A stretch of DNA of 64,000 nt from Candidatus Bathyarchaeota archaeon (lineage in GTDB: Archaea; Thermoproteota; Bathyarchaeia; Bathyarchaeales; Bathycorpusculaceae). Under the pieces are notes generated by a model. It saw only the letters and a list, made by a program, of their open reading frames with translations. It ran no database searches and was not told the origin of the DNA. Where the stretch lies: NCBI GenBank assembly GCA_026014725.1, contig JAOZHV010000008.1, forward strand, positions 1 to 64,000, written 5' to 3'. Shown one piece after another: positions 1 through 64,000 of this stretch. The position numbers and the translations under genes are program-made. Position 1 is the stretch's first letter. Each line of letters opens with the position of its first letter.

Positions 1-594
1 AATGACCGGTACAGGCTTGCAGGAATTGTCAATCTGAAGTTTCCAAGAGGTAACCCGCTCGCAGTTCACGCCGCCGATTTTGACATAACTCTCGCTGCCT
101 AAAACAGCGCCAGCATAGTCAGTGTATGTTGCCCCTGTAATCTTGGCCGTGCCCACCTCGACGTCTTGGGCTGGGAACTCTGCTTCGCACTCCAAAATGC
201 CGTCTATGTCGCATGTTAAGGTGGCTTTGTCGAATCTTGCGCCCTTGTAGAGTAGGCTTATGATGTCTGTGGCAGAGGCGAATTGGTCCTTGTAGTAGAG
301 CACTTGCAGGGATAGGCTGTTGTTTAGTTCTTGCTTGACGTACTGCAGCAGGTTTATGGGGGCATCCGATGGAATGGGATACTTGACTTTGAGAAGCGGT
401 TGCCTTAGTCCACGTTTGAGAGCAACAACATCAACTGAGCCTGTGCCTGGTACTTTGATGTTGTTTGGGTTTATGTCTGGCTCTAAGCTGCTGCAAGAGT
501 GCCCCAGCATCGCTGGATTTGCTGGAACTACGCCAAAAGTGCCTTCGGTGGCGTAGTAGAACTTTTCTTGGTCGCTGTGATAGGTGTCAACCAT
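1..594 (-). CDS. Phage-type major tail tube protein, C-terminus cut by window edge
   Basis: The minus-strand frame opens with ATG at 592-594 (MVDTYHSDQEKFYYATEGTF...) and stays open for 198 codons to the window edge, so the C-terminus is missing. The N-terminus, with a 'TEGTFGVVPANPAM' segment followed by beta-rich sequence, resembles tail tube proteins of siphovirus-like tails, which polymerise into the tail tube. It directly follows connector, head-closure and tail-completion genes, exactly where a tail tube gene lies in SPP1-like neck/tail modules. Family assignment rests on N-terminal pattern and gene order; another tail protein is possible. Tape measure and baseplate genes would be expected beyond the left edge. 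Confidence 0.68.
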   Translation of the reverse strand, partial: MVDTYHSDQEKFYYATEGTFGVVPANPAMLGHSCSSLEPDINPNNIKVPGTGSVDVVALKRGLRQPLLKVKYPIPSDAPINLLQYVKQELNNSLSLQVLYYKDQFASATDIISLLYKGARFDKATLTCDIDGILECEAEFPAQDVEVGTAKITGATYTDYAGAVLGSESYVKIGGVNCERVTSWKLQIDNSCKPVPVI

Positions 595-609
595 GTTTTT
601 CACCTGTGA

Positions 610-1626
610 CTATGAAATGGCTACTGACTCGAAGAGCCAAGCCACGATGACAATTTCTTCTTTGTAGAGGAACGGCTTAACGTCGGTTACATCGACATCT
701 CGGTAACTGTGCACGTCGCAAAACGTTATGCCCCGCACATCAACGGTTGCTTGGACGAAATCGCAGTACAAAACGGCAGGCGAAACCCCATCTGACGGGT
801 TAGTGGTCCGTGCCATCATGTAGAGGAAGCCGTCGTCGTTGACGTAGTTCGTGAGGTTTGATGTTAGAGTTACAGTCAGGGTTTCGTCTGTTCCTGAAAC
901 GCCAGTTTGTGGATTGCTCCAAGCGCCTGCGATGTTATCCCATATTTTTAGGGTTATACCGTTTCCCTGTGCTGCAAGCCCAAAACCTTCAAATGCCAAA
1001 ATTACTCGCTTTAAACACTGTTTTCTGGGTTCATTTCGGCTCTCTCCAGCTTTGGAGCCGATTTTGAAGCGGAAAAGCATAAACGCAAACTCACCGTTGC
1101 CAGTCGTGCTTTTAGTGGTCCTGAGGTCGTCGCTTCCCCAAAGGTTCGCGTACTCAGGATTTGACAGTTCTGTCCATGCAAGGCTAGACGGCTCAGGCTC
1201 GGTTGTGGATATTGCGTTATAGACCTTGTGAGTTGTAGACGTGGAGTCAATTGGGTAGAAGTTGTAGAATGTCCTGTAGGGCAGGTTGCGGTTTTCGGGA
1301 ATAATCAACAGCAGCTGCTCAAGCGCTTTATCTCGCATTACCCTGCCAACGTCTGCGTTTGCAGATGGCTTATCAACGGTTACTATAGTTGCTCTGAGGG
1401 AGTAGCTGCGTCTTCTTAGTTTGCCGTCTAAGGTGTGTTTTAGCTGTTGGCAGGGTTCAGAGGTTTTGGAGATGGTGATTTGGGCGTCGTAATCTTTGAG
1501 GAGTTCCCGGTCATAGTTTGCTTGAGAGCATAAGACTTGGGCTAATCCGCCATCATCTTTGACCACTCTAATTCGCGATTCGATGAGACGCAGAACTGTT
1601 ATGACAGGGTTCTCTGCTTCGCTCAA
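610..1626 (-). CDS. Probable tail completion/terminator protein with a large inserted domain
   Basis: 338 aa. Residues 1 to about 110 (ITVLRLIESRI... RRRSYSLRATIVTVD) and the last 45 residues (VDVRGITFCDVHSYRDVD) look like the two halves of a small alpha/beta tail-terminator domain. Between them, roughly residues 135-295, lies a beta-rich segment full of Trp, Gly, Asn and Thr that resembles a carbohydrate-binding-type beta sandwich. Known tail completion proteins (SPP1 gp17-like) are about 110-150 aa, so this one is more than twice normal size. ATGA overlap with the head-closure gene upstream and 15 bp to the tail tube gene downstream fit one late operon. The function is inferred from position and the split-domain pattern; no catalytic motif is visible. 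Confidence 0.5.
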   Translation of the reverse strand: MSEAENPVITVLRLIESRIRVVKDDGGLAQVLCSQANYDRELLKDYDAQITISKTSEPCQQLKHTLDGKLRRRSYSLRATIVTVDKPSANADVGRVMRDKALEQLLLIIPENRNLPYRTFYNFYPIDSTSTTHKVYNAISTTEPEPSSLAWTELSNPEYANLWGSDDLRTTKSTTGNGEFAFMLFRFKIGSKAGESRNEPRKQCLKRVILAFEGFGLAAQGNGITLKIWDNIAGAWSNPQTGVSGTDETLTVTLTSNLTNYVNDDGFLYMMARTTNPSDGVSPAVLYCDFVQATVDVRGITFCDVHSYRDVDVTDVKPFLYKEEIVIVAWLFESVAIS

Positions 1627-3014
1627 CTTGCTATTAGCCTCCTGGCTATACTTTTGAAGTAGAACCGCTGATTGGCAAATGTGAAGGGCGTTACTGTCTG
1701 GATTTCGTAGTCTTCGCCTTGGCGCCTAATTTTGTCGTGCACTCGGACAGGAAGGAAAGTATAGAAAGCCAAGTAGTCGTTTAGGTAGTAGCCCGCTTCT
1801 AACATTACTTGCTCAGCTTTGAGTGATGAAACAGCGGTTAGTAAATCCAAAGGTTCGCCATAAGTCACTGTTGTAGCGGCTTCTCGAACAGGATAGAGTG
1901 TGACTGTTTCGCCTTTGCTCTTCAGAATCTTGGTGAACTGGGTTACTGGCTCCTCGTAGTGTAGGAAAAGTTCGGCTAGCCAGCAAACCGTGACCATTGC
2001 CTGTTTGTTTTCGACATAGCTGTGGTTCGCATGCTTGGCGCCCCAGAACATGAATTCGTCTGCATGCTTGCCGATGATGTCTACGCTGAGTTTTAGGCTT
2101 GGCTTGTCGTGGTTTTGGCGGATTTTCCAAAGGATCCCGCTTGTGACGGCGTCGTAGTAGTCGCAAGCTGAGAATCGACCGAGGACGTCTATGTAGCCTG
2201 CCCAGCAGACTGCAGGGTCATAGGCTGGATACTTGGCGCTAGCTCGAATGTTGTTTAGGCTGTTGTAGACTTTTTGGCAACTGACACTCCAACCCTCAAC
2301 CTCGTACAAGCCAATCAAGGCATAGGCAAACGGGTCATCGTAGACCTCATTTTCAGTTAAGCCGACTCTGTGCCATTTGCCATCTGCAGGGTCAAAATCA
2401 AGCCAAAGGTTCTCAAAACCCTCTCGCAGAAAGCCTATTGCTTTGCTCATAATGCCCTGGTAGACTGAAGCGTTAGCGACATCGTGTTTTTCAGCTAACA
2501 CCTTTAGGCCGATCAAGCCATAGAGGCATTCAACGTCCAGTTGCAGAAGCCATGCATCACCAATCGTGACGGCTCTTGCAAAGCCGCCGTAGGCCTGCTG
2601 GTCCTGCATGGTTTTAAGGAAAGTTCCACCCGCCAGCTTAGCAGCATCCAAATATTGAGAATGACCCGTGAGTTCATAGGCTCTTAGCAGCGAAGGTATC
2701 GTTCGGCAGGCGTCTACGCTGTAGTAGTAGGTGCTGACTTCTGCGCTTTGAAACCCTCCATATGCCTTACGCGCGGGGTCGAGGCACTGCTGAGTGAGAA
2801 CCCAATCGGCTAAGCTCACGATTTTGGTGTAGATGTCGGCTTTTCTGTCCTCAAACTGTGGGGCAGAGTAGGCTTCACGTAGGAAGTCGATGGCAAAGCT
2901 AGCCGCTAAAACACCTTTACCAAAAACGGGGTCTGGCGTGCTGGGTGGAATAATGTAGACATAGGGCGCATAGTCCATGACGAATTGGTAGTAGGCTTCA
3001 GGTACAGTTCCCAT
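1623..3014 (-). CDS. Head-closure (neck) protein fused to an alpha/alpha-toroid domain
   Basis: 463 aa. Residues about 1-350 form repeated helical hairpins with aromatic, Gly-rich turns (for example YYYSVDACRTIPSLLRAYEL, AYGGFARAVTIGDAW, YDDPFAYALIGLYEVEGW), the pattern of six-hairpin glycosidase/lyase-like alpha/alpha toroids. Residues about 355-463 (VTQFTKILKSKGETVTLYPV ... VRVHDKIRRQGEDYEIQTV ... YFKSIARRLI) look like a phage head-tail adaptor of about 105 aa, as in SPP1 gp16-like proteins. It lies between the connector and tail-completion genes, the canonical head-closure position. The toroid could be a glycan-binding or glycan-cleaving decoration on the virion neck, which is inference. 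No signal peptide. Start ATG 3014, two bases after the connector stop. Confidence 0.6.
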   Translation of the reverse strand: MGTVPEAYYQFVMDYAPYVYIIPPSTPDPVFGKGVLAASFAIDFLREAYSAPQFEDRKADIYTKIVSLADWVLTQQCLDPARKAYGGFQSAEVSTYYYSVDACRTIPSLLRAYELTGHSQYLDAAKLAGGTFLKTMQDQQAYGGFARAVTIGDAWLLQLDVECLYGLIGLKVLAEKHDVANASVYQGIMSKAIGFLREGFENLWLDFDPADGKWHRVGLTENEVYDDPFAYALIGLYEVEGWSVSCQKVYNSLNNIRASAKYPAYDPAVCWAGYIDVLGRFSACDYYDAVTSGILWKIRQNHDKPSLKLSVDIIGKHADEFMFWGAKHANHSYVENKQAMVTVCWLAELFLHYEEPVTQFTKILKSKGETVTLYPVREAATTVTYGEPLDLLTAVSSLKAEQVMLEAGYYLNDYLAFYTFLPVRVHDKIRRQGEDYEIQTVTPFTFANQRFYFKSIARRLIAS

Positions 3015-3016
3015 GG

Positions 3017-3367
3017 CTAAGCGCTCCCCACGTAAGGCTCTTTGAGGCTGGCAAGAATCCGCTCGAATTCATTTTGCAGAACGGTTAAGCTGGGCAGTGA
3101 AGAATTGGAACTGCTTAGGTCGCCGACACTGAAATTTAATCCGATTGCTGAGCCGCCCGTCAAATAGCAGACAGCGTAAATGGCTGCCAAGAGCGTTATG
3201 GCTTCTTTTTGGGAGTCAGTGCAGTTTTGGTAGTCGATATCAGCGGAGAGTTCCAGCTCTAAAGTGACCTCTGCACGCTTAATCATCTTTAGAACTTTAA
3301 CGTCAGAAATATCCGAATCCTTCAGGTTAAGGGCATCTCTGACGTCTTCCGCTGATACGCTACCCAT
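3017..3367 (-). CDS. Head-tail connector protein (gp15/gp6-like)
   Basis: 116 aa, mostly alpha-helical: VSAEDVRDALNLKDSDISD, then KMIKRAEVTLELEL, then a hydrophobic helix with AAIYAVCYLTGG and a C-terminal helix. This is the layout of small head-tail connectors that ring the portal: an N-terminal 'x-x-V-R-x-L' start, a central helix pair and a Gly-rich turn. It sits between the portal side and the head-closure gene in a tightly packed minus-strand operon. Length is typical for the family. The family call is from pattern and synteny. Confidence 0.62.
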   Translation of the reverse strand: MGSVSAEDVRDALNLKDSDISDVKVLKMIKRAEVTLELELSADIDYQNCTDSQKEAITLLAAIYAVCYLTGGSAIGLNFSVGDLSSSNSSLPSLTVLQNEFERILASLKEPYVGSA

Positions 3368-3370
3368 CCT

Positions 3371-3571
3371 TTATGCAGCTCCTGCGCTTTCTTGCGGTTT
3401 GCCGCCGAGCAGTTCTTTGATGCCTGCAATTATTCCGCCAACCATGGAGCTGCCAAGAATGCCTAGCTCGACGTTTCCAACTGGAAAGCCAAGCCCCATC
3501 CAAGTAGCCACCGGTGGCAGAACGAAAGCGGCAAACATCAAAAGCGCCTGCTGCTTGTCTGACAACTTCAT
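3371..3571 (-). CDS. Small two-helix membrane protein in the virion operon
   Basis: 66 aa with two predicted membrane helices (QQALLMFAAFVLPPVATWMG and LGILGSSMVGGIIAGIKELL) separated by a short turn, and a short polar tail. It overlaps the portal stop by 4 bp (ATGA) and precedes the connector gene by 3 bp. Size and topology resemble holins, but archaeal tailed viruses often carry unassigned small membrane proteins in this region, and its position inside the head module is unusual for a lysis gene. Function unknown. Confidence 0.55.
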   Translation of the reverse strand: MKLSDKQQALLMFAAFVLPPVATWMGLGFPVGNVELGILGSSMVGGIIAGIKELLGGKPQESAGAA

Positions 3572-4818
3572 TTCTGTTTTACCTCCTTACCTTGAACACC
3601 CGTCTGCTCTGGTGTGCTTGTGGGTTGGGCGTCCCAGAGTTCCCAACCAAATTTGACCGCGTTCTTTCGGAACTCTTCAGCCCTAACCAGTCCAAGCTCA
3701 GCAGCCTTGATCAGGTCGGCTGGAACCAGTTCAGGCGTTTCGGGACTGCCAAAATTCAACCTAACCTTCGCTTTAGCAGCGTCTAATCCTGCCTGAGCTA
3801 CGGTGATAGCGAAGATTTCTTTCTCTACTTGGCGCTTGATGTAGCGCTGGACAGGTTTTATGAGCATGTCCTGCAGGTCTAAGGCTGCCCTTGCGCTAGC
3901 TTCAGTGAAGCCTGGAGTGCTAAACAGCCGTGGCAAAGGCGTTTCACAACCCAGGTAGAATTGGTTGACCATGTGGTCGATGTAATACTCGAAGCGTGCC
4001 CGCGGGTCAATCGTTACTGGAAAAACGCCGACGTTTTTGGCGCCGCTGAAAAGCCACTGCCCCTCTTCTGGGCGGTTTTTGATTGCGCTTTCGTACTTTT
4101 TGATGGTGTCCTCTTTCTGCCCTTCGAGTTGCACGACAACGTCCGGTCCAGCGTACTTGGTGAATATGCTGGGCAAAATCTTCTCTATCTTAGCTTTCAT
4201 CCAAGCGTAGGATGGGCGCTTGTCGGTGTCAACTGTTAAGGTGTGCAGGAGAACTTGGAGCAAGCCGACGCCAAAACCAGATGGCACGTCACTGTTAAGA
4301 TGCCAATGGATAACCGCCTGGGGTTTGAGTTCGTTTCCAGCATTGCCGCCATAAGTGCCTGACAGCTGGTAACCCGTAACTTTGTAAGGAATTTTTAGAT
4401 TGGGAACAGTGCTTAAGCCAATACGTTGGACTGCGTCGATGGGCATGCGGAGTGAATCGGTTAGCCGTTCAGGAGTGAGTTTGAGCCAAAAATCGTTACC
4501 GCAGCCAATCAAAGGCTTTGCCATTTCGTTAAGCAAGCCATCGAGGTTGATGTCTTCACAGAATTTGTCCACGGCTGCTTTGGCTTCGGCGGCTTTCTCG
4601 TATTTTTCATCTGCCGTAGTGTAGAACCCCATGCCAACAGTCGAAGCGGCCAGTAGATCCACGCTGCTTTTGCAGGTTGGGTCTCGGTCATAGAGCTTCA
4701 TCACATCGGCGAGCGGAATGCATGACGTGTCAAAGAAGACTCTGCCGTTTGGAGACGCAACTCCTGAAGCTGGCGCATAGGAAAGTACTTCCTTGATTTT
4801 CTTGATGACTTTGCTCAT
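3568..4818 (-). CDS. Portal protein
   Basis: 416 aa. The N-terminal third contains the typical portal opening (DVMKLYDRDPTCKSSVDLLA, then a GNDFWLKL strand). The middle has the wing/stem region (QAVIHWHLNSDVPSGFGVGL ... FTKYAGPDVVVQLEG), and the C-terminal part has the 'YYIDHMVNQFYLGCETPLPR' and 'TEASARAALDLQD' helices seen in siphovirus portals. Portals form the dodecameric DNA channel at one capsid vertex. Here the gene lies downstream of the capsid gene; in most siphoviruses portal precedes protease and capsid, so the order is altered. Start ATG 4818. Confidence 0.85.
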   Translation of the reverse strand: MSKVIKKIKEVLSYAPASGVASPNGRVFFDTSCIPLADVMKLYDRDPTCKSSVDLLAASTVGMGFYTTADEKYEKAAEAKAAVDKFCEDINLDGLLNEMAKPLIGCGNDFWLKLTPERLTDSLRMPIDAVQRIGLSTVPNLKIPYKVTGYQLSGTYGGNAGNELKPQAVIHWHLNSDVPSGFGVGLLQVLLHTLTVDTDKRPSYAWMKAKIEKILPSIFTKYAGPDVVVQLEGQKEDTIKKYESAIKNRPEEGQWLFSGAKNVGVFPVTIDPRARFEYYIDHMVNQFYLGCETPLPRLFSTPGFTEASARAALDLQDMLIKPVQRYIKRQVEKEIFAITVAQAGLDAAKAKVRLNFGSPETPELVPADLIKAAELGLVRAEEFRKNAVKFGWELWDAQPTSTPEQTGVQGKEVKQK

Positions 4819-4889
4819 GACGTTTTAACCCTGAAGTTTTTGTTTAGCCCAAAAAAAGAGGGAAAATAGCGTATTGTTTGCCATGGCGT

Positions 4890-5843
4890 TTAGGTCATGG
4901 TTTGCTTAACGTTGGTCATGCGTGCGATAGCTTTGGAGCGGAGAATGCCAGCGCCAAACCGTGTAGTTCCACGTACACCGTACTTGCCAGTTTTGACGTC
5001 TTCCCAGTCTTCCACGGTTACATCTCGGCGAAGAAGCATAACTGAAGCCACGCGGATATCGATTGCATACATTGTTCCGTTGGGAACCAGAGTGCTTGAC
5101 TGTACAGTCATGCCTAGCACGCTACCGATAGTGCCTTGAGCGATGTCGGTCTCATTACTTGGCAAATAGACGGATTTCACAAACTTGTCATCATTGAGCA
5201 GTTGGTGCAGTTGCATCTCGTTAATCGCCAGCACGTTAGGATGCCATTTTTCTCTTCGGACGGCTTCATGCAAACTCAAAAGAGACGCCCAACTTGCCAC
5301 GGCTCCGCCACCAGCTAACTCTGCGCCTGTTGCCAAATCAGCAGCCAGAACCGCGGCGTACAGAGCAAGTATGGCTTCGGTTTCTTTTTGTCCCAGTGCT
5401 CTGCCTATGTTGTCGACTGCTTTGCTCATGACGTTCCATGTGGCGTCTTCCAGGTATTCGCGGGTCCATTCGTCTGAGGATTCGGCTAGCTGGTTTGTGT
5501 AGATGTCCACGGTTGAGGGTTTCTTTGCGCTTAGTCTTGTGACTGCGCCTTCAGCATAGCGATAACCGACTGCCCCTTCATCAAGTGGGAACCGTTCCAT
5601 TGCCTCGGTTGTCGGCATGACGGTTATGATGTTTCTACCGATCAGCTCTGGCCATGCGGCGTCCACCATGGTGTCGTGCATTCTGCCCAAGGCGCCTGCA
5701 GCATCGCTGAAGAAGCCTTCTTTGACGCCCATCTGCACGTACCGTTTGAGGAATGGGTGGTCGGCTTTCTGCTTTAGCTTCTCGTAGAGTTCCCGTTGGT
5801 CGTTTGGCTTAGCCATCAAGTTTTCATAGAGTCTTGGCTTCAT
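4890..5843 (-). CDS. Major capsid protein, HK97 fold
   Basis: 317 aa. An N-terminal helical arm is followed by an extended loop (GRNIITVMPTTEAMERFPL), a long spine helix, and a C-terminal part with GSVLGMTVQSSTLVPNGTMY, IDIRVASVMLLRRDV and VEDWEDVKTGKYGVRGTTRFG. That alternation and the closing 'RFGAGILRSKAIARM' match HK97-fold capsid proteins of archaeal and bacterial tailed viruses. It follows a capsid cement gene and a prohead protease gene, consistent with a maturing procapsid. A 71-bp gap with no gene separates it from the portal gene. Confidence 0.85.
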   Translation of the reverse strand: MKPRLYENLMAKPNDQRELYEKLKQKADHPFLKRYVQMGVKEGFFSDAAGALGRMHDTMVDAAWPELIGRNIITVMPTTEAMERFPLDEGAVGYRYAEGAVTRLSAKKPSTVDIYTNQLAESSDEWTREYLEDATWNVMSKAVDNIGRALGQKETEAILALYAAVLAADLATGAELAGGGAVASWASLLSLHEAVRREKWHPNVLAINEMQLHQLLNDDKFVKSVYLPSNETDIAQGTIGSVLGMTVQSSTLVPNGTMYAIDIRVASVMLLRRDVTVEDWEDVKTGKYGVRGTTRFGAGILRSKAIARMTNVKQTMT

Positions 5844-5849
5844 TTCGGG

Positions 5850-6278
5850 TCACTTTCCAACAGTTATGAAAATCAGGTCGCCATCGTTGACTGCGGATTC
5901 AAGGGCTGTGCCAAGTTTGCGGTTGTAGAATATGGTGTAGGTTGCAGCGCCGCCTTCGTCTACTGGCTGGTCCACGAGCTGAGAGACTTTGCCGCCTGCA
6001 GCACTGCATACAGCTTTACCTCGTGCGATGGCTCCGTTTGCTACGACTTTGACTTTGCCTTTTCTGAGGACTGGGCACATTTCTGTGGCAAGAACGGTTT
6101 TGGTTGCGATGCCTATGGCGTCATCTCCGCCTGGGCTTGGCGAAACCTTGTCGTCAGCGCTCAAATAGACGGGTGAACCTTTGGTGATGCCGACTGCGGC
6201 TTCAAAAGATTCGATTTGGACTGTTGGGTCGTCGGTTTCTCCTGCAGCTATCGAAGCATTGTCTGTTTTATCGACCAT
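5850..6278 (-). CDS. Capsid cement / head decoration protein (DUF2190-like)
   Basis: 142 aa, almost entirely beta-strand sequence: 'AAVGITKGSPVYLSADDKVS', 'DDAIGIATKTVLATEMCPVL', 'KGKVKVVANGAIARGKAVCS', ending in DGDLIFITVGK. This is the pattern of DUF2190-type capsid-stabilising proteins, small beta barrels that bind the outside of HK97-fold capsids. It is encoded 6 bp upstream of the capsid gene, the usual arrangement. Start ATG 6278. Confidence 0.75.
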   Translation of the reverse strand: MVDKTDNASIAAGETDDPTVQIESFEAAVGITKGSPVYLSADDKVSPSPGGDDAIGIATKTVLATEMCPVLRKGKVKVVANGAIARGKAVCSAAGGKVSQLVDQPVDEGGAATYTIFYNRKLGTALESAVNDGDLIFITVGK

Positions 6279-6356
6279 TCAAAATCAATTCAGTTCTAAA
6301 CTTTGAATTTCCCAAAGTTCGTCCTTTGGTACTCTTCCCCACAAAAGTGAGCAAAA

Positions 6357-7463
6357 TCATGGTTTCTTCAACCTCTCCTTAGCAATAGAGCTCTCCTTGT
6401 CAAGCACTCCACGCATCTCTTGACACATCCTCTGTGGCCCCAGATGCCAAGAATGCTCAACCGCCCTAGACGGGAACTTATCCCGTACACGGTCAAGACT
6501 TGAAAGGTGCTCAACAACAGGCATCAACGTCGGCGGGTCTTTTAGCAGGTCCACGCCTGGCACCAGCTTTTTGAGTTGCTCAACAGTCTGGTTTGCACCC
6601 GCAAGCTTAGTCTCGGTTTCAGCAAGCTTGGCTTTCAGTTGCTCTGCCGTGTTGTCCAAATTGCATACGGAGCTTTCGATTTTGAGTTCACCAGCAGCCG
6701 AACACAACTTTTTGAGCGCTTGAGCCTTAAGTTCAGGCGAAATCTTTGTTTGGTCGAGCCGCTGCAGGGCAGCAACGACGTGAGCTTGGTCGAGGTTGCC
6801 TTCTGCGTTCTTGTACTCTAAATGCCGTAGGCTGCGTGGCGTGGTTTTGCCTTGATCGTCTTTGGTGCCTCCGGGTTCGATAGCGGCAAAACAATCGTCC
6901 GGCAGGTTGTTGACGTAGGCGGTGTCCCATTCTGCCTCTTGAACACCAGCCTTTCGGAGTGCCTCTGCGATTTTTGTATTTACGAGCTTTTCTAAAACTT
7001 GAACATTGGTTTCGGGGATGCCTGGAACGGCTACTAGGCTTAACTCAGCGTTGTGCAGGCCATGGGGAACTTTGCCATCCACAACATCGACCGCCTCATA
7101 ATCAGCACCGACGCTTACATGCTGAACGAGGCCTTTGCGGATTTTCTCGGCGGTTTCCCCATCGTAAATCTCCGCCTCATACCAGAGGTTGTGGCCATCC
7201 CAGTCAGTTTTAGTCACCTTGCCGACGGCGTTAGGCACAGCGACATGCTCAATATACACGGGTGCATTGGCCAGTTTGCTTGAAAAGCTCTGCAGCTCCT
7301 CGGAAGTGTAGATATTGAGGTTTCGGCTCATACCTGTGCACATGGCCACGCCCCGAATACGCAAGGGCTTACCTGACATGGCTTCAAGAACGGTAAAAGG
7401 CAAAAGCGAAGATAGATGTTCCCGAACACGTTTATCCTTGCTGCCAGAGCTCTCTTGAGACAT
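6357..7463 (-). CDS. Prohead protease with C-terminal scaffold-like region
   Basis: 368 aa. Residues about 25-160 match HK97-type prohead proteases (peptidase U35/S78): KPLRIRGVAMCTG, the catalytic His in APVYIEHVAVPNAVGKV, the Ser in VQHVSVGADYE, and the closing AELSLVAVPGIPETNVQVL. Residues about 165-265 hold an extra alpha-rich segment (AAIEPGGTKDD ... RHLEYKNAEGNLDQAHVVAA). Residues about 265-310 form a coiled coil (LKAKLAETETKLAGANQTVE), as in scaffolding delta domains. It probably cleaves itself and the scaffold during head maturation. It is the first gene of the head block. Confidence 0.8.
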   Translation of the reverse strand: MSQESSGSKDKRVREHLSSLLPFTVLEAMSGKPLRIRGVAMCTGMSRNLNIYTSEELQSFSSKLANAPVYIEHVAVPNAVGKVTKTDWDGHNLWYEAEIYDGETAEKIRKGLVQHVSVGADYEAVDVVDGKVPHGLHNAELSLVAVPGIPETNVQVLEKLVNTKIAEALRKAGVQEAEWDTAYVNNLPDDCFAAIEPGGTKDDQGKTTPRSLRHLEYKNAEGNLDQAHVVAALQRLDQTKISPELKAQALKKLCSAAGELKIESSVCNLDNTAEQLKAKLAETETKLAGANQTVEQLKKLVPGVDLLKDPPTLMPVVEHLSSLDRVRDKFPSRAVEHSWHLGPQRMCQEMRGVLDKESSIAKERLKKP

Positions 7464-7543
7464 AACTAAATCACCAAGAAAACAATCCGAGAACTACCCA
7501 TTAATGGATTGAGAGTGCAAATACGCTACTAGCGCAAACACGC

Positions 7544-7738
7544 TTACACAGAAATTTTTAAATTAAGACTCCTAAAAAACTCCAAATCAGCTTCCGCTTG
7601 CTTAATCTTCTTCAAAGCGTTTAACCGCGAACGAGTGACAGTTGGCGCTTCAATCCTAAGCTTGCCTGCAATCCTATAATCATTCAACCCCTCGGACCAA
7701 TAGCGCAAAATCTTCTTTTCTCGCTCAGTCAACGCCAC
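7544..7738 (-). CDS. Small LuxR-type helix-turn-helix protein
   Basis: 64 aa. LTEREKKILRYWSEGLNDYR followed by IAGKLRIEAPTVTRSRLNAL is a clear LuxR/GerE-type helix-turn-helix, with a short C-terminal helix. It stands between viral regulators and the head genes, 1 bp after the 188-aa gene. It may regulate late genes; a small terminase-like DNA-binding role is also possible, because no terminase small subunit is otherwise visible here. No partner domain is present. Confidence 0.7.
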   Translation of the reverse strand: MALTEREKKILRYWSEGLNDYRIAGKLRIEAPTVTRSRLNALKKIKQAEADLEFFRSLNLKISV

Positions 7739-7739
7739 G

Positions 7740-8306
7740 TTATTTCTCCTCTTCAGAACCGCTATGTAGAGACACGCCTTCGGCTAGCAAATCCTTCTCC
7801 GATACTCTGTAAGCGTCCACACCGAAGCTTGTCATTGCCCAGCACCAACCCCGTCGCTCAACAACAGTCGAATCCAACTCCTTAGCCAGCCGCTTATTCA
7901 TCCGAACAATCCGACGAGTAACCTGATGACGAGCAACCCTGAAGTCAGTTAGCTTCGCCGCTATGTCTTTAGGCAACAGCCCAGGAGCGCCCGCTTCAAA
8001 TAACAACTGCAGAATAGCCTTGTCAACCTCGTCACAGCAGGCAGCCTCTTCAATAAGTGACTTCTCAAAATGCAGTGAATCCTTCAAACCCGCAAAAATA
8101 ACCTTGAGCAACAGCTTAATCTCAGCTACGTCACGGTCCAGTTTCTTGTCCTTAGCAAGCAAATACTTGAGCTTTCCAACTTTATCGGCTTGGCTACGCT
8201 TCGTTTTTACCGCTTTTTCGCCTGAAATGCCCATGTTTTGAACAGGTTCTTTGCTTGCTTCCATATCAAAATGCACACTCCAAGAGTTCCGCTTCATGCA
8301 GAGCAA
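7740..8306 (-). CDS. Winged-helix DNA-binding protein of the provirus
   Basis: 188 aa. The second half (EVDKAILQLLFEAGAPGLLP, KDIAAKLTDFRVARHQVTRR, IVRMNKRLAKELDSTVVERR) reads as a winged helix with a long recognition helix. The N-terminal half is Lys-rich and helical. The start is uncertain: ATG 8306 gives an extra MLCMKRNSWSVHFD segment, and the internal ATG at residue 15 (MEASKEPVQ) may be the real start. It is probably a viral regulator co-transcribed with the small HTH gene below it. No known family was recognised. Confidence 0.6.
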   Translation of the reverse strand: MLCMKRNSWSVHFDMEASKEPVQNMGISGEKAVKTKRSQADKVGKLKYLLAKDKKLDRDVAEIKLLLKVIFAGLKDSLHFEKSLIEEAACCDEVDKAILQLLFEAGAPGLLPKDIAAKLTDFRVARHQVTRRIVRMNKRLAKELDSTVVERRGWCWAMTSFGVDAYRVSEKDLLAEGVSLHSGSEEEK

Positions 8307-8446
8307 CCACTTTTAACCGTCTGACAGCTACACCAAATAACCGTAGAAAAGCAACTCCTGAAAAGCATGGACTTTTTCCATGCCCTCGGTTATGTCTCAA
8401 AAGGGCTTTTGAACAGGTTTTAACAGCTAAAAACCTAAAACTGAAG

Positions 8447-9403
8447 CTAAGAAACATAGCTTTTTCCTCCCTCTCCACCTGTCTTGGGTGCCTCTTGGTT
8501 GCCGCCTTCTAGACTTCCAACAAGTCGTCCTAAGGCATCCGCAACCTTGGCTAAGTCGCAGCCCATCTTCTCCAACTTTGCAAGACTACCAGAAATCCGT
8601 TCCAAATCACTAAGAGCAGTTTCCACCTGACCCTCCAGTTTCTTAACCCGCTCAGGCATCAACAAATATTCAACCGCAGCGTCACGGCCAAGATGATCCA
8701 GCTCGCCCTCATCCTCGCCTGGGCTATCATCAATCAACCGCTTTGGCGTACTCACCTCAAAGTAACGGTTTAACAGGTTAGCTACTGGGTCGTCAATACC
8801 AAGTTCATGTCGCCTGTTAATTTCGCCCTGTCCCAAAACGCAACCATATTTTGCCATTAAGCCTTGAGCTACTCTATCCGCTGAATTCTTAGCTAAAGTC
8901 ACTAGTTCCCCGGGACTACGCCCATACAGCGTTTCTACATGAACAATCCAAGATGTCGTCGTATGCCTAACTTTGACGCCTTGCTCTAACCCCAAAAGTG
9001 CGGTCCAGTTCTGCATCTCAATCCGCTTAAAATCACCCAACGGATAAACACCCTCACGCAAAATCGGAAACTTGAAAAAGCACCTATGCAACCGAAAGAC
9101 GCCGCTACTGAAGAGGACGCCCTCACAGGATATGAGAAAATTTTGACCGCGCTCAGTTAACTCATAATCGATGATGTTGCTGCGCTTTAATCTGCGGATT
9201 AAACCAGCCTTTTCCAGCTTTTTAACATAGTAAGCTACATGCTGGCGCTTCCATCCACGGGCACGCCCTATCTTGGCAGGGTACATCTTAACCTCGATGC
9301 CTTTGAGTATGGGGATGACGCGGGAGCGGACAGTATTGAAGTCAAATTTGACTTTTGACTTTGAAAGCGAAAAATTTTGACTTCTATCTTCAGCGCCAAC
9401 CAA
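8447..9403 (-). CDS. Viral winged-helix regulator, paralogue of the gene at 19496-20374
   Basis: 318 aa. Residues about 20-110 form a winged helix (RSRVIPILKGIEVKMYPAKI, RKQ-type recognition helix near RGWKRQHVAYYVKKLEKAGL, wing at IDYELTERGQNFL). The middle (MQNWTALLGLEQGVKVRHTT ... IVHVETLYGRSP) is a beta-rich domain shared with the second copy in this window. The C-terminus is a coiled coil (VKKLEGQVETALSDLERISG) with an acidic, Gly-rich tail. It could be a ligand- or DNA-length-sensing regulator; function unknown. It lies 7 bp below the 117-aa gene and is likely co-transcribed. The paralogue relation is direct from sequence: both contain NWTALLGLE.GV, YG.(N/S)P and IDDPVA......RYFE(I/V)STP. 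Confidence 0.75.
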   Translation of the reverse strand: MVGAEDRSQNFSLSKSKVKFDFNTVRSRVIPILKGIEVKMYPAKIGRARGWKRQHVAYYVKKLEKAGLIRRLKRSNIIDYELTERGQNFLISCEGVLFSSGVFRLHRCFFKFPILREGVYPLGDFKRIEMQNWTALLGLEQGVKVRHTTTSWIVHVETLYGRSPGELVTLAKNSADRVAQGLMAKYGCVLGQGEINRRHELGIDDPVANLLNRYFEVSTPKRLIDDSPGEDEGELDHLGRDAAVEYLLMPERVKKLEGQVETALSDLERISGSLAKLEKMGCDLAKVADALGRLVGSLEGGNQEAPKTGGEGGKSYVS

Positions 9404-9410
9404 AACATTT

Positions 9411-9764
9411 TCACCTCAGCTTCGGAACCACATTTTCCCTAATTCGCTGCCTAAGCGCCTCAATGCCATCGTCGAGCTCTGCCAAACTCAGCAAGCGTTT
9501 ACCGTGGAAATCGGCTAAAGCTGCCCTCAAGGAATCGCGGTTTTCAACAGTGTCTTTTATGCGAAAGAAAGCAGAGATGCCAGAAATGCCCTTGACAAGG
9601 ACTGGCGCCATCATGACTTCGAACTCATCGTTTTTAGGAGTCCCAGGCGCAAAATAGCAGTGCTCCAAATACTGCCCAAAGCCGCCGTTGTAGCCAAAAA
9701 CAATCCAGCGCTCATCGGTCAGCCAATCAACAGCGTTTACTCTGCTAAGAACCAGATCCAACAA
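9411..9764 (-). CDS. Unknown 117-aa provirus protein
   Basis: 117 aa, not recognised. It has aromatic-rich N-terminal strands (ERWIVFGYNGGFGQYLEHCY) followed by PVLVKGISGISAFFRIKDTV and a C-terminal helix with many Arg, ending NVVPKLR. No metal-binding or catalytic motif is evident. It overlaps the small Cys-rich ORF above by 20 bp and lies 7 bp before the winged-helix gene, so it belongs to the same transcript. Confidence 0.5.
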   Translation of the reverse strand: MLDLVLSRVNAVDWLTDERWIVFGYNGGFGQYLEHCYFAPGTPKNDEFEVMMAPVLVKGISGISAFFRIKDTVENRDSLRAALADFHGKRLLSLAELDDGIEALRQRIRENVVPKLR

Positions 9765-9900
9765 AGCCCTCCTTATGCTGGATAGTCTGCCCTCTCAATT
9801 TGAACGCCGAGCAGGCTTCACTTGATGCTATACGATTGACTGATTTCTTGCCCTTCATGGTGGGCTCGCTGCAGCGTCCGCACCAAGAAACGCAGTCCAT
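9745..9900 (-). CDS. Small Cys-rich protein, probable zinc finger
   Basis: 51 aa: starts MDCVSWCGRCSEPTMKGKKS and contains a later Cys in RIASSEACSAF. The C-x2-C spacing in DCVSWCGRC and the 'IASSEAC' tail resemble small archaeal zinc-binding ORFs. The ATG is at 9898-9900. The frame also reads VFYC directly before the Met, which would add a further Cys, so an earlier non-ATG start is possible. It overlaps the 117-aa gene by 20 bp. It is too short for routine ORF calling; coding status is inferred from Cys pattern and tight packing. Confidence 0.45.
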   Translation of the reverse strand: MDCVSWCGRCSEPTMKGKKSVNRIASSEACSAFKLRGQTIQHKEGFVGSGS

Positions 9901-9976
9901 ACAGTAGAAAACTTGACTACTTAAAAACTCAGAATGCGCCCAGTCAGGACTTAACCTGTCTGGAGTAGGTTGTCTA

Positions 9977-9990
9977 GAAAAGAAAAAAGG
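9977..9990 (-). terminator. T-rich terminator after tRNA-Arg
   Basis: On the minus strand CCCCTTTTTTCTTTTC lies about 30 bp past the tRNA 3' end. T-rich runs of this type terminate archaeal transcripts. Confidence 0.6.
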
Positions 9991-10022
9991 GGAAGAAGAA
10001 CAGGATGAATTCGAGTCAAATA

Positions 10023-10101
10023 TGGCGGGCCCGCTGGGATTTGAACCCAGGACCTCCGGCTCCGCAGGCCGGTGTCATAATCCGTACTAGACGACAGGCC
10101 C
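10023..10101 (-). tRNA. tRNA-Arg (anticodon GCG), CCA encoded
   Basis: The reverse complement folds as a full cloverleaf. Acceptor GGGCCTG pairs with CGGGCCC (one G-U). The D arm is closed by GTC/GAC. The anticodon stem CCGGC/GCCGG encloses loop CTGCGGA, giving anticodon GCG (Arg, CGC codons). The T arm is CTGGG TTCAAAT CCCAG, the discriminator is G, and the terminal CCA is encoded. No intron. The gene is the attachment site of the element to its right: its first 21 nt recur at 29141-29161. Confidence 0.93.
10081..10101. repeat. Attachment core, tRNA-proximal copy (5' half of tRNA-Arg)
   Basis: These 21 bp are nucleotides 1-21 of the tRNA-Arg gene and are repeated without mismatch and in the same orientation at 29141-29161. 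Flanks differ on both sides. The tyrosine integrase gene starts 20 bp away. This is the signature of site-specific integration into a tRNA gene, here in the 5' half rather than the more common 3' half. Confidence 0.82.
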
Positions 10102-10120
10102 ATTTGATTGGACTACGGTA

Positions 10121-11305
10121 CTACGTACCTAAATATGAAGTTTTTAGTTTGCGGAACAGCTTTGAATCGTTTATGTCAGTAACGTATTGGAACCCTGCTT
10201 CTATGAGTTGCGTTGCTTCTTCCACTGTTTTGGCGACTTTGCAGATGTATTCTTCGTTTTGCGGTAGAGCGAGCAATTGAGTATAGCGAAGTGTCGTTTT
10301 TATGTTTCTGTGACCGAGCATTTTTTGGACGTACAGGAGGTCTTTTGTTTTTGCGTATTCTGTGGTTGCTTTCCAGTGTCTGAGGATGTGGAAGTGGATT
10401 TGTAGTAGTTTTGGGTTTTGTAGTCTGAAGGCTGTGCGTTTTCTTTGTTTCCTAAATGTGCGGTCTAGGTTTCTCATTGAGGTGTATTTCCAGATTCTGC
10501 CTTCGTGTTCATGCGGTTGGACTGCGAGCATTTTTAGGAGTTTTGGCGAGATTGCGAATGCTCGGGGGTTGCTGCCTTTTTCAGGTGTTATGCGTATTGT
10601 GCCGGTTGTTAAGTCGATGTCGGTCCATTTGAGGTTGAATGCTTCTCCTCGTCTTGCGCCTGTTTCTTTTAAGACTTGTAGAAAGAGTGCCATTTGCCTG
10701 CTTGAGCCTGCGATTAAATCGTCGATGTCTTTTTCCGTTGGGATTGGCGGTATTTTTTCGATTGGGTAATACTTTGGTTTTTCCCATGTTTGCCCTTGCA
10801 TTTTTAGGAAGAGCGTATATGCCTTAACAAGGTTCCATTTTCTGCCTTTTCCGCAGTTTTGTTTAGCTATGGCTTCTTTAACGCTTTCCGGGTCGTTTAG
10901 GTTTGCACCGTTTTTTGCGAGCATCTGCAGGATTTTAAAGTATGTTTGAGCAGTGGTTTCAGCGTATCCTTGCTTTTCCATGTAGCAGAAGAATTGAACG
11001 ACTTTGCCCTTCATTTCTGCGTTTAATGCTACTGTGGCTCCCGCTAGCCCTTCTCTTAGCGGCTCTATTGCTGCCAAATTTTTCACTTGCCCATGGGCGA
11101 ATGGTTCAGCGCCTATTTGGCAAATAGAACCTTTACCAGAAGTCATATTAAATGATTTGGAGCCACCCTTTTCTGAGAAACGGTAACCGCAGTCTCGGCA
11201 GAGATACCTCTGCACATCGCCCGAATCGGTTTGGCGAACACCATCCTTGTATAGTCTCTGCGATGTGCACTCTGGGCAACGTAGCAAATGCTTTTTCACC
11301 TGCAA
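10121..11305 (-). CDS. Tyrosine recombinase/integrase with N-terminal zinc ribbon
   Basis: 394 aa. Residues about 8-45 form a zinc ribbon with two CxxC pairs (LLRCPECTSQRLYKDG ... YLCRDCGYRFSE), like those of transposase-associated zinc ribbons. Residues about 95-180 are a SAM-like core-binding domain. The catalytic domain shows Arg in ETGARRGEAFNLKW, the HxxR box HILRHWKAT, the second His in MLGHRNIKTTLRY and the Tyr nucleophile in TLRYTQ. All key residues are present, so it should be active. It catalyses integration and excision at the tRNA-Arg site, whose 5' end is 20 bp from its stop codon. Its last codons contain the TATA-like sequence that now probably drives the tRNA. Confidence 0.92.
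   Translation of the reverse strand: MQVKKHLLRCPECTSQRLYKDGVRQTDSGDVQRYLCRDCGYRFSEKGGSKSFNMTSGKGSICQIGAEPFAHGQVKNLAAIEPLREGLAGATVALNAEMKGKVVQFFCYMEKQGYAETTAQTYFKILQMLAKNGANLNDPESVKEAIAKQNCGKGRKWNLVKAYTLFLKMQGQTWEKPKYYPIEKIPPIPTEKDIDDLIAGSSRQMALFLQVLKETGARRGEAFNLKWTDIDLTTGTIRITPEKGSNPRAFAISPKLLKMLAVQPHEHEGRIWKYTSMRNLDRTFRKQRKRTAFRLQNPKLLQIHFHILRHWKATTEYAKTKDLLYVQKMLGHRNIKTTLRYTQLLALPQNEEYICKVAKTVEEATQLIEAGFQYVTDINDSKLFRKLKTSYLGT
10128..10139 (-). promoter_or_regulatory. Probable TATA box now serving tRNA-Arg
   Basis: The minus strand reads TTCATATTTAGG about 27-38 bp upstream of the tRNA 5' end, inside the integrase C-terminal codons. Spacing suits an archaeal tRNA promoter supplied by the integrated element. 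Confidence 0.45.
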
Positions 11306-11329
11306 GAGAGGTAGGTTTAGATTGAGAAT

Positions 11330-11661
11330 TTATTCTGGGAGAGTTAATTGGCCATCGTACTCCCAATACGTCTTCTTAAACAGGTCATACGTTGATTGAG
11401 AAATATCACTCCAGTTGTTGTTTAGAACCGCAACTACTGAGTCGTTTTCAAAAAGGGTATCGCCATCTTCGTCCTCTTTGCCACAATTAGAGCAATTCTA
11501 GTCGTAAACTTCCTCTTCTTCCATGGCTGAAAGCGGTATTTTGATTGTCCTATGAGACCGCATTTAGCACAGGTCGAAATGCCTGGAGTGGGATAATCCT
11601 CTAAATAATCGATTGAGCCACATTTAGGGCATAGTCTGATTTCGTTCGATTGCATTTGCAT
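11330..11661 (-). pseudogene. Broken zinc-ribbon small protein (frameshift and in-frame TAG)
   Basis: From ATG 11661 the frame encodes a zinc ribbon (RLCPKCGSIDYLED ... STCAKCGLIGQSKYRF) and then runs into basic, non-protein-like sequence to 11434. In the -1 frame from about 11524, acidic protein-like sequence follows: MEEEEVYD, a TAG codon at 11498-11500, then NCSNCGKEDEDGDTLFENDS and on to ...YWEYDGQLTLPE with a TAA at 11330-11332. The most economical reading is a degraded gene or sequencing indel. An alternative is a short intact zinc ribbon followed by a separate ORF with readthrough of TAG. Small zinc ribbons of this kind are common in archaeal mobile elements; function unknown. Confidence 0.5.
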
Positions 11662-12181
11662 AACAATTTCTCCTTATGTTTTTAACGCTTCTCCAATTCA
11701 ACTAAATGAGATAACGAGGTACACAATTTGAAAAAGCGAGTTGAGGATTGCTCCTCAATAGTACACATTTTTACCCCAAAAATATGCCAGTAGTTGTCCA
11801 GACCACTTATTCGTTGAGGATTTGTTGAAAGAGCCAGGGTTATACTCATAAATCACTTAATTGTTTTAGAGCGTCAAGACTGTCTTGCGCCATCACTGGG
11901 CTTGCTGTTAGGCGCTCACCCCAGCCAGCCACGGCGGGAGACAGCTAATTAGGTTAACACCTATAATTAGCAGAGTTACAGCTTGCTATTAAGGCTATTT
12001 GACAGATACGTGTAAATTTCGTGCTTTGCGGAGTGTGCCTGCAAGAGGAACCAGCGAACTAAATTTTAGAGAATAAGCCTTGCTTGTCTTTGCTCAATAA
12101 AAGGGGTAAATGAGCCGTTCAAAGCCAAAGACTTCGTGATTAAATAAGTAAAATAGATTTAGCTTATCTAATAAGCGCAAA
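11662..12181. other. Gene-free stretch with a palindrome, upstream of the restriction operon
   Basis: No convincing ORF. At 11871-11890 lies a near-perfect 20-nt palindrome, GCG-T-CAAGAC-T-GTCTTG-CGC, immediately followed by a second possible hairpin, GCGCC (11887-11891) with GGCGC (11911-11915). The site is about 290 bp upstream of the hsdM promoter, so it may be an operator or part of a short structured RNA. Nothing else was recognised. Confidence 0.4.
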
Positions 12182-12189
12182 TTTTATAT
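12182..12189 (+). promoter_or_regulatory. TATA box of the type I restriction-modification operon
   Basis: TTTTATAT lies 36-43 bp before ATG 12225. With the usual 24-28 bp to the start site, transcription would begin near 12212-12216, which disfavours the upstream TTG at 12210 as start codon. Confidence 0.6.
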
Positions 12190-12224
12190 GCTTAGATGTC
12201 GTAGCTTGCTTGGTTGGATTCCGA

Positions 12225-14009
12225 ATGAAAAGTGACATGGCAGAATGGATAAACCGCCGCTACAGCCTCCTCTGGGACGCGTTTAGCGACAAACCGTTTA
12301 GATTTGAAGATGCAGCCAAACTCCTAATGGAAAAAAACAAAGACGCTTGGGAACAGGTACCCGTTTTCCTCTCGCAGCTGCGCAAAGCAGGCTTTTTGTC
12401 TGCTGAGTCTGATGCGAGGGATGCACGGCAGAAACTTTACCGCCTCCACAGCCGCGAAGCAAAAATCGCAGAGAAGCTGGGCCGCGGAGACATCGATGCC
12501 TTGCTAAAGCGGGCAGCCGACCTCATCCGCACCCGCGTGGACTACAAGTTCATCCTGATTCTGCTCTTCATGAAACGCATAAGCGACAAATGGGAAACCG
12601 AGTACGAGGAAGCCTACAAAGAGGCGCTAGCCGACGGCCTAACCCCAGAAGACGCCAAAGCAGAGGCAAAGCGTGACGAGTACCACCTCTTCAACCTCCC
12701 CGAAGAATACCTCTGGGAGAATCTGCGCCGAAACGTCAGCGGCCTAACCGAACAATTCAGCAAGGCACTTAAGGCGATTGCCGAGCGCAACCCCGAGCTA
12801 AAAGATGTTGTGGATAGTGTGGATTTTGTGCAGTTTGCCAGCAGCCGAGAAAACGCCGAAACGCTGCGCCAGCTTGTCGAGCTGTTTAGCGAGAAGAAAC
12901 TCAATCACGTCAGCGCCGATGTTTTGGGCGATGCTTACGAGTGGATTCTCCGCTACTTCGCGCCTACTAAAGCTAAAGAGGGCGAAATCTACACTCCCCG
13001 AGAAGTCATCAAACTCCTAGTCGAAATCCTCGACCCCAAACCGATGGAAAGCGTTTATGACCCTGCTTGCGGCAACGGCGGCATGTTAATTGAAGCCTTC
13101 AAACACGTAGAAGCCAAATACGGTTTCGAGGAGACGCAGAAGCTGTTTTTGTTTGGGCAGGAAGTTAACCAGCGCACCATCGCCCTCGCCAAAATGAACA
13201 TGTACATTCACGACATCCGCGACGCCCACCTCGAGTTTGGCGATACTTTCCTCTACCCCAAATTCAAAGAAGCCGACACAATCAAGCCCTTCGACGTAGT
13301 TTTAGCGAATCCGCCGTGGAACCAAGACGGCTACGACGAAGAAGTCCTCAAAAAAGCCGAGTTCTACAAAAAACGCTTCAGCTTCGGTTTCACCCCCCGC
13401 CAAAGCGCAGACTGGGCATGGATAGAACACATGCTCGCCTCCGCCAAAGACAACGGCAGCAGAGTCGGCATAGTCATAGACAACGGCTGCCTCTTCCGAG
13501 GCGGCAAAGAAAAAACCATCCGCACCGCCGTCCTCAGCGCCCAGCACGACCTCGTCGAATGCGTCATCCTCCTACCCGAGAAACTCTTCTACAATACAGG
13601 CGCACCCGGAGCAATCATAATCTTCAACCACCACAAACCCGCCGAACGCAAGGGCAAAGTGCTCTTCATAAACGCCTCCAAAGAAGCCGAACAGCACCCC
13701 GAAGTACGCAAGCTCAACCGCCTCTCAGACAGCAACATCCAAAAAATCGCCGACGCCTACAAACACTTCACTGAAGAGAAAGGCTTCTCCCGCATCGTCA
13801 CGCTGCAAGAGATACTGCAAAACGACAGCAACCTAAACGTCACGCTGTATGTGATGCAGGATGAGGAAAACGAAGGAATCAACATAGCCCAAGAATACGC
13901 CGAACTAAAAGAACTAGAAAAGCAGAGACAGCAAGTTACAGAAAAGTTGGAAGGCTATATTTTAGAAATAAACCAAGCTTTAGGTGAAGTTGGAGGTGAG
14001 CAAGCATGA
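12225..14009 (+). CDS. hsdM: Type I restriction-modification methyltransferase subunit HsdM
   Basis: About 594 aa from ATG 12225 (a TTG at 12210 would add 5 residues but precedes the likely transcription start). Residues about 1-80 form a winged-helix-like N-terminal extension (YSLLWDAFSDKPFRFEDAAK). The HsdM helical domain follows (RADLIRTRVDYKFILILLFM KRISDKW), then the SAM-dependent methyltransferase domain with motif I in YDPACGNGGML and motif IV NPPW in VVLANPPWNQDGYDEE. With HsdS it methylates adenine at the asymmetric target. First gene of a five-gene plus-strand operon; it overlaps the next gene by 4 bp. Confidence 0.92.
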   Translation: MKSDMAEWINRRYSLLWDAFSDKPFRFEDAAKLLMEKNKDAWEQVPVFLSQLRKAGFLSAESDARDARQKLYRLHSREAKIAEKLGRGDIDALLKRAADLIRTRVDYKFILILLFMKRISDKWETEYEEAYKEALADGLTPEDAKAEAKRDEYHLFNLPEEYLWENLRRNVSGLTEQFSKALKAIAERNPELKDVVDSVDFVQFASSRENAETLRQLVELFSEKKLNHVSADVLGDAYEWILRYFAPTKAKEGEIYTPREVIKLLVEILDPKPMESVYDPACGNGGMLIEAFKHVEAKYGFEETQKLFLFGQEVNQRTIALAKMNMYIHDIRDAHLEFGDTFLYPKFKEADTIKPFDVVLANPPWNQDGYDEEVLKKAEFYKKRFSFGFTPRQSADWAWIEHMLASAKDNGSRVGIVIDNGCLFRGGKEKTIRTAVLSAQHDLVECVILLPEKLFYNTGAPGAIIIFNHHKPAERKGKVLFINASKEAEQHPEVRKLNRLSDSNIQKIADAYKHFTEEKGFSRIVTLQEILQNDSNLNVTLYVMQDEENEGINIAQEYAELKELEKQRQQVTEKLEGYILEINQALGEVGGEQA

Positions 14010-14656
14010 GTCAAGAAAAAGACGCTTGTATGAAGGCAATTCTAAAATTTCTCTATGATGTTCATGAGAGCGCTCGAAGCCTAAAAAACAATCGTGCATC
14101 TATAAGCGAATTGAAACAAGCATTAAAAAAGCTTGGTTACAAAGAGCAGGAAATAGTCAGTAAACTTGACTTTTTGATTGAAGCAGGCTGGATAAAGGTT
14201 GAAAAGGATGAGTATGAGTTTACAACTCCGAGAGGATTCACAAGGAAAGGCGTCAAGGAATATTACAAAATTTCCGACACGGGAATCAACTATTTCGCTG
14301 GTCCTTCCGAGTTTCAGAGAGTAGAAAAATCGATTTCGGGCATAAACATCAACAACGTTAACGGTGTAACTATAGTTGGAGATAGTAACTATGTTGTGAA
14401 CAAACAATATTTGGACTTGTTCAGAAGTTTATCATTTCTTTCAGAAGTTGTGAGAACATCCTCTGAACTTACCGATGAAGAGAAACTAAACTACGTTAAA
14501 GATATGGAAACAATCAAAGACCAACTGTCCAAGCCATCCCCTGACAAGAGTATCATAAGGTTGGCATGGGAGAAACTAAAGCCGCTGGCAACTGTTGAAG
14601 GAATTGTTTCCTTTTTCAAGTATGCTTCAGAAGCAATAGGAGCATTACTAAAATGA
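14006..14656 (+). CDS. Winged-helix accessory protein inside the type I R-M operon
   Basis: 216 aa, no known family assigned. Residues about 8-100 look like a winged helix ([65 protein letters not shown]). Residues about 112-130 hold an Asn/Gly-rich strand motif ([18 protein letters not shown]), a pattern also seen in conflict-system proteins. The C-terminal 75 residues are helical ([20 protein letters not shown] ... [16 protein letters not shown]). It overlaps hsdM and hsdS by 4 bp each, so expression is coupled. It may regulate or modulate the R-M complex, or be an added defence component; function unknown. Confidence 0.7.
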
Positions 14657-15918
14657 GCAAAGTGCAACTTTATCGAGAAACAGTGTTTCAAGAATCACCT
14701 ATAGGTAAAATCCCAAGCGACTGGCTAACTCGAACCACCGATGAACTATTTACGGTTGAAACAGGAACTACCCCTTCAACAAAAGAAGAGGCTTACTGGA
14801 AAGATGGCACAGTAAACTGGATAACACCAACTGACCTGAGCAAGCTGGATGGAAAACTGCGCATAAGGGGAAGCGAAAGAAAGGTCACAGAAAAAGCACT
14901 AAAAGAATCAAATTTGACACTAATGCCAAAAGGCTCCATAATCCTGTCAACCCGTGCACCAGTCGGCTATGTGGCTACTTTAGAGGAAGAAGCTGCTTTC
15001 AACCAAGGATGCAAGGGATTAATACCCAAAGACACAGGGCAGATATTCACAGACTTCTATAGCTACTACCTATCAAGCAAAAAGGAAGTACTCCAAAACT
15101 TGAGTTGCGGAAGTACTTTTTTAGAGCTAGCAAAAAACAGGCTGGAAAAGTTCAGCATGCCCCTTTTCCCAATCTCTGAGCAGAGGGCGATTGTTGGGGT
15201 TTTGGGTGTTGTTGACTGCGCCATCGAGCTTGCTGACCGCATAATTGCCCAGACGGAGCGGCTTAAGCGGGGGTTGATGCAGCAGCTTCTAACACGCGGC
15301 ATAGGACACACAGAAACCAAACAAACACCAATAGGAAACATACCCAAAACATGGCAAGTTGTCACGCTTGGTGAAGTTTGCGAACAAAGAAATGAAATGT
15401 TTCAACCGACGGAAACAGACTCTTACACGTTTGTTGGGCTAGAGCACATCGGTTCAGGCGAAGCAAAAGTGAGGAATTATTCTAAAGACGCATCTCTAAG
15501 AAGCTCCAAATTCAAGTTCTACTCTGGAGACCTATTGTATGGCAAGCTGCGACCTTACCTTGACAAGGCCGCCTTGGTTGATTTCGACGGAATTTGCTCA
15601 ACCGATTTACTGGTTTTGAAAAACAAAGAGGTCGTCTCAAAAGAGTTTCTTGCATATATTCTCCATTCAAAAGATTTCCTTGACCATGCAATAGCTACAA
15701 CTTCTGGAACTAATCACCCACGAACGTCTTGGAAAGCTATTAGCAAATTCAAGTTTGCACTACCCCCCATACCCGAACAACAAAGGATTGCTGATACTCT
15801 TTTCACAGTTGATAAGAAACTTACAATAGAAAGTCAAGAAAAGGCAAAATTGGAACGAGTTAAGCGGGGTTTGATGGATTTGCTTCTTACTGGTAAAGTT
15901 AGGATTAAGGTGGATTGA
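14653..15918 (+). CDS. hsdS: Type I restriction-modification specificity subunit HsdS
   Basis: 421 aa with the two-fold HsdS plan. Target-recognition domain 1 begins [20 protein letters not shown] and ends with the conserved linker ([20 protein letters not shown] ... [16 protein letters not shown]). Domain 2 begins [20 protein letters not shown] and ends [20 protein letters not shown] ... [14 protein letters not shown]. Both central coiled-coil regions are present, so it should recognise a bipartite site. It directs HsdM and HsdR. Overlaps the preceding gene by 4 bp. Confidence 0.93.
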
Positions 15919-15925
15919 TTAGGGT

Positions 15926-18900
15926 ATGCCGTTGTTTAGTGAGAAGTCTTTGATTGAGGATTATTTTGTTGAGCAGTTGGTGGAGCGGAGCGGGAAACGT
16001 TGGAAATTTGTAGCCGCCGACGAATTGGAGCGGGAAGCCACTGAGGAGCCGTTGCTGACTGCCGCGTTTATCCGCGCCCTCAAACGCCTAAATGCCGACA
16101 TCTGCATTGGCGATGATGAAGTTAAGCAGGTCCTAAACGAACTCAAGCTCCGTGGCAGCGGCAGCGAGGATGCAAAGAAAATCCTCAACTACCTAAAAGA
16201 CGGCGTCCCCGTCAAATTCGAAAAAGAACGCGTTGTCAAATACGTTAAACTCTTCGACTACGACAAAGTTGCAGCTAACGATTTTGTGGTCAGCCGCCAA
16301 ATCACCCACCAAGCCGCAGACAAGCAAATCCGAAACGACATAATCCTCTACGTCAACGGCATCCCGCTGGTTAACATTGAATGCAAGAACCCCGCCAGCT
16401 TAACCGAAACATGGTACAACGCTTTCATGCAGATACTGGGCTATGAGCGGGATGTTCCCGAACTCTACAAATACATTCAACTGGGCGTGGCATCGGATAA
16501 CAAAGCCAAATACTTCACGACGCAGCCGTGGCAGCAAAACGGCGAACCCCGATACTACGAATGGCGAGACGCAGGTAAAGACTCCATAGACTCCACAATC
16601 CAGATGCTCATGCCAGAAACCCTCCTAAACATCATCCGCAACTACCTCTTTATCCGCATCGAACGGGGAGCCACAACCAAAGTCGTCACCCGATACATGC
16701 AGTACCGCGCCGCCGAACAAATCAGCAACCGCGTCTTGGGCAACATTGAGGGCAAAACCGACAAAACCAAAGGCTTGGTTTGGCATTGGCAGGGCAGCGG
16801 CAAAACCTTAACCATGATTTTCGCCGCCAACAAACTCTACCGCCACCCCACATTGGCGAATCCGACGGTGTTTTTTGTGGTGGACCGCGAAGAACTCGAA
16901 GGGCAGCTCAGCGACGAATTCAACGCGCTAGACATAACCAAACCCGAAGTTGTAGACTCTATCCATGCGCTGCGGCGGATTATTCAGCATGACGAGTACC
17001 GCGGCAAAAGAGGCATATTTATCACGCTTATCCACAAGTTCCGCCCCGAAGAACTAGCCGAACTGCAGAAAGAACTTGATACCCTGAGCAAGACACGGGA
17101 AACCATCCAAAACCGCAAAAACGTCATCCTCTTCATAGACGAAGCCCACCGCACCCAATACGGCACCCTAGCCGCCCAAATGAAGGAAATCCTCAAAAAC
17201 GCCCAACCATACGCCTTCACGGGCACCCCAGTCGCCAAACAAGGCCACGACACCTATGGCGAATTCAGCTATCCCCCAGACGAGAAATACCTCGACAAAT
17301 ATTTCATGACAGACAGCATCGAGGATGGCTTCACTCTAAAAATCGCTTATCAGCCTCGGCTGGAGGAGGATGTGCACCTCAAAAAGGACATGCTTGAAGC
17401 CTTCTTGGAAGTGAACATTGAGGAAATCCCCGAGAACCTCCAGGATGTGGTTGAGGAGAAGGCTAAGCAGAAACTCAACATCGCCAAAGTGTACCTGGAG
17501 AACCCTGACCGCATCAAAAAAGTAGCCCAAGACATTGCTGAGCACTTTAAGGAGAATTTGGATGGCCGATTCAAAGCCATAGTCGTCGCCGTGAACAGGC
17601 TTTCATGCGTGCGGTATAAACGGGAACTCGACAAGCTACTGCCAAAAGAAGCCTCAGAAGTCGTCATGACCTACAACCCCCTCAAAGACCCCAAAGAAAT
17701 CCAAGACTACCTCAAAGAAGAAATCAGCCGCAACCACGGCAAAGACATAGAAGACATCCGCAAAGAAACCATAACACGCTTCAAAGAAGAGCAGAACCCA
17801 AAAATCCTCGTCGTAACCGACATGCTCCTCACAGGCTTCGACGCACCCATCCTGCAAACCATGTATCTCGACAAACCCCTCAAAGAACACCGCCTCCTCC
17901 AAGCCATCGCACGAACCAACCGCCCATTCAAAGACCTCAAAGAAGCAGGCCTAATCATCGACTACGTCGGCATCCTAAAAGAATTCACCCGCGCATTCGA
18001 AAACTACACCAAAGAAGACATCAGCGGCATACTCATCAACACCGACGACCTCGTCAAAGAATTCACCCAAAAACTCGACGAAACCACCCAGCTCTTCGCC
18101 GACGTACCCAAAGACCAATACGACCGAGAAACGATGAACAAAGCCTTCCAAACCATAACCACCAGCGAAGAAGCCACCAAAAAATTCCAAGCCAACTACA
18201 AACGCCTAAGAAAACTCTTCGAGCTACTAGGTCCACACCCTATTAAACTGGAAAAACTCAAAGACTACGCATGGCTAACCCAAATCTACAACTTCTACCT
18301 CCACGAAACCCGCCAAGACCTAGCCAAAGAAAACGCCTTAGCATACAAGTACTTCCAGAAAACCCTCAAATACGTCTACAAATCAACCGACGTCAAAGGC
18401 ATAGACGAACAATACCCACAAATCGAATTCGACGCAAACTACCTCAAAAACCTCCAAGAGAAACTCAAAACCAAAGAAGAAAAAGCCGCCAACATCCTCT
18501 TCACACTAAACCGCTTCGTCAAAGTCGACGAACAACGCAACCCAATCTACGAGGACTTAGCAGACAAAGTAGAACGCCTCCTCAAACTCTGGAAAGAAAA
18601 AACCAAAAACTTCGAAAAAATCTACAACGACAGCGCCGAAATCTTCCAGCAAATCCAAGCACGCCAAGCACGGCAGAAACAACTCCAATTCACAAACATG
18701 CAGTACGCCATATTACTGGACATGGAAAAAACCATCCCCAACCCCGGCGACCTAACCAAAGACACCCAAGAACTCGCCACCCAGCTGCAACCGTACCTGT
18801 TCAAGGGCTGGCAATACCAACAAACCGCCAAAAAAGCAGTCGAAAGCACAACCCGCAGATACCTGAGAAAATACATAAGACAAAATAACCTCTCGCTAGC

Positions 18901-18955
18901 TGACTTAGAAACGCTTTACCAGAAGATTATTGATAGCGTGAAGAGCTATGCCTGA
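15926..18955 (+). CDS. hsdR: Type I restriction endonuclease subunit HsdR
   Basis: 1009 aa, normal length. The N-terminal nuclease shows the PD-(D/E)xK pattern with D in RNDIILYVNGIPLV and ExK in NIECKNP. The helicase motor has Walker A in WHWQGSGKTLTMIFAANKL, the DEAH box in VILFIDEAHRTQYG, motif III in YAFTGTPVAKQ, and motifs V/VI in VVTDMLLTGFDAP and LLQAIARTNRPF. The C-terminal part is helical and binds the MTase core in family members. It translocates and cleaves unmethylated DNA. Starts 7 bp after hsdS. Codon use in the middle of this gene is notably C-rich (AAC, ATC, CTC) compared with chromosomal neighbours, consistent with transfer. Confidence 0.95.
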   Translation: MPLFSEKSLIEDYFVEQLVERSGKRWKFVAADELEREATEEPLLTAAFIRALKRLNADICIGDDEVKQVLNELKLRGSGSEDAKKILNYLKDGVPVKFEKERVVKYVKLFDYDKVAANDFVVSRQITHQAADKQIRNDIILYVNGIPLVNIECKNPASLTETWYNAFMQILGYERDVPELYKYIQLGVASDNKAKYFTTQPWQQNGEPRYYEWRDAGKDSIDSTIQMLMPETLLNIIRNYLFIRIERGATTKVVTRYMQYRAAEQISNRVLGNIEGKTDKTKGLVWHWQGSGKTLTMIFAANKLYRHPTLANPTVFFVVDREELEGQLSDEFNALDITKPEVVDSIHALRRIIQHDEYRGKRGIFITLIHKFRPEELAELQKELDTLSKTRETIQNRKNVILFIDEAHRTQYGTLAAQMKEILKNAQPYAFTGTPVAKQGHDTYGEFSYPPDEKYLDKYFMTDSIEDGFTLKIAYQPRLEEDVHLKKDMLEAFLEVNIEEIPENLQDVVEEKAKQKLNIAKVYLENPDRIKKVAQDIAEHFKENLDGRFKAIVVAVNRLSCVRYKRELDKLLPKEASEVVMTYNPLKDPKEIQDYLKEEISRNHGKDIEDIRKETITRFKEEQNPKILVVTDMLLTGFDAPILQTMYLDKPLKEHRLLQAIARTNRPFKDLKEAGLIIDYVGILKEFTRAFENYTKEDISGILINTDDLVKEFTQKLDETTQLFADVPKDQYDRETMNKAFQTITTSEEATKKFQANYKRLRKLFELLGPHPIKLEKLKDYAWLTQIYNFYLHETRQDLAKENALAYKYFQKTLKYVYKSTDVKGIDEQYPQIEFDANYLKNLQEKLKTKEEKAANILFTLNRFVKVDEQRNPIYEDLADKVERLLKLWKEKTKNFEKIYNDSAEIFQQIQARQARQKQLQFTNMQYAILLDMEKTIPNPGDLTKDTQELATQLQPYLFKGWQYQQTAKKAVESTTRRYLRKYIRQNNLSLADLETLYQKIIDSVKSYA

Positions 18956-19514
18956 AACCCCCCAGTACAGCTTTGAATACCGAGATGTGAAGCATCCCCG
19001 GTGCGAGTTCAAGACGGGGTCGCTTTTGATTGTGCTGCCTAAGAAGGGCTGGACACCAGAGCAGGTGCTGGAGAAGTATGGGAAATGGATCAAGCGCAAA
19101 CAAGCAACGATTAACACGGCGGTACAGCAGACTAACGGAACTGCCCTCATCAAAGACAGAACAGACAAAGAACTCAGGGCACTCGTGCAAAAATACGTTG
19201 AAGCTGCCCAAAAAGACCTCAACACAAAAATCAACAAAATCTACTACCGCAAAATGACCACTAAATGGGCAAGCCACAGCCAAAACAGCAACCTAACCAT
19301 AAACACCCAACTCAAATACCTCCCAGAAAACCTCATCAGCTACATAATCTACCACGAAACCGCGCACAACATCGAAAAGAGGCATAACGAAAACTTTTGG
19401 GCGCTCGTAAACAAAAAGCAACCTGACGCTCAAACAAAAGAGGCAAGCTTGCTAACGTACTGGTTTCTCATTCAAAATAACCTAAAGCAATCCGTTCAAA
19501 AAACTGTTTCTTGA
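18948..19514 (+). CDS. YgjP/WLM-type zinc metallopeptidase linked to the R-M operon
   Basis: 188 aa. N-terminal beta-rich segment (FEYRDVKHPRCEFKTGSLLI), a Lys-rich helix, then KIYYRKMTTKWASHSQNSNL and the metal site YHETAHNIEKRHNENFWALV, a HExxH-like motif (HETAH) with a second His in KRHNENFW. This is the DUF45/YgjP-like layout, often found next to type I restriction genes. It overlaps hsdR by 8 bp, so it is translationally coupled. A role in turnover of the restriction complex is plausible but not shown. Confidence 0.75.
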   Translation: MPETPQYSFEYRDVKHPRCEFKTGSLLIVLPKKGWTPEQVLEKYGKWIKRKQATINTAVQQTNGTALIKDRTDKELRALVQKYVEAAQKDLNTKINKIYYRKMTTKWASHSQNSNLTINTQLKYLPENLISYIIYHETAHNIEKRHNENFWALVNKKQPDAQTKEASLLTYWFLIQNNLKQSVQKTVS

Positions 19515-20374
19515 GTAACTTTCTCACCACAGCGCCTATTTAGAAGTTCAATTATTTGCTCTATAGACGCATGCATTTCTTTTAGTTCTAAATTCAAAGA
19601 CTCAACCTTCTCCTCGATTGCATTAACTTGTTCAGGCATACGCAAATAATCAACTGCATTTTTAGTTCCAAAATAATCGATTTCTCCTAAACCTTTGCTG
19701 CGGTCAATCTTAGCTTCTGGCGTACTAATCTCAAAGTACCGGCTGACAAACTCGGCAACTGGGTCATCAATCGCAAAATGAGGTTTTCTGCAAAGCTGCC
19801 CTTCTTGCAGTAGACAATGGTATTTCTGCATTAACGCTTTGGCTGTTCTGTCAGCAATAGTTTTAGCCGTATCTTGAAGCATCGAAGGATTTTCGCCATA
19901 CAAGGCGTCAACGTTAATGATGACGCTTGAAGGGGTGTGCTGCACATTCACGCCGCCTTCTAAACCAAGAAGCGCCGTCCAATTAATCAACTCGACTTTC
20001 CGCCACTCGCTTGGCCAAACCCCGTCTTGGAGCAAGCCATAACGGTATTTAGCGTTATGCAACCGCCAAATCTTGCTGCCGACAAGCACGCCCTCAGCCC
20101 TGTCGAGAAAGTTTTTACCTTCATCAGTAACTATGTAGCAGACCGAACTGCTTCTTCTTTCTCTGTGGATAAAACCGACTTTTTCCAGTATATTTGTGTA
20201 GTAGGCAACATGGGGCTTGCTCATTTTCAACATACGCGCAATCTCGGCACTGTACCTACCTGCAGCTAAGAGCTGAAGGATAGGAACAATATTAGCCCTA
20301 ACACCCTTAAAGTTCAATTTAACTTTTAACTTAGGGCTAACTTTGTTTTTACTTTGGTTTTTTTGTTTACTCAA
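19496..20374 (-). CDS. Viral winged-helix regulator, paralogue of the gene at 8447-9403
   Basis: 292 aa. Lys-rich N-terminus, winged helix at about 25-110 (NIVPILQLLAAGRYSAEIAR, MLKMSKPHVAYYTNILEKVG, VCYIVTDEGKNFL), a middle domain with INWTALLGLEGGVNVQHTPS and NVDALYGENPS, then FAIDDPVAEFVSRYFEISTP and a C-terminal coiled coil (VNAIEEKVESLNLELKEMHA). The whole length aligns with the 318-aa protein in the left provirus. It overlaps the metallopeptidase gene tail to tail by 19 bp. Its start lies 36 bp from two palindromic repeats that may be its operator. Confidence 0.75.
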   Translation of the reverse strand: MSKQKNQSKNKVSPKLKVKLNFKGVRANIVPILQLLAAGRYSAEIARMLKMSKPHVAYYTNILEKVGFIHRERRSSSVCYIVTDEGKNFLDRAEGVLVGSKIWRLHNAKYRYGLLQDGVWPSEWRKVELINWTALLGLEGGVNVQHTPSSVIINVDALYGENPSMLQDTAKTIADRTAKALMQKYHCLLQEGQLCRKPHFAIDDPVAEFVSRYFEISTPEAKIDRSKGLGEIDYFGTKNAVDYLRMPEQVNAIEEKVESLNLELKEMHASIEQIIELLNRRCGEKVTQETVF

Positions 20375-20409
20375 CTTGATTCACCTGTTATTTTGATACA
20401 GTTTTCTGA

Positions 20410-20523
20410 GGCGCATGAAAAATTGTCAAGCAACTGGAGTTGAAAGACCTTTGGTTCATTTTGCACCAAAGGTACGCCTGCCTGCAGGCGCATAGAAAAA
20501 TTCCAAGTAACTGGAATTGAAAG
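20410..20523. repeat. Two 37-bp imperfect repeats with 40-bp spacer (CRISPR-like or operator)
   Basis: Copies at 20410-20446 and 20487-20523 agree at about 32 of 37 positions and both start GGCGCAT and end (A/G)TTGAAAG. The right copy ends ATTGAAAG, identical to the 8-nt crRNA handle of several archaeal CRISPR systems. The 40-bp interval contains a perfect hairpin, ACCTTTGGT with ACCAAAGGT, which is unusual for a spacer. The right copy also contains the palindrome AATTCCA...TGGAATT. Lying just upstream of a winged-helix gene, these could instead be regulator-binding sites. No cas gene is in the window. Confidence 0.5.
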
Positions 20524-20763
20524 CATACTCGCTTTTTTAGAAATTGCTAGATTCATGTCAAATTGCCGCTTTTATGTTAAAATATAAGTTTAAAGCGCTG
20601 AACAATAGGAGTTCATTGACGCTGTATTCTGCACTTATGCCTCTAAAACTGCAATCAAAACTTAAATTCATCACTTTATTGAATACTTTCTGTACAAAAC
20701 TGTCTATATGTTATGCTTCACAGTATATTATTAGCAAGTCGGGGAGTACGCTTTAAGGCATTG

Positions 20764-20946
20764 CATTATAGCAAAGGGCGTACCGATCAAAACAGCGAAA
20801 GACAGGTACGTGAAAAAGACTTTGCTTTAATGGGCTGCACAGCAATGTTGCATGGAAGCATTGAGCAACATGGTCAAAGCGGTGAAAGACCATGGAGCGT
20901 CTAAGACAAGGCTTCAATGGGCCGCAAACAACATTAAGGCTTAGAC
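20764..20946. ncRNA. Strongly self-complementary segment, candidate structured RNA
   Basis: Within 183 bp there are four consecutive stems. (1) CATTATAGCAAAG (20764-20776) pairs with CTTTGCTTTAATG (20820-20832), 12 of 13 positions, and encloses CGTACC/GGTACG (20779-20784, 20805-20810). (2) ATGTTGC/GCAACAT (20845-20851, 20865-20871). (3) TGGTC/GACCA (20871-20875, 20888-20892). (4) GTCTAAG/CTTAGAC (20899-20905, 20940-20946), enclosing a further imperfect stem. There is no ORF of note. The strand is unknown; it could be an RNA gene or a replication or recombination site. No known RNA family was recognised. Confidence 0.5.
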
Positions 20947-20949
20947 CCG

Positions 20950-21383
20950 ACTTGCACTTAATTATGAAATTCAACAGCTTCTGTTTTTGACCACTTAGCT
21001 TTCGGTTTAAAGGGATGGCTTTGCTTAAACAAATTGAAGAGACACAGCAACAGATGTCGAACCATAAATTAGGCCAAAGTCACCTTCAGCAAACCCTGGA
21101 AAGAAATCTTTTATGTTTCTTATGTTCAATGAAAGTACTGGTTTAGATGGTGTTAGCTCAATTAATTGATTTTTACTCACGTCTATTCTACCCTTTATCA
21201 TGAAGGTTACAGCAAAACGCTTTTTCGCTGATAAATCAAGCCTTCAAAAGACTATCCGCATCACTAGAGATTACGGTGAAAGTAATCTATCCAAATTCCT
21301 TATGAAAAATTGACTACACAACCTGCTATGATGAAATTAATTCATTTGCGTTTAGCAAAAATATTACTATTTAGGTTTATTAT
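20950..21383. other. Gene-free stretch with one hairpin
   Basis: No convincing ORF. At 21268-21288 AGATTAC and GTAATCT form a perfect 7-bp stem around loop GGTGAAA. The 9-mer CGGTGAAAG at this loop also occurs in the loop of stem 3 of the structured segment just upstream (20880-20888). Nothing else was recognised. Confidence 0.35.
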
Positions 21384-22277
21384 TCAGACTGGTTCAAGCC
21401 AGTTCCGAGAAGTACAGATTCTCCTATTAGCTATTCTTAAACTTAAACAACTTGTCTGCGGGCACATCTCGACACATCGCAAACATAATACACACATAGA
21501 TGAATCCACGTCGCCGCCTTTTAATTCGTACACTTCGTTAACCTGAACTGGGCAAACTCGTTTACAGATACCACACTTAGTACATTTTTCTTCTTCTTTA
21601 TTTAAACGCAAAAGCGGCACCGCTTTTAACCACCTAAACCTATTGATAACCGCAACCGATATGCCCGTTGGGCAGAACCTGCACCATAACCGTCGCACCT
21701 TAAAAGATACCGCTAAAATTGACAAAACAAATAGGTAAGATAAGGGCTGAGATAGTTCTGTATTCCTTAAGTAAAGCAGGATTTCCCCTACATATGGAAA
21801 GGTTAAGCTTAGCTCGTTTACTTCTAAGAGAGCACCAAAAGGCGACTGCCATGGTAGAATTATCGGCTGAAGCGGTTCCAAAAGAAAAGCATATGGTGTA
21901 AAAGGCGGGCGCATCCAAATAAAATTCAGGGCGTCAGAAGGTGAAGCGGTGCCCAATAAAAAACTTGCCACAGGCAATGCAAGAATTATCAAAGCAATTA
22001 AGTACCTGCTTTTATGCAACACTAAATTTAAGTTGTCTGGCAATCTCCAGTGGCGTATTCTCAATACTTTCCGCAGCAAGGTTATTGCGTCAAGATATAG
22101 TCCAAGAGGGCAAATCCAACCGCAAAAGACACGACCAATTAGCAAGGAAGGAAATATGATAATGACTAAAAGCAACCCTTTCCACACCCCCACTATTGAA
22201 ACATAGAAGATTAAAAACCAGAATACCACTTGTACACTGATTCTTAAAAGGCTAAATCGCCTAGTCTTATCTCTCAA
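21384..22277 (-). CDS. NapH/MauN-like membrane ferredoxin (4Fe-4S)
   Basis: 297 aa. About five membrane helices (for example VQVVFWFLIFYVSIVGVW, YLIALIILALPVASFLL, SYLFVLSILAVSF). Two 'CxxxCP'-type membrane Cys motifs occur (GRVFCGWICPLGLY and RLWCRFCPTGISV), then two 4Fe-4S clusters in the C-terminal part: CTKCGICKRVCP and CVLCLRCVEMCP. This is the plan of NapH/MauN/CcoG-like electron-transfer proteins that pass electrons from the membrane pool. No redox partner is adjacent; it lies in the integrated element between a gene-free stretch and a PQQ-propeller gene. A TATA-like AACATATAAAA lies about 45 bp upstream on the minus strand. Confidence 0.85.
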   Translation of the reverse strand: MRDKTRRFSLLRISVQVVFWFLIFYVSIVGVWKGLLLVIIIFPSLLIGRVFCGWICPLGLYLDAITLLRKVLRIRHWRLPDNLNLVLHKSRYLIALIILALPVASFLLGTASPSDALNFIWMRPPFTPYAFLLEPLQPIILPWQSPFGALLEVNELSLTFPYVGEILLYLRNTELSQPLSYLFVLSILAVSFKVRRLWCRFCPTGISVAVINRFRWLKAVPLLRLNKEEEKCTKCGICKRVCPVQVNEVYELKGGDVDSSMCVLCLRCVEMCPQTSCLSLRIANRRICTSRNWLEPV

Positions 22278-22432
22278 CCATTTCAGCTATAAATTCACCC
22301 ATTGGCTATGGCTAAACTAATTTTATATGTTCTTTATGTGCAATAATTGAGCCTTTTGTCAGTTAAAGTGTTTTCGCAGTTCCATGTAAAAGTACGGCGC
22401 CGAAGTAGTTAAGCAGGTAGATTCGAGTTTCT

Positions 22433-22585
22433 ATGAAAGCAGTTTTAAACGAGTCTTTGCAACTAGGTCAAAATGTCTTAACGCTAAATTTCAAAGTTGA
22501 ACTTGGCTGTTTTATGGTGTTTCTTAGACTTTCAAATGATGCTACGATTAGAAAAGTCAACATAGTTCAGAACGCGCTACATTGA
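22433..22585 (+). CDS. Possible 50-aa ORF (weak)
   Basis: ATG 22433 to TGA 22585 encodes MKAVLNESLQLGQNVLTLNF and onward to IVQNALH. Composition is protein-like, but there is no ribosome-binding site or known family. It may be a chance ORF or the relic of a longer gene. Confidence 0.2.
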   Translation: MKAVLNESLQLGQNVLTLNFKVELGCFMVFLRLSNDATIRKVNIVQNALH

Positions 22586-22591
22586 AATTGT

Positions 22592-22689
22592 GGTTTGCTG
22601 AGGCTCTAGCACCAAATTAGGGAGATTTGAATGCAAATCACTATGACTATGATCCAATTGCGAGTTGTTAACCAGAGCCTACTCAGCCC
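22592..22689 (-). ncRNA. PQQ-gene-associated structured element, copy A
   Basis: 98 bp lying 65 bp past the stop of the PQQ gene. It shares both ends with copies at 52660-52766 and 55687-55781: GGTTTGCTGAGGCTCT at one end and AGAGCCTACTCAGCCC at the other. AGGCTCT (22601-22607) pairs with AGAGCCT (22674-22680). Strand assignment is tentative. Confidence 0.55.
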
Positions 22690-22717
22690 ACATCTTTTTC
22701 TCCCTTCACATTTTATG

Positions 22718-22730
22718 ACTAAAAAAGGGG
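22718..22730 (-). terminator. T-rich terminator after the PQQ gene
   Basis: The minus strand reads CCCCTTTTTTAGT about 24 bp past the stop codon; the same CC(C)TTTTTTAGTT signature follows all four PQQ-propeller genes in the window. Confidence 0.6.
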
Positions 22731-22753
22731 AAAGGAAATTTTTTCGTGCATGC

Positions 22754-25261
22754 TTATGGTCTTCTTTTTAGTGTCATTAGCAGTATTAGGCCGACTATTG
22801 CTATTGCAATTATGATTGCTATTCCCATGGCGATAACGTACATTTCGATTGGAGGCAGAGTAATTTGTGGGATTGGGGCAGGGGTTGCTTCTGGAGCGCC
22901 AACTGCAAAGCTTGTTTGTGCGAACGATGGATAGTAGGCTTTCGAGCCGCCGAATGTTGCAGTAAGGGTATATGCGCCTTCAATATCCGGTGTCCAGATG
23001 TAAGAGAATGTGCCGCTTGCATCGCTGATGGTGGTGCCTATATTGCGGTAGTTGCCATTAGAGTCGATAACATCAAGGCTAATTTCAACACCATTTATGT
23101 TTGTGGGGCGCTCAAAGTTCTTGTAGACATAAAGCATCCAAGCGCTTTGGTTATTGTCAGAAACTGCTGGGACTCCGTTTGGGAATCTTGCTTCAATGGC
23201 GTATTGTTTTGTGCCTGGTGATTTGTCCGTTACTGTACCTTTTATGACGACCGATTTTCCAAAGTCAACCGAAACGTCAGGCGCTGTCACGGTTGTAGCA
23301 CTTGGTCCTTTACCAATTGCGTATACTTGCTGGTCATAGGAATCCATAGTGGCGATGATGCTGTCGCCTATAATTGCTCGTCCACCCCAATCGGTTTGAC
23401 GGAACAAGCCATCTGCCCTAAATATTTCCTCTCCTGTTTCGGTATCAACGCAAGCGAATGGTCCACCGCGTGTTTTAGGGTCAACTGGCGAATGTTCTGA
23501 TGTGCCCATGTAAATTCTTCCGTTAGTAAAGAATAGCGGTCTGATGTGCCATTGATTTGACCACAAGACTTGGTTATAGGGGTCGTCTGCCTCGTAGGTC
23601 CATTGTAGCTTCCCTGTTTGAGCGTCATAGCAGTATAGTACGCCACTCATGCCTTGAGAGAAGAGTTTACCGTAAGCAACGAAAGTACGCAATCCTAAGT
23701 AGTCTAGATAGTTCTGCGCTCCGGTTGGACCCCAAATGTAATCGCCTGTTTGTGTGCTAAAGCCCCAGTACTGCTGGGTTTCTTTGCTCCATACTGCAAT
23801 TAACCCGTCATCGATGTTTCCTGCGGCTCGACTAATGGTTTGGTTACCGTTAACCCAGTCTGCTGGTGCATTCCAAACTTTGTTATAGAGCAAGGTTCCT
23901 AGACTTCCAGGGGCTAGGCTAATAGCCCATGTTTGAACATGTGTGGTGTTTGTGTTTGAGCCTACAACGCGGTCGTCTATCTTGTATAGGTATGCGCTTC
24001 CAGGCAGACCTCTTGGTATTGTTACGTTCCATTGATAGCCGTTAAGACCTAAGGGTGTCGATGCAGTCACGCGGCAGGTTCCTGTTGCGTTGAGAGTTTT
24101 TCCTTGAGGTCTCCAAGAGCCCCATTGGAATGACATTGGGTCTGTTCCCCAGTATGCATCTATGACTGCTGAGGAATTCCACATGGTCATGTATCCTCTT
24201 GTCAAGTCAACTTGGTATCTTATGATTTCTCCATGGGGACCATAGAGGTTGCTGCCCGTGGGGACGTTGGACATCGAGAATAGCCATCTGCCTGTTAATG
24301 GGTCAAAGGCGTGCCATGTGGTGCCAGATGTACACCACAAGTAGGCATGGGTTCCGTGAGCGTTGAATGAGTCCCAATTATATATTTGACCAAAGCTTGG
24401 GTTGAGGCGTTCTCCGGCGGGCGTAAGAAGCGGTTTTTCCCATAGTATCTGTCCAGAATGTAAGTCAACGGCAACGACCCAGTTGTCGACAGCAGTGCCT
24501 CCAATCGAATCGAATTTTACGTAAAAGAGTATTCCCTGTATTATAAGTGAGCCACTAAATTTGCCTTCATACGCATCACCTGTGTACGCACCCGCAGCTC
24601 CAAGGTCTCCTCCAGCTAAGCCACCTAGCACCAATGGGTGGTTCCAGAGGATGTGAGCTGTTTCAGGGGCATAGTCGTTGCCATTAGCTATACTATTTGA
24701 GGGTGTTGCAAGCCAACTTGCTGATATTGTTGACCAGTCTCTAAGTTGCGAGTCTATAGGTCTGCTCCAATATTCAGTTGGAAGGGCATGTTCTGGATAT
24801 ATGGGTATGGGGTCTTGTTGTACTATTAGTGTAAGTACTCGGCTATCACTGGCAAGCATAGTTGTGCCTAGTGGTGTGCCGGGTGTTGTTTTACCAGTCT
24901 CAGTTTTTTGCTCAGGGAAGTGAGTTTGTAGGGTATAGTTGCCTTCCATGGTTGGGACGTACACGGCTCCTGTTCCGCCTGTTGAGTCAGTTTTGAATGG
25001 TCCTAGCGTTTCTTTGCTGCCGTCTGGTCTTGTTACGGTTACTGTCAGTCCTGTCCAGCTTTCCTGCACTAGTGATAGTTGCTGTGTTATGCCTATGTGG
25101 AGTAGTGTTTCTTGGTTGACACCTACCGGGTTCGGTGTAGCACCAATATAAGCGTAGGTTGCTCTTGTGTCTGCAGTAACGGTTGGTATAGTGAGCAGGG
25201 GTATAGAAATAGCAAGAATCATAAAGAGTGCAAAAATGGTCTTATTTGTATTTTTTTGCAT
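22754..25261 (-). CDS. Secreted PQQ-type beta-propeller protein, membrane-anchored (paralogue 1)
   Basis: 835 aa. Signal peptide (KTIFALFMILAISIPLLTIP), an Ig-like N-terminal domain (residues about 30-150, ATPNPVGVNQETLLHIGITQ), a conserved LPTEYWSRPID linker, then PQQ-type propeller blades (for example DTETGEEIFRADGLF, YDAQTGKLQWTYEADDPYN, VAVDLHSGQILWEKPL) to about residue 650, Ig-like domains, and a C-terminal helix (MYVIAMGIAIIIAIAIVGLI) with KRRP stop-transfer. It should be tethered outside the cell. There is no evidence of bound PQQ; the propeller may bind polymers. Three paralogues are at 29293, 52830 and 55843; this one lies inside the integrated element. Good AGGAG site 9 bp before ATG. 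Divergent from a TrmB-type regulator. Confidence 0.85.
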   Translation of the reverse strand: MQKNTNKTIFALFMILAISIPLLTIPTVTADTRATYAYIGATPNPVGVNQETLLHIGITQQLSLVQESWTGLTVTVTRPDGSKETLGPFKTDSTGGTGAVYVPTMEGNYTLQTHFPEQKTETGKTTPGTPLGTTMLASDSRVLTLIVQQDPIPIYPEHALPTEYWSRPIDSQLRDWSTISASWLATPSNSIANGNDYAPETAHILWNHPLVLGGLAGGDLGAAGAYTGDAYEGKFSGSLIIQGILFYVKFDSIGGTAVDNWVVAVDLHSGQILWEKPLLTPAGERLNPSFGQIYNWDSFNAHGTHAYLWCTSGTTWHAFDPLTGRWLFSMSNVPTGSNLYGPHGEIIRYQVDLTRGYMTMWNSSAVIDAYWGTDPMSFQWGSWRPQGKTLNATGTCRVTASTPLGLNGYQWNVTIPRGLPGSAYLYKIDDRVVGSNTNTTHVQTWAISLAPGSLGTLLYNKVWNAPADWVNGNQTISRAAGNIDDGLIAVWSKETQQYWGFSTQTGDYIWGPTGAQNYLDYLGLRTFVAYGKLFSQGMSGVLYCYDAQTGKLQWTYEADDPYNQVLWSNQWHIRPLFFTNGRIYMGTSEHSPVDPKTRGGPFACVDTETGEEIFRADGLFRQTDWGGRAIIGDSIIATMDSYDQQVYAIGKGPSATTVTAPDVSVDFGKSVVIKGTVTDKSPGTKQYAIEARFPNGVPAVSDNNQSAWMLYVYKNFERPTNINGVEISLDVIDSNGNYRNIGTTISDASGTFSYIWTPDIEGAYTLTATFGGSKAYYPSFAQTSFAVGAPEATPAPIPQITLPPIEMYVIAMGIAIIIAIAIVGLILLMTLKRRP

Positions 25262-25351
25262 TTTTCTTTCTCCTAAGTTTGTTAAATTGTTCCATAATTA
25301 ATTTAAGAACTGTTAACTAGCGCCTTCAGTGAAAATTGAATTTAAATAAAT

Positions 25352-25370
25352 AATTCCAAGTGACTTGGGA
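25352..25370. promoter_or_regulatory. Palindromic operator between PQQ gene and TrmB-type regulator
   Basis: CCAAGT-G-ACTTGG (25356-25368) is a perfect palindrome, 18 bp upstream of the regulator's TATA box. The surrounding AATTCCAAGTGACT differs by one base from AATTCCAAGTAACT in the repeat at 20499-20512. Confidence 0.5.
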
Positions 25371-25386
25371 CTGTTTAAAAAAACTA

Positions 25387-25394
25387 TTTATACA
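25387..25394 (+). promoter_or_regulatory. TATA box of the TrmB-type regulator
   Basis: TTTATACA lies 31-38 bp before ATG 25425 and inside the longer TTG-initiated frame, so the start at 25425 is preferred. Confidence 0.6.
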
Positions 25395-25424
25395 TTCTAC
25401 ATCAAAAATATTGCTACGATAGAG

Positions 25425-26210
25425 ATGCACTCGGACCTTTTAAATTGCCTAATGGCATACGGATTGACTCTAAACCAAGCAAAAATCTACATAACAATGA
25501 TTCAATTCAAAGTCGATACTATTAAGGCAATTTCCAATTTCTCCAAGCTACCTGTAGAAAGTATTTATCGATCTATAGAAGGTCTAGAAAAAAAGCATCT
25601 TGTTGAAAAACAACTTAGTAAACCTATTAAATTTAAAGTATTGGCCCCTAAAGAAGCCTTACTTTTATTGAAAAAAATGGATAACGACAAGAGAGTTAGC
25701 TTATACAAGCAAACAGATTTTCTAGTTAAAGAATTAATAAACAATAAACCAACTGCTGAAACTCATTCCAACGAAACCGATACGGCACTAATATCTAGTT
25801 ATGATGCATTCATACAAAAACTAGGTTTAGCTGTTCACAAAATGAACAAGACATTTCAAGGAATTACATGCTTGAACAATTTCAGGCTTGGCATGTTGCA
25901 TAACGGCAGGTTTTATGAAAAGTGTGTTAAACGAGGAGTAAAATGTTATCATATTGTAACTTTGCCTCCAACACCCCAATCAATACATTTAGGCGATAGC
26001 CACTTATTGAATACTGGCTGTTGGGAGCGCAAATTCATCAAAGAACATTTTATGGAATTTGCTATTATTGATAAGCGAGAACTATTTATGTCCCTTACAG
26101 TTCCTCAGCAAGGAAAAAATCATAGGGCAATCCATACAACTAACTCTTGCCTGTTAACTATGGCTATGACTTATTTTGACATGCTTTGGATTAATGGAGA
26201 AGAAGCCTAA
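25425..26210 (+). CDS. TrmB-family transcriptional regulator
   Basis: 261 aa from ATG 25425 (an in-frame TTG at 25365 lies upstream of the TATA box and is rejected). Residues 1-80 are the TrmB winged helix: LMAYGLTLNQAKIYITMIQF, KAISNFSKLPVESIYRSIEG, and the wing with KPIKFKVLAPKEALLLLKKM. A helical linker follows, and the C-terminal part (TFQGITCLNNFRLGMLHNGR ... VKRGVKCYHIVTLP ... FAIIDKRELFMSLTVPQQGK) resembles the TrmB effector domain. It probably controls the divergent PQQ-propeller gene through the palindrome between them. Lys- and Asn-rich, AT-rich codon use is distinct from the R-M genes. Confidence 0.8.
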   Translation: MHSDLLNCLMAYGLTLNQAKIYITMIQFKVDTIKAISNFSKLPVESIYRSIEGLEKKHLVEKQLSKPIKFKVLAPKEALLLLKKMDNDKRVSLYKQTDFLVKELINNKPTAETHSNETDTALISSYDAFIQKLGLAVHKMNKTFQGITCLNNFRLGMLHNGRFYEKCVKRGVKCYHIVTLPPTPQSIHLGDSHLLNTGCWERKFIKEHFMEFAIIDKRELFMSLTVPQQGKNHRAIHTTNSCLLTMAMTYFDMLWINGEEA

Positions 26211-26294
26211 AACATCAATTAATGAATCTCATCAATCAACAATCAAGATTTAGCAATAATGTTTTAGCAGGCTCGCTTTAATGTTCCAAGAGCA

Positions 26295-26738
26295 TTAATT
26301 TTGGTTTGTTTTTATTGTTCTTTTTCGGCATATCGTTTGTGTATACTGGAAGGATACGGTAATTCGCTTTCTACTTAGGCTCCTGCTAATTTCATTATTA
26401 ATCCGGTTGTTTTCTTTTCCTTTGCTTGCATGCCCAAAACGTGCCACTTTCCAACGTTTCATGTCTCCTCTTATTATCTGGGGATTGCTGGTTAGTATGT
26501 AGAAGGGCAGTTTTGTCTGAGAAGTGTAGAGTTCAGCTATAAAGTTAAGAAGACGTTTACCAACACCTATACCCTGATAGTCAGGCAGCACAACTAAGCG
26601 GCTAACTCGAAAATATTTAGCCATCATCCTAACAGCAGCGACGGCGATAAACGCTATAGGCTTGTTTTGGTAGATAGCACAGTAGCACCTAACACCTGCT
26701 CCAAGAGAACCGTTTAGATAATGATAGCTCCGAAACAT
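26295..26738 (-). CDS. GNAT acetyltransferase-fold protein, probably the C-terminal half of an ABC-GNAT fusion
   Basis: 147 aa as an independent ORF. It contains FRSYHYLNGSL, IAFIAVAAVRMM, the acetyl-CoA-binding beta4/alpha3 region VSRLVVLPDYQGIGVGKRLL, LTSNPQIIRGDMKRW and a C-terminal RKRITVSFQY. The same frame is open further upstream through KKRIRPPIELQVYRCGTSAWQ and joins the ATPase gene at the A7 run 26795-26801, so the ATG at 26738 is probably not the true start. This matches an ABC-type ATPase fused to a predicted acetyltransferase (COG2401-like), known from archaea and phages. Substrate unknown; DNA-base modification by a Mom-like reaction is one possibility. Confidence 0.75.
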   Translation of the reverse strand: MFRSYHYLNGSLGAGVRCYCAIYQNKPIAFIAVAAVRMMAKYFRVSRLVVLPDYQGIGVGKRLLNFIAELYTSQTKLPFYILTSNPQIIRGDMKRWKVARFGHASKGKENNRINNEISRSLSRKRITVSFQYTQTICRKRTIKTNQN

Positions 26739-27337
26739 CTGCCAAGCTGATGTGCCGCACCGATAAACTTGGAGTTCAATGGGCGGCCTAATTCTTTTTT
26801 TCGGATAAACTCCATAGTGTCAGTGCAGAAAACCCAGTCTGGGTCAAGCCAATCCACTACATCATAGTGGCATGTGACGGCGATAAACTTCTTGCCTGAG
26901 CGTTTAACTGTTCTGCTAATCGCGAAGGCGCTAACTTTAGCTATTTCTCTGTCAACCACACTTGTGAACTCGTCAAAAACTATTAGCGGCTTATCCAAGC
27001 ATAAGGCTCTGGCAATGTCAACCCTCATCTTCTCACCTTGGCTAAGGCAATCATAGCTTTTTAGCCAATCCCGTGGAGAGGCAAACCCTACGCTGCAAAG
27101 TATCCTTGTTATCTCTGAAGTCTCAAGCTCCTCTGGAAAATCATCTAAAACGCAACTGCTCTTGTATTCAAAGCCTCGAATATAAGCATCGGGGAACAGT
27201 TGCTTGGCTATGCTTGTCTTGCCTGAGCCACTGCGCCCCACAATAACACCAACTTGCCAATCGAAATCTTCCAGCTGCAAGGAGCCTTTGAAGCGCTTCT
27301 CCAACTTTACATCATTGAGCGTATAGCTTCCGACCAC
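26714..27337 (-). CDS. ABC-type ATPase of the viral ParB/ABC/GNAT cassette
   Basis: 207 aa. Walker A VGRSGSGKTSIAKQL, signature CLSQGEKMRVDIARA, Walker B LIVFDEFTSVVDREI and switch His in VTCHYDVVDWL. There are no membrane or transporter features, so it is a soluble ABC ATPase. The last 27 residues (ELGRPLNSKF ... FGAIII) look like an out-of-frame tail; a -1 shift at CGA AAA AAA G leads instead into RKKRIRPPIELQVYRCG and the GNAT domain, producing a protein of about 350 aa. It lies 38 bp below the ParB-like gene. Confidence 0.82.
   Translation of the reverse strand: MVGSYTLNDVKLEKRFKGSLQLEDFDWQVGVIVGRSGSGKTSIAKQLFPDAYIRGFEYKSSCVLDDFPEELETSEITRILCSVGFASPRDWLKSYDCLSQGEKMRVDIARALCLDKPLIVFDEFTSVVDREIAKVSAFAISRTVKRSGKKFIAVTCHYDVVDWLDPDWVFCTDTMEFIRKKELGRPLNSKFIGAAHQLGRCFGAIII
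26795..26801 (-). other. A7 slippery run joining ABC and GNAT frames
   Basis: On the minus strand the zero frame reads CGA AAA AAA GAA. A -1 slip on A-AAA-AAA gives AGA ATT AGG CCG CCC ATT, continuing in frame with the GNAT domain. Either a programmed frameshift or a one-base indel. Confidence 0.5.
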
Positions 27338-27375
27338 GCTTTGAGCGCGGAAACTATTGCTTTCTTGCCAGCTTT

Positions 27376-27933
27376 TTACAATGTCAAAATCCGTAGCTTA
27401 TACCCCTCCAACTTTAGTTTTTCAAACTTAGTTTTCTGGTCAGCCTCGTCTTTGCACTCGACAATTATCTCGTAGGTTCCGGGAACCGAAAAAGAGATTT
27501 CACGGTCATCCACCTCCATTGGAAGCTTCTCGCCTACGGATTCAAGAAGCGCCTTCAAATCTTCCTTCTCTCCCTGTTCAACAATGCGCAAATAGTCAGC
27601 AGTGTCCAACTCCCTGTTGTGTTTGCCTCTTAGCTTGTTTAGCACCTGCCGCAGCAATCGACGGTCAACCTCTTTGACTGGCAAGCAGATGACGCTGCAC
27701 TCGGTCATGCCAAGCTCCTTCATAGCCGTAATACGCTGTTGCCCATCAGCCACCAAAAGCTCACAGTTGGTTACGACTGGAACGATGTCACCCCACCGCT
27801 TAATTGAAGCTTTCAAGCGGTCAAGCTGCGCCAAAGTCATCCTGTTGGGATTATTTTCTGTGTCAAGTTTTAAGTCGCTGATTTTCACACGTTCTGACAT
27901 AGGAATTGGAATTTCCCTTTCAAACTCACTCAA
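27376..27933 (-). CDS. ParB-like (ParB/Srx-fold) protein
   Basis: 185 aa. MSERVKISDLKLDTENNPNR, then QLDRLKASIKRWGDIVPVVT and NCELLVADGQQRITAMKELG form the ParB N-terminal fold, with DGQQR in place of the GHRR/GERR box. A C-terminal region (DREISFSVPGTYEIIVECKD) is beta-rich. No ParB HTH domain is present, so chromosome partitioning is unlikely; stand-alone ParB-fold proteins in phages act as nucleases or NTP-dependent clamps near packaging or modification genes. Overlaps the 249-aa gene by 4 bp. Start may be ATG 27933 or the internal ATG at residue 13. Confidence 0.8.
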   Translation of the reverse strand: MSEFEREIPIPMSERVKISDLKLDTENNPNRMTLAQLDRLKASIKRWGDIVPVVTNCELLVADGQQRITAMKELGMTECSVICLPVKEVDRRLLRQVLNKLRGKHNRELDTADYLRIVEQGEKEDLKALLESVGEKLPMEVDDREISFSVPGTYEIIVECKDEADQKTKFEKLKLEGYKLRILTL

Positions 27934-28679
27934 TCTTTATTCTCTCCTACCTTTTCAAAATACCCCTTACACTTTTCCGTGCAACCTGGACATTTCTCTT
28001 TAAGGTAACGCGCGTTACGGGCATCAGTCTCCGCATTCGCCGCTTGTTCTTGCTGCTCTTCCAACTCATCTGCCCTATCTTGTTCTGGCGTGCGGTTGGC
28101 GATTAACTGCTCAATCTCCTCAGCGGTTTTGAATATGCGATGTCGTTCACAGTAGCGTTGAAAACTCTCAGGCGTGAATAGGTCATGGTTCCAGTTTGCA
28201 TAAACAGGAGCCAAGCGCCGTTGCTGTTCACCTTCGCAAAGTTCCCAGTAGCCAGGCTGGTTAAGGACTGCTTCTTCGGCGTCGTATTGTTCTTTGAACT
28301 TGCTGGTTTCTTCTATTAACCAGTAAAACCGCGTGTAGAACACCCAGTTAACCACAGGGTCTTTGTACGTTACAAAAGCGTCTGTGAAGGCTTGGAAAAT
28401 CTCAAGTATTCTTGCCATAAAGCGACGGTTGGCTGCCTCCACGATTGCTTGGTCGCTTGGCGACAGCGGATTATAAGCGGTTTCTCCCCCTTCAAGTGCC
28501 TCAGTCATTTTATCAGCGTGAGCTTGCAAGATTTGATTTGCTCGTCTATGTAATTCATTTTCAGCGCGGTCTAAATCTGCGTCACCGTTTTCCCATGTTA
28601 TTTTTGTTGTGCCTTCTTGGGGAAGTTCAGGTAACACGTTTTTTTCTAATGCGTGCAGTTTCTTGCTTACGATATTCAT
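27930..28679 (-). CDS. Unknown helical viral protein with C-terminal Cys cluster
   Basis: 249 aa, not recognised. Strongly helical and acidic, with WENGDADLDRAENELHRRAN, a Trp/Tyr-rich middle (PVVNWVFYTRFYWLIEETSK), Glu/Gln-rich coiled coil (ADELEEQQEQAANAETDARN) and a terminal Cys cluster (EKCPGCTEKCKGYFEKV) that could bind a metal. Overlaps both neighbours by 4 bp, forming a single operon with the ParB, ABC and GNAT genes. It may be a packaging or modification accessory protein. Confidence 0.55.
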   Translation of the reverse strand: MNIVSKKLHALEKNVLPELPQEGTTKITWENGDADLDRAENELHRRANQILQAHADKMTEALEGGETAYNPLSPSDQAIVEAANRRFMARILEIFQAFTDAFVTYKDPVVNWVFYTRFYWLIEETSKFKEQYDAEEAVLNQPGYWELCEGEQQRRLAPVYANWNHDLFTPESFQRYCERHRIFKTAEEIEQLIANRTPEQDRADELEEQQEQAANAETDARNARYLKEKCPGCTEKCKGYFEKVGENKD

Positions 28680-28963
28680 TTCTTTTCATCCTCTGGTTTC
28701 GGTATTAGTATGCTGTTTTTGAGCTTCTCCTCTAGCTCTATTACCCTGAGTTCCAGCTCCTCGTCCTTGAGTAAGCCGCCGTAAGTTGAGACTGCTGAAA
28801 CCAGCACTCTAGCCCAGCCCTGCTGAGCCCGGTCGCTGCCGCCTCGTGGCGTGTGAATTTTTCTGTGAGCTAAGCTCAGAACACCGTCTAAAACGCGAAA
28901 CAACGTGTTTCTGCGCTCTTTTACGTTACACTTTTCTGCTACTTTCCCTTCAGTTTTAACCAT
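28676..28963 (-). CDS. Small coiled-coil viral protein, first gene of the ParB cassette
   Basis: 95 aa. Basic N-terminus (VKERRNTLFRVLDGVLSLAH), RGGSDRAQQGWARVLVSAVS, then a coiled coil (EELELRVIELEEKLKNS). The pattern recalls small proteins encoded upstream of terminase in archaeal tailed viruses, but this is from general impression only. It is the gene closest to the right attachment site. Confidence 0.5.
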   Translation of the reverse strand: MVKTEGKVAEKCNVKERRNTLFRVLDGVLSLAHRKIHTPRGGSDRAQQGWARVLVSAVSTYGGLLKDEELELRVIELEEKLKNSILIPKPEDEKK

Positions 28964-29140
28964 TAAAACTACCCCTTTTAGTTCTTAGATAAGTAAAAGA
29001 TGAATGCTTGAACACGCTTCAAACCTTGGACTGACGAAACAAAGTTGATTGACTCGCTAATCTGACATTATTAATAAGCGAGTTAGGAGGAACTTATAAA
29101 AAAAGGGGTTTTGCGGGTGATGTCTCCATAAAAAGGTATG

Positions 29141-29161
29141 TCCGTACTAGACGACAGGCCC
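29141..29161. repeat. Attachment core, distal copy
   Basis: Exact 21-bp copy of tRNA-Arg nucleotides 1-21, in the same orientation as the copy at 10081-10101. No tRNA body follows, so it marks the far end of the integrated element (about 19.06 kb between identical positions of the two cores). Confidence 0.82.
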
Positions 29162-29196
29162 CTTGTTTTGTCTCCTCAGAAAAATGAGGGCAGAGA

Positions 29197-29205
29197 AGTA
29201 AATAC
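29197..29205 (-). promoter_or_regulatory. Orphaned original tRNA-Arg promoter (candidate)
   Basis: Minus strand TATTTACTT lies 36-44 bp upstream of the position where the tRNA 5' end would have been (29161) before integration. Confidence 0.35.
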
Positions 29206-29229
29206 TTTGCTGGAACTTAAGAATAGTGG

Positions 29230-29280
29230 TTGCGGCAAAACCGCAAGTTGTCGAAAAGCCGATAAAAACTAAAAAAGGGA
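29230..29280 (-). terminator. Hairpin and T-rich terminator after PQQ gene 2
   Basis: The minus strand has CCCTTTTTTAGTTT (29268-29279) shortly after the stop, then a GC-rich hairpin TTGCGG-CAAAA-CCGCAA at 29230-29246. This paralogue lacks the conserved structured element found beside the other three. Confidence 0.5.
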
Positions 29281-29292
29281 AGGGAATTTTTG

Positions 29293-31959
29293 TTACTGTT
29301 TTTGCCCTTTGAAATATATTTGCGGTAGTCTTCTTACCATCATCATTAGTATTAAGCCGATTATGACGATGGCGATGATGATTGCAGCTACGGCTGGTAT
29401 GAAGTATTGGTCAGCTAATGACTGTGAAATCTCCAGTGGCGCCGTTTTTGTTGGGGCTACTTCGTCTGCGTGGAATGATGTTTCAGCGGATGATGGATAG
29501 TACGATTCTGTACCTGCAAAGCTAGCGACTACTGTGTAATCGCCAGGTATGTCAGGAGTCCATGTTAAGGTGAACATGCCGCTGCCATCGCTTATTGTGG
29601 TGCCGATTTCTCGGTAGTTGCCGTTTGCATCTAGGACGCTTATGGTGACTGGAACGCCGATTACATTGTCTGGCATTGGTTGTTGCATGTAGACGTATTC
29701 CATCCAGCGGCTCATGATAGCGTCAGAGACGCATGGTACGCCGTTGGGGAAGTTGGCTGCTTGCGCTTCTTGTTTTGTGCCTGCCGCAATGTCGGTAATG
29801 GTGCCTCTTATTACTACTGGTGTGGCGGTTGTAACGCCTACTTGAGGTGCGGTAACAGTTAATTTGCTTGGTCCTTTACCGTAGGTGTATAGTTGGTTGT
29901 CATATGCATTTAACACTGTCACATAACCGTCTACGATGGTGGCTGCGTTCGTCACGTCAAATCCGGTTATTTCCCAAATTAGCTCTCCGTTGGTGATGTT
30001 TATAGCCAGTTGCTTAGCTCCACGAAACAGTGGTGGGCTGTACTCATGACCTACGTTAAGGAAGTACACTCCTCCAGCGATTGAACCACCGCTAAAGACC
30101 CACAGTGGCCATACACCGTATGGCGTGTCTGATCCAGCCTCGCCTAAGAGTTTGTTGGTGCTTGTGTACCAGACTTCTTTACCTGTGTTTGCGTCGATAG
30201 CCCATATGTCGCCTCCGAAGCCCATAATGTAGAGGATGCCGTCAGCGATTTCAGTTTGGTAGCCGCCGATGCTGTTATATGGGTTAGGTACTGGAACGTT
30301 TCCGTTGTCGCCTTTGAGTTGTATTGGGCCCCATTTCAGTTCACCTGTTCTCAAGCTGTAAGCCCTTAACTTGCCTGTGGCTGATTCAAGATAGAAGTAC
30401 ATTCCGTAGCCAGATTTGGTTATTTGGTCCCGTGTGAAAGGTGTTAGCGTTCGGTTAGCGATCCATAATTGTTCTCCCGTTACGGCATCGTATGCTGCGT
30501 CGATTTGGAAGCCGATGTTAAAGTATGATGCACCCACCGCTGTCATAAGCACAACGCCGCAGTCAACCCTGTTAATAGATAGAGATGCTGTTACTGGGTT
30601 ACCTGACAGATCAGTTCCTGCTGTGAACGGGCCAGTAGACATGTTGGTGGCTACTGGTTTAGACCACATTATGCCACGCGTAAAGTCAATGGTGCTGTTT
30701 TGGCCTGGTCTCCAACTCCAGCTGTCGGAAGTGACGCCTTTTATGTATTGGCTGTTGGGGTATAAAATCGCTTGCGTAGAGTTCCAGCAGTTCAGTGTTG
30801 GTTTGCCGAATTGGTTTGCCGTGCTTGAGTTAACATAGTAGCCAATCAAGTTTCCTCCTTCGTCTGAAACTAGGTTCATTGTGGTGCCGTTGACGATGCT
30901 TAGTATGTAGTCGCCTGTCATTGCATCAAACATGTTCCAAGTTGTTGAACCTGCCTGTGTTCTCATTCCTGCGGGAGTACCTGTGCTCCATAAGTATGCG
31001 ATGCCTCCGAATTGGTTGGGGTTCACCATATCTAGTATTTGCCCGCATCTTAGAATCGTCTGTGCGCCTGTGCTGGTCATTGGGTATTGGTCTTCTTTAG
31101 TCCAGATTGTTTCTCCAGTCCTCAAGTTTACCGCGGACCAGCCGACTGGGTTGTTTATGCTGCCAGGGTAATTAACGTAGTACATTATTCCGTTCATTAT
31201 GATTGGCGCCCATTTTGGCTCGTACTGCGAGGTTGAGTAGAAGTTGCTTGTGTCGTCTCCGCCGTATTCGCCTCCCATTAAGCCTCCGAACGCGACTGGT
31301 TTTGTCCACATGATGTGGGCTGCTAGTGGCGCGTTAGAGTATGGGTTATAGTTGCCTGTAGCGTTGTATCTTCCAGTTGCAGCGAATGAATGTGCACCGA
31401 GGCCTAGCCAGTTGCCGCCAAGTTTGTACCACGGGTAGTTCATTGCTTGTATTGGGCGTGTCCAGTATTGTGTTGGAAGAGGAGTCATTGGAAGCGGGGG
31501 AGTCGGTTCTTCTTGCACTGTTAAGTATGCTACATCGCTGGTGGAGGGCTTAAAGTAGTCGCCGATGTATGCATTGTTGGGGTTTGCTCGGTTTTCACCT
31601 TTTAATGTTTCTCCTGGATAGTTAACGACGAAGGAGTAATTGCCGAGTTTGTCAGGTGTGAAACTAGTCCATGTTCCTCCTGTGGCGTCAGATGTGAATG
31701 GGCCTAGCGTTGTTTTGATTCCATCAGGATCGGTGATGGTCACGGTAAAACCGTGCCATCTGTCGCCGTTTGTTCCAGAAGCTGTGGGGGGCGGTATTTG
31801 GACCCACATGCCGATTGTTACTGTTTGTCCTATCCCTGCAGGGTTAGGTGCAACGCTGCAATAGGCGTATGTTGGGATTTGCCATGGTGGGGTATGTGCA
31901 TTAGCAAGTGTCATTGCTCCTATTGAAACTATCAAGATTGCTGTGATTATAATTCCCAT
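29293..31959 (-). CDS. Secreted PQQ-type beta-propeller protein, membrane-anchored (paralogue 2)
   Basis: 888 aa from ATG 31959. N-terminal hydrophobic segment (GIIITAILIVSIGAMTLANA) then HTPPWQIPTYAYCSVAPNPA, Ig-like domain, LPTQYWTRPI linker, propeller blades (NLRTGETIWTKEDQYP, DAVTGEQLWIANRTL, YSLRTGELKWGPIQL, DANTGKEVWYTST), C-terminal Ig-like domains and a membrane helix (YFIPAVAAIIIAIVIIGLIL). The usual Lys-rich n-region of the signal peptide is encoded in frame just upstream (KKTQKTRTKI), yet no ATG, GTG or TTG lies there before an in-frame stop; GGGAG is spaced 8 nt from an ACG codon, so a non-standard start is possible. Lies just outside the right attachment site. Confidence 0.83.
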   Translation of the reverse strand: MGIIITAILIVSIGAMTLANAHTPPWQIPTYAYCSVAPNPAGIGQTVTIGMWVQIPPPTASGTNGDRWHGFTVTITDPDGIKTTLGPFTSDATGGTWTSFTPDKLGNYSFVVNYPGETLKGENRANPNNAYIGDYFKPSTSDVAYLTVQEEPTPPLPMTPLPTQYWTRPIQAMNYPWYKLGGNWLGLGAHSFAATGRYNATGNYNPYSNAPLAAHIMWTKPVAFGGLMGGEYGGDDTSNFYSTSQYEPKWAPIIMNGIMYYVNYPGSINNPVGWSAVNLRTGETIWTKEDQYPMTSTGAQTILRCGQILDMVNPNQFGGIAYLWSTGTPAGMRTQAGSTTWNMFDAMTGDYILSIVNGTTMNLVSDEGGNLIGYYVNSSTANQFGKPTLNCWNSTQAILYPNSQYIKGVTSDSWSWRPGQNSTIDFTRGIMWSKPVATNMSTGPFTAGTDLSGNPVTASLSINRVDCGVVLMTAVGASYFNIGFQIDAAYDAVTGEQLWIANRTLTPFTRDQITKSGYGMYFYLESATGKLRAYSLRTGELKWGPIQLKGDNGNVPVPNPYNSIGGYQTEIADGILYIMGFGGDIWAIDANTGKEVWYTSTNKLLGEAGSDTPYGVWPLWVFSGGSIAGGVYFLNVGHEYSPPLFRGAKQLAINITNGELIWEITGFDVTNAATIVDGYVTVLNAYDNQLYTYGKGPSKLTVTAPQVGVTTATPVVIRGTITDIAAGTKQEAQAANFPNGVPCVSDAIMSRWMEYVYMQQPMPDNVIGVPVTISVLDANGNYREIGTTISDGSGMFTLTWTPDIPGDYTVVASFAGTESYYPSSAETSFHADEVAPTKTAPLEISQSLADQYFIPAVAAIIIAIVIIGLILMMMVRRLPQIYFKGQKQ

Positions 31960-32004
31960 TATTTTAGTTCTTGTTTTTTGCGTTTTCTTATCTCCCTAAA
32001 TTTT

Positions 32005-32036
32005 TTGTGAAAGTGAAAACTTTTCTACCTTCACAA
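32005..32036. promoter_or_regulatory. Inverted repeat in the leader of PQQ gene 2
   Basis: TTGTGAA (32005-32011) and TTCACAA (32030-32036) are perfect arms 18 bp apart, about 45-75 bp upstream of the coding region. Possible operator or leader hairpin. Confidence 0.35.
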
Positions 32037-32232
32037 TAGAGGTTCCATCTCATTGTATCAGTTTAAAAAACTTGTGCACATCAGGTGTTTTCAAAGTTGA
32101 GTAGTTTGTTTTGCAATTTTTTGTCTAACTATAAATTTAACTGTGGGATTCAAAGAATAGAAGAAGGCGACCCGAGGAAACTCCAACAGGAGTCATTAGT
32201 AATTATTAGCCTCTATTTGGTTGAAAAAGTGG

Positions 32233-34200
32233 TTATCTGGGGAAGGTTATTTTGAATTGGGTGCCTTTGCCCTCTTTGCTTTCAAAGTTTATGGTTCCAC
32301 CTTGCGCTTCGATAAGGCGTTTAACCACGGCTAATCCGAAGCCTTGTCCTCTCGCTTTTGTAGTCATAAGTGGTTGGAACAATTTTGGTTTAATATCGTC
32401 TGGAATACCAACTCCCGTATCCGAAACAGTAATGCATACGCTATCGTCTTGCTGGAAGGCTTTTATTGTTAGTTTGCCGCCGTTTGGCATGGCTTGAATA
32501 GCGTTTGTTGCAAGGTTTATCAAAATTCTCTGCAAGAAAGTTAAGTCCAGCTTCAGCTTTGGCAGTTGCCTATCGCATTCTGCAAACGCTTGCACATTGC
32601 TGGGAACAGGGACCGTTGAGAGCAACTGAGGAATAGCCGTGCAGAGGTCGACTTCCACTAGTTCAGGTTTTAATGGTCTAGCATAGTCTTGCAGGTCAGA
32701 GAGAATCTTATTCATATAATCCACTTGCTGCTGGATTGCATTCAAACTTTCCTGCACGTTTCTTTTGCATTGGCTATCAGGTGAATTTTCAATTTCCTGC
32801 GTCATTAAGAACAATTCGCCTGCAATAGCTTGTAAGGGATTACGGATGTCGTGACCAATCATGCCTGCCGTTTGACCTATAGCTGATAAACGTTTAGTTC
32901 GTTCTTCCACGGTTTTGTCCTCGACAATAATGATGATTCCGACTGTGGAAGGATATGTTGAAATTTCAAAAACCGCTTCATTACCTGTTTCTCGGCTTAC
33001 AGTATTCATCATAAACCGTGCAGGCTTTCTATCACGCAAGGACCCATAACAATTGGTTATATCAATGGAACCCATTTCGGGGAAAATGTCATAAATCTTT
33101 TTACCTAACGCCTCTTCAGCAGATATTTTGGTTATACGTTCTGCTGCTTTGTTCCAGTGAATAACGTTTAGCTCCCAGTCAGTGGCAATGAACGCCTCTC
33201 CAAAACTCTCGTATAGTTCTCTGTAGCTTTGCTCACTCTCAAAGATTTTCTTTGTACGCTCCTCTACAAGCCTCTCCAAGTTCTTTGCATATTCCTCTAG
33301 CTTCTGTTCATTCTGTTTGCGCTCTGTTATGTCCTGCTCAATCCCAGCTATCCTCACGGGCTTGTTATGCTCATCAACTTCTCTAACCATACGCTCCGAA
33401 TGAATCATGCGAACAGAGCCATCTTGACGAATAATGCGATAATCAAAACTTACCGTTGACCCCAACCCCTCAGCGAAAAGAACCCGCTCCATAATCTTGT
33501 TCATCGGTTCACGGTCATCAGGATGAATTTGTGCAACATAATCAGTTACTTTTGGACCATATTTTTGGACTGGAAGACCAAAAATTCGGAATAGTTCTTC
33601 AGACCAAACTGCCCTATCTTCTTTGACGTAGTATTCCCAGCTTCCTAAATGAGCGATTCGCTGCGCCATATTCAAGCGTTCTTCACTTTCTTTTAGTGCT
33701 TGTTCTGTTTTAGTGCGCTCGGTTATGTCATCAAAAACTGCTATGGCGGCATTCACTTTGCCGTCTTTATCATAGAGTGGCTTTACGCTTACATTAACGA
33801 TGGAACGCTGCCCGTCTGGGCGTTCAATAATTATTGGTGCATCACGCAGTGTCTCTTCATTATACAATGCCCTGTAAGTGTAGAGTTCTTTCGTTGGGCA
33901 AACCTTACCATCTAATGTTAAAAGCCTTAAAGACGTGGCGTGCTTTTTTAATTTGATGCCACGAGGGTCTGTACCGTGAAGCTCAAGGGCTCTCTTGTTC
34001 GCGTAGGTTACCATGCCATCGGGTTTTTCAATAACAACCACGGCTGAGGGGATATTGTCTAAAATATCTTTGAGACGTTCATTATAGAGAGATACATCAC
34101 ACGAAGAGATAGAACTCGCACTTTTATTTTCACCGACATTAACAGAAGCTTTTTTTGCTTTCGAGGCTACGTTGGTGGAGTTTTCTGATAACTCGACCAT
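32233..34200 (-). CDS. Soluble PAS-domain sensor histidine kinase
   Basis: 655 aa, no membrane helix. Three PAS domains: about 45-165 (RLKDILDNIPSAVVVIEKPD), about 175-295 (AQRIAHLGSWEYYVKEDRAV, PAS_3 type with ITERK linker) and about 320-420 (YESFGEAFIATDWELNVIHW). The HisKA box has the phospho-acceptor His in AGMIGHDIRNPLQAIAGEL. The ATPase domain has N box NLATNAIQAMPNGG, G1 DTGVGIPDD and G2 GQGFGLAVVKRLIE. It senses a cytoplasmic signal and autophosphorylates; no response regulator is adjacent, which is common in archaea. Its long upstream acidic/Ser-rich N-terminus is unassigned. Confidence 0.93.
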   Translation of the reverse strand: MVELSENSTNVASKAKKASVNVGENKSASSISSCDVSLYNERLKDILDNIPSAVVVIEKPDGMVTYANKRALELHGTDPRGIKLKKHATSLRLLTLDGKVCPTKELYTYRALYNEETLRDAPIIIERPDGQRSIVNVSVKPLYDKDGKVNAAIAVFDDITERTKTEQALKESEERLNMAQRIAHLGSWEYYVKEDRAVWSEELFRIFGLPVQKYGPKVTDYVAQIHPDDREPMNKIMERVLFAEGLGSTVSFDYRIIRQDGSVRMIHSERMVREVDEHNKPVRIAGIEQDITERKQNEQKLEEYAKNLERLVEERTKKIFESEQSYRELYESFGEAFIATDWELNVIHWNKAAERITKISAEEALGKKIYDIFPEMGSIDITNCYGSLRDRKPARFMMNTVSRETGNEAVFEISTYPSTVGIIIIVEDKTVEERTKRLSAIGQTAGMIGHDIRNPLQAIAGELFLMTQEIENSPDSQCKRNVQESLNAIQQQVDYMNKILSDLQDYARPLKPELVEVDLCTAIPQLLSTVPVPSNVQAFAECDRQLPKLKLDLTFLQRILINLATNAIQAMPNGGKLTIKAFQQDDSVCITVSDTGVGIPDDIKPKLFQPLMTTKARGQGFGLAVVKRLIEAQGGTINFESKEGKGTQFKITFPR

Positions 34201-34351
34201 AAAATCCTCCCGATAAAACCGATACTCCTCTAAAATAGTAATAGCAACCAGAAAAAGTTAAGGGTTTTGTAGTCTCAGATTCTCTCAGATAGACACGTAT
34301 AACGTAACATGCAACAATGATAATGCCTTTGAAAGAGTCATTCGTCTTGCA

Positions 34352-35956
34352 TTAGCTTTTCTTTAAGACCCTTTCAAGGGCAGCAGTTACGTTTTGTTTG
34401 CCCATAGCAAGTACATATGGCCCTAAACGTGGACCTTGCGGTGCGCCCATCAAAATTTGGTATAGCAACTTGAAGAAGGCGGCGGGTTTTATACCGTTGT
34501 CTTTGGCGGAGGAAAAGATGGCGTTTTGGATTTTGTCTGCGTTATCTTCCCCCTGTAGTTTTTCAATAAGCTGGCTAACTGCTTTCTTCTCCACGTCAGT
34601 GAGGGTTACTTCGGTTTCCTTGATTTCCTCAAAATCCCTAATCCAATTTGACGCGTACTCTATGCGTTGCATCAAACCAGCATCTAAGGCTTGGTTCTTT
34701 TGGAGGTAACCATAACTCTGCAATTTCTCAGCCACATAGTCGTTTAGGCACTCTTTAGGAGCCATCTTGACCAGAAAAGCCATCAGGTTGTAGGGTACGT
34801 GAACGCTGGGTTTTGCAGGCGGCTTAGTAACATAGCAGTATTCAAGCAAGCCTTTGAGTTTGGTTTTTTCTTTTTCGCCAACTTGCTTTTTGCCAAAGTA
34901 AACATCCTCTAAATAGTCAAGCTCATTCATGTACGCTGGAATGTCTGAAACGTCTAAGGTGCGGGTTCCGACAAACCGTTTAAGCATCAGCAAAAGCAAC
35001 GATTGAGGCGAACCGTACTGGAACCACACTTGCGGGGTGAACACGTTGCCAGCGGACTTGGAGATTTTTTTCCCGCCCTTGTCAAGAAACATTTCGTACT
35101 TTGCGTGTGATGGGGGTTCAAAGCAGAGCACTTCGCGGCAGACGCGGTCGTTTATTTTTACTGAGTCAGCGATGTCTTTGCCGTAAGCCTCAAACCGAAT
35201 ATCCAAAGCCTTCCATCGCGCGGCGAATTCGCCTTTCCAAGTGAGTTTGCCTTCGCCTTTTGTTATGTCTGCTTCGCCTTCGTAGCCACAACCCTCGATT
35301 TTCCTGCCGCGGATTTCTAAGCCCTCACATTTGTAGTGAACTTTGTCGGTTTTTGGGTCAAACGAGTAAGCCCGTGTGGTGTAGATGCGACCGCAATTGT
35401 GGCATACAGCAAAGAAGGGTAAAACTTCTGTGTAAGTGTCTTGCCCCACCTCTTGTTTAACGATTTCGCCTACTTGTTTGGCGTTCGTCAGGATGGTGCG
35501 GATTTCGTTTAGGAGTAAACCTTTCTCGTAAACTTCCTTAGCTGAGAAGTACTTGTATTGGATGCCACACTTATCCAGAGATTCCAGCAGCAGAGAACTC
35601 ATGTGTTTGCCGTAACTTTCGTGGCATCCAAAGGGGTCAGGAATACTTGAAACTGGATAACCCAGATACTTCTCTAACTCTGCTTTTGATAAGCCAGCGG
35701 GAACCTTACGTAAGCCATCTTTATCGTCGCAGTAAGCAACCAACTCGGAATTAACACCTAATCCTTTTAGCGCAAGCGTAACCGCATAGGAACGCGCGGC
35801 ATCGCCCAAGCTTCCGATATGAGGAAAACCTGAAGCGCCAAGACCCATCTCTGTTCGCACTAAACTTAAACTGCGACCAAGCTCTTTCTCTCTATCTATG
35901 ACTTTCTTAGCCATCATGTCATACCATGTGCCGCGACCGATAGTTTCTTCACTCAT
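34352..35956 (-). CDS. lysS: Class I lysyl-tRNA synthetase
   Basis: 534 aa, typical length of archaeal class I LysRS. HIGH-like motif in GASGFPHIGSLGDAAR, KMSKS-like motif in KKISKSAGNVFTP, the zinc-binding insertion with CHNCGRIYTTRAY and CEGLEIRGRKIEGCG, and the anticodon-binding helical C-terminus ending in LYQILMGAPQGPRLGPYVLA. It charges tRNA-Lys in the cytoplasm. Class I LysRS is mostly archaeal. Monocistronic; a short spacer separates it from the membrane-stress operon upstream on the same strand. Confidence 0.96.
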   Translation of the reverse strand: MSEETIGRGTWYDMMAKKVIDREKELGRSLSLVRTEMGLGASGFPHIGSLGDAARSYAVTLALKGLGVNSELVAYCDDKDGLRKVPAGLSKAELEKYLGYPVSSIPDPFGCHESYGKHMSSLLLESLDKCGIQYKYFSAKEVYEKGLLLNEIRTILTNAKQVGEIVKQEVGQDTYTEVLPFFAVCHNCGRIYTTRAYSFDPKTDKVHYKCEGLEIRGRKIEGCGYEGEADITKGEGKLTWKGEFAARWKALDIRFEAYGKDIADSVKINDRVCREVLCFEPPSHAKYEMFLDKGGKKISKSAGNVFTPQVWFQYGSPQSLLLLMLKRFVGTRTLDVSDIPAYMNELDYLEDVYFGKKQVGEKEKTKLKGLLEYCYVTKPPAKPSVHVPYNLMAFLVKMAPKECLNDYVAEKLQSYGYLQKNQALDAGLMQRIEYASNWIRDFEEIKETEVTLTDVEKKAVSQLIEKLQGEDNADKIQNAIFSSAKDNGIKPAAFFKLLYQILMGAPQGPRLGPYVLAMGKQNVTAALERVLKKS

Positions 35957-36025
35957 ACCCGTTGCCTTCTGACAAGAGACTGTGCAATGACATAAAAAAA
36001 TGTTTAGAGCAAAATGCTCACAAGG

Positions 36026-36364
36026 TCACTTTCTTTTTAACGCTGCCACGATTGCAAGAGCACCAAAGACAAACAGTATCAGCACAACAGAGTACAACCA
36101 GTTAAACGTAAACAGGTACCAAGCCCCACCGACAGCTATCAACAGCAAACCCCAACTCATGGCGCCAAACCAGCCTTGCTCATACTTCTGTGGACTTGAA
36201 GCACGCATAGCTGCCAGTGCCAGCATCCAGATGCCGAAGACCAAAAGAAAAACTGGAACAATCAAAGTCCAGTTGATGACGTTAACCGCGTAGAGTAGGA
36301 TGGCTACAACAAGAGAGACAAAGAAGGCTCCTATGGTTAGGAGGTTTCTTCTTTCTTCCGCCAT
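36026..36364 (-). CDS. Four-helix membrane protein of the SPFH operon
   Basis: 112 aa with about four membrane helices (LLTIGAFFVSLVVAILLYAV, WTLIVPVFLLVFGIWMLALA, GAMSWGLLLIAVGGAWYLFT, LYSVVLILFVFGALAIVAAL) and a basic tail (LKRK). Last gene of the operon, 12 bp after the SPFH gene. No family was recognised; it may anchor the SPFH complex in the membrane. Confidence 0.7.
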   Translation of the reverse strand: MAEERRNLLTIGAFFVSLVVAILLYAVNVINWTLIVPVFLLVFGIWMLALAAMRASSPQKYEQGWFGAMSWGLLLIAVGGAWYLFTFNWLYSVVLILFVFGALAIVAALKRK

Positions 36365-36376
36365 AGCTTACCTCAC

Positions 36377-37357
36377 CTAAGTAGAGATGGGGTTGCCGCA
36401 TTCTGGACAGAATTTAGAGTGCGCTGGAATGGATTTTCCGCATTTGGGGCATTTGATTGCTTCTGTTGATGGAGGTGTAAGGTTGGTTCCGCATTCGGGG
36501 CAGAACTTGCTTGTCGCAGGCACCTTCGAACTGCATTTGGGACAAATCACTAGTGCTGCTGCAGGGGCTGTTTGGGTTCCCGTCGGCGTCATGATTTGTG
36601 GGATGAGCACCATGCCTGTTCCTAGGGCTGCACCGCCACCGCCTGATTTTCCAAGTGATTCAGCGGCGCTTTTGACGGTTTCCATGCGTAGCACTTCTTC
36701 AGGTGCAGTTTTTCCTGTTCTGAGCCAGAAGAGGCGTTCGCGGTATTCGGGTGTTGTGTCTACGCCTTCGAAGCGCAGGTCGGTTAGTTCGATGCCGACT
36801 CGTTTGAAGTAGTCAATCAGCGTGTTCTTGACGATAACTGAAGTCTCGTCTAGGCGCGTGAAGACCGTGATTAAGTCATAGTGACTTAACTCATCAATTA
36901 TTTTCTCATTCAAGAAGCCCCTGAGAAAAGTGTTGACTTGGTCAGTTGTGTACGCGCTCTGTCCACCGACGACCTCGTTGACAAATAATGAAGCGTCGCC
37001 GACTTTGAACCAGAATTGCCCATACACCTGAAGCGGCGCAAGCTCTGTGGTTTGTGCTCTTGTGCCCCATTTGCCAGCGAACACTTTTGTGCTGATGAAC
37101 AGGACGGTTGCTTTGAAAGGTTTATTGCCGCCAAAGCCAGCTAACCGCGTCAGCAAGCTGGTGAGGATTGGCAGATTCAAAGTTGTAAGCGTGTGTCGTC
37201 CTGGGCCGAACACGTCGTAGGCTTTTCCATCTCTAAAGAAGACTGCCATCTCGTACTCTTTCACGATCAGTTGCGCACCCCATGTGATTTCTTCGTTTGG
37301 GTAACGCCAGACGATGGCTTCTGAGCCAACGTTTGTCCATTCTATTACTTGCGGCAT
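36377..37357 (-). CDS. SPFH/Band 7 protein with two C-terminal zinc ribbons (YdjI-like)
   Basis: 326 aa. Residues about 1-215 are an SPFH domain of the 'virion core protein'/YdjI type (IEWTNVGSEAIVWRYPNEEI, AVFFRDGKAYDVFGPGRHTL, PLQVYGQFWFKVGDASLFVN, LTDLRFEGVDTTPEYRERLF). A Gly-rich linker follows. Two zinc ribbons close the protein: CPKCSSKVPATSKFCPECG and CPKCGKSIPAHSKFCPECG. In Bacillus subtilis YdjI acts with YdjG and PspA in membrane stress. Here it is encoded with a coiled-coil protein and a zinc-ribbon protein, a similar set. Start ATG 37357 overlaps the coiled-coil gene stop by 1 bp. Confidence 0.85.
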   Translation of the reverse strand: MPQVIEWTNVGSEAIVWRYPNEEITWGAQLIVKEYEMAVFFRDGKAYDVFGPGRHTLTTLNLPILTSLLTRLAGFGGNKPFKATVLFISTKVFAGKWGTRAQTTELAPLQVYGQFWFKVGDASLFVNEVVGGQSAYTTDQVNTFLRGFLNEKIIDELSHYDLITVFTRLDETSVIVKNTLIDYFKRVGIELTDLRFEGVDTTPEYRERLFWLRTGKTAPEEVLRMETVKSAAESLGKSGGGGAALGTGMVLIPQIMTPTGTQTAPAAALVICPKCSSKVPATSKFCPECGTNLTPPSTEAIKCPKCGKSIPAHSKFCPECGNPIST

Positions 37358-37896
37358 TACTGTATCACTCCTGTTATTACTTCTTGTCTTTTATCAAACG
37401 TGTCCTCAAGCAACTCCAGTTTATCAGTCATTGCTTGGATTTTGTCTTTTACGTTTGAGTAGTCGCCGCTCATCAGTTGAGCTTTAACAGAATCGATTTC
37501 AGAGGTCAAAGCGTTGACGCTTTCGAGAAGTTGGTTATCGAAAGCTATCATTCTGTCGAGGTTTTCCTCTTTTATTTTCACTATATCAAAGAAACCTGAG
37601 TAACCATAAGACGCATGGTTAACCTTCTCGGCTACGCGGTCCATCTTTGCAGTTAATCTGTCAATGTCTGGTAGGGCATCTAAGTAACGTTTGTCTGCTA
37701 TTCTTTGAGAAATACTTCTAACATTATCTTGACCTTTCGAAAGCTTGCCGTACAAGTGGTTCCTGATTAGTTTGTCTGATTCTCGGCGAAGTTCCTTTTC
37801 TTTATATCCGTGGAATCCCGGAAGCGCAGCTGCAATGCGCTCTGAAAGCCTCATTTGGCTTTTCGCTTGTCCATACACATCTTTATTTTCGCTCAT
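37357..37896 (-). CDS. Coiled-coil protein of the SPFH operon (possible PspA functional counterpart)
   Basis: 179 aa, almost fully helical: ALPGFHGYKEKELRRESDKL at the N-terminus, a coiled coil (DALPDIDRLTAKMDRVAEKV), IKEENLDRMIAFDNQLLESV, then a C-terminal coiled coil (DKIQAMTDKLELLEDTFDKR). No membrane segment. Translationally coupled to the SPFH gene. Position and form suggest a peripheral membrane scaffold, perhaps playing the part PspA plays beside YdjGHI; sequence homology to PspA is not evident. Confidence 0.7.
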   Translation of the reverse strand: MSENKDVYGQAKSQMRLSERIAAALPGFHGYKEKELRRESDKLIRNHLYGKLSKGQDNVRSISQRIADKRYLDALPDIDRLTAKMDRVAEKVNHASYGYSGFFDIVKIKEENLDRMIAFDNQLLESVNALTSEIDSVKAQLMSGDYSNVKDKIQAMTDKLELLEDTFDKRQEVITGVIQ

Positions 37897-37964
37897 TTCT
37901 CAATTCCTCCATTTTTCAATCTCGTTATAAAAAAATGCTTGCTTTTAAAGTTTCTTAAAGCCGA

Positions 37965-38708
37965 TTAGAACTTGGAAGAGGGTATGTCTCCCTTGAGTAC
38001 CATGCCTTTTGCACCATCAATTATCATCTGGTACATATTACCTTTGTATTCGTATTTTATAAACCAGACTGGCGCGTGCAAGTAAACCATCTGCTTGAGG
38101 TTTAAGTCTGTGTTTATTTCGATAATTCGGTCTACGTCCTGTTGTAGCAAGAAACGGTGGAGTTCTTCGATTTGTTGTTTGGCAATTTCAAAGGCTTCAT
38201 CACGATCAATTTCGCTATTCAATAGTTGAGCGTAGCCTTCGATTTTTCTAAAGTCGTAGGGTACCTTGCCAGCTAAAGGCACATTATACTCTTTTGTTGG
38301 AAAACCAGCTGCCTCTCGCGCTAAAACCAGCCAGTTATGCTCTTTTTTGATTTCCCCTTCCTTAACAATCGGGGGGGCAATCCGCTCAAAAATTCCCTTG
38401 TACTTGGTTGTGAGAGCAACAGAAACTACCCAGAAGGGCAAGTAAACAAGACTTTTCTCGGTTATTTTCGATTTCTTGGCTAAGTCGCTTGGTTTCATGA
38501 AGCCTGAGCGCATCCAATTTTGGATAAAGTCTTCGATTTGCTTTTGGTCATAATTATTTAGTAACAGAGAGTGTTCAAAGTTGAATGCTTGCCCAGTTTC
38601 GATGACGGTTGTGAAGCCACAGTACTTGCAGGTAGCAACTAATTCGCCTGGCTTAAACTCGACTGGTGCACCACAATGTGAGCAACGTATGTTTTGAGCG
38701 ATAGCCAT
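37965..38708 (-). CDS. Zinc-ribbon protein of the SPFH operon (YdjG-like)
   Basis: 247 aa. N-terminal zinc ribbon (IRCSHCGAPVEFKPGELVATCKYCG, two CxxC pairs), followed by a conserved domain with YDQKQIEDFIQNWMRSGFMK, SLVYLPFWVVSVALTTKYKG and repeated strands, ending in YLHAPVWFIKYEYKGNMYQM and a substrate-like IDGAKGMVLKGD. This layout (TFIIB-like ribbon plus 'lipid-binding-like' beta domain) resembles YdjG-type proteins and archaeal relatives. 2 bp from the FAD oxidoreductase gene upstream. Confidence 0.7.
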   Translation of the reverse strand: MAIAQNIRCSHCGAPVEFKPGELVATCKYCGFTTVIETGQAFNFEHSLLLNNYDQKQIEDFIQNWMRSGFMKPSDLAKKSKITEKSLVYLPFWVVSVALTTKYKGIFERIAPPIVKEGEIKKEHNWLVLAREAAGFPTKEYNVPLAGKVPYDFRKIEGYAQLLNSEIDRDEAFEIAKQQIEELHRFLLQQDVDRIIEINTDLNLKQMVYLHAPVWFIKYEYKGNMYQMIIDGAKGMVLKGDIPSSKF

Positions 38709-38710
38709 TT

Positions 38711-40096
38711 TTAGGGAGCCTTCAGTTTTTCTCTTTTGAGAATTTCCCTTGCAACTATGATTCCTGAGGCTGACGCTTGAACTAAACCGCGCGTTACGCC
38801 CGCGCCGTCGCCAATGGTGAACATGTTCTCAATTTTGGTTTCTAACGAGTTGCTCAGTTGCAGATGCGAAGAGTAGAATTTCACTTCCACACCGTAGAGC
38901 AGTGTGTCTGGTGAAGACACCCCTGGCGCTATTTTATCTAGTGCTTGAAGCATTTCTCGTATGTCTGCTAAATAGCGGTAAGGCAGAACGAAGCTCAAGT
39001 CGCCAGGCGTTGCGTTCTTGAGGGTCGGGTTGATTACGCTGTGTGATAATCGTTCAGGTGTGGAACGCCGTCCAAGGTTTAGGTCACCTAGGCGTTGAAC
39101 CATGACGCCGCCGCTGAGAAGGTTAGAGAGTCGGGCTATGTATTTGCCGTAGGCTATGGGTTCTTTGAAGGGTTCAGTGAATGAGGTGCTGACAAGGATG
39201 GCGAAGTTGGTGTTGGCTGTTCTTCTCTCGGCATGACTCCCACCGTTAACGGTTAAAACGCCGTCGTAGCTTTCAGTGGTGACTTCACCGTAAGGTGAAA
39301 CGCAGAATGTGCGTACCATGTCGTCGAAGGCGCGTGAGTAGTAGATGAGTTTGGGCTCGTAGAGTACCTCTGTAAGTTTATCCATAACTGAAGCCAGCAC
39401 TTCGACGCGGACGCCGATGTCAACGGGGTTATTGACTGTTTTTAGTCCGTGAAACTGCGCTTCAGTTTGGAGCCATTCTGCACCGCCTCTGCCTGGAGCG
39501 ATAATCACATATTTGGCCTTGATTTTCTCTCCGCCAACCGTTTCTACACCCGCGACTTTGTTGTTTTCTATAATTAGACTCTTTACATCTGTTTTTGGTT
39601 GAAAAGTAACTTTACTGGCAAGTTCTTTGCGCATCATTCGCAGAGTATCAGCACATTTTTCTGTACCCATGTGACGCACAGTTTGCCGTATGAGTTTTAA
39701 GCCTTGCAGGGAAGCTTGGCGTTCTATTTCATCCACTTTGTCGGTGTTTTCGCCGAATACTTGTTCGCTTGCACCGAACTTGAGATAGATGTCATCAACA
39801 TACTTTACGAGCGCTTCGAGTTCTTTTTGAGAAATATACTGGTTTAGCCAACCGCCCACTTCGGTGGAGAGCGTTAGTTTTCCGTCACTGTAAGCGCCTG
39901 CGCCCCCCCAGCCTGAAAGAACCGAGCATGGCTCACAATGTACGCATTCGAAACCTCGGCTTGAAGGGCACTTGCGGTTGTCTATGTCTGGTCCTCTGTC
40001 AAGGATTAGGACGTTGAGGTTTGTTTTTTCGGTTAGTTCTAGCGCTGAGAAGATACCTGCTGGACCTGCGCCCACGATTATTACGTCGTATTTCAA
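38711..40096 (-). CDS. FAD-dependent oxidoreductase (COG2509-type dehydrogenase)
   Basis: About 461 aa. Starts best at TTG 40096 (LKYDVIIVGAGPAGIFSALE) with GAGGG 8 nt upstream; the upstream ATG 40141 overlaps the probable TATA box (AAATATAT) and is rejected. Dinucleotide-binding GxGxxG at the N-terminus, a Cys-rich segment (CPSSRGFECVHCEPCSVLSG) followed by WGGAGAYSDGKLTLS, a second FAD segment YVIIAPGRGGAEWL, and C-terminal FTIGDGAGVTRGLVQASASG. Substrate unknown; relatives are annotated only as FAD-dependent dehydrogenases. It appears to lead the minus-strand operon that continues with the zinc-ribbon/SPFH genes. Confidence 0.85.
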   Translation of the reverse strand: MKYDVIIVGAGPAGIFSALELTEKTNLNVLILDRGPDIDNRKCPSSRGFECVHCEPCSVLSGWGGAGAYSDGKLTLSTEVGGWLNQYISQKELEALVKYVDDIYLKFGASEQVFGENTDKVDEIERQASLQGLKLIRQTVRHMGTEKCADTLRMMRKELASKVTFQPKTDVKSLIIENNKVAGVETVGGEKIKAKYVIIAPGRGGAEWLQTEAQFHGLKTVNNPVDIGVRVEVLASVMDKLTEVLYEPKLIYYSRAFDDMVRTFCVSPYGEVTTESYDGVLTVNGGSHAERRTANTNFAILVSTSFTEPFKEPIAYGKYIARLSNLLSGGVMVQRLGDLNLGRRSTPERLSHSVINPTLKNATPGDLSFVLPYRYLADIREMLQALDKIAPGVSSPDTLLYGVEVKFYSSHLQLSNSLETKIENMFTIGDGAGVTRGLVQASASGIIVAREILKREKLKAP

Positions 40097-40178
40097 AGGA
40101 TTTTCCCTCTGGAACCCAGAATTACATGCAACAGGTGGCATATATTTGTTAGTGCCCTATCGATTAGGTTAGGACAGA

Positions 40179-40514
40179 TTATTTTTTAACGTCAGCGGTT
40201 ATGCATAGGAACCTTAGAGGCTTTTGTCCTATGTTTCTAAATTGGTGCAGCTCGTCCGCAATGATGATAATTACATCGTCTACATGTAAAGGAAAGGTTT
40301 TTTCTCCATCAGAAACTGCGCCTTCTCCTTCAAGGACAAGAACAGTATGTTGTGCGTCATGGCTATGTAGTGGACTGCAACCGCCAGGTTGCATTTCAAA
40401 AAGTTCGACTTCTGTTTTTTCCAAGTTAGACATTTGGTTTAATTTTCTCCTCTTAGTCTTTGTGCAGCAGTTTTCTGTTTTTTCAGGCAGGCATTTATAA
40501 TGGCGGATGTTCAT
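40179..40514 (-). CDS. Small cupin-domain protein
   Basis: About 111 aa from ATG 40514 (MNIRHYKCLPEK); ATG 40532 is only about 15 bp from the probable TATA (AGATATATCT at 40546-40555), and a third candidate is ATG 40433. Cupin core: SPLHSHDAQHTVLVLEGEGA with two His of motif 1, VDDVIIIIADELHQFRNIG as motif 2. It probably binds a metal ion in a single beta barrel; typical roles are sensing or small-molecule binding. Divergent from the PadR-TRASH regulator, which may control it. Confidence 0.75.
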   Translation of the reverse strand: MNIRHYKCLPEKTENCCTKTKRRKLNQMSNLEKTEVELFEMQPGGCSPLHSHDAQHTVLVLEGEGAVSDGEKTFPLHVDDVIIIIADELHQFRNIGQKPLRFLCITADVKK

Positions 40515-40601
40515 GACTGGTCCCAGCATCATATGTGTATTTTTGAGATATATCTAATAAACATTTAATACCTAAAACTCAGCCATTAAACAAGGAACAA
40601 A

Positions 40602-41075
40602 ATGCCCAAAAACAACCAGACTGAAAACATAGACGAGTTAATCAGCGACTTCAGTCGCTTCTACATACTCACAATACTCTACGAAGGACCCGCCCACGGC
40701 TACAGCATAATCAGCCAATTCAAAAAAAGAGTCAAAAAAGAAATCAGCCCGAGCCTAGTCTACCCCTTCCTGCAACAACTAGAAGAAAAAGGCTCAGTCA
40801 AACACACCATCAAGCCAGTGGGCGAGAAAGAACGCAAAATTTTTGAGTTAACCTACGAGGGCAGGGAACTCTGCACGACGTTGTTCAAGCGTTTTGCTGA
40901 ACTTGTATCCATCGCTATCACGCCAAGTTTGGACGTGTGTGCCCACTGCGGCTGCAAAGTCTATGAAGGCGCCTACCGAGAAGCCATTGATGGCAAAGAA
41001 ATGGCGTTCTGTTGCATGCACTGCGCCCGCTCATACAAAGAAATAAAAAAGGTAGCTAAACAAGCAAGGCATTAA
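40602..41075 (+). CDS. PadR-type regulator with C-terminal TRASH-like metal-binding domain
   Basis: 157 aa. PadR winged helix: FSRFYILTILYEGPAHGYSI, ISPSLVYPFLQQLEEKGSVK and the wing ERKIFELTYEGRELC. The C-terminal 40 residues carry CAHCGCKVYEGAYREAIDGK ... FCCMHCARSYKE, the Cys pattern of TRASH metallochaperone/sensor domains. It likely represses or activates in response to a metal such as copper or zinc. Divergent promoter region with the cupin gene contains AT-rich TATA-like sequence. Confidence 0.85.
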   Translation: MPKNNQTENIDELISDFSRFYILTILYEGPAHGYSIISQFKKRVKKEISPSLVYPFLQQLEEKGSVKHTIKPVGEKERKIFELTYEGRELCTTLFKRFAELVSIAITPSLDVCAHCGCKVYEGAYREAIDGKEMAFCCMHCARSYKEIKKVAKQARH

Positions 41076-41117
41076 AAACTCAAAAATTATTTTTTGCGTC
41101 ACGAGTAGTGTACGCGT

Positions 41118-42560
41118 TTAGGGTTGATTTTTTCGGGATTTAATTAATTTAACCTCTGCAAGGATTCTGCTCAAAATTTCTTTATCACTTAAAAGGGCAT
41201 TTGGGGGTTGGACAACTCTTTTGAGAGGAAGAGGCACTTGATCCATACGGTATGCCGAGCCTTCGGTTTCTATACCTGCAATAGCACATGGAAAAACGAC
41301 ATCTGCCATCAGTGATGTAGCATTTAGGTGGGGGTCAATAACAATGAGTGGGTTCTTAACGAGATGCTCAACAGCACGCTTTGGAAAACCGGCAATTGGG
41401 TCTGATGCAACAGCTAAAAAGGCATCAGACTCATGACGTAGAAGAATCTCAACTGCGGTGGTTTCTCCAGGATTGTATCGGGGGTAGCCAAGGGAAAAAT
41501 CAACACCGAATGGATAGCCAGTTTGCCCTGCAGATACAATATCTGCTCCAGTAACGTTAAAATGCCCCTTCATGGGCATGATTGAAAATTTCGTTCGGGC
41601 ATTTAGGTCACGAACTAAACTAATGGCAGCCTCGATATTTCGGTATTTTCCCTCGCTCTGGGCTAAACCCATTCCGTAGAAAATCACACCGAAGGCACAG
41701 TTTACTAAAGCATCAGCAATTTCACGTAGACAATTTAAAGAAACACCCCCAATATTGGCAATCTCAATTTCTTGGTCTTTAATTAACATACGCAGGGCTT
41801 GAATAACCTCAAAGTCTTTGTTAGGCTCAATTTGAAGAAACAAATCAGCAATCGCCGCAGTTGAAGTTTTCCGAACATCTATTACAACAAGCTTGCGGGG
41901 CTTCTCTTCTAAGTCTAACAAACAAGTTGAGGCTGAGCTGTTTTTTTCAGCTTGAGGCTGAGAATTACCTGAATTTTTTTCTTTGTTGTCTTTTATGACT
42001 TTTTCATTTACAGGTTTCTTTGCTTTATTTTCAAATGTTCGTTCCGTAAAGACTGTATATCTCTGCAGGTGCCTTGGGTGGGAACTTAAGGGATCGCATC
42101 CCCAATACAGAATAAGGTCAGCCCGGTGCCTAACCTGCCCTAAGGTACAAGAAGGCAAGCCTACCTCCTGCATAGCTAACACGGATGGTCCATGACAAAC
42201 GCTTGAAGTATTGTCGAATACACCGCCTACTTGCTCTGCTAACTCTACTCCAACCCTCTGAGCTTCGCAACTTGTACTACTCCACCCGTACAATAAAGGG
42301 TATGTTGCTTTAGCAAGGATTCTCGCAGACTTTTGAATAGCTTCTTCTAATGAGGCTTCGGTTAATTTACCGTTCTTTCTTATTAGCGGCTTTTCAATTC
42401 TGTGTTTATTATTGAAATTCATAAATTTGGCGTTACTCAAAAAACACCCATTTTTCATCTTCTGGATTTTGCCATCCGCCACGGTTAACTCGATATCATC
42501 GCATAAGCACCCGCAATAAGGGCAAACAACAGAATTTATTATTGTCAGTTTACCAACCAC
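41118..42560 (-). CDS. fwdB: Formylmethanofuran dehydrogenase subunit B
   Basis: 480 aa. N-terminal 4Fe-4S-type motif VVCPYCGCLCDDIEL, then the molybdopterin-enzyme core (STSCEAQRVGVELAEQVGGV), the Mo/W ligand region DNTSSVCHGPSVLAMQEVG with a Cys ligand, LILYWGCDPLSSHPRHLQRY and AGIETEGSAYRMDQVPLPLK. It forms the CO2-reducing active subunit in the archaeal Wood-Ljungdahl methyl branch. A low-complexity insert at about residues 185-225 (KDNKEKNSGNSQPQAEKNSS) is unusual. The A, C and D subunits are not in the window, so the gene is unlinked or a stand-alone paralogue. Confidence 0.92.
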   Translation of the reverse strand: MVGKLTIINSVVCPYCGCLCDDIELTVADGKIQKMKNGCFLSNAKFMNFNNKHRIEKPLIRKNGKLTEASLEEAIQKSARILAKATYPLLYGWSSTSCEAQRVGVELAEQVGGVFDNTSSVCHGPSVLAMQEVGLPSCTLGQVRHRADLILYWGCDPLSSHPRHLQRYTVFTERTFENKAKKPVNEKVIKDNKEKNSGNSQPQAEKNSSASTCLLDLEEKPRKLVVIDVRKTSTAAIADLFLQIEPNKDFEVIQALRMLIKDQEIEIANIGGVSLNCLREIADALVNCAFGVIFYGMGLAQSEGKYRNIEAAISLVRDLNARTKFSIMPMKGHFNVTGADIVSAGQTGYPFGVDFSLGYPRYNPGETTAVEILLRHESDAFLAVASDPIAGFPKRAVEHLVKNPLIVIDPHLNATSLMADVVFPCAIAGIETEGSAYRMDQVPLPLKRVVQPPNALLSDKEILSRILAEVKLIKSRKNQP

Positions 42561-42719
42561 ACATTATCAATCGTTATTTCCAAATTAAAAACATATTTGA
42601 TATAAGGTGTTGAATAAACTAAAACTCAACGCTAAAGTTCGAAGTTGGCTTTGAATATATTGCAGAAATAGATGGAGCAAGAGTCTTCAGGAAGCGAAAG
42701 TAGTCTTATATGCTCCCAG

Positions 42720-42998
42720 TTAATCTTTTATGGCTTCTATGAAGCTCATAACGTTCCAGAGTTTAACTCGTGTGTAAGGTGGCATGTTGGGGTCTTGCAA
42801 AATTTCATCCAAAAGCGAGACAGCGTTTGAAGCTCTCACCGCAGGCGTGTATTCAGGGCTCTGCAACGCATTCATAGCGTCTTTAGCTGAACGCCTAATA
42901 TTTCGCGGCGTTGTACTATCTTCGCTGACTTCGCCAAGCACAACTAACGCTTGTTTAATTTTTGCTTCATATTCTTCAGCTTTTTTCTTACGAACCAT
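42720..42998 (-). CDS. UPF0147 family protein
   Basis: 92 aa helical protein typical of UPF0147: IKQALVVLGEVSEDSTTPRN, IRRSAKDAMNALQ, SNAVSLLDEILQDPNMPPYT and RVKLWNVMSFIE. Widespread in archaea; function unknown. Divergent from the zinc-ribbon p27-type gene. Confidence 0.9.
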   Translation of the reverse strand: MVRKKKAEEYEAKIKQALVVLGEVSEDSTTPRNIRRSAKDAMNALQSPEYTPAVRASNAVSLLDEILQDPNMPPYTRVKLWNVMSFIEAIKD

Positions 42999-43074
42999 GA
43001 ATCAACACCTATCTCTGGCAGTAAAGTAATCAAATTATATAAGGATTGAGACCTATTTACTTTGGGGTTCTAAA

Positions 43075-43449
43075 TTGCAAGGTAACACGGAAGACACGCC
43101 ACTAAAACGCATGGCAAGCTTGCTACGGGAAGGCGCCACCTTAACCGACCTTTCCTGTCCAGCATGCTCGTCTCCACTTTTCAGGCTAAAAGACGGCACG
43201 TTGTGGTGCGCAAAGGATGAAAAAAAGGTCATAATCGTCAAAGAAGGACAAGAACCGCCCAAACAGCTGACGACGGGCAACAAAGCTAGCGCCGCTTATG
43301 ATAAGCTTGAGGCGACCCTTTTAGCGAAAATACAAGACATAGAGGGCAGGATTGAAAAAACTCAAGATGTAGATGAACTGCAGAAGCTTGCCTTGGCGCT
43401 TTCCGAGTTACTAAACAGTTTAGACAAGATTAAGAAAATGAAGGCTTGA
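43075..43449 (+). CDS. Sjogren's/scleroderma autoantigen 1 (p27)-type zinc-ribbon protein
   Basis: 124 aa from TTG 43075, the start that suits the TATA box near 43033-43040 (ATTATATA). KRMASLLREGATLTDLSCPA is the family N-terminal helix; the zinc ribbon is SCPACSSPLFRLKDGTLWCA, with a degenerate second half; a C-terminal coiled coil follows (YDKLEATLLAKIQDIEGRIE). Known only as a conserved archaeal/eukaryotic zinc-ribbon family; function unknown. Confidence 0.82.
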   Translation: MQGNTEDTPLKRMASLLREGATLTDLSCPACSSPLFRLKDGTLWCAKDEKKVIIVKEGQEPPKQLTTGNKASAAYDKLEATLLAKIQDIEGRIEKTQDVDELQKLALALSELLNSLDKIKKMKA

Positions 43450-43459
43450 ACACAACCCC

Positions 43460-43975
43460 TTGACAATTGGACATTACAATAACTTTCCTTCAAATTTTCA
43501 CAGCGTCGAAAGTTTTAACTCAACCTATTCAAGCAAAAAACTTCAAGAAAAATTAATTGAAATTGTTAATGAGATCAACAGGAAGGAGTACAGCTTTGAA
43601 GAAGTGTCCATTCCCACGGTGCCTGATGGCAAAGTGATTTTTGAGTTCGGCTTGGCTGAAGATGACGACTTCAATTACATAGACCAAGAGGAAGCAAAAA
43701 GAGCCCTTGATTTGCTTGCGAGCGCACGTTTAGACACTTTAGATTTTTTCTGCGCGATACGGTATTATAAAGGCACTGGTGAGAAGAGGCAAGCCTTAAA
43801 ATTTGACTATTACTTGTTGCGGACTATTTTTGGTAAGGAATTGTTTGAGATTCAGGTTTTTCATGAACGTGGTCCACGGTACATTTCACCTGAAGAGCTA
43901 GTACAGTTTATTTTTAATCAAATTAACAAAGATTCTTTGAAGAAGATTCTAAAGAAACAAACGATTAATTCATAA
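43460..43975 (+). CDS. Unknown conserved-looking 171-aa protein
   Basis: 171 aa, start uncertain (TTG 43460; no ATG nearby). Helical N-terminal half (SSKKLQEKLIEIVNEINRKE), then strands FEEVSIPTVPDGKVIFEFGL and LDFFCAIRYYKGTGEKRQAL KFDYYLLRTIFGK, with a C-terminal GPRYISPEELVQFIFNQINK. The alpha/beta pattern suggests a compact cytoplasmic domain; no catalytic residues recognised. 10 bp after the p27-type gene and probably co-transcribed. Confidence 0.6.
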   Translation: MTIGHYNNFPSNFHSVESFNSTYSSKKLQEKLIEIVNEINRKEYSFEEVSIPTVPDGKVIFEFGLAEDDDFNYIDQEEAKRALDLLASARLDTLDFFCAIRYYKGTGEKRQALKFDYYLLRTIFGKELFEIQVFHERGPRYISPEELVQFIFNQINKDSLKKILKKQTINS

Positions 43976-44086
43976 TTTTATGCAGTAGTTTCTCTCTTTC
44001 AAGTGAAACTGCCGAAACTCTTATCTCTACCCTACAATACCTAAAGAAAAGCAGAATTGTAAAAATCCTACAGGAGTCAGCAAAAC

Positions 44087-45046
44087 GTGTATCCAATTGA
44101 AGTCTCAGACCTAAAAAAATACTATGGAGATATTAAAGCAGTAGACGGCATCTCCTTCACAGTTAACCAAGGAGAAGTTTTCAGTCTTTTGGGTCCAAAC
44201 GGCGCAGGCAAAACCACAACCATCGAAATTCTTGAGGGCTTACGCGCCAAGGATGCGGGCACAGTAAAAGTTCTGGGACTTGACCCTTGGAAGAAAGGAT
44301 ATGAACTGCACAACAAAATCGGAGTTATCCCTCAAGAGTTCACGTTCATTGAAAAAACGACTCCGCGGGAAGCCATAATTTATTACGCTGCCTTATTCAA
44401 CGTTAAAGTTAACCCTGACGATATTTTAAAAGATGTTTTGCTCGAAGAATCAGCCAAAACATACTTTGAAGAACTATCAGGCGGGCAGAAACGAAAAACA
44501 GGACTTGCCCTCTCACTTGTTAACTCCCCGGAACTCCTATTCCTTGATGAACCCACAACAGGATTAGACCCAAACGCTAGACGCGCCATATGGGAAGTCA
44601 TACGCGGCTTAAAGGCTAAAGGCAAAACCATAATTTTAACTACCCATTACCTTGACGAAGCACAGCAACTCTCGGACCGAGTGGCAATCATGGATCATGG
44701 AAAAATTGTTGCTGCAGGAACTGCTGAAGAAATTATTCGAAAACATGGTTCAGGCGAACGGTTAGAGATTCATGGAAGCGAAAAACTGGCAGACTACATC
44801 AGAGCAAACACTGAATTGCAAGTTAACTACAACAAGCAAAGAGGCGAAATTGTAATACCGCTAAAGCAGAAAATCGATGCACTCGCCGCGTTGGCCGCCG
44901 CTGAGCAGTCAGGAATTGACTGGGGGCACATCCAAACACTCCAAGACAGCTTAGATGACGTGTTCGTTAAGCTTGTCAGCGAACCAGTAGGCGAGCAAGG
45001 CGAAGTTGCAGTAGAAGAAAAACCACGCAAAAAGGGGTTGTTCTAA
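44087..45046 (+). CDS. ABC transporter ATP-binding protein (DrrA/CcmA type)
   Basis: 319 aa. Walker A LLGPNGAGKTTTIE, signature ELSGGQKRKTGLALSL, Walker B LLFLDEPTTGLDPNARRA and H-loop TTHYLDEAQQLSD. The C-terminal domain (about 230-319) ends in the DVFVKL motif of the exporter subfamily. It pairs with the permease 1 bp downstream. Start is GTG 44087 after AGGAG (44071-44075). Confidence 0.92.
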   Translation: MYPIEVSDLKKYYGDIKAVDGISFTVNQGEVFSLLGPNGAGKTTTIEILEGLRAKDAGTVKVLGLDPWKKGYELHNKIGVIPQEFTFIEKTTPREAIIYYAALFNVKVNPDDILKDVLLEESAKTYFEELSGGQKRKTGLALSLVNSPELLFLDEPTTGLDPNARRAIWEVIRGLKAKGKTIILTTHYLDEAQQLSDRVAIMDHGKIVAAGTAEEIIRKHGSGERLEIHGSEKLADYIRANTELQVNYNKQRGEIVIPLKQKIDALAALAAAEQSGIDWGHIQTLQDSLDDVFVKLVSEPVGEQGEVAVEEKPRKKGLF

Positions 45047-45047
45047 A

Positions 45048-46163
45048 ATGGTTAGTGGAAAAAGAATCTTTGCAGACTTCAAAGTATACAGTCGCGGATA
45101 CATTAGAAACAAATTTGGATTGTTCTTCGGTTTAATCTTTCCAGTTATACTTATTCTGATTTTCGGAGCAATCTTTTCAGGAGGCGGCTCTGGCACAATA
45201 ACAGTGTATGCACAGAATAAAGATACTGGTCTAGAGCTTCCGATGGTGGCGCTAAACTTCTCAACAGAATATCTTAACGCTATCAACAAGACGGAGACAC
45301 TGAAAGTAATAACAGTCGAAAACTCTTTGAACTTCACAGAGTACATGGCTAAAAACTCCATTGAAAATGGTTTGATTATCCCCGAAAACTTTACAGAAGC
45401 TTACGTTATGCATCAACCCGTAAACATCACAGTATACACTAACCCCTCAGGAAGCACAGGCGGCACAGTCCTTAGTATACTCCGTGCCATAAACAACCAA
45501 TTCAACCTCGGCGCATACAACGGTAGCACAATAATATCAATAAATCAGAAGAACATAGGCGCGCAAGAAAGTTACATAGACTTCCTAGTACCAGGTCTAA
45601 TCGGTTTTGCTATACTAGTTAACCCGATGTTTTCCCTCACAGAAATATCTTCAACCTACAAGAAAAACAAACTTTTCAAGCAGTTATCATTGACGCCGTT
45701 AACAAAAATGGAGTGGTTGGTCTCAAAGATAATGTGGTACATCGTCCTATCCTCAGCCTCTTTCCTACTTATGGCAGCAGTAGGCATCCTTTTATTCGGC
45801 GCAAACATAACCTTGACAGTTTGGCTAATACCCTTCCTAATTCTTGGACCTATGCTGTTCTCTTCTCTTGGCATGCTCATTGGAACAGTAACCAAAAACC
45901 CTGAAACAGCAGGCGTCATCGGAAACGTTGTCACTTTCCCAATGATGTTCCTTTCAGGCACATTCTTCCCCATAGCGTTCATGCCAGAGTACCTGCAAAC
46001 GTTTGCCCACGTGTTACCCCTCTTCTATGTGGTGGAAGGCTTAAACAACGTCATGGTTTACCAAAACTACAACGGCGCATTAATTGACCTTGCGGTAATC
46101 GCAGTAACAACAATCATCATATTTGCTTTGGCTGTTAAACTGTTTAAGTGGAGAGAAGACTAA
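45048..46163 (+). CDS. ABC-2 type transporter permease
   Basis: 371 aa. One N-terminal helix (FGLFFGLIFPVILILIFGAI), a large extracellular loop rich in Asn/Ser/Thr (residues about 55-180), then five C-terminal helices (FLVPGLIGFAILVNPMF, LSSASFLLMAAVGILLFGAN, WLIPFLILGPMLFSSLGMLI, PMMFLSGTFFPIAFM, VIAVTTIIIFALAVKLF). Typical of DrrB-like exporters of lipids, drugs or polysaccharide. Substrate unknown. Confidence 0.92.
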   Translation: MVSGKRIFADFKVYSRGYIRNKFGLFFGLIFPVILILIFGAIFSGGGSGTITVYAQNKDTGLELPMVALNFSTEYLNAINKTETLKVITVENSLNFTEYMAKNSIENGLIIPENFTEAYVMHQPVNITVYTNPSGSTGGTVLSILRAINNQFNLGAYNGSTIISINQKNIGAQESYIDFLVPGLIGFAILVNPMFSLTEISSTYKKNKLFKQLSLTPLTKMEWLVSKIMWYIVLSSASFLLMAAVGILLFGANITLTVWLIPFLILGPMLFSSLGMLIGTVTKNPETAGVIGNVVTFPMMFLSGTFFPIAFMPEYLQTFAHVLPLFYVVEGLNNVMVYQNYNGALIDLAVIAVTTIIIFALAVKLFKWRED

Positions 46164-46280
46164 ACCGCCAACCTACTTTCCTTTTCTTTGCCTTTACCTA
46201 CGGCACAGGGGTATATTTGTATCCTATTAGTGGTTCTATGTAAAAACCTATAGGGGGTTAGGTGCTGTTATCTTATCCAG

Positions 46281-46604
46281 TTATTTAATCAGTGGAATAA
46301 CAATCCATTTGACATTATCAAACCCGTACTTTTCTATCAGCGGGTCAACAAAAACTGGAGCCAAAGAATCATCAATGTCTGATAAGACGACACTGTCTCC
46401 TGCTCTGTAAACGAGCCCTACAACGCTTAGGTCTTTTAGGGGAGCGTATTTGCCTCTGATTTCCCAGTAATCGCCTTTTCCTTTCTGCATTATCCAAGAA
46501 TACTTATCCTCAGGATGAATCCCTTGAACAAAACTAAAACTACAAATAAGGTCGCCTACAGCCTTGGGCTCGTCTTTTGTTTTGACATAAAACCGTATAG
46601 TCAT
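46281..46604 (-). CDS. Unknown 107-aa protein
   Basis: 107 aa beta-rich protein (IRFYVKTKDEPKAVGDLICS, YSWIMQKGKGDYWEIRGKYA, LVYRAGDSVVLSDIDDSLAP). No known family or motif. Convergent with the ABC exporter and upstream of the methylase gene on the same strand. A real gene by composition; function unknown. Confidence 0.6.
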   Translation of the reverse strand: MTIRFYVKTKDEPKAVGDLICSFSFVQGIHPEDKYSWIMQKGKGDYWEIRGKYAPLKDLSVVGLVYRAGDSVVLSDIDDSLAPVFVDPLIEKYGFDNVKWIVIPLIK

Positions 46605-46681
46605 CTAAATCACAACATTAACAATGCAACGTTACCTTTATTTGCTTTTCACACAGGCAAAAGGGCAAAACTTTTTGCAAT

Positions 46682-47302
46682 TCAATAAAGCATGGCTTCT
46701 ATCAGCGTTAAGGTCTCAAAGAAAGGCAAAGAACACTCTACCTTGACAGCGGCTTTGAGAGTATGCTCTTCAAATTTGAGAAGGGTTTCTTTAACGCCTG
46801 CAAGAGTAGACTGCATCAAAAGAACACGACCACCAGCCCTTAGATGAACAGGGGTTTGTGAGATAAAACTGTCAATTACTTTCCGCCCACTTGCGCCTCC
46901 TGCCCAACTACGACCAAGCCAAGAAGCCTCTTCACTTTCTTCTGATGGAAGGTAAGGTGCATTAAACAAGATTAAATCGAAACGGGCGTTATTGCTTAAT
47001 GCAGAAAATAGGTCTGCTTGCAGAAAAGCTATTTTACCACGTACATTGTTGAGAGCTGAGTTAGCCTTTGCACAACAGATGGCATAAGGGTTAATGTCAA
47101 CCGCAAGGACCGCACGGGCTTTCTGAGCTGCCACTACGGCGAGAAGCCCGCAACCAACGCCCATATCCAGCACTTCAGCGCCATCTGCGACATCAAGGTT
47201 TTCAGCGAAAAGAAAAGAGTCTTCCGCTGGCTCATACACGTTTTCGAAAATATCAAACGGGTGACTGCAAAAATACACTCTCTTAATCGTTTTCGAGGGC
47301 AT
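46682..47302 (-). CDS. HemK2/Mtq2-type release-factor glutamine methyltransferase
   Basis: 206 aa. VYEPAEDSFLFAENL is the typical archaeal/eukaryotic HemK2 opening; SAM motif I VLDMGVGCGLLAVVAA; catalytic motif FNAPYLPSEESEE, with NAPY in place of the usual NPPY. C-terminal region (RAGGRVLLMQSTL) fits. It probably methylates the GGQ glutamine of aRF1. Overlaps the KsgA gene by 20 bp, a known archaeal pairing. Confidence 0.85.
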   Translation of the reverse strand: MPSKTIKRVYFCSHPFDIFENVYEPAEDSFLFAENLDVADGAEVLDMGVGCGLLAVVAAQKARAVLAVDINPYAICCAKANSALNNVRGKIAFLQADLFSALSNNARFDLILFNAPYLPSEESEEASWLGRSWAGGASGRKVIDSFISQTPVHLRAGGRVLLMQSTLAGVKETLLKFEEHTLKAAVKVECSLPFFETLTLIEAMLY

Positions 47303-48104
47303 TTGCTATTGCTCCAAACTGTTTCGCAGAGAGTTCTCTAACCCGCATATCACGAAAAGAAAACTCAAAAGCTCGCTTTTCCGCTTCCTGCTTGCTTAAC
47401 TTCAGCGTAGTTCTAAGAAACGGCGCAAGTGCCTTGCCCAACTTTTTATTGCGTTGAGTAAAAAGCCACTTAACCATTTGTCTAAAAAACACTCCATCCT
47501 TGATTTCAAACGGTTTTTTGCTCCAAGGTTTTAATCGCAAAATTACAGAATCTACTTCTGGCTGAGGATAAAACATCGGTGCAGGCACTTCATCTAAAAC
47601 CTCAGCTTCTGCCGCGTGCGAAGTCACAACGGTTAGCCAACCGTAGTCCTCACTACTTACACGCGCAACAAGGCGGCTAACGAATTCTTTTTGCAAAATC
47701 AACACTGCACAATCAATTTTGCGGTCAAAAAGCCAAGTTACCAAATTTGAAGACAAATAGTAGGGAGGAATGGAGATTGCTTTGTTGAATTGCGGAAGTT
47801 CAGCCTTTAACACGTCTCCCTCAATCACCACTACATTATTTATCGCTTGAACTTGCTGTCGAAGAACGTTTGCCACTTGACGGTCTTTTTCAACAGCTAT
47901 AACGCTCTTACACTTATCAGCCAAAAAAAGTGTCAGAAAACCAAAGCCTGCACCAGCATCCAACACCACATCAGAAGCATCAAGTGAAGCATAACTGCAC
48001 AGTTTCGGATAAAGAGACGACTCAACCATGAAATTCTGCCCCAAAACCTTGTTCGGGGCGATTCGGTAAGTTCGAAGTAGTCGCTTCGTTTCCTCAAGGC
48101 TCAT
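47283..48104 (-). CDS. ksgA: 16S rRNA dimethyladenosine transferase KsgA/Dim1
   Basis: 273 aa. KVLGQNFMVESSLYPKL, SAM motif I VVLDAGAGFGFLTLFLADK, acidic motif AVEKDRQVANVLR, and the motif-IV region SIPPYYLSSNLVTWLF, where the normal N(I/L)PY is replaced by SIPPYY. PMFYPQPEVDSVILRL closes the catalytic domain. It dimethylates the two adenines in helix 45. The motif change could be a lineage trait; activity not assured. Start ATG 48104, 10 bp after DUF655. Confidence 0.9.
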   Translation of the reverse strand: MSLEETKRLLRTYRIAPNKVLGQNFMVESSLYPKLCSYASLDASDVVLDAGAGFGFLTLFLADKCKSVIAVEKDRQVANVLRQQVQAINNVVVIEGDVLKAELPQFNKAISIPPYYLSSNLVTWLFDRKIDCAVLILQKEFVSRLVARVSSEDYGWLTVVTSHAAEAEVLDEVPAPMFYPQPEVDSVILRLKPWSKKPFEIKDGVFFRQMVKWLFTQRNKKLGKALAPFLRTTLKLSKQEAEKRAFEFSFRDMRVRELSAKQFGAIANALEND

Positions 48105-48114
48105 CGCTTATGCC

Positions 48115-48690
48115 TTACTGCGCCCGCGTGAACAATCGGTACTTGCTGTCGCCCTCAAGTTCTTCCATAACCCGCTTCGTAATCAACTTTGCAGGGTTCG
48201 GCAACTCAGTGCGCTTTTGCAAATCATCGAAACTCTCAAACGGTTTCCGAGTACGCTCGTTAATGACTTGCCACATGTACTTCTTACCAATACCGGGCAC
48301 AAGTTCCAATGCATGCATCCGCGGAGTAATCGCCCGCGCCGTATTGAAGAAGTTGACAAACCACTGTTCCCGATTAAGCACTATACGGTTAATCACAGTA
48401 GGAAGCTCTGATTTCGCAGCCGCTGTTAACTCCTCGTAACCAACACGTCCTATAATGTACGTAACCTCTTCACGTGAATCTTTTCCCACGTACACACGGT
48501 CTCCTGGCTTGACAATTAACCCTTCTTTAACTAAAGCCTCCAAAAGCGTAAAGAATTCTTCACCAACACACTGAATAAGAGCTCCCGCTCGGTAACCTGC
48601 CCGCCCCGTGGGACGGAATCCTGGCTTGCCGTGCTGTAAGAAATCTAACACGTAAGCGTACTCTTCATACCGCTTTTCCATTATAGTCAC
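48115..48690 (-). CDS. DUF655 family RNA-associated protein
   Basis: 191 aa. EEYAYVLDFLQHGKPGF, GALIQCVGEEFFTLLEALV, GDRVYVGKDSREEVTYIIGR, then a HhH-like segment in ALELVPGIGKKYMWQVINER. Matches archaeal DUF655, usually encoded between rpoF and ksgA, as here. A nucleic-acid-binding role is inferred from the OB-like and HhH parts. Confidence 0.9.
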   Translation of the reverse strand: MTIMEKRYEEYAYVLDFLQHGKPGFRPTGRAGYRAGALIQCVGEEFFTLLEALVKEGLIVKPGDRVYVGKDSREEVTYIIGRVGYEELTAAAKSELPTVINRIVLNREQWFVNFFNTARAITPRMHALELVPGIGKKYMWQVINERTRKPFESFDDLQKRTELPNPAKLITKRVMEELEGDSKYRLFTRAQ

Positions 48691-48745
48691 TGCGTCCTCT
48701 ACTCTATTCAGTGGTTAGTGCTTAAAAATACTTAGCCGTTTTCCG

Positions 48746-49084
48746 CTATTTCAAGAGCCTGTTTTCATTCAAAAGCTCAACAATAGCCTTCAATTTTGTA
48801 GTCTCGATTATTTTGCGGCCACCTGCCAAGAATACTCTCAACTCGTCCACTGTCTCAGGCATACAGTTGATAATCTGAACCGCTTCAGCCTCGTCAAGTT
48901 CATATTCTTTTATTAGAGTTTGCAAGAGCGCTTCAGCTTTTTCAACGTCAACTTTACAGAACTTATTAACATAGTCAAGTGTGCGCCGCTGGAACTGGTC
49001 TAGGTTTTCTTCTCCAATACTGTCCAGAACCTTCTTGACTTGCGGCAGAGTCAAGCGACTTTCGCTTACTTCTCTCTTGCTCAT
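48746..49084 (-). CDS. rpoF: DNA-directed RNA polymerase subunit Rpo4
   Basis: 112 aa. RLTLPQVKKVLDSIGEENLD, RRTLDYVNKFCKVDVEKAEA and EAVQIINCMPETVDELRVFL match Rpo4/Rpb4 that forms the stalk with Rpo7. Standard archaeal position after rpl21e (9 bp gap). Confidence 0.93.
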   Translation of the reverse strand: MSKREVSESRLTLPQVKKVLDSIGEENLDQFQRRTLDYVNKFCKVDVEKAEALLQTLIKEYELDEAEAVQIINCMPETVDELRVFLAGGRKIIETTKLKAIVELLNENRLLK

Positions 49085-49093
49085 CTTTTTACC

Positions 49094-49390
49094 TCAACTA
49101 CCCGTATATGGCTCTAAATGCTCTGAACGAACGATTATCTCTTTAACAGCCTCACCTTGAGGAACACGGACTACGTATCCGCGGCCACGCTTTTCAACTA
49201 TGGTGCCTATTTTACCGTGGAATCGTTTGTGGGGCATACTCTTCTGCACGCTAGAATCCATCTTTATAATCACTTGAGAGCCAGAAGCATAATCTTGAAG
49301 TAACTTGCCAATCTGTGGTTTACCCTTAGCACGAGTCGGTTTCCTAAGTAGACTGCGCGTTCCCGAGTAATATCCTTTTGAACCTTTCAT
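49094..49390 (-). CDS. rpl21e: Ribosomal protein L21e
   Basis: 98 aa. KGSKGYYSGTRSLLRKPTRA at the start and HKRFHGKIGTIVEKRGRGYV in the core are diagnostic. Part of the large subunit. Overlaps Pus10 by 4 bp and precedes rpoF. Confidence 0.96.
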   Translation of the reverse strand: MKGSKGYYSGTRSLLRKPTRAKGKPQIGKLLQDYASGSQVIIKMDSSVQKSMPHKRFHGKIGTIVEKRGRGYVVRVPQGEAVKEIIVRSEHLEPYTGS

Positions 49391-50739
49391 CCAATTTCAC
49401 CTTTTCCATTATCCATTATTACGTTTAGAACGTCAAGCTTAAGCGTCTTCGCTGGGTTTCCAAGCAAATCCGAAACGTTAGGTACTGTACGTCCTTCATC
49501 TCCAGACACCAATTCTTTAACGTAGAGCCCCCCTTGACAACGAATTTCCAGTAAGGCTCTCTTAAGCGACACCTTCTTAACTTTAACCTTATATATGTAC
49601 TTTTCTCGCATTAAATCCGCCCTTCGATGCATAACACGCAAAGGCGTCTGCTGTTTAATACATGAACCTGAAAGCTTTTCCTCTATCATGCGTAAGTCCT
49701 CATCTGACACTTCCTTCTCAAACTCTGCCAATAACTGATACTCCTTCTGCGCCCCCTCACCCCTTTTGAGGCGCCTAACAACGTCCTTCGTAGCAAAATG
49801 CAGACCCGAAACCTCAACCGTGCCAACAGCACCCGCATTAACCAGCGTTTCTATCTGCTTTAAATCTATAAATCGCTTCTTGGGTTTTGAAACCTCAATA
49901 ACAAAAGGTCGCCCATTTCCAAGCATCCGAGCGTCTATGTCTTCTCTTCCTGAAGCATGAAAGAAAGTGGTTTCACCTTGAGCAGTTTCAAGTAACGGTT
50001 TAGATACCCATTCTTCCACTGATTCAGGGTACATTTTGCCTGTTCCACCGCATTTCTTGCAACCCCTACCGCGGCAACTTGAACAGAACCATTTCGACTG
50101 AGGGATATCTCGCACGAGTTTACGATATTTACCAGCAACAAAAAGAGGGTTAACCTGCAAGCGAATCTGCTCTGAGAAGGGGTTAAAGACTACAACAATG
50201 TCGGGTTTTAAGTAATCAGCGTCTTTGCCAGTGAGCTTGCCAAGTGCTTTGCCCAATAACCGTCCGAATTCATGCCTGATACTCTCGCCATAAGCAATGT
50301 TATTCGTTGCCTTAAACTCGTCTTCCCGCTCCTCAACCTCTGTGGGCAACTCAATCCCAACAAGGTACGTAGTAAACTCATAACCCTCAATAATACCCAG
50401 AGCTTTTTTTGCTAAACTGTGAACAAGCTCAAATTTGCCATCACAAAGAACACACTGTTTTTCTGAGTCTTTTTTTAGCACTCGTTTTTTGAGGTGTTTT
50501 AGGGTTTCTTGGGCTTCTCTTGAAAAACCGTTAGATGCCAAAACTTTGAGCCGCTTTACGCCTTCAAGGTTCTTTTCTGCGACAAGGTCGTTTGCTTGCA
50601 GGGTTAAGCTGACTTTAAGCGCTTGACCTCGAACATTGTTCTCCATGCTGTAGCCCAGTAGAGCGAATTGTCTGCCTAAGCAGTGGTCGCACAGGGGATA
50701 TTTGCTGAGCAACTCGTAGGCTTTTTCTAAAACATTCAT
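49387..50739 (-). CDS. pus10: tRNA pseudouridine synthase Pus10
   Basis: 450 aa. N-terminal zinc-binding Cys pairs (CDHCLGRQF and CVLCDGKF), THUMP-related region, CSSCRGRGCKKCGGTGKMYP, catalytic Asp region HASGREDIDARMLGNGRPFV, and C-terminal strands with LYVKELVSGDEGRTVPNVSD. It makes pseudouridine 54/55 in archaeal tRNAs. Shares the operon with L21e. Normal length. Confidence 0.95.
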   Translation of the reverse strand: MNVLEKAYELLSKYPLCDHCLGRQFALLGYSMENNVRGQALKVSLTLQANDLVAEKNLEGVKRLKVLASNGFSREAQETLKHLKKRVLKKDSEKQCVLCDGKFELVHSLAKKALGIIEGYEFTTYLVGIELPTEVEEREDEFKATNNIAYGESIRHEFGRLLGKALGKLTGKDADYLKPDIVVVFNPFSEQIRLQVNPLFVAGKYRKLVRDIPQSKWFCSSCRGRGCKKCGGTGKMYPESVEEWVSKPLLETAQGETTFFHASGREDIDARMLGNGRPFVIEVSKPKKRFIDLKQIETLVNAGAVGTVEVSGLHFATKDVVRRLKRGEGAQKEYQLLAEFEKEVSDEDLRMIEEKLSGSCIKQQTPLRVMHRRADLMREKYIYKVKVKKVSLKRALLEIRCQGGLYVKELVSGDEGRTVPNVSDLLGNPAKTLKLDVLNVIMDNGKGEIG

Positions 50740-50748
50740 AACTTGAGC

Positions 50749-52089
50749 CTACTTGAAACCTGCGGGCAGCCCTTTGCCGCCAAGCCCGAAAGGCAACTTT
50801 TTCTTGCGCTTAAACATTTTAAGCATTTTTCGCATCATAACGTACTGCTTTAAGAGTTCTTTGACATCCTTTTCAGTTGTTCCTGAGCCGCGCGCGACAC
50901 GTCTTGCCCGTGAAGCATTGAAAATTTTGGGGTTCTCTCTTTCCTGCGGTGTCATTGACTGGATAATCACGCGCCACTTGTCTAAACGCCCTTCTGCAGT
51001 GTTAAGCATGTCTTCGGGCAGGTCATAGGACATCCCAGGCAACATTTTGAGAACTTTGCTAAAGGGACCCATGTTTTTGACGGCGCTGAACTGGTCATAC
51101 ATGTCGGTTAATGTGAATTTGCCACTGAGAATTTCCTTGGCTTTCTTCTGCGGGACCTTGATTTCAGCATCATGCACCTTTTCGAGAAGTGTTTCTAAGT
51201 CGCCCATACCTAAGAGGCGCCCGACAAAACGTGAGGGAACAAACGGTTCCACATCTTCGATTTTTTCGCCTGTACCGATGAATTTGATTGGTGCTCCTGT
51301 AGCTGCAACCGCGGAGAGTGCGCCACCCCCTCTTGAGGAGCCGTCAAGTTTTGTGACGATTATGGCACCGATTGGGGTTGCCTCATGGAAAGTCTTAGCT
51401 TGAATTAGGGCTTGCTGTCCGATGGTGCCGTCTATGACCATTATGACTTCGTCAGGTTTGATGTGTTTTTCAAGGTCTTTCATTTCCTTGATCAGGTCTT
51501 TTTCTTCTTTGTGGCGGCCTGCCGTGTCAACGATGATTAAGTCCTTGTCGGCGAATTGTTTTAGCCCTTCCTTAACGACTTTTACGGGGTCTTTGGCTTT
51601 CACGTCACCGTAAACTGGAATGTTAATCCTGTTGGCGAGCTGTTGGAGTTGGGCAAAGGCGCCTGGGCGATATGTGTCGGCGCAAATCACGGCTGGTTTT
51701 AAGCCTCGTTTCTGGAAGTAGCGTGCCAGTTTTGCGGCGTGGGTTGTTTTTCCTGAGCCTTGGATTCCGACGAGCATTATGATTTTCTTTTTGCCTGGCT
51801 CCATTTTGAGTGGCACAGGCTTGTCACCTACGAAGCGGGTTAATTCTTCGTAGACTACTTTTATGACGTGTTCGCGTCTTGAGATGCCGGGTGGTACTTT
51901 TTCTTTTAGGGCGCGTTCTTCTATGCGTTTTGAGATTTCTAGAACTAGTTGTACGTTTACGTCTGCTTGGAGTAGTGCTCGCTGGATGTCTCGGACTAGT
52001 TCCTTCACTGTTTCTTCGTCTATGACGGAGGCTTTGAAAACCTTCTTTATTGCGTTGTATAGTGAGGAGCCTAATTTGTCGACAGCCAT
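50749..52089 (-). CDS. srp54: Signal recognition particle GTPase SRP54
   Basis: 446 aa. N domain (LGSSLYNAIKKVFKASVIDE), G domain with P-loop VGIQGSGKTTHAAKLARYF, DTAGRHKEEKDLI and TKLDGSSRGGGALSA, then the M domain (TLTDMYDQFSAVKNMGPFSK, LPGMSYDLPEDML, RVARGSGTTEKDVKELLKQY). Binds 7S RNA and signal sequences. 9 bp before Pus10 in the same direction; first gene of the minus-strand cluster. Confidence 0.97.
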   Translation of the reverse strand: MAVDKLGSSLYNAIKKVFKASVIDEETVKELVRDIQRALLQADVNVQLVLEISKRIEERALKEKVPPGISRREHVIKVVYEELTRFVGDKPVPLKMEPGKKKIIMLVGIQGSGKTTHAAKLARYFQKRGLKPAVICADTYRPGAFAQLQQLANRINIPVYGDVKAKDPVKVVKEGLKQFADKDLIIVDTAGRHKEEKDLIKEMKDLEKHIKPDEVIMVIDGTIGQQALIQAKTFHEATPIGAIIVTKLDGSSRGGGALSAVAATGAPIKFIGTGEKIEDVEPFVPSRFVGRLLGMGDLETLLEKVHDAEIKVPQKKAKEILSGKFTLTDMYDQFSAVKNMGPFSKVLKMLPGMSYDLPEDMLNTAEGRLDKWRVIIQSMTPQERENPKIFNASRARRVARGSGTTEKDVKELLKQYVMMRKMLKMFKRKKKLPFGLGGKGLPAGFK

Positions 52090-52659
52090 CAGAGTTCTCC
52101 AGCCTTAAATGATTCGTTAATTCTTTTAGATAAAGATTACAGTTGAAAGCCTAAGAATAAGCCTAATTTTTGGTGGTTTGGGCGGGGTTGTTGTTTATTG
52201 GAAGTGCAATTTAGGTCTTTTGTTGTTTTTTCGCTTTTTTTCGGTTTTTTGAAGCCTCAGTTTCCCCATTTTAAGAGTTCTTCACAATTCAGACGGCTCT
52301 TCATGCATCATTGGCTTCATCAACAATTAGGTTGGGAGCTAGAACATAAATGTTAAAGGGTTTGTGTGTGGCTCGGTATGTTTGTTTTTTTTTCTTATAA
52401 TAGTTGTTGAAAAAAGGTTGCTTAGCACAACAACAATCAGTGGATTGTTCAAGGGGTTGCTTTCTTGTATGTGGGGTTGTTTTGGGTTGCTGGCTGTTGT
52501 GAAGTTGCCACAAGCAATGGGTGCCGTTAAGAAGCCTAGAAATAATTGTGATTTTTTCTATAGCCTTTAGGATAATTAGCGACAAGCTGATTTGCAAGAT
52601 GATTGCTAGCTCATCTTTGGCTTATATAACTTGCCTTATGCTTGTGGAGGCAAGGTTAG
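52090..52659. other. Gene-free stretch between SRP54 promoter and structured element B
   Basis: No convincing gene. AT-rich, with long T runs (52228-52250, 52384-52396). It should hold the SRP54 promoter near 52100-52140. An open frame at 52301-52597 on the minus strand has low-complexity composition and no initiation signal, and was not accepted. Confidence 0.4.
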
Positions 52660-52766
52660 GGTTTGCTGAGGCTCTGGTCCAAACTTTCAGGAGAATAGAA
52701 AAATGTTACAGCCACGACGTATTGGGCAATCAAGCCGTGGAAATATAAACCAGAGCCTACTCAGCC
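52660..52766 (-). ncRNA. PQQ-gene-associated structured element, copy B
   Basis: 107 bp lying 63 bp past the stop of PQQ gene 3. AGGCTCTGGT (52669-52678) and ACCAGAGCCT (52749-52758) form a perfect 10-bp stem; an inner hairpin CCACG/CGTGG lies at 52712-52740. Shares its ends with copies A and C. Confidence 0.6.
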
Positions 52767-52790
52767 CCAACTTGCTTGTGTTGTTTGAAC

Positions 52791-52800
52791 TAAAAAAGGG
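52791..52800 (-). terminator. T-rich terminator after PQQ gene 3
   Basis: Minus strand CCCTTTTTTA about 30 bp past the stop, as at the other PQQ genes. Confidence 0.55.
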
Positions 52801-52829
52801 AGGAATGATGGATTTCATTTTTACCATCT

Positions 52830-55466
52830 TTATGGTCGTTTTCTGAGCATTAAGATGATCAACAGCCCTATGACTATTATTGCAACGAATAAGCCTGCGA
52901 TTGCTGGTAGGAAGTATAAGTCAGCCATTGATTGTTCCACTATGGGTTGTGGTGTAGCGGTAGCAGCTGCTTCGTCTACTGCAAAGTAAGTCTGTGCAGA
53001 AGAGCCATAGTATGAATTTGAACCTGCGAAGGCTGCGATAACCGTGTATTTACCAGGGATGTCGGGAGTCCATTGGATGCCATAGGTTCCGCTTGAGTCG
53101 CTAAGGGTATTTCCTATAACGCGGTAGTTACCGTTTGCGTCGATGACAGCGATTGAAATTTCAACGCCAGTTGCGTCTGTTGGTTTTTCCTTATGCATGT
53201 AGACGTATTCCATCCATGCACCTTGGCTCTTGTCAGAAACGCATGGTACACCGTTGGGGAAACGTGCCGCTTGCTCTTTTTGAGTTGTGCCTGCAGCGAT
53301 GTCAGTGATGGTTCCTCTGATTACTACGCTTTGACCTTGAGTTACTGCCGCTGGCGGTGCTTCTACAGTGAGTTTGCTTGCACCTTTGCCGACGCAGTAG
53401 ACTTGCATGTCATAGATGTTTAGGTAAGCAAAGTATCCGTCTGCAATAACGTCCGTCATGCCGACATACATGCCTGAGCCCATTCCTGTGAGAGCCCAGA
53501 TTTCTTCGCCTGTGGTTGCGTTTATGCATCTGTATTTTGCGCCTTTGTAGAGCGGTTGGTCTGGCGAGTGTTCTGTGACTCCAACGTAAACTTTACCGTC
53601 AGCAATGACGTCCACGAAGATTGGGTAGTGACCATAGACTGTGTCTAAGCCTGCGTAAGTACTGTTACCTTCTCCACCATTTCCGTATGACCATTTAAGT
53701 TTCCCCGTTGCGTCGTCATAGCAGTAGAGTATGCCGTCGTATCCTGCAGCGTAGAAATTACCATAAGCACTGAGTGAATCTCGTCTTAGTGTATCCCATT
53801 CCACTACAGGTGTTTCTGCAGTCCATAGGTGATTTCCATTTTGGAGACTAAAGCCATTGAGTTCTAGGGTTTCTTTGTCTTCAGTGACGAATGTTCCTGC
53901 GATTGCATCAACCGCTACGATTACTCGTGTCACATTGTTTGGTGCTGGTGCATAGTATTTGCTCCACAGAGTGGTTCCTCTTGAATTGGCGTTAAGATTT
54001 ATTGCTGTTATGTTTGCGCCATATCCTTGAGTTCTTGGTCCAGTTCCTAAGCTTCCTTGGACGAGGAGTAATCGGTCATCGACCAGAACATCTCTGTAGA
54101 TACTCCAACCTGTTCCAGCAAGCGATGGCAAGGATACGTTCCAGTCGTACATGCGAGAATCAGTCGCATTGAATGTTCCTGGATACCAGTTGCCTGCTCC
54201 TATTTGTCCAGCTGTTAGTTGATGTATTTTTGAGAAGTTCCATTGTGATAGATACCATTTAGGACTTGCTGTAGTTCCTAGGTTTGCTAGAGTGTATATC
54301 AAATATTCGCCTCTTGGGCCTGCTGCTGATGCGCCAGTTGACATTGATGCGGCTAAGGTGCCAGTGGCTGTACCGGAGGGAATGTTGGTTACGTTCATTG
54401 TTGTCAATACACCTGTTCGAGCGTCATATGCTTTCCAAACTGTACCGAGACCTGTATAGGATGTGGTTGTTGCGATTAGTAGACCGTTGGGTAGAACGCC
54501 ATGTTGGTTACCGTCATGGAAGGAGTATAAGTAGCCGAAGGAGGGCACAAGAGATACGCCTGTTGCTGAGGCATTGATGCGCCATAGCTCTTTGCCTGTT
54601 TGCAGGTCAACTGCAATATAAGCTCCTCCGCCGCCCGAGTTGCCGTATGGTTCTTGATAATAGAGGGTTCCATGCATGATGATAGCGTTAGAGAACCGCG
54701 TATTGTATGAACTGCCTGTATAGTATCCTTCACCTATGTTTCCAGTTGAAGTCCCGCCGACAACGCCTCCGAACTGAAGCTCTTTAGTCCACATAACGTG
54801 TGCTGTTTCTGGTGCTGACCCGTCTTTTTGATACCTGCCGTAACCTGCACCACCAGTAGCACTAGCGCCGCTGCGGATGTAGGGGCCGTTAAGCCAGTTG
54901 GAGGATATTGTGTACCAGTCGCTGTTTCCACCGTCTATGGGTCTTGACCAGAATTCAGTTGGAAGAGCGCCGCCGCCTGTTGTGGGGGGAACTTGCTCGT
55001 CTTGCACAGTGAGTTTAGTTACTGCTTGGGCAGGAAGGTAAGTATCGTTTTGGAAGTCACCGCTCCAAGTATGTACTTGCCCAGGATAGTTGAAGGTGAG
55101 GATATATTCGCCTACTGCGTCAGGGGTAAACGAGTATGATTGTACTCCAGTGGTATCTTGTGTAGCAGCCCACGTTTGAGTTTCGTTTTTCCCGTCTGGT
55201 TGGGTAATAGTCAACGTATATCCATGTCGGCGAATGTCGTTAGTTACCAGCGCGCCTGATAAAGGCGTGTCAACCCACATGTAAACGTACACTGTCTGCC
55301 CGACGCCTACAGGATTCGGAGCAGCAGTTACATAAGCGTATGAGACGATTTTCCATGCAGGCGTGTGCGCGCTAGCATTTGATAGAGTCATCATAGGAAT
55401 AGCTATTGATAGCATAAGTAGTAATGTAACAATAGAGAGAGTTTTTTTCGATAGATTATTTTGCAT
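52830..55466 (-). CDS. Secreted PQQ-type beta-propeller protein, membrane-anchored (paralogue 3)
   Basis: 878 aa from ATG 55466 (a TTG two codons upstream is an alternative). Signal peptide KTLSIVTLLLMLSIAIPMMT ending near ASA-HTPAWKI. Ig-like domain, LPTEFWSRPIDGG linker, propeller blades (VDLQTGKELWRINASATG, YDDATGKLKWSYGNGGE, NATTGEEIWALTGMG), C-terminal Ig-like domain and helix (YFLPAIAGLFVAIIVIGLLI) with RKRP. Closest in window to paralogue 4: both share VYTW/VHTWSG and TYLP segments. Promoter carries an inverted repeat around TATA and one CTCACCTATCGTGAG site. Confidence 0.87.
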   Translation of the reverse strand: MQNNLSKKTLSIVTLLLMLSIAIPMMTLSNASAHTPAWKIVSYAYVTAAPNPVGVGQTVYVYMWVDTPLSGALVTNDIRRHGYTLTITQPDGKNETQTWAATQDTTGVQSYSFTPDAVGEYILTFNYPGQVHTWSGDFQNDTYLPAQAVTKLTVQDEQVPPTTGGGALPTEFWSRPIDGGNSDWYTISSNWLNGPYIRSGASATGGAGYGRYQKDGSAPETAHVMWTKELQFGGVVGGTSTGNIGEGYYTGSSYNTRFSNAIIMHGTLYYQEPYGNSGGGGAYIAVDLQTGKELWRINASATGVSLVPSFGYLYSFHDGNQHGVLPNGLLIATTTSYTGLGTVWKAYDARTGVLTTMNVTNIPSGTATGTLAASMSTGASAAGPRGEYLIYTLANLGTTASPKWYLSQWNFSKIHQLTAGQIGAGNWYPGTFNATDSRMYDWNVSLPSLAGTGWSIYRDVLVDDRLLLVQGSLGTGPRTQGYGANITAINLNANSRGTTLWSKYYAPAPNNVTRVIVAVDAIAGTFVTEDKETLELNGFSLQNGNHLWTAETPVVEWDTLRRDSLSAYGNFYAAGYDGILYCYDDATGKLKWSYGNGGEGNSTYAGLDTVYGHYPIFVDVIADGKVYVGVTEHSPDQPLYKGAKYRCINATTGEEIWALTGMGSGMYVGMTDVIADGYFAYLNIYDMQVYCVGKGASKLTVEAPPAAVTQGQSVVIRGTITDIAAGTTQKEQAARFPNGVPCVSDKSQGAWMEYVYMHKEKPTDATGVEISIAVIDANGNYRVIGNTLSDSSGTYGIQWTPDIPGKYTVIAAFAGSNSYYGSSAQTYFAVDEAAATATPQPIVEQSMADLYFLPAIAGLFVAIIVIGLLIILMLRKRP

Positions 55467-55500
55467 ATTCAATTTGTTTTTCTTTCTCCTTTTTTTGGTG

Positions 55501-55532
55501 GCTTATTAGTCGGGTATAAAGTGCTAATAAGC
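55501..55532. promoter_or_regulatory. TATA box inside a 9-bp inverted repeat, PQQ gene 3 promoter
   Basis: GCTTATTAG (55501-55509) and CTAATAAGC (55524-55532) are perfect arms enclosing the minus-strand TATA box CTTTATACCC (55514-55523). A regulator bound here would block TBP. Confidence 0.6.
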
Positions 55533-55536
55533 CTCG

Positions 55537-55551
55537 CTCACCTATCGTGAG
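55537..55551. promoter_or_regulatory. CTCACCTATCGTGAG operator, site 1
   Basis: Palindrome CTCAC-CTATC-GTGAG, 14 bp upstream of the TATA box of PQQ gene 3. Identical 15-mers occur at 58447 and 58561. Confidence 0.72.
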
Positions 55552-55686
55552 GAGCTAAAAAAGTGCTAAATTACAACCCCACACGTAGGGCTAAACAGAA
55601 GGCTAATTAAAACAAATTTAAAATGCGCACCAAAATTTTGCTTCAGAAAATACTTCGTTATAAGCATCAGGAAAAACATCTAAATG

Positions 55687-55781
55687 GGTTTACTGAAGCC
55701 TCTAGGTACCAACTGATTTAGGAGAATTACTGAAAAATGTAGCACCATAATGCAACATGACAAACTAGGCTTACTCAGCCC
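55687..55781 (-). ncRNA. PQQ-gene-associated structured element, copy C
   Basis: 95 bp lying 61 bp past the stop of PQQ gene 4. Ends GGTTTACTGAAGCCTCTAG and CTAGGCTTACTCAGCCC align with copies A and B, but the stem bases differ on both sides and still pair (AAGCCT with AGGCTT), which looks compensatory. Confidence 0.58.
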
Positions 55782-55802
55782 GTTGCAAAACCAAGACTTA
55801 AA

Positions 55803-55815
55803 CTAAAAAAGGAGG
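55803..55815 (-). terminator. T-rich terminator after PQQ gene 4
   Basis: Minus strand CCCTCCTTTTTTAG about 28 bp past the stop codon. Confidence 0.5.
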
Positions 55816-55842
55816 GAAAGATTGGGTTTCAAAGCTTTCGCC

Positions 55843-58395
55843 TTATGGCCGTTTCTTAAGTAGCAACAGCGTCGGTATTGCCCCTACCAATATGATTGCG
55901 GCAATTACGCCGATTACAGCGGGAACAAAGTACACGTCAGCCATGGATTGGGGTGTTTCTGTTGGCGCAACAGTAGGTGTCGCTTCGGAAACGACAACTG
56001 CGGTTTCTGCGTAGGAGCCGTAGTAGCCCTCTGTGCCAGCAAACGTAGCGGTTACCGTGTATTTGCCAGGGACATTAGGTGTCGTCCAAACCAAGCTGTA
56101 TAATCCGCTGGCGTCACTTGTTGCGGTGCCAAGGACGATATAGTTGCCGTTGGGGTCAATTGCGCTGATTAGTACTTCAACACCTTTTGTGTCTGTTGGC
56201 TTTGGTTTTTGCATGTACACGTACTCCATCCATTCGCCCATGCTTTCGTCAGAAACACAGGGTACACCGTTAGGGAAGCGCGCGGACTGTTCAGACTGCT
56301 TGGTGCCTGCAGCGATGTCAATTACCTTGCCCTGTACGATTATGCTCTCACCTGCTGTTATCTGGGTTAATGGTGCCTGCACTGTAGTAGCACTTGGTCC
56401 TTTACCGATGCTGTATATCTGCATGTCATAGTGATTGGTGTATACGTAGTACCCTTCTGCAAGGGCATAGCCCTCACGTCTATGATGCCCGCCCCACGAG
56501 AGCAATGTCCATAATTCTTCGCCAGTCTCAGCGTCAACGCATCGTGCCTTTGCACCCTTGTAGAGTGGAGTATTCGGTGAGTGCTCGCCAGTTTCCAAGT
56601 AGACTTTGCCGTCAGCGATTGTTGTTATGAAGATAGGATAATTGCCCCAAGCTGTTTCAAGACCCGAGTTAGTGCTGTTGCCTTTGCCGCCGTTTCCGTA
56701 AGTCCATAGCAAGTTTCCTGTTGCTGTGTCGTAGCAGTAGAGTACGCCGCCAAAGCCCGAGTAGTAAAGTTTGCCGTAAGCCGTGTTAAAGCCAATACTG
56801 CCCAAATAGTTGTAGAAGTCAAAGTCAGAAGCGTTTTCTGGGTGGCTTATTTTCCATAGTTGATTACCAGTGTCTAGGTCGAAGCCTGTGAACGCCATCG
56901 TGTCTTTGTCGTAGGCTATGAACACGCGATTAACTTCATCTATCGTCTTCAATGCAAAACTTCTGGTTACATTGCCCTCTGGTGGATTGTAGGTTTTCAT
57001 CCAAAGCAACTGCCCTCGTGATGATTCTTTTAGACTTATCGCCCACATCGTGTAAGGCGCTTGACTAGTCATCGAAGGCAAAGTGTTGTTGTAGCCAAGC
57101 AGTACATCGCCAAAAATGGCTCCAACGACCGTTGCTGAGGCCATTCCTACGCGCCAAGGTATTGAAACGTTCCAGTCATAGCGATCTGCGGTGCCGCCAT
57201 CATTGGTTGCAGAGATTGTTGGTGTTGAAAGTGTCGTAGTCATGTTCCAAAGTCTAGACGAGTTCCATTGTAGCAAACGCCAGTTAGGGCTTTGGGCTGT
57301 TCCTGCATTAGAGATGACATATCGGAGGTGTTCTCCTTTTGGACCAAGAACTGCAGTACCTGTGGGAACGTTAGTGACGTTGAACAAGGGGTCTCCTGTA
57401 CGTGCATCGAACGCTCGGGCAAAGTTGGCCGTGAAAAGTAATCCCTCGTAGAAAACACCGTGCTGATTTGGTACGTCTACGTCGTAATAGTAACCAAATG
57501 ATAGGCTGGGCAAATCTGTTCTTCTCCACAGTTCTTCCCCTGTTCGTAAGTCAACGCATACTGTCGGTCCACCTGTACCTGTGAGCCCCAATGGTTCTTG
57601 ATAGTATAGCCTGCCGTACATGATTATAGGGTTACCCATCCTTCGATTGTAGGTTAGTCCAGTATAGAACATGTTGCCTTCAATGCCGACGTTGCTACCG
57701 CCCACAACTCCTCCGTTTTGGATTGGCTTGCTCCACATGACGTGGGAGGTGCTGGGTCCTACGCCGTCTTCTGCGGACCTGAATTTTCCGTCAACCAGTT
57801 GGGGTGAACCTGTCCCTAGCCAGTGTGATGAAACTATGTACCAGTTTGAGTTTTGTCCTTCTATGGGGCGTGTCCAGTACTCTGTTGGAAGTGCATATGG
57901 TGCAAGTTGAGAGATTGGCTCTTCTTGTACTGTCAGGGTTGTTGTTTTGCTGCTGGGCAGGTAGGTGTCGCCTTGGTAGGCTCCACTCCAAGTATATACT
58001 TGTCCTGGGAAGCTGAAGTTGAGAGTATATGTTCCTGTTTGGTCGGGCGTGTATAAGGTGTATGCAGATGAAGTCGTGTCCCATACGACGCTCCAGGTTA
58101 CTGTTTCTGTGGCGCCATTTGGTTTTGTTATTGTGAGTTTGTAGTCATGGAACCTAATATCGTTGGCTTCGGATGCACCTGAAATGACGTCTCCAAGCCA
58201 AACAACGATTGTTGCTTGTTGGCTGACGCCTATAGGGTTTGGTGAGACGTGAATGAAGGCGTAAGTCGGGATTTCCCATGCAGGGGTGTGCGCACTAGCA
58301 GTTGGCAATGCCATCAGTGGGATAGCCATGGATATCATTAAAAGCAATGTGATTATGCAGCATATTTTCTTTGAATTTTGTTTTTCTATATTCAT
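55843..58395 (-). CDS. Secreted PQQ-type beta-propeller protein, membrane-anchored (paralogue 4)
   Basis: 850 aa from ATG 58395 (MNIEKQNSKKICCIITLLLM); AGGGG lies 7 nt upstream, so the earlier TTG 58416 is not favoured. Signal peptide ends near ASA-HTPAWEI. Ig-like domain, LPTEYWTRPIEGQ linker, blades (VDLRTGEELWRRTDLP, FDLDTGNQLWKISHP, YDTATGNLLWTYGNGGK, DAETGEELWTLLSWG), C-terminal Ig-like domains and helix (VYFVPAVIGVIAAIILVGAI) with KKRP. Its promoter has TATA at 58434-58443 and the CTCACCTATCGTGAG site directly upstream. Tandem with paralogue 3, suggesting local duplication. Confidence 0.88.
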   Translation of the reverse strand: MNIEKQNSKKICCIITLLLMISMAIPLMALPTASAHTPAWEIPTYAFIHVSPNPIGVSQQATIVVWLGDVISGASEANDIRFHDYKLTITKPNGATETVTWSVVWDTTSSAYTLYTPDQTGTYTLNFSFPGQVYTWSGAYQGDTYLPSSKTTTLTVQEEPISQLAPYALPTEYWTRPIEGQNSNWYIVSSHWLGTGSPQLVDGKFRSAEDGVGPSTSHVMWSKPIQNGGVVGGSNVGIEGNMFYTGLTYNRRMGNPIIMYGRLYYQEPLGLTGTGGPTVCVDLRTGEELWRRTDLPSLSFGYYYDVDVPNQHGVFYEGLLFTANFARAFDARTGDPLFNVTNVPTGTAVLGPKGEHLRYVISNAGTAQSPNWRLLQWNSSRLWNMTTTLSTPTISATNDGGTADRYDWNVSIPWRVGMASATVVGAIFGDVLLGYNNTLPSMTSQAPYTMWAISLKESSRGQLLWMKTYNPPEGNVTRSFALKTIDEVNRVFIAYDKDTMAFTGFDLDTGNQLWKISHPENASDFDFYNYLGSIGFNTAYGKLYYSGFGGVLYCYDTATGNLLWTYGNGGKGNSTNSGLETAWGNYPIFITTIADGKVYLETGEHSPNTPLYKGAKARCVDAETGEELWTLLSWGGHHRREGYALAEGYYVYTNHYDMQIYSIGKGPSATTVQAPLTQITAGESIIVQGKVIDIAAGTKQSEQSARFPNGVPCVSDESMGEWMEYVYMQKPKPTDTKGVEVLISAIDPNGNYIVLGTATSDASGLYSLVWTTPNVPGKYTVTATFAGTEGYYGSYAETAVVVSEATPTVAPTETPQSMADVYFVPAVIGVIAAIILVGAIPTLLLLKKRP

Positions 58396-58446
58396 TTTTA
58401 TTCCCCTTAAACTCAATCAAGTTAACGAAAATGGTTATAAGACTCA

Positions 58447-58461
58447 CTCACCTATCGTGAG
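58447..58461. promoter_or_regulatory. CTCACCTATCGTGAG operator, site 2
   Basis: 3 bp upstream of the minus-strand TATA box (TCTTATAACC, 58434-58443) of PQQ gene 4, overlapping the expected BRE. Confidence 0.74.
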
Positions 58462-58560
58462 ACTAAAAATGTTGAATCAGATACAACATTTGATTAATTC
58501 CAGCGAACTCTTGTGACATGGTCCTGGCAAGGCGCCCCAAGGTAATGCTTAAAAAACATA

Positions 58561-58575
58561 CTCACCTATCGTGAG
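58561..58575. promoter_or_regulatory. CTCACCTATCGTGAG operator, site 3
   Basis: Upstream of the divergent membrane protein gene, next to a TATA-like AAAATATTAG (58579-58588). Confidence 0.72.
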
Positions 58576-58640
58576 TGTAAAATATTAGTAATATAGGATA
58601 CATGGTTAAGAAAAAAGCATAAAAGTAGTGAATTTAAACG

Positions 58641-59321
58641 ATGGATCCATACGCTTTCCAAACCTTCCGAATTATCTATGAAATTACTTCAGCAATCTTA
58701 TACTTCATTCTTCTAAGATTCATGATTAAACCATATCAACTCACTAGGGAAACCCGATATCTTGGGTTGCCGCTCGGCTTTGGATTTTTGGGGGCAACAA
58801 GCGCCCTAGCTGCCTTTGTATTTTACCAACCATATATTTTTGGCAAAGGAACAATATATCTTCAACTCGTTCTAAGAACGTTCGCGTTTATCTTTCTAAT
58901 TACAACCTATTATTTTTCAAGAAAAAATACAAACAATAGAAGTTTGTGGAATGCTACTTTAGCCATATTAATAATCGCATTTCTAACGTTGTTTCTACTC
59001 GTTACAATTCCTGATATTGCTTTACCTAACTATCAAGTTACCAGTATTTGCACCAGAGTTATCAACCTAATATTAATTTTATATATTTTTGCCCATACAC
59101 TTAGAACCCACATCAAAGCGCCTGACCCAGACACAATATGGACGCCGTTAGGGTTTTTCCTTCTCGCGGTTAGTCAATATTTGTTAATAGTTTGGGCTCT
59201 CGACGAGAGTTATGCTGCGTTTTTTGGAGCTTTGGCTATTCGCTGGGCTGGTTTGGCCATATTTCTAGCAGTCTCCATTCGATCCTTCTACTGTGCCAGA
59301 AAAAAGGAGGTTGATAAATGA
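58641..59321 (+). CDS. Seven-helix membrane protein, possible sensor
   Basis: 226 aa with about seven membrane helices (IIYEITSAILYFILLRFMI, YLGLPLGFGFLGATSALAAF, LVLRTFAFIFLITTYYF, ATLAILIIAFLTLFLLVTIP, VINLILILYIFAHTLRTHI, PLGFFLLAVSQYLLIVWAL, IRWAGLAIFLAVSIRSFYCA) and a short basic tail. No family recognised. Overlaps the winged-helix gene by 4 bp. It shares the operator with the PQQ genes, so it may sense an envelope or substrate signal and act on the winged-helix partner. Confidence 0.72.
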   Translation: MDPYAFQTFRIIYEITSAILYFILLRFMIKPYQLTRETRYLGLPLGFGFLGATSALAAFVFYQPYIFGKGTIYLQLVLRTFAFIFLITTYYFSRKNTNNRSLWNATLAILIIAFLTLFLLVTIPDIALPNYQVTSICTRVINLILILYIFAHTLRTHIKAPDPDTIWTPLGFFLLAVSQYLLIVWALDESYAAFFGALAIRWAGLAIFLAVSIRSFYCARKKEVDK

Positions 59322-59593
59322 AACAAATTGCGCGCAGAGACCGATTGAAAATTTATGGAGACCTTTTGTCAATATTCTACGCGCAAAAAGAAGAAAAGAT
59401 TGTTTTAACACGAATACAAGTACAGATGAAAGTTCCTTTTGATAGGTTGAAAACTTACATCTCAGAGCTAATTTACTTAGGGTTGATTCAAGATGAAGTT
59501 TCGTTTAAGTTGACAGAAAAGGGTAAGCAGTACCTTGTTGAGTACGAAAGAGTTCTTGATTTTATGAAGCGTATGGGTATAGCTTACAAGTAG
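59318..59593 (+). CDS. Small winged-helix transcriptional regulator
   Basis: 91 aa. RDRLKIYGDLLSIFYAQKEE, LTRIQVQMKVPFDRLKTYIS, LIYLGLIQDEVSFKLTEKGK and YLVEYERVLDFMKRMGI form the common archaeal winged helix (HTH_45-like) with dimerising last helix. Coupled to the membrane protein. Best local candidate for binding the CTCACCTATCGTGAG sites. Confidence 0.82.
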   Translation: MKQIARRDRLKIYGDLLSIFYAQKEEKIVLTRIQVQMKVPFDRLKTYISELIYLGLIQDEVSFKLTEKGKQYLVEYERVLDFMKRMGIAYK

Positions 59594-59669
59594 CATGATG
59601 AAAACAGAACGGGTAAATAGCAGATAATTGGGATTAAAAGGTATTGAAGAAAGCAAAAAGACAGTTTGT

Positions 59670-60062
59670 TTATTTTGCTCGTACAATTTTGACTTTGCCA
59701 AGTATCTTCCAATATTCGATTTCTGCGCCTGCAGTTAGTTTAGCTTTGAGGTCTTCTTCATCTGGGAACGGCGCGTCCAAGTACTCGTAGGTTTCTAAAT
59801 CCATTATTTGCACGCCGTTCGGGTTCAAGGCAAAGATTTGTCCTGGTCGTTTGTCGATTATTGGAATTTCTGCGCTTGCGTCGACTGGTTTTACGAATTG
59901 CCTTTTTTGGTTGTCGAATATTCCGATGGCTACTATTCTTGCTTTGGCGGCTCCGTGTTTGCCTGGTTTAGATTTTGCAATATCCACGATGCGGCATGGT
60001 TCGCCGTCAATCATCATGTAGCCGCCAACGCGTAAACTTCCAACATCTACTGGTCTGCTCAT
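59670..60062 (-). CDS. eif5A: Translation factor aIF5A
   Basis: 130 aa from ATG 60062 (MSRPVDVGSLRVGGYMMIDG). The upstream ATG 60113 lies next to the TATA box and is rejected. Hypusination loop with Lys in KSKPGKHGAAKARIV; C-terminal OB fold (PNGVQIMDLETYEYLDAP). It relieves ribosome stalling after hypusination. Standard archaeal length. Confidence 0.95.
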   Translation of the reverse strand: MSRPVDVGSLRVGGYMMIDGEPCRIVDIAKSKPGKHGAAKARIVAIGIFDNQKRQFVKPVDASAEIPIIDKRPGQIFALNPNGVQIMDLETYEYLDAPFPDEEDLKAKLTAGAEIEYWKILGKVKIVRAK

Positions 60063-60113
60063 TTTTCGCGCGCCACTGCTTGTTTTGTTTTCAATGCAAT
60101 TTCTAAGCTTCAT

Positions 60114-60123
60114 CCATATATAG
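60114..60123 (-). promoter_or_regulatory. TATA box of aIF5A
   Basis: Minus strand CTATATATGG, about 52-61 bp before ATG 60062. Confidence 0.65.
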
Positions 60124-60218
60124 CTTAAGGTAATTGTTGGCTTATGTTGTGTATGTTTTGTGGGTGTTTTTAGTTAATATTGTTGAGTGGAAGTTTCTTG
60201 CGTATTCTTGGTACAACA

Positions 60219-60231
60219 TCACCTATGGTGT
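60219..60231. promoter_or_regulatory. Degenerate relative of the CTCACCTATCGTGAG operator
   Basis: TCACCTATGGTGT matches 11 of 13 central bases of the operator. It lies about 100 bp upstream of the aIF5A TATA box and past the SDR stop. Confidence 0.3.
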
Positions 60232-60327
60232 ATGATTATTTTGGGCTTTGTGCTGGTTCTGGACGGTTCGCAAGCAGGTACATTTAGAGCAAGGTTTGAT
60301 TTGGGTTTTTTTAGAAGCGGGCTTTGT

Positions 60328-61070
60328 TTATTGGAGCGTGTATCCGCCGTCTGAGATGAGGCATTGCCCCGTGATGAAGCTTGATTGGTCGCTGGCGAGA
60401 AAAACAACCAAGTTTGCGATGTCTAAAGGCGTGCCCATTCTCCCCATCGAGATGCCTTTGATGACTTGCTGGTATAACTCTGAGCCGACGGGTAAAGCGC
60501 CGACATCTATTGGTCCTGGTGCCACAGCGTTCACGTTGATGCCATATTGCGCCATTTCAAGCGCCAAAGACTTAGTGAAGCCAGCCACTGCGGCTTTACT
60601 TGCAGAATAATGCACCAAGTTCTGGAACCCTACAATTGCACCTGCGATTGAAACGATGTTTACTATTTTGCAATATTTCTGTTGCACCATTTTTGGCAGG
60701 ACTGCTTTGGTGCAGTGGAAAACGCCGTTTAGATTAACTTGTATAACGTGGTTCCATTCTTCCCGCGTCATTTCTAAAAAGGGCTTCTGCGGGTAAATTC
60801 CAGCGTTATTAACAAGAATGTCGATGCGCTCATGTTTTCTGATTATCTGTTCTTCGATATTTTGCGCCTGCTCTGGATCAGTCACGCCACACTTAATGGA
60901 AAAGGACTTTGCTCCAAGAGAATCTATTGCCTTACCTACCTCAAAAATGTCGTCAGAACATCCGTCACAACCACTTCGGCACCGTTTCGTGCAAGAGCTA
61001 AAGCAATTTCTCTACCGATGCCTTTCCCAGCACCTGTAACTATAGCGATTTTTCCTTTTAGATTAGACAA
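60328..61070 (-). pseudogene. Short-chain dehydrogenase (SDR) gene with a frameshift
   Basis: Start TTG 61070 after GGAGTGA. The first 40 codons read [20 protein letters not shown] (NAD-binding TGxxxGIG) to EVVVTDV, then a one-base deletion or two-base insertion near 60956 shifts the frame; the rest reads [20 protein letters not shown] and continues into ILVNNAGIYPQ (NNAG), NIVSIAGAIVGFQ (catalytic Ser), HYSASKAAVAG (YxxxK) and GQCLISDGGYTLQ. The gene is otherwise a complete 3-oxoacyl-reductase-like SDR. Either a recent pseudogene or a sequencing/assembly error. An ORF starting at 60885 would lack the cofactor site. Confidence 0.82.
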
Positions 61071-61232
61071 CAATATCACTCCAAAATTAGCACTTAACCT
61101 ATGCCTTCTTTTCTATAAGAAGGTTGTTTGTACTTATATTGCAACCAACAATCAAAAAAATCGGCAAAAGAATGCTGGAAGGGATATTTCTGTTTTGAAA
61201 GGGTAATATAGATTAAGGCTTTACTGTCAGCA

Positions 61233-61886
61233 TTATGTATCTATTTTGGGTCGTTTTCGGAAGTACTGTATGCTGATTGCCACTGCAATAGACGATAGTA
61301 AAATCATAACTCCGATGTTAAAGCCCTCTGGAATTGGTTCAGGTGGTGGTGTACTGGCATAAGTGACGCGCATGTGTTGTGTAAAAGGTCTTGTGCCGGT
61401 AGGGGTGCCGAATGGATTTGGAAATGAACCGTAAGTCTGCTCAATGTATACATGAGCCCCATTTGGATCGCGATAAGTGTCGACGTTGTCGTCGTCGTTA
61501 TTGAAGCAAAGCCAATAGGTGGTTCCAGCGGTAACTGATACTGGAGTGTTAAGCGTGAGGTTGTTCCATCCTGCGACAGCGGCGGTTGAGTTGCTGTAAG
61601 CCAAGAGGGCTCCTGGGCTGCCAGATGAATCTGCGTAGATGGCACTCATTATGTTTCCTGCAGGCGTGGCAACATTCACACTAACTTTGGTGATTGTGCC
61701 CCAATAACCTGCTGTAATGTTAGAAGCCCTCGCATAATTACCCCTCACCCCGTTACCGAGAGAGTCCATGCCTGTAGTTGATGCGTTTCCAATTTCCTGA
61801 ATTACTTCTGTTTGGGCAAAACCTGGCGAAATGCACATGAAACCTATTACCAGAGTTGCCAAAACAAAAGCAACCACCATTTTCAT
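61233..61886 (-). CDS. Secreted, C-terminally anchored protein with choice-of-anchor-like domain
   Basis: About 217 aa from ATG 61886 (MKMVVAFVLATLVIGFMCIS); the ATG at 61970 sits upstream of the probable transcription start and is rejected. Signal peptide ends near GFAQ. Middle beta-sandwich (SNITAGYWGTITKVSVNVAT, GTTYWLCFNNDDDNVDTYRD) of a type seen in surface proteins. C-terminal PEGFNIGVMILLSSIAVAI helix then RKRPK; a short 'PEG' before the helix recalls sortase-like sorting signals. Function unknown. Confidence 0.7.
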   Translation of the reverse strand: MKMVVAFVLATLVIGFMCISPGFAQTEVIQEIGNASTTGMDSLGNGVRGNYARASNITAGYWGTITKVSVNVATPAGNIMSAIYADSSGSPGALLAYSNSTAAVAGWNNLTLNTPVSVTAGTTYWLCFNNDDDNVDTYRDPNGAHVYIEQTYGSFPNPFGTPTGTRPFTQHMRVTYASTPPPEPIPEGFNIGVMILLSSIAVAISIQYFRKRPKIDT

Positions 61887-61970
61887 TTTCAGATTAACAG
61901 TCTCATTTCGACCGGGGGATTTTGTTAACAAATGTAAATTTACCCTCACTCTGAATATATATAAATTCAT

Positions 61971-62279
61971 AGATAAGCAAAGATATATAAATTTTTTCGT
62001 TGTCTCTTAATTCTGTGTGTTTTAGTTGTGAATGGTAATTTTTAAGAGGTTTTTTGTCTTGATTGAACATCAAGCTAACAATTTTCTAACTCGTTAAAGC
62101 GTGGTCGAAGTCGAATCAATAACTCGCTTCTACTGCCTTTTGATGTCGCTTCTCAAAGAAAGCCTAACTTAGTTGGCGCCTTGAAGCGAAAAAAGGGGAA
62201 AGATACGGGAAATGGAGAAGTCGCCATTGAAAGGGTTAATATAGACTAAGGTAACGCTATTTAACTGAACGGTGAGCGC
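61971..62279. other. Gene-free stretch
   Basis: AT-rich, no ORF accepted. A minus-strand TATA box for the secreted protein lies at 61955-61966 just left of it, and an A-rich/GGGG run at 62190-62200 may mark a terminator. The NAD kinase promoter should lie near 62225-62255. Confidence 0.35.
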
Positions 62280-63119
62280 GTGTTTAAAAGTGTCGGCATA
62301 GTTGCCCGCTACGACAAAAAACAAGCATTAAAGCTCACAGAGGAGCTTGCGGATTACCTAAAAAGCAAAGGGTTAGAAGTTCACATAGAAGACACGCTGT
62401 CAGGCAAAATTAAAACTGAGTACGATTTTGTTCCGCTCTCAAAAATGAAAGCAGACTTTGTAGTATCTATGGGCGGAGACGGCACAATACTACGTACAAG
62501 CATCACTCTGCCTAAGCCTGAACCGCCGATTTTAGGAATCAACATGGGTGTTAGGGGTTTCTTAACAGAGGTAGAGCCGAAAAATGCCTGCGAAGCCGTG
62601 GAGCGAATCCTCAAAGGCGAGTACAAGATAGAAAAAAGCGCTAAACTCGCTGTTTCAGCAGGCGGCGAAGCTTTACCTGATGCCCTCAACGAGGTGGTGA
62701 TTTCTGCGGGGGAACCTTCTAAAATTCTTTATTCGCAGATATGCAAGGATGGAAAGCCTATTCTAAAGTGCCAAGCAGACGGCTTAATCGTGGCGACCCA
62801 AACAGGCTCAACAGGCTACAATCTTTCGGCAGGAGGCCCAGTTTTAGACCGCAATGTGGATGCTTTTGTTTTAACGCCGATTTGCTCATTAACCGTGTTT
62901 CACTCACTTGTTTTTCCAGCGAACTCGAAAATAACCTTCAATGTAATCCGTCCGAAAAACATGTTGGTTTTGATTGATGGGAACTACCGCAAACTGCTAG
63001 ACACAAAAGACCCCGTGCTAGAAGTCACAAGGTCCAAGAACGTGACATCCTTCATCCGTTTTGAAACCGATTTCTACGATAGGCTACGCAACAGGTTGCT
63101 CTTTAAGGGAACAGAATGA
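62280..63119 (+). CDS. nadK: NAD kinase
   Basis: 279 aa from GTG 62280. GGDGT motif in VVSMGGDGTILRTSI, then GINMGVRGFLTEVEP, LNEVVISAGEPSKILYSQIC, and ATQTGSTGYNLSAGGPVLDR. It phosphorylates NAD to NADP. Overlaps nob1 by 4 bp. Confidence 0.95.
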   Translation: MFKSVGIVARYDKKQALKLTEELADYLKSKGLEVHIEDTLSGKIKTEYDFVPLSKMKADFVVSMGGDGTILRTSITLPKPEPPILGINMGVRGFLTEVEPKNACEAVERILKGEYKIEKSAKLAVSAGGEALPDALNEVVISAGEPSKILYSQICKDGKPILKCQADGLIVATQTGSTGYNLSAGGPVLDRNVDAFVLTPICSLTVFHSLVFPANSKITFNVIRPKNMLVLIDGNYRKLLDTKDPVLEVTRSKNVTSFIRFETDFYDRLRNRLLFKGTE

Positions 63120-63661
63120 AAAGCCCAATAAACAACCAGCACAGAAAAATTGTTGTTTTAGATACTTCCGCTTTTTTAGCCGGGTTTGACCCTTTCTCTC
63201 TCGGCGAAGAGCAAGTAACCGTGCCAGAGGTTGAAGAGGAGATTAAAAGAAACACGCTGATAAAAACACGTTTCAAAACAGCCGTGGAAAGCGGCAGGCT
63301 AAGGGTTAAAGCGCCTTCTGAAGAGTTTGTAACCCAAGCTAAAGTTTATGCTTGTAATGTTGGCGACTCGTTTAAGCTGTCTCAAGCGGATATGCAGCTG
63401 TTAGCTTTAGCGTTAGAGCTGAAAAAGCAGGGGTATTCTCCACAGCTTGTTACTGACGATTATTCTATCCAGAACGTTGCCAAGCAGATGGGCATAGAAT
63501 TTGTTGCTCTCGCTACCTTCGGCATCAAACGCCTTTTAGAGTGGATAAGATACTGCCCCGCTTGCCACCGCAAGTACCCAGTAGACTGTACATTTAAAGA
63601 ATGCCAAATATGCGGTACCGAACTCAAAAGAAAACCAAGTAGACCGCAAAAACCAAGGTAA
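63116..63661 (+). CDS. nob1: rRNA maturation endonuclease Nob1 (PIN plus zinc ribbon)
   Basis: 181 aa. PIN domain with acidic residues in VLDTSAFLAGFDP, VPEVEEEI, SQADMQLLALALEL and LVTDDYSIQNVAKQ. C-terminal zinc ribbon CPACHRKYPVDCTFKECQICG. It processes the 3' end of 16S rRNA. Coupled to the NAD kinase gene. Confidence 0.92.
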   Translation: MKSPINNQHRKIVVLDTSAFLAGFDPFSLGEEQVTVPEVEEEIKRNTLIKTRFKTAVESGRLRVKAPSEEFVTQAKVYACNVGDSFKLSQADMQLLALALELKKQGYSPQLVTDDYSIQNVAKQMGIEFVALATFGIKRLLEWIRYCPACHRKYPVDCTFKECQICGTELKRKPSRPQKPR

Positions 63662-63676
63662 ACAAGCCGTTTTCCC

Positions 63677-64000
63677 TTAGAAAAAGGCTAAAAGCAACAC
63701 CAAAAGCAACCCTTCCACCCCAAAGACGGGAACTATAATTTGTTTTGCCTTTTGAATTGCTTTGTCAACCAGCAGGGACAATGATTGTAAGCGTTCTTCC
63801 CCGATAACTCTGACTTGGGGCACAACCAGTTGCAGAAAGCCAGCCTTGGAAGCTTCAAGGTTTGCCTGCGCTTTCTTCGCGGTTTCAGTAATGTGGCGAA
63901 TCAAAATGTCGTGATCCATGACTTCGCCGACAGTGTGATAACCACGCCTTCCAGTAACTAAGGCGCTGACCGCATGAGTATCGGTGGTAAAAACTTCACT
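63677..64000 (-). CDS. DUF2070 family membrane protein, C-terminal fragment (cut by window edge)
   Basis: The frame is open to the right edge: SEVFTTDTHAVSALVTGRRG, then YHTVGEVMDHDILIRHITET and a C-terminal helix (IIVPVFGVEGLLLVLLLAFF). The TDTH, GRRGYHTVGE and terminal helix pattern matches the end of archaeal DUF2070 proteins of about 600 aa. Only the last 107 residues are here. Tail-to-tail with nob1. The TDTH/HTVG His and Asp suggest metal binding. Confidence 0.75.
   Translation of the reverse strand, partial: SEVFTTDTHAVSALVTGRRGYHTVGEVMDHDILIRHITETAKKAQANLEASKAGFLQLVVPQVRVIGEERLQSLSLLVDKAIQKAKQIIVPVFGVEGLLLVLLLAFF

Follow-up and report, generated by a model that had tools for sequence, protein, structure and literature searches.

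The window, i.e. the whole stretch of 64,000 nucleotides analyzed here, comes from the genome of a Bathyarchaeotal soil archaeon, and copies of the locus from the same genus match contigs of named Candidatus Bathyarchaeota MAGs. The locus lies on the minus strand and includes two overlapping reading frames preceded by a ParB-like gene (Table 1). The first frame gave a Pfam ABC_tran match (3e-10), and the motifs of an ABC ATPase could be read from it directly: Walker A GRSGSGKTS, signature LSQGEKMR, Walker B IVFDEFTS and the H-loop CHYD. The second frame matched the GNAT families Acetyltransf_7 and Acetyltransf_1 (5e-8 and 3e-7, respectively). A single PHROG, phrog_11143 (357 aa), covers both frames in order, first its positions 31-191 and then 197-354. 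Judged by these matches, the ORF pair is a member of the phrog_11143 or ABC-ATPase–GNAT family, in which a GNAT domain comes after a full set of ABC ATPase motifs; no family label other than phrog_11143 was obtained for it.

Table 1. Features of the ATPase–GNAT locus, with positions counted from the first nucleotide of the window.
Feature	Position	Strand	Remarks
ParB-like (ParB/sulfiredoxin-type) gene	27376–27933	-	Immediately upstream, overlaps the ATPase frame; PHROG ParB-like and methyltransferase matches to 9e-17
Shine-Dalgarno-like GGAGGGG before the ATPase frame	27403–27409	-	GGAGGG kept in most loci of the A7 clade
0-frame ORF, ABC ATPase and short tail	26714–27394	-	Stop TAA 26714–26716; start uncertain, ACG 27392–27394 or GTG 27335–27337
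Putative -1 shift site, slippery heptamer A_AAA_AAA	26795–26801	-	Context CGA AAA AAA GAA
Predicted stem-loop	26754–26787	-	Arms 26780–26787 and 26754–26762; 7 nt downstream of the slippery site
Dual-coded overlap of the 0-frame tail and the GNAT N-terminus in the -1 frame	26714–26794	-	Frozen codons
GNAT acetyltransferase domain, -1 frame, C-terminal half of the fusion	26295–26801	-	Pfam, PHROG; no conserved start codon

The frames overlap from just upstream of the A7 run, which is seen as T7 on the plus strand, to the stop of the ATPase frame. Within this overlap A_AAA_AAA conforms, in the phase of the 0 frame, to the X_XXY_YYZ pattern of programmed -1 frameshift genes. Past the junction the unshifted ATPase frame reads ...TMEF IRKKELGRPLNSKFIGAAHQLGRCFGAIII and ends 30 codons beyond the ATPase domain, while the -1 frame reads KKRIRPPIELQVYRCGTSAWQMFRSYHYLNG and continues to a stop at 26295. 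At its other end the ATPase frame extends beyond the GTG at 27337 without a stop until about 27397, and no ATG, GTG or TTG start was found between these positions. Where the relatives have ATG, GTG or TTG the window has ACG, with the GGAGGGG element 8 nt upstream of it. This ACG is common to nearly all loci of the clade of the window (AAG in L043), and it is either a non-standard start codon or the real start lies further downstream.

A ParB-like homologue precedes the ATPase in all 24 Bathyarchaeotal relatives, and terminase genes were found next door in L063 and in phage records. The gene of the window, a virus-type gene, has the linked ParB-like gene and the phage context of the phrog_11143 family. 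Large PQQ/beta-propeller proteins of one kind adjoin the cassette at either end (22754–25261 and 29293–31959); a similar neighbor is present in the relative locus L041, and such flanks may mark an integration site. A gene resembling the R subunit of Type I restriction enzymes (HSDR_N, SWI2/SNF2) is located at 15926–18955. The genomes G003, G017 and G022 each include several ParB/ATPase/GNAT cassettes on different contigs, consistent with multiple proviruses. The window's own genome also encodes four distant single-frame proteins of about 500 aa (L002–L005, on G000:C59, C31, C5 and C42) with 30–35% identity in the ABC ATPase, each adjoining a terminase-like gene and representing a second, separate ABC-ATPase viral family.

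Conservation of the frame break and its signals

The read-through (fused) sequence was searched in the genome of the window and in 60 related genomes, 61 in all. Close homologues from eight other genomes, several of them with multiple copies, were also split into two pieces at the same point, and 24 complete copies were taken for comparison, making 25 loci together with the window. In 24 of these the ATPase is in the 0 frame and the GNAT domain in the -1 frame, with an A-run at the junction whose site does not change and whose phase is that of A_AAA_AAA. The run was A7 in 13 loci (the window and 12 relatives) and A9 in 11. The exception, L056 (G003:C16:67000-75008), carries A8 together with extra stops and a misplaced frame, and it appears decayed or mis-assembled; L172 was noted alongside it. 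The preliminary description had seen an ATPase ORF running past the A7 with the GNAT domain in the -1 frame, and this is borne out by the frames, the Pfam and PHROG matches and the recurrence in homologues. It had also named close homologues as the place to look for conservation of the run and the frame change, and both were found there. Its assumption that the fused form is probably functional gains support from the site and frame kept in the 24 loci.

In many copies a stop only a few bases upstream of the A-run closes the GNAT frame, and no conserved start codon was found in the GNAT frame across the Bathyarchaeotal relatives. The shift is therefore most likely to take place at the A-run.

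The seven outer pairs of the stem-loop 3' of the slippery site are invariant in all 13 A7-type loci. The stem shows no covariation, and because invariant arms give no compensatory changes the pairing is not independently proven. The stem is absent from the A9-type archaeal relatives, as if the longer run needed less help, and RNAalifold detected no consensus structure across the 24 archaeal loci, the stem being seen only within the A7 clade. Among residues invariant within this clade, codons were frozen at 8 of the 14 conserved degenerate positions in the overlap, whereas upstream of it only 2 of 87 and downstream none of 45 were frozen, and the frozen codons of the overlap include those of the stem arms. 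No consistent upstream SD-like element was found in the members with the GNAT domain in the -1 frame.

Arrangements in the wider family and selection on the second frame

The search of phage records, viral contigs and genome contigs identified 495 related loci with both domains (225 at 80% identity), most of them from phages. In about a quarter of the loci the GNAT domain is in the -1 frame behind slippery sequences, and in the remainder the domains are fused in frame. The first arrangement, with GNAT in -1, includes 59 non-redundant members. Runs of A7–A11 are found in Bathyarchaeotal, Bacteroidota and other viruses, G_GTT_TTT, A_AAT_TTT, T_TTT_TTT, A_AAG_GGC and others in Firmicute phages, and A_AAA_AAG in two viral contigs of another clade, so that the heptamers of the differing lineages appear to share function, not letters. 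A strict X_XXY_YYZ heptamer was present in 52 of the 59 members, compared with 27.7 (sd 3.1) expected from protein sequence and codon usage. This excess is only moderate, because Lys-Lys codons favor A-runs anyway.

The second arrangement, an in-frame fusion on an A10 run (CAA_AAA_AAA_AAT_AGA), was found in 18 loci, and in these a -1 slip would meet TAG at once. Four IMG/VR contigs (L110, L138, L139 and L151) have A11 in place of A10 at the junction, CAA AAA AAA AAA TAG, and their 0 frame stops at once; this rare one-base genomic difference flips which product is read in frame.

The third arrangement, an in-frame fusion without an A-run, was present in 146 non-redundant loci. Its junction usually consists of GGAGG or GGGGG, three nucleotides, CTT or GTT, and then mostly C or T. 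An RF2-like +1 motif of the type GGAGG-NNN-CTT-C was detected in 116 of the 146 loci with 1.2 expected, and in none of the 146 in the upstream control. About 20 fused representatives lack a strong SD-like element, and in the Actinomycetota loci such an element precedes GTT-C in 12 cases out of 12.

A +1 shift in the fused genes would enter the same tail frame that is used as the 0 frame in the window. Given protein sequence and codon usage, this alternative frame would be expected to have a stop at a fixed place, inside the HYL motif of the GNAT domain, in 66 of the fused genes (sd 5) and to be open in 97 (sd 5). Both were observed in 163 of 164 genes. Where G follows the Leu codon, this codon was TTA or CTA in 26 of 27 cases, making TAG. 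The same test gave no excess for the -1 frame of the fused genes (37 vs 50 expected) or for a downstream control region (62 vs 58 expected). The related sequences are not fully independent, but a set dereplicated at 60% identity gives the same picture, with stops in 42 of 42 (14.9 expected), open frames in 42 of 42 (23.4) and the motif in 25 of 41 (0.18). Single-frame homologues without a slippery run, which the preliminary description had regarded as refuting the recoding, thus do exist, but most of them carry the +1 signal and the selected alternative-frame stop.

A tree made with FastTree has the -1 types nested at several places, and the type with the widest distribution in it is the fused +1 type. 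At least 16 changes between fused and split forms are present, many of these inside the A9/A10 cluster. Fused Treponema genes with AGGGGG-NNN-(C/G)TT are the sister group (support 90) of the Bathyarchaeotal-type -1 clade (support 99). Within the archaeal phylum the gene was present only in the genus of the window among the 127 genera sampled, which suggests that it has spread by virus transfer. Taken from these comparisons, the viral ATPase–GNAT family has probably been under long-lived selection for two products by recoding at the junction, its lineages, the archaeal one included, having switched the direction of the shift (+1 out of the fusion or -1 into it) and the slippery chemistry with no change in the products or the alternative stop.

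Probable recoding and the competing explanations

The locus itself is probably one gene from which two proteins are made by programmed -1 frameshifting, a reading that has sequence data only behind it, with no transcript, ribosome-profiling or peptide data. Translation would start behind the ParB-like gene and proceed through the ABC ATPase. Some ribosomes would pass CGA_AAA_AAA_G in frame and stop about 27 codons further on, which would yield a short-tailed ATPase of about 226 aa, while others would slip back one base on the A7, aided by the stem-loop, and read into the GNAT domain. The product of the slip would be an ATPase–GNAT fusion of about 366 aa if the start is the ACG at 27394. Other family members would make the same two products by slippery sequences of different letters, and in the members of opposite polarity the fusion would be the 0-frame product and an RF2-like +1 shift would give the short ATPase. 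Because ABC ATPases are active as dimers, short chains mixed with long ones would be inferred to form complexes with fewer GNAT domains, and a fixed ratio between the chains, also an inference, would set the number of GNAT domains per complex, in the manner of dnaX with tau and gamma.

The slippage on the ribosome is likewise inferred, and the preliminary description had left programmed frameshifting, transcriptional slippage and an indel as options. In transcriptional slippage RNA polymerase would add or drop an A in the run, and the mixed mRNAs would be translated normally into both products. Polymerase could slip on runs as long as the A9–A11 of the archaeal A9 loci and of many IMG/VR phages, and the genomic A10 (fused) and A11 (stop) versions occur in nearly the same context, but the run of the window is A7 only. 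Furthermore, the signals of the sister lineages are heptamers other than homopolymers or a +1 motif dependent on an SD element, and both act on ribosomes. The conserved 3' stem has the spacing of a ribosomal signal and agrees better with frameshifting, leaving transcriptional slippage as an unlikely source of the two products. Programmed recoding is supported by the stem-loop, the frozen codons and the unrelated heptamers of the phage relatives with the -1 arrangement.

It is very improbable that the GNAT domain is a separate protein made on its own through reinitiation or coupling close to the 0-frame stop, as the annotators of phage records assume when giving two CDS (e.g. Lactococcus P335 and Streptococcus Javan141). 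The ATG at 26736–26738 could start such a protein in the window, but this codon is not conserved, being Val, Ile or Thr in some relatives, and a start there would drop the conserved upstream -1-frame residues RPPVELxVYRC; most relatives are, moreover, fused in one frame. Homopolymer indels are frequent errors of assemblies and L056 does look broken, but for the genome of the window faulty assembly, faulty sequencing and gene decay, and with them the indel option, are ruled out because the same -1 offset and run recur in 24 of the 25 loci, on separate contigs and in several genomes, and the offset is also found in cultured phages and both domains retain their motifs.

Known systems, predicted function and annotation

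The frameshifting proposed for the family would, if true, mean that each gene of a widespread phage family encodes two proteins; at present these genes are annotated either as one fusion or as a pair of ORFs without relation to each other ('iron siderophore transporter'). It would also be a clear case of convergent recoding, in which the same two products are retained although the mechanism and even the shift direction differ. To our knowledge, archaeal -1 frameshifting has long been represented almost solely by fucA1, and the present case would be the second in archaea with good support, being conserved in many loci. Literature searches, which had partial coverage and did not include the text of the 2013 paper that reportedly first described the ABC-ATPase/GNAT family, found no earlier report of ATPase–GNAT recoding.

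The fucA1 alpha-fucosidase of Saccharolobus solfataricus has a -1 frameshift on A_AAA_AAT with a putative downstream stem-loop (PMC8211752) and is thus similar to the locus studied here in being an archaeal shift on an A-rich heptamer. It is, however, a single chromosomal enzyme with mostly full-length relatives, whereas the shift in the window is conserved across a viral family, apparently with two usable products. Also dnaX (tau/gamma) gives a long and a short form from one ATPase gene; some ATPase–GNAT relatives use A_AAA_AAG, and in the A10-type relatives the -1 shift leads directly to a stop. The 0 frame gives the long form in dnaX but the short form in the window. The +1 site of prfB (RF2), AGGGGG, three nucleotides and CTTT (PMC12421855), resembles the junction of the in-frame relatives described above. 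In contrast to prfB these have no stop codon in the A site, and their shift would yield the short, not the full-length, product; its outcome would be two products, while the purpose in prfB is autoregulation. Actinomycetota have lost the RF2 frameshift (PMC12421855).

Among the phage records, the read-through protein matches phage pT24. The ABC-ATPase/GNAT system of this phage has been predicted to acylate a DNA base as a nucleobase acyl-modification system (Iyer, Burroughs and Aravind; PMC7824862), and it has the same domain order, family and ParB-like neighbor as the window. The accessible part of that description does not mention a frame break or recoding, whereas the domains of the window lie in different frames. 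From family and context, the likely task of the protein is ATP-driven acylation of a viral DNA base, the modification of DNA being an inference, and whether the ratio of ATPase to ATPase–GNAT matters for it would then be a testable question.

The AlphaFold model of a fused relative, L182 (pLDDT 87, pTM 0.80), has two confident domains, ABC and GNAT, and the recoding site falls in the linker between them; the best full-length viral match was a protein of Leptospira phage LE4. By sequence, no close solved relatives were found for the GNAT domain beyond weak Naa50/RimI-type matches, and the ATPase matched generic ABC domains. The PDB fold search gave mostly ABC domains and, at a low TM-score, TmcA (2zpa), in which an ATPase and an acetyltransferase act on tRNA cytidine; this is an analogy only. 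PADLOC matches to mad3 and a methyltransferase were weak and partial.

In the phage records MT859305, MK448681 and MK448933 the ATPase half is labeled 'putative ABC iron siderophore transporter' and the GNAT half 'hypothetical'. The preceding gene is labeled DNA methylase or methyltransferase in these records and ParB/Srx in the related record OL774867. The record of Tenacibaculum phage pT24 (L553) has two CDS in the same frame, parted by a stop inside the GNAT region.
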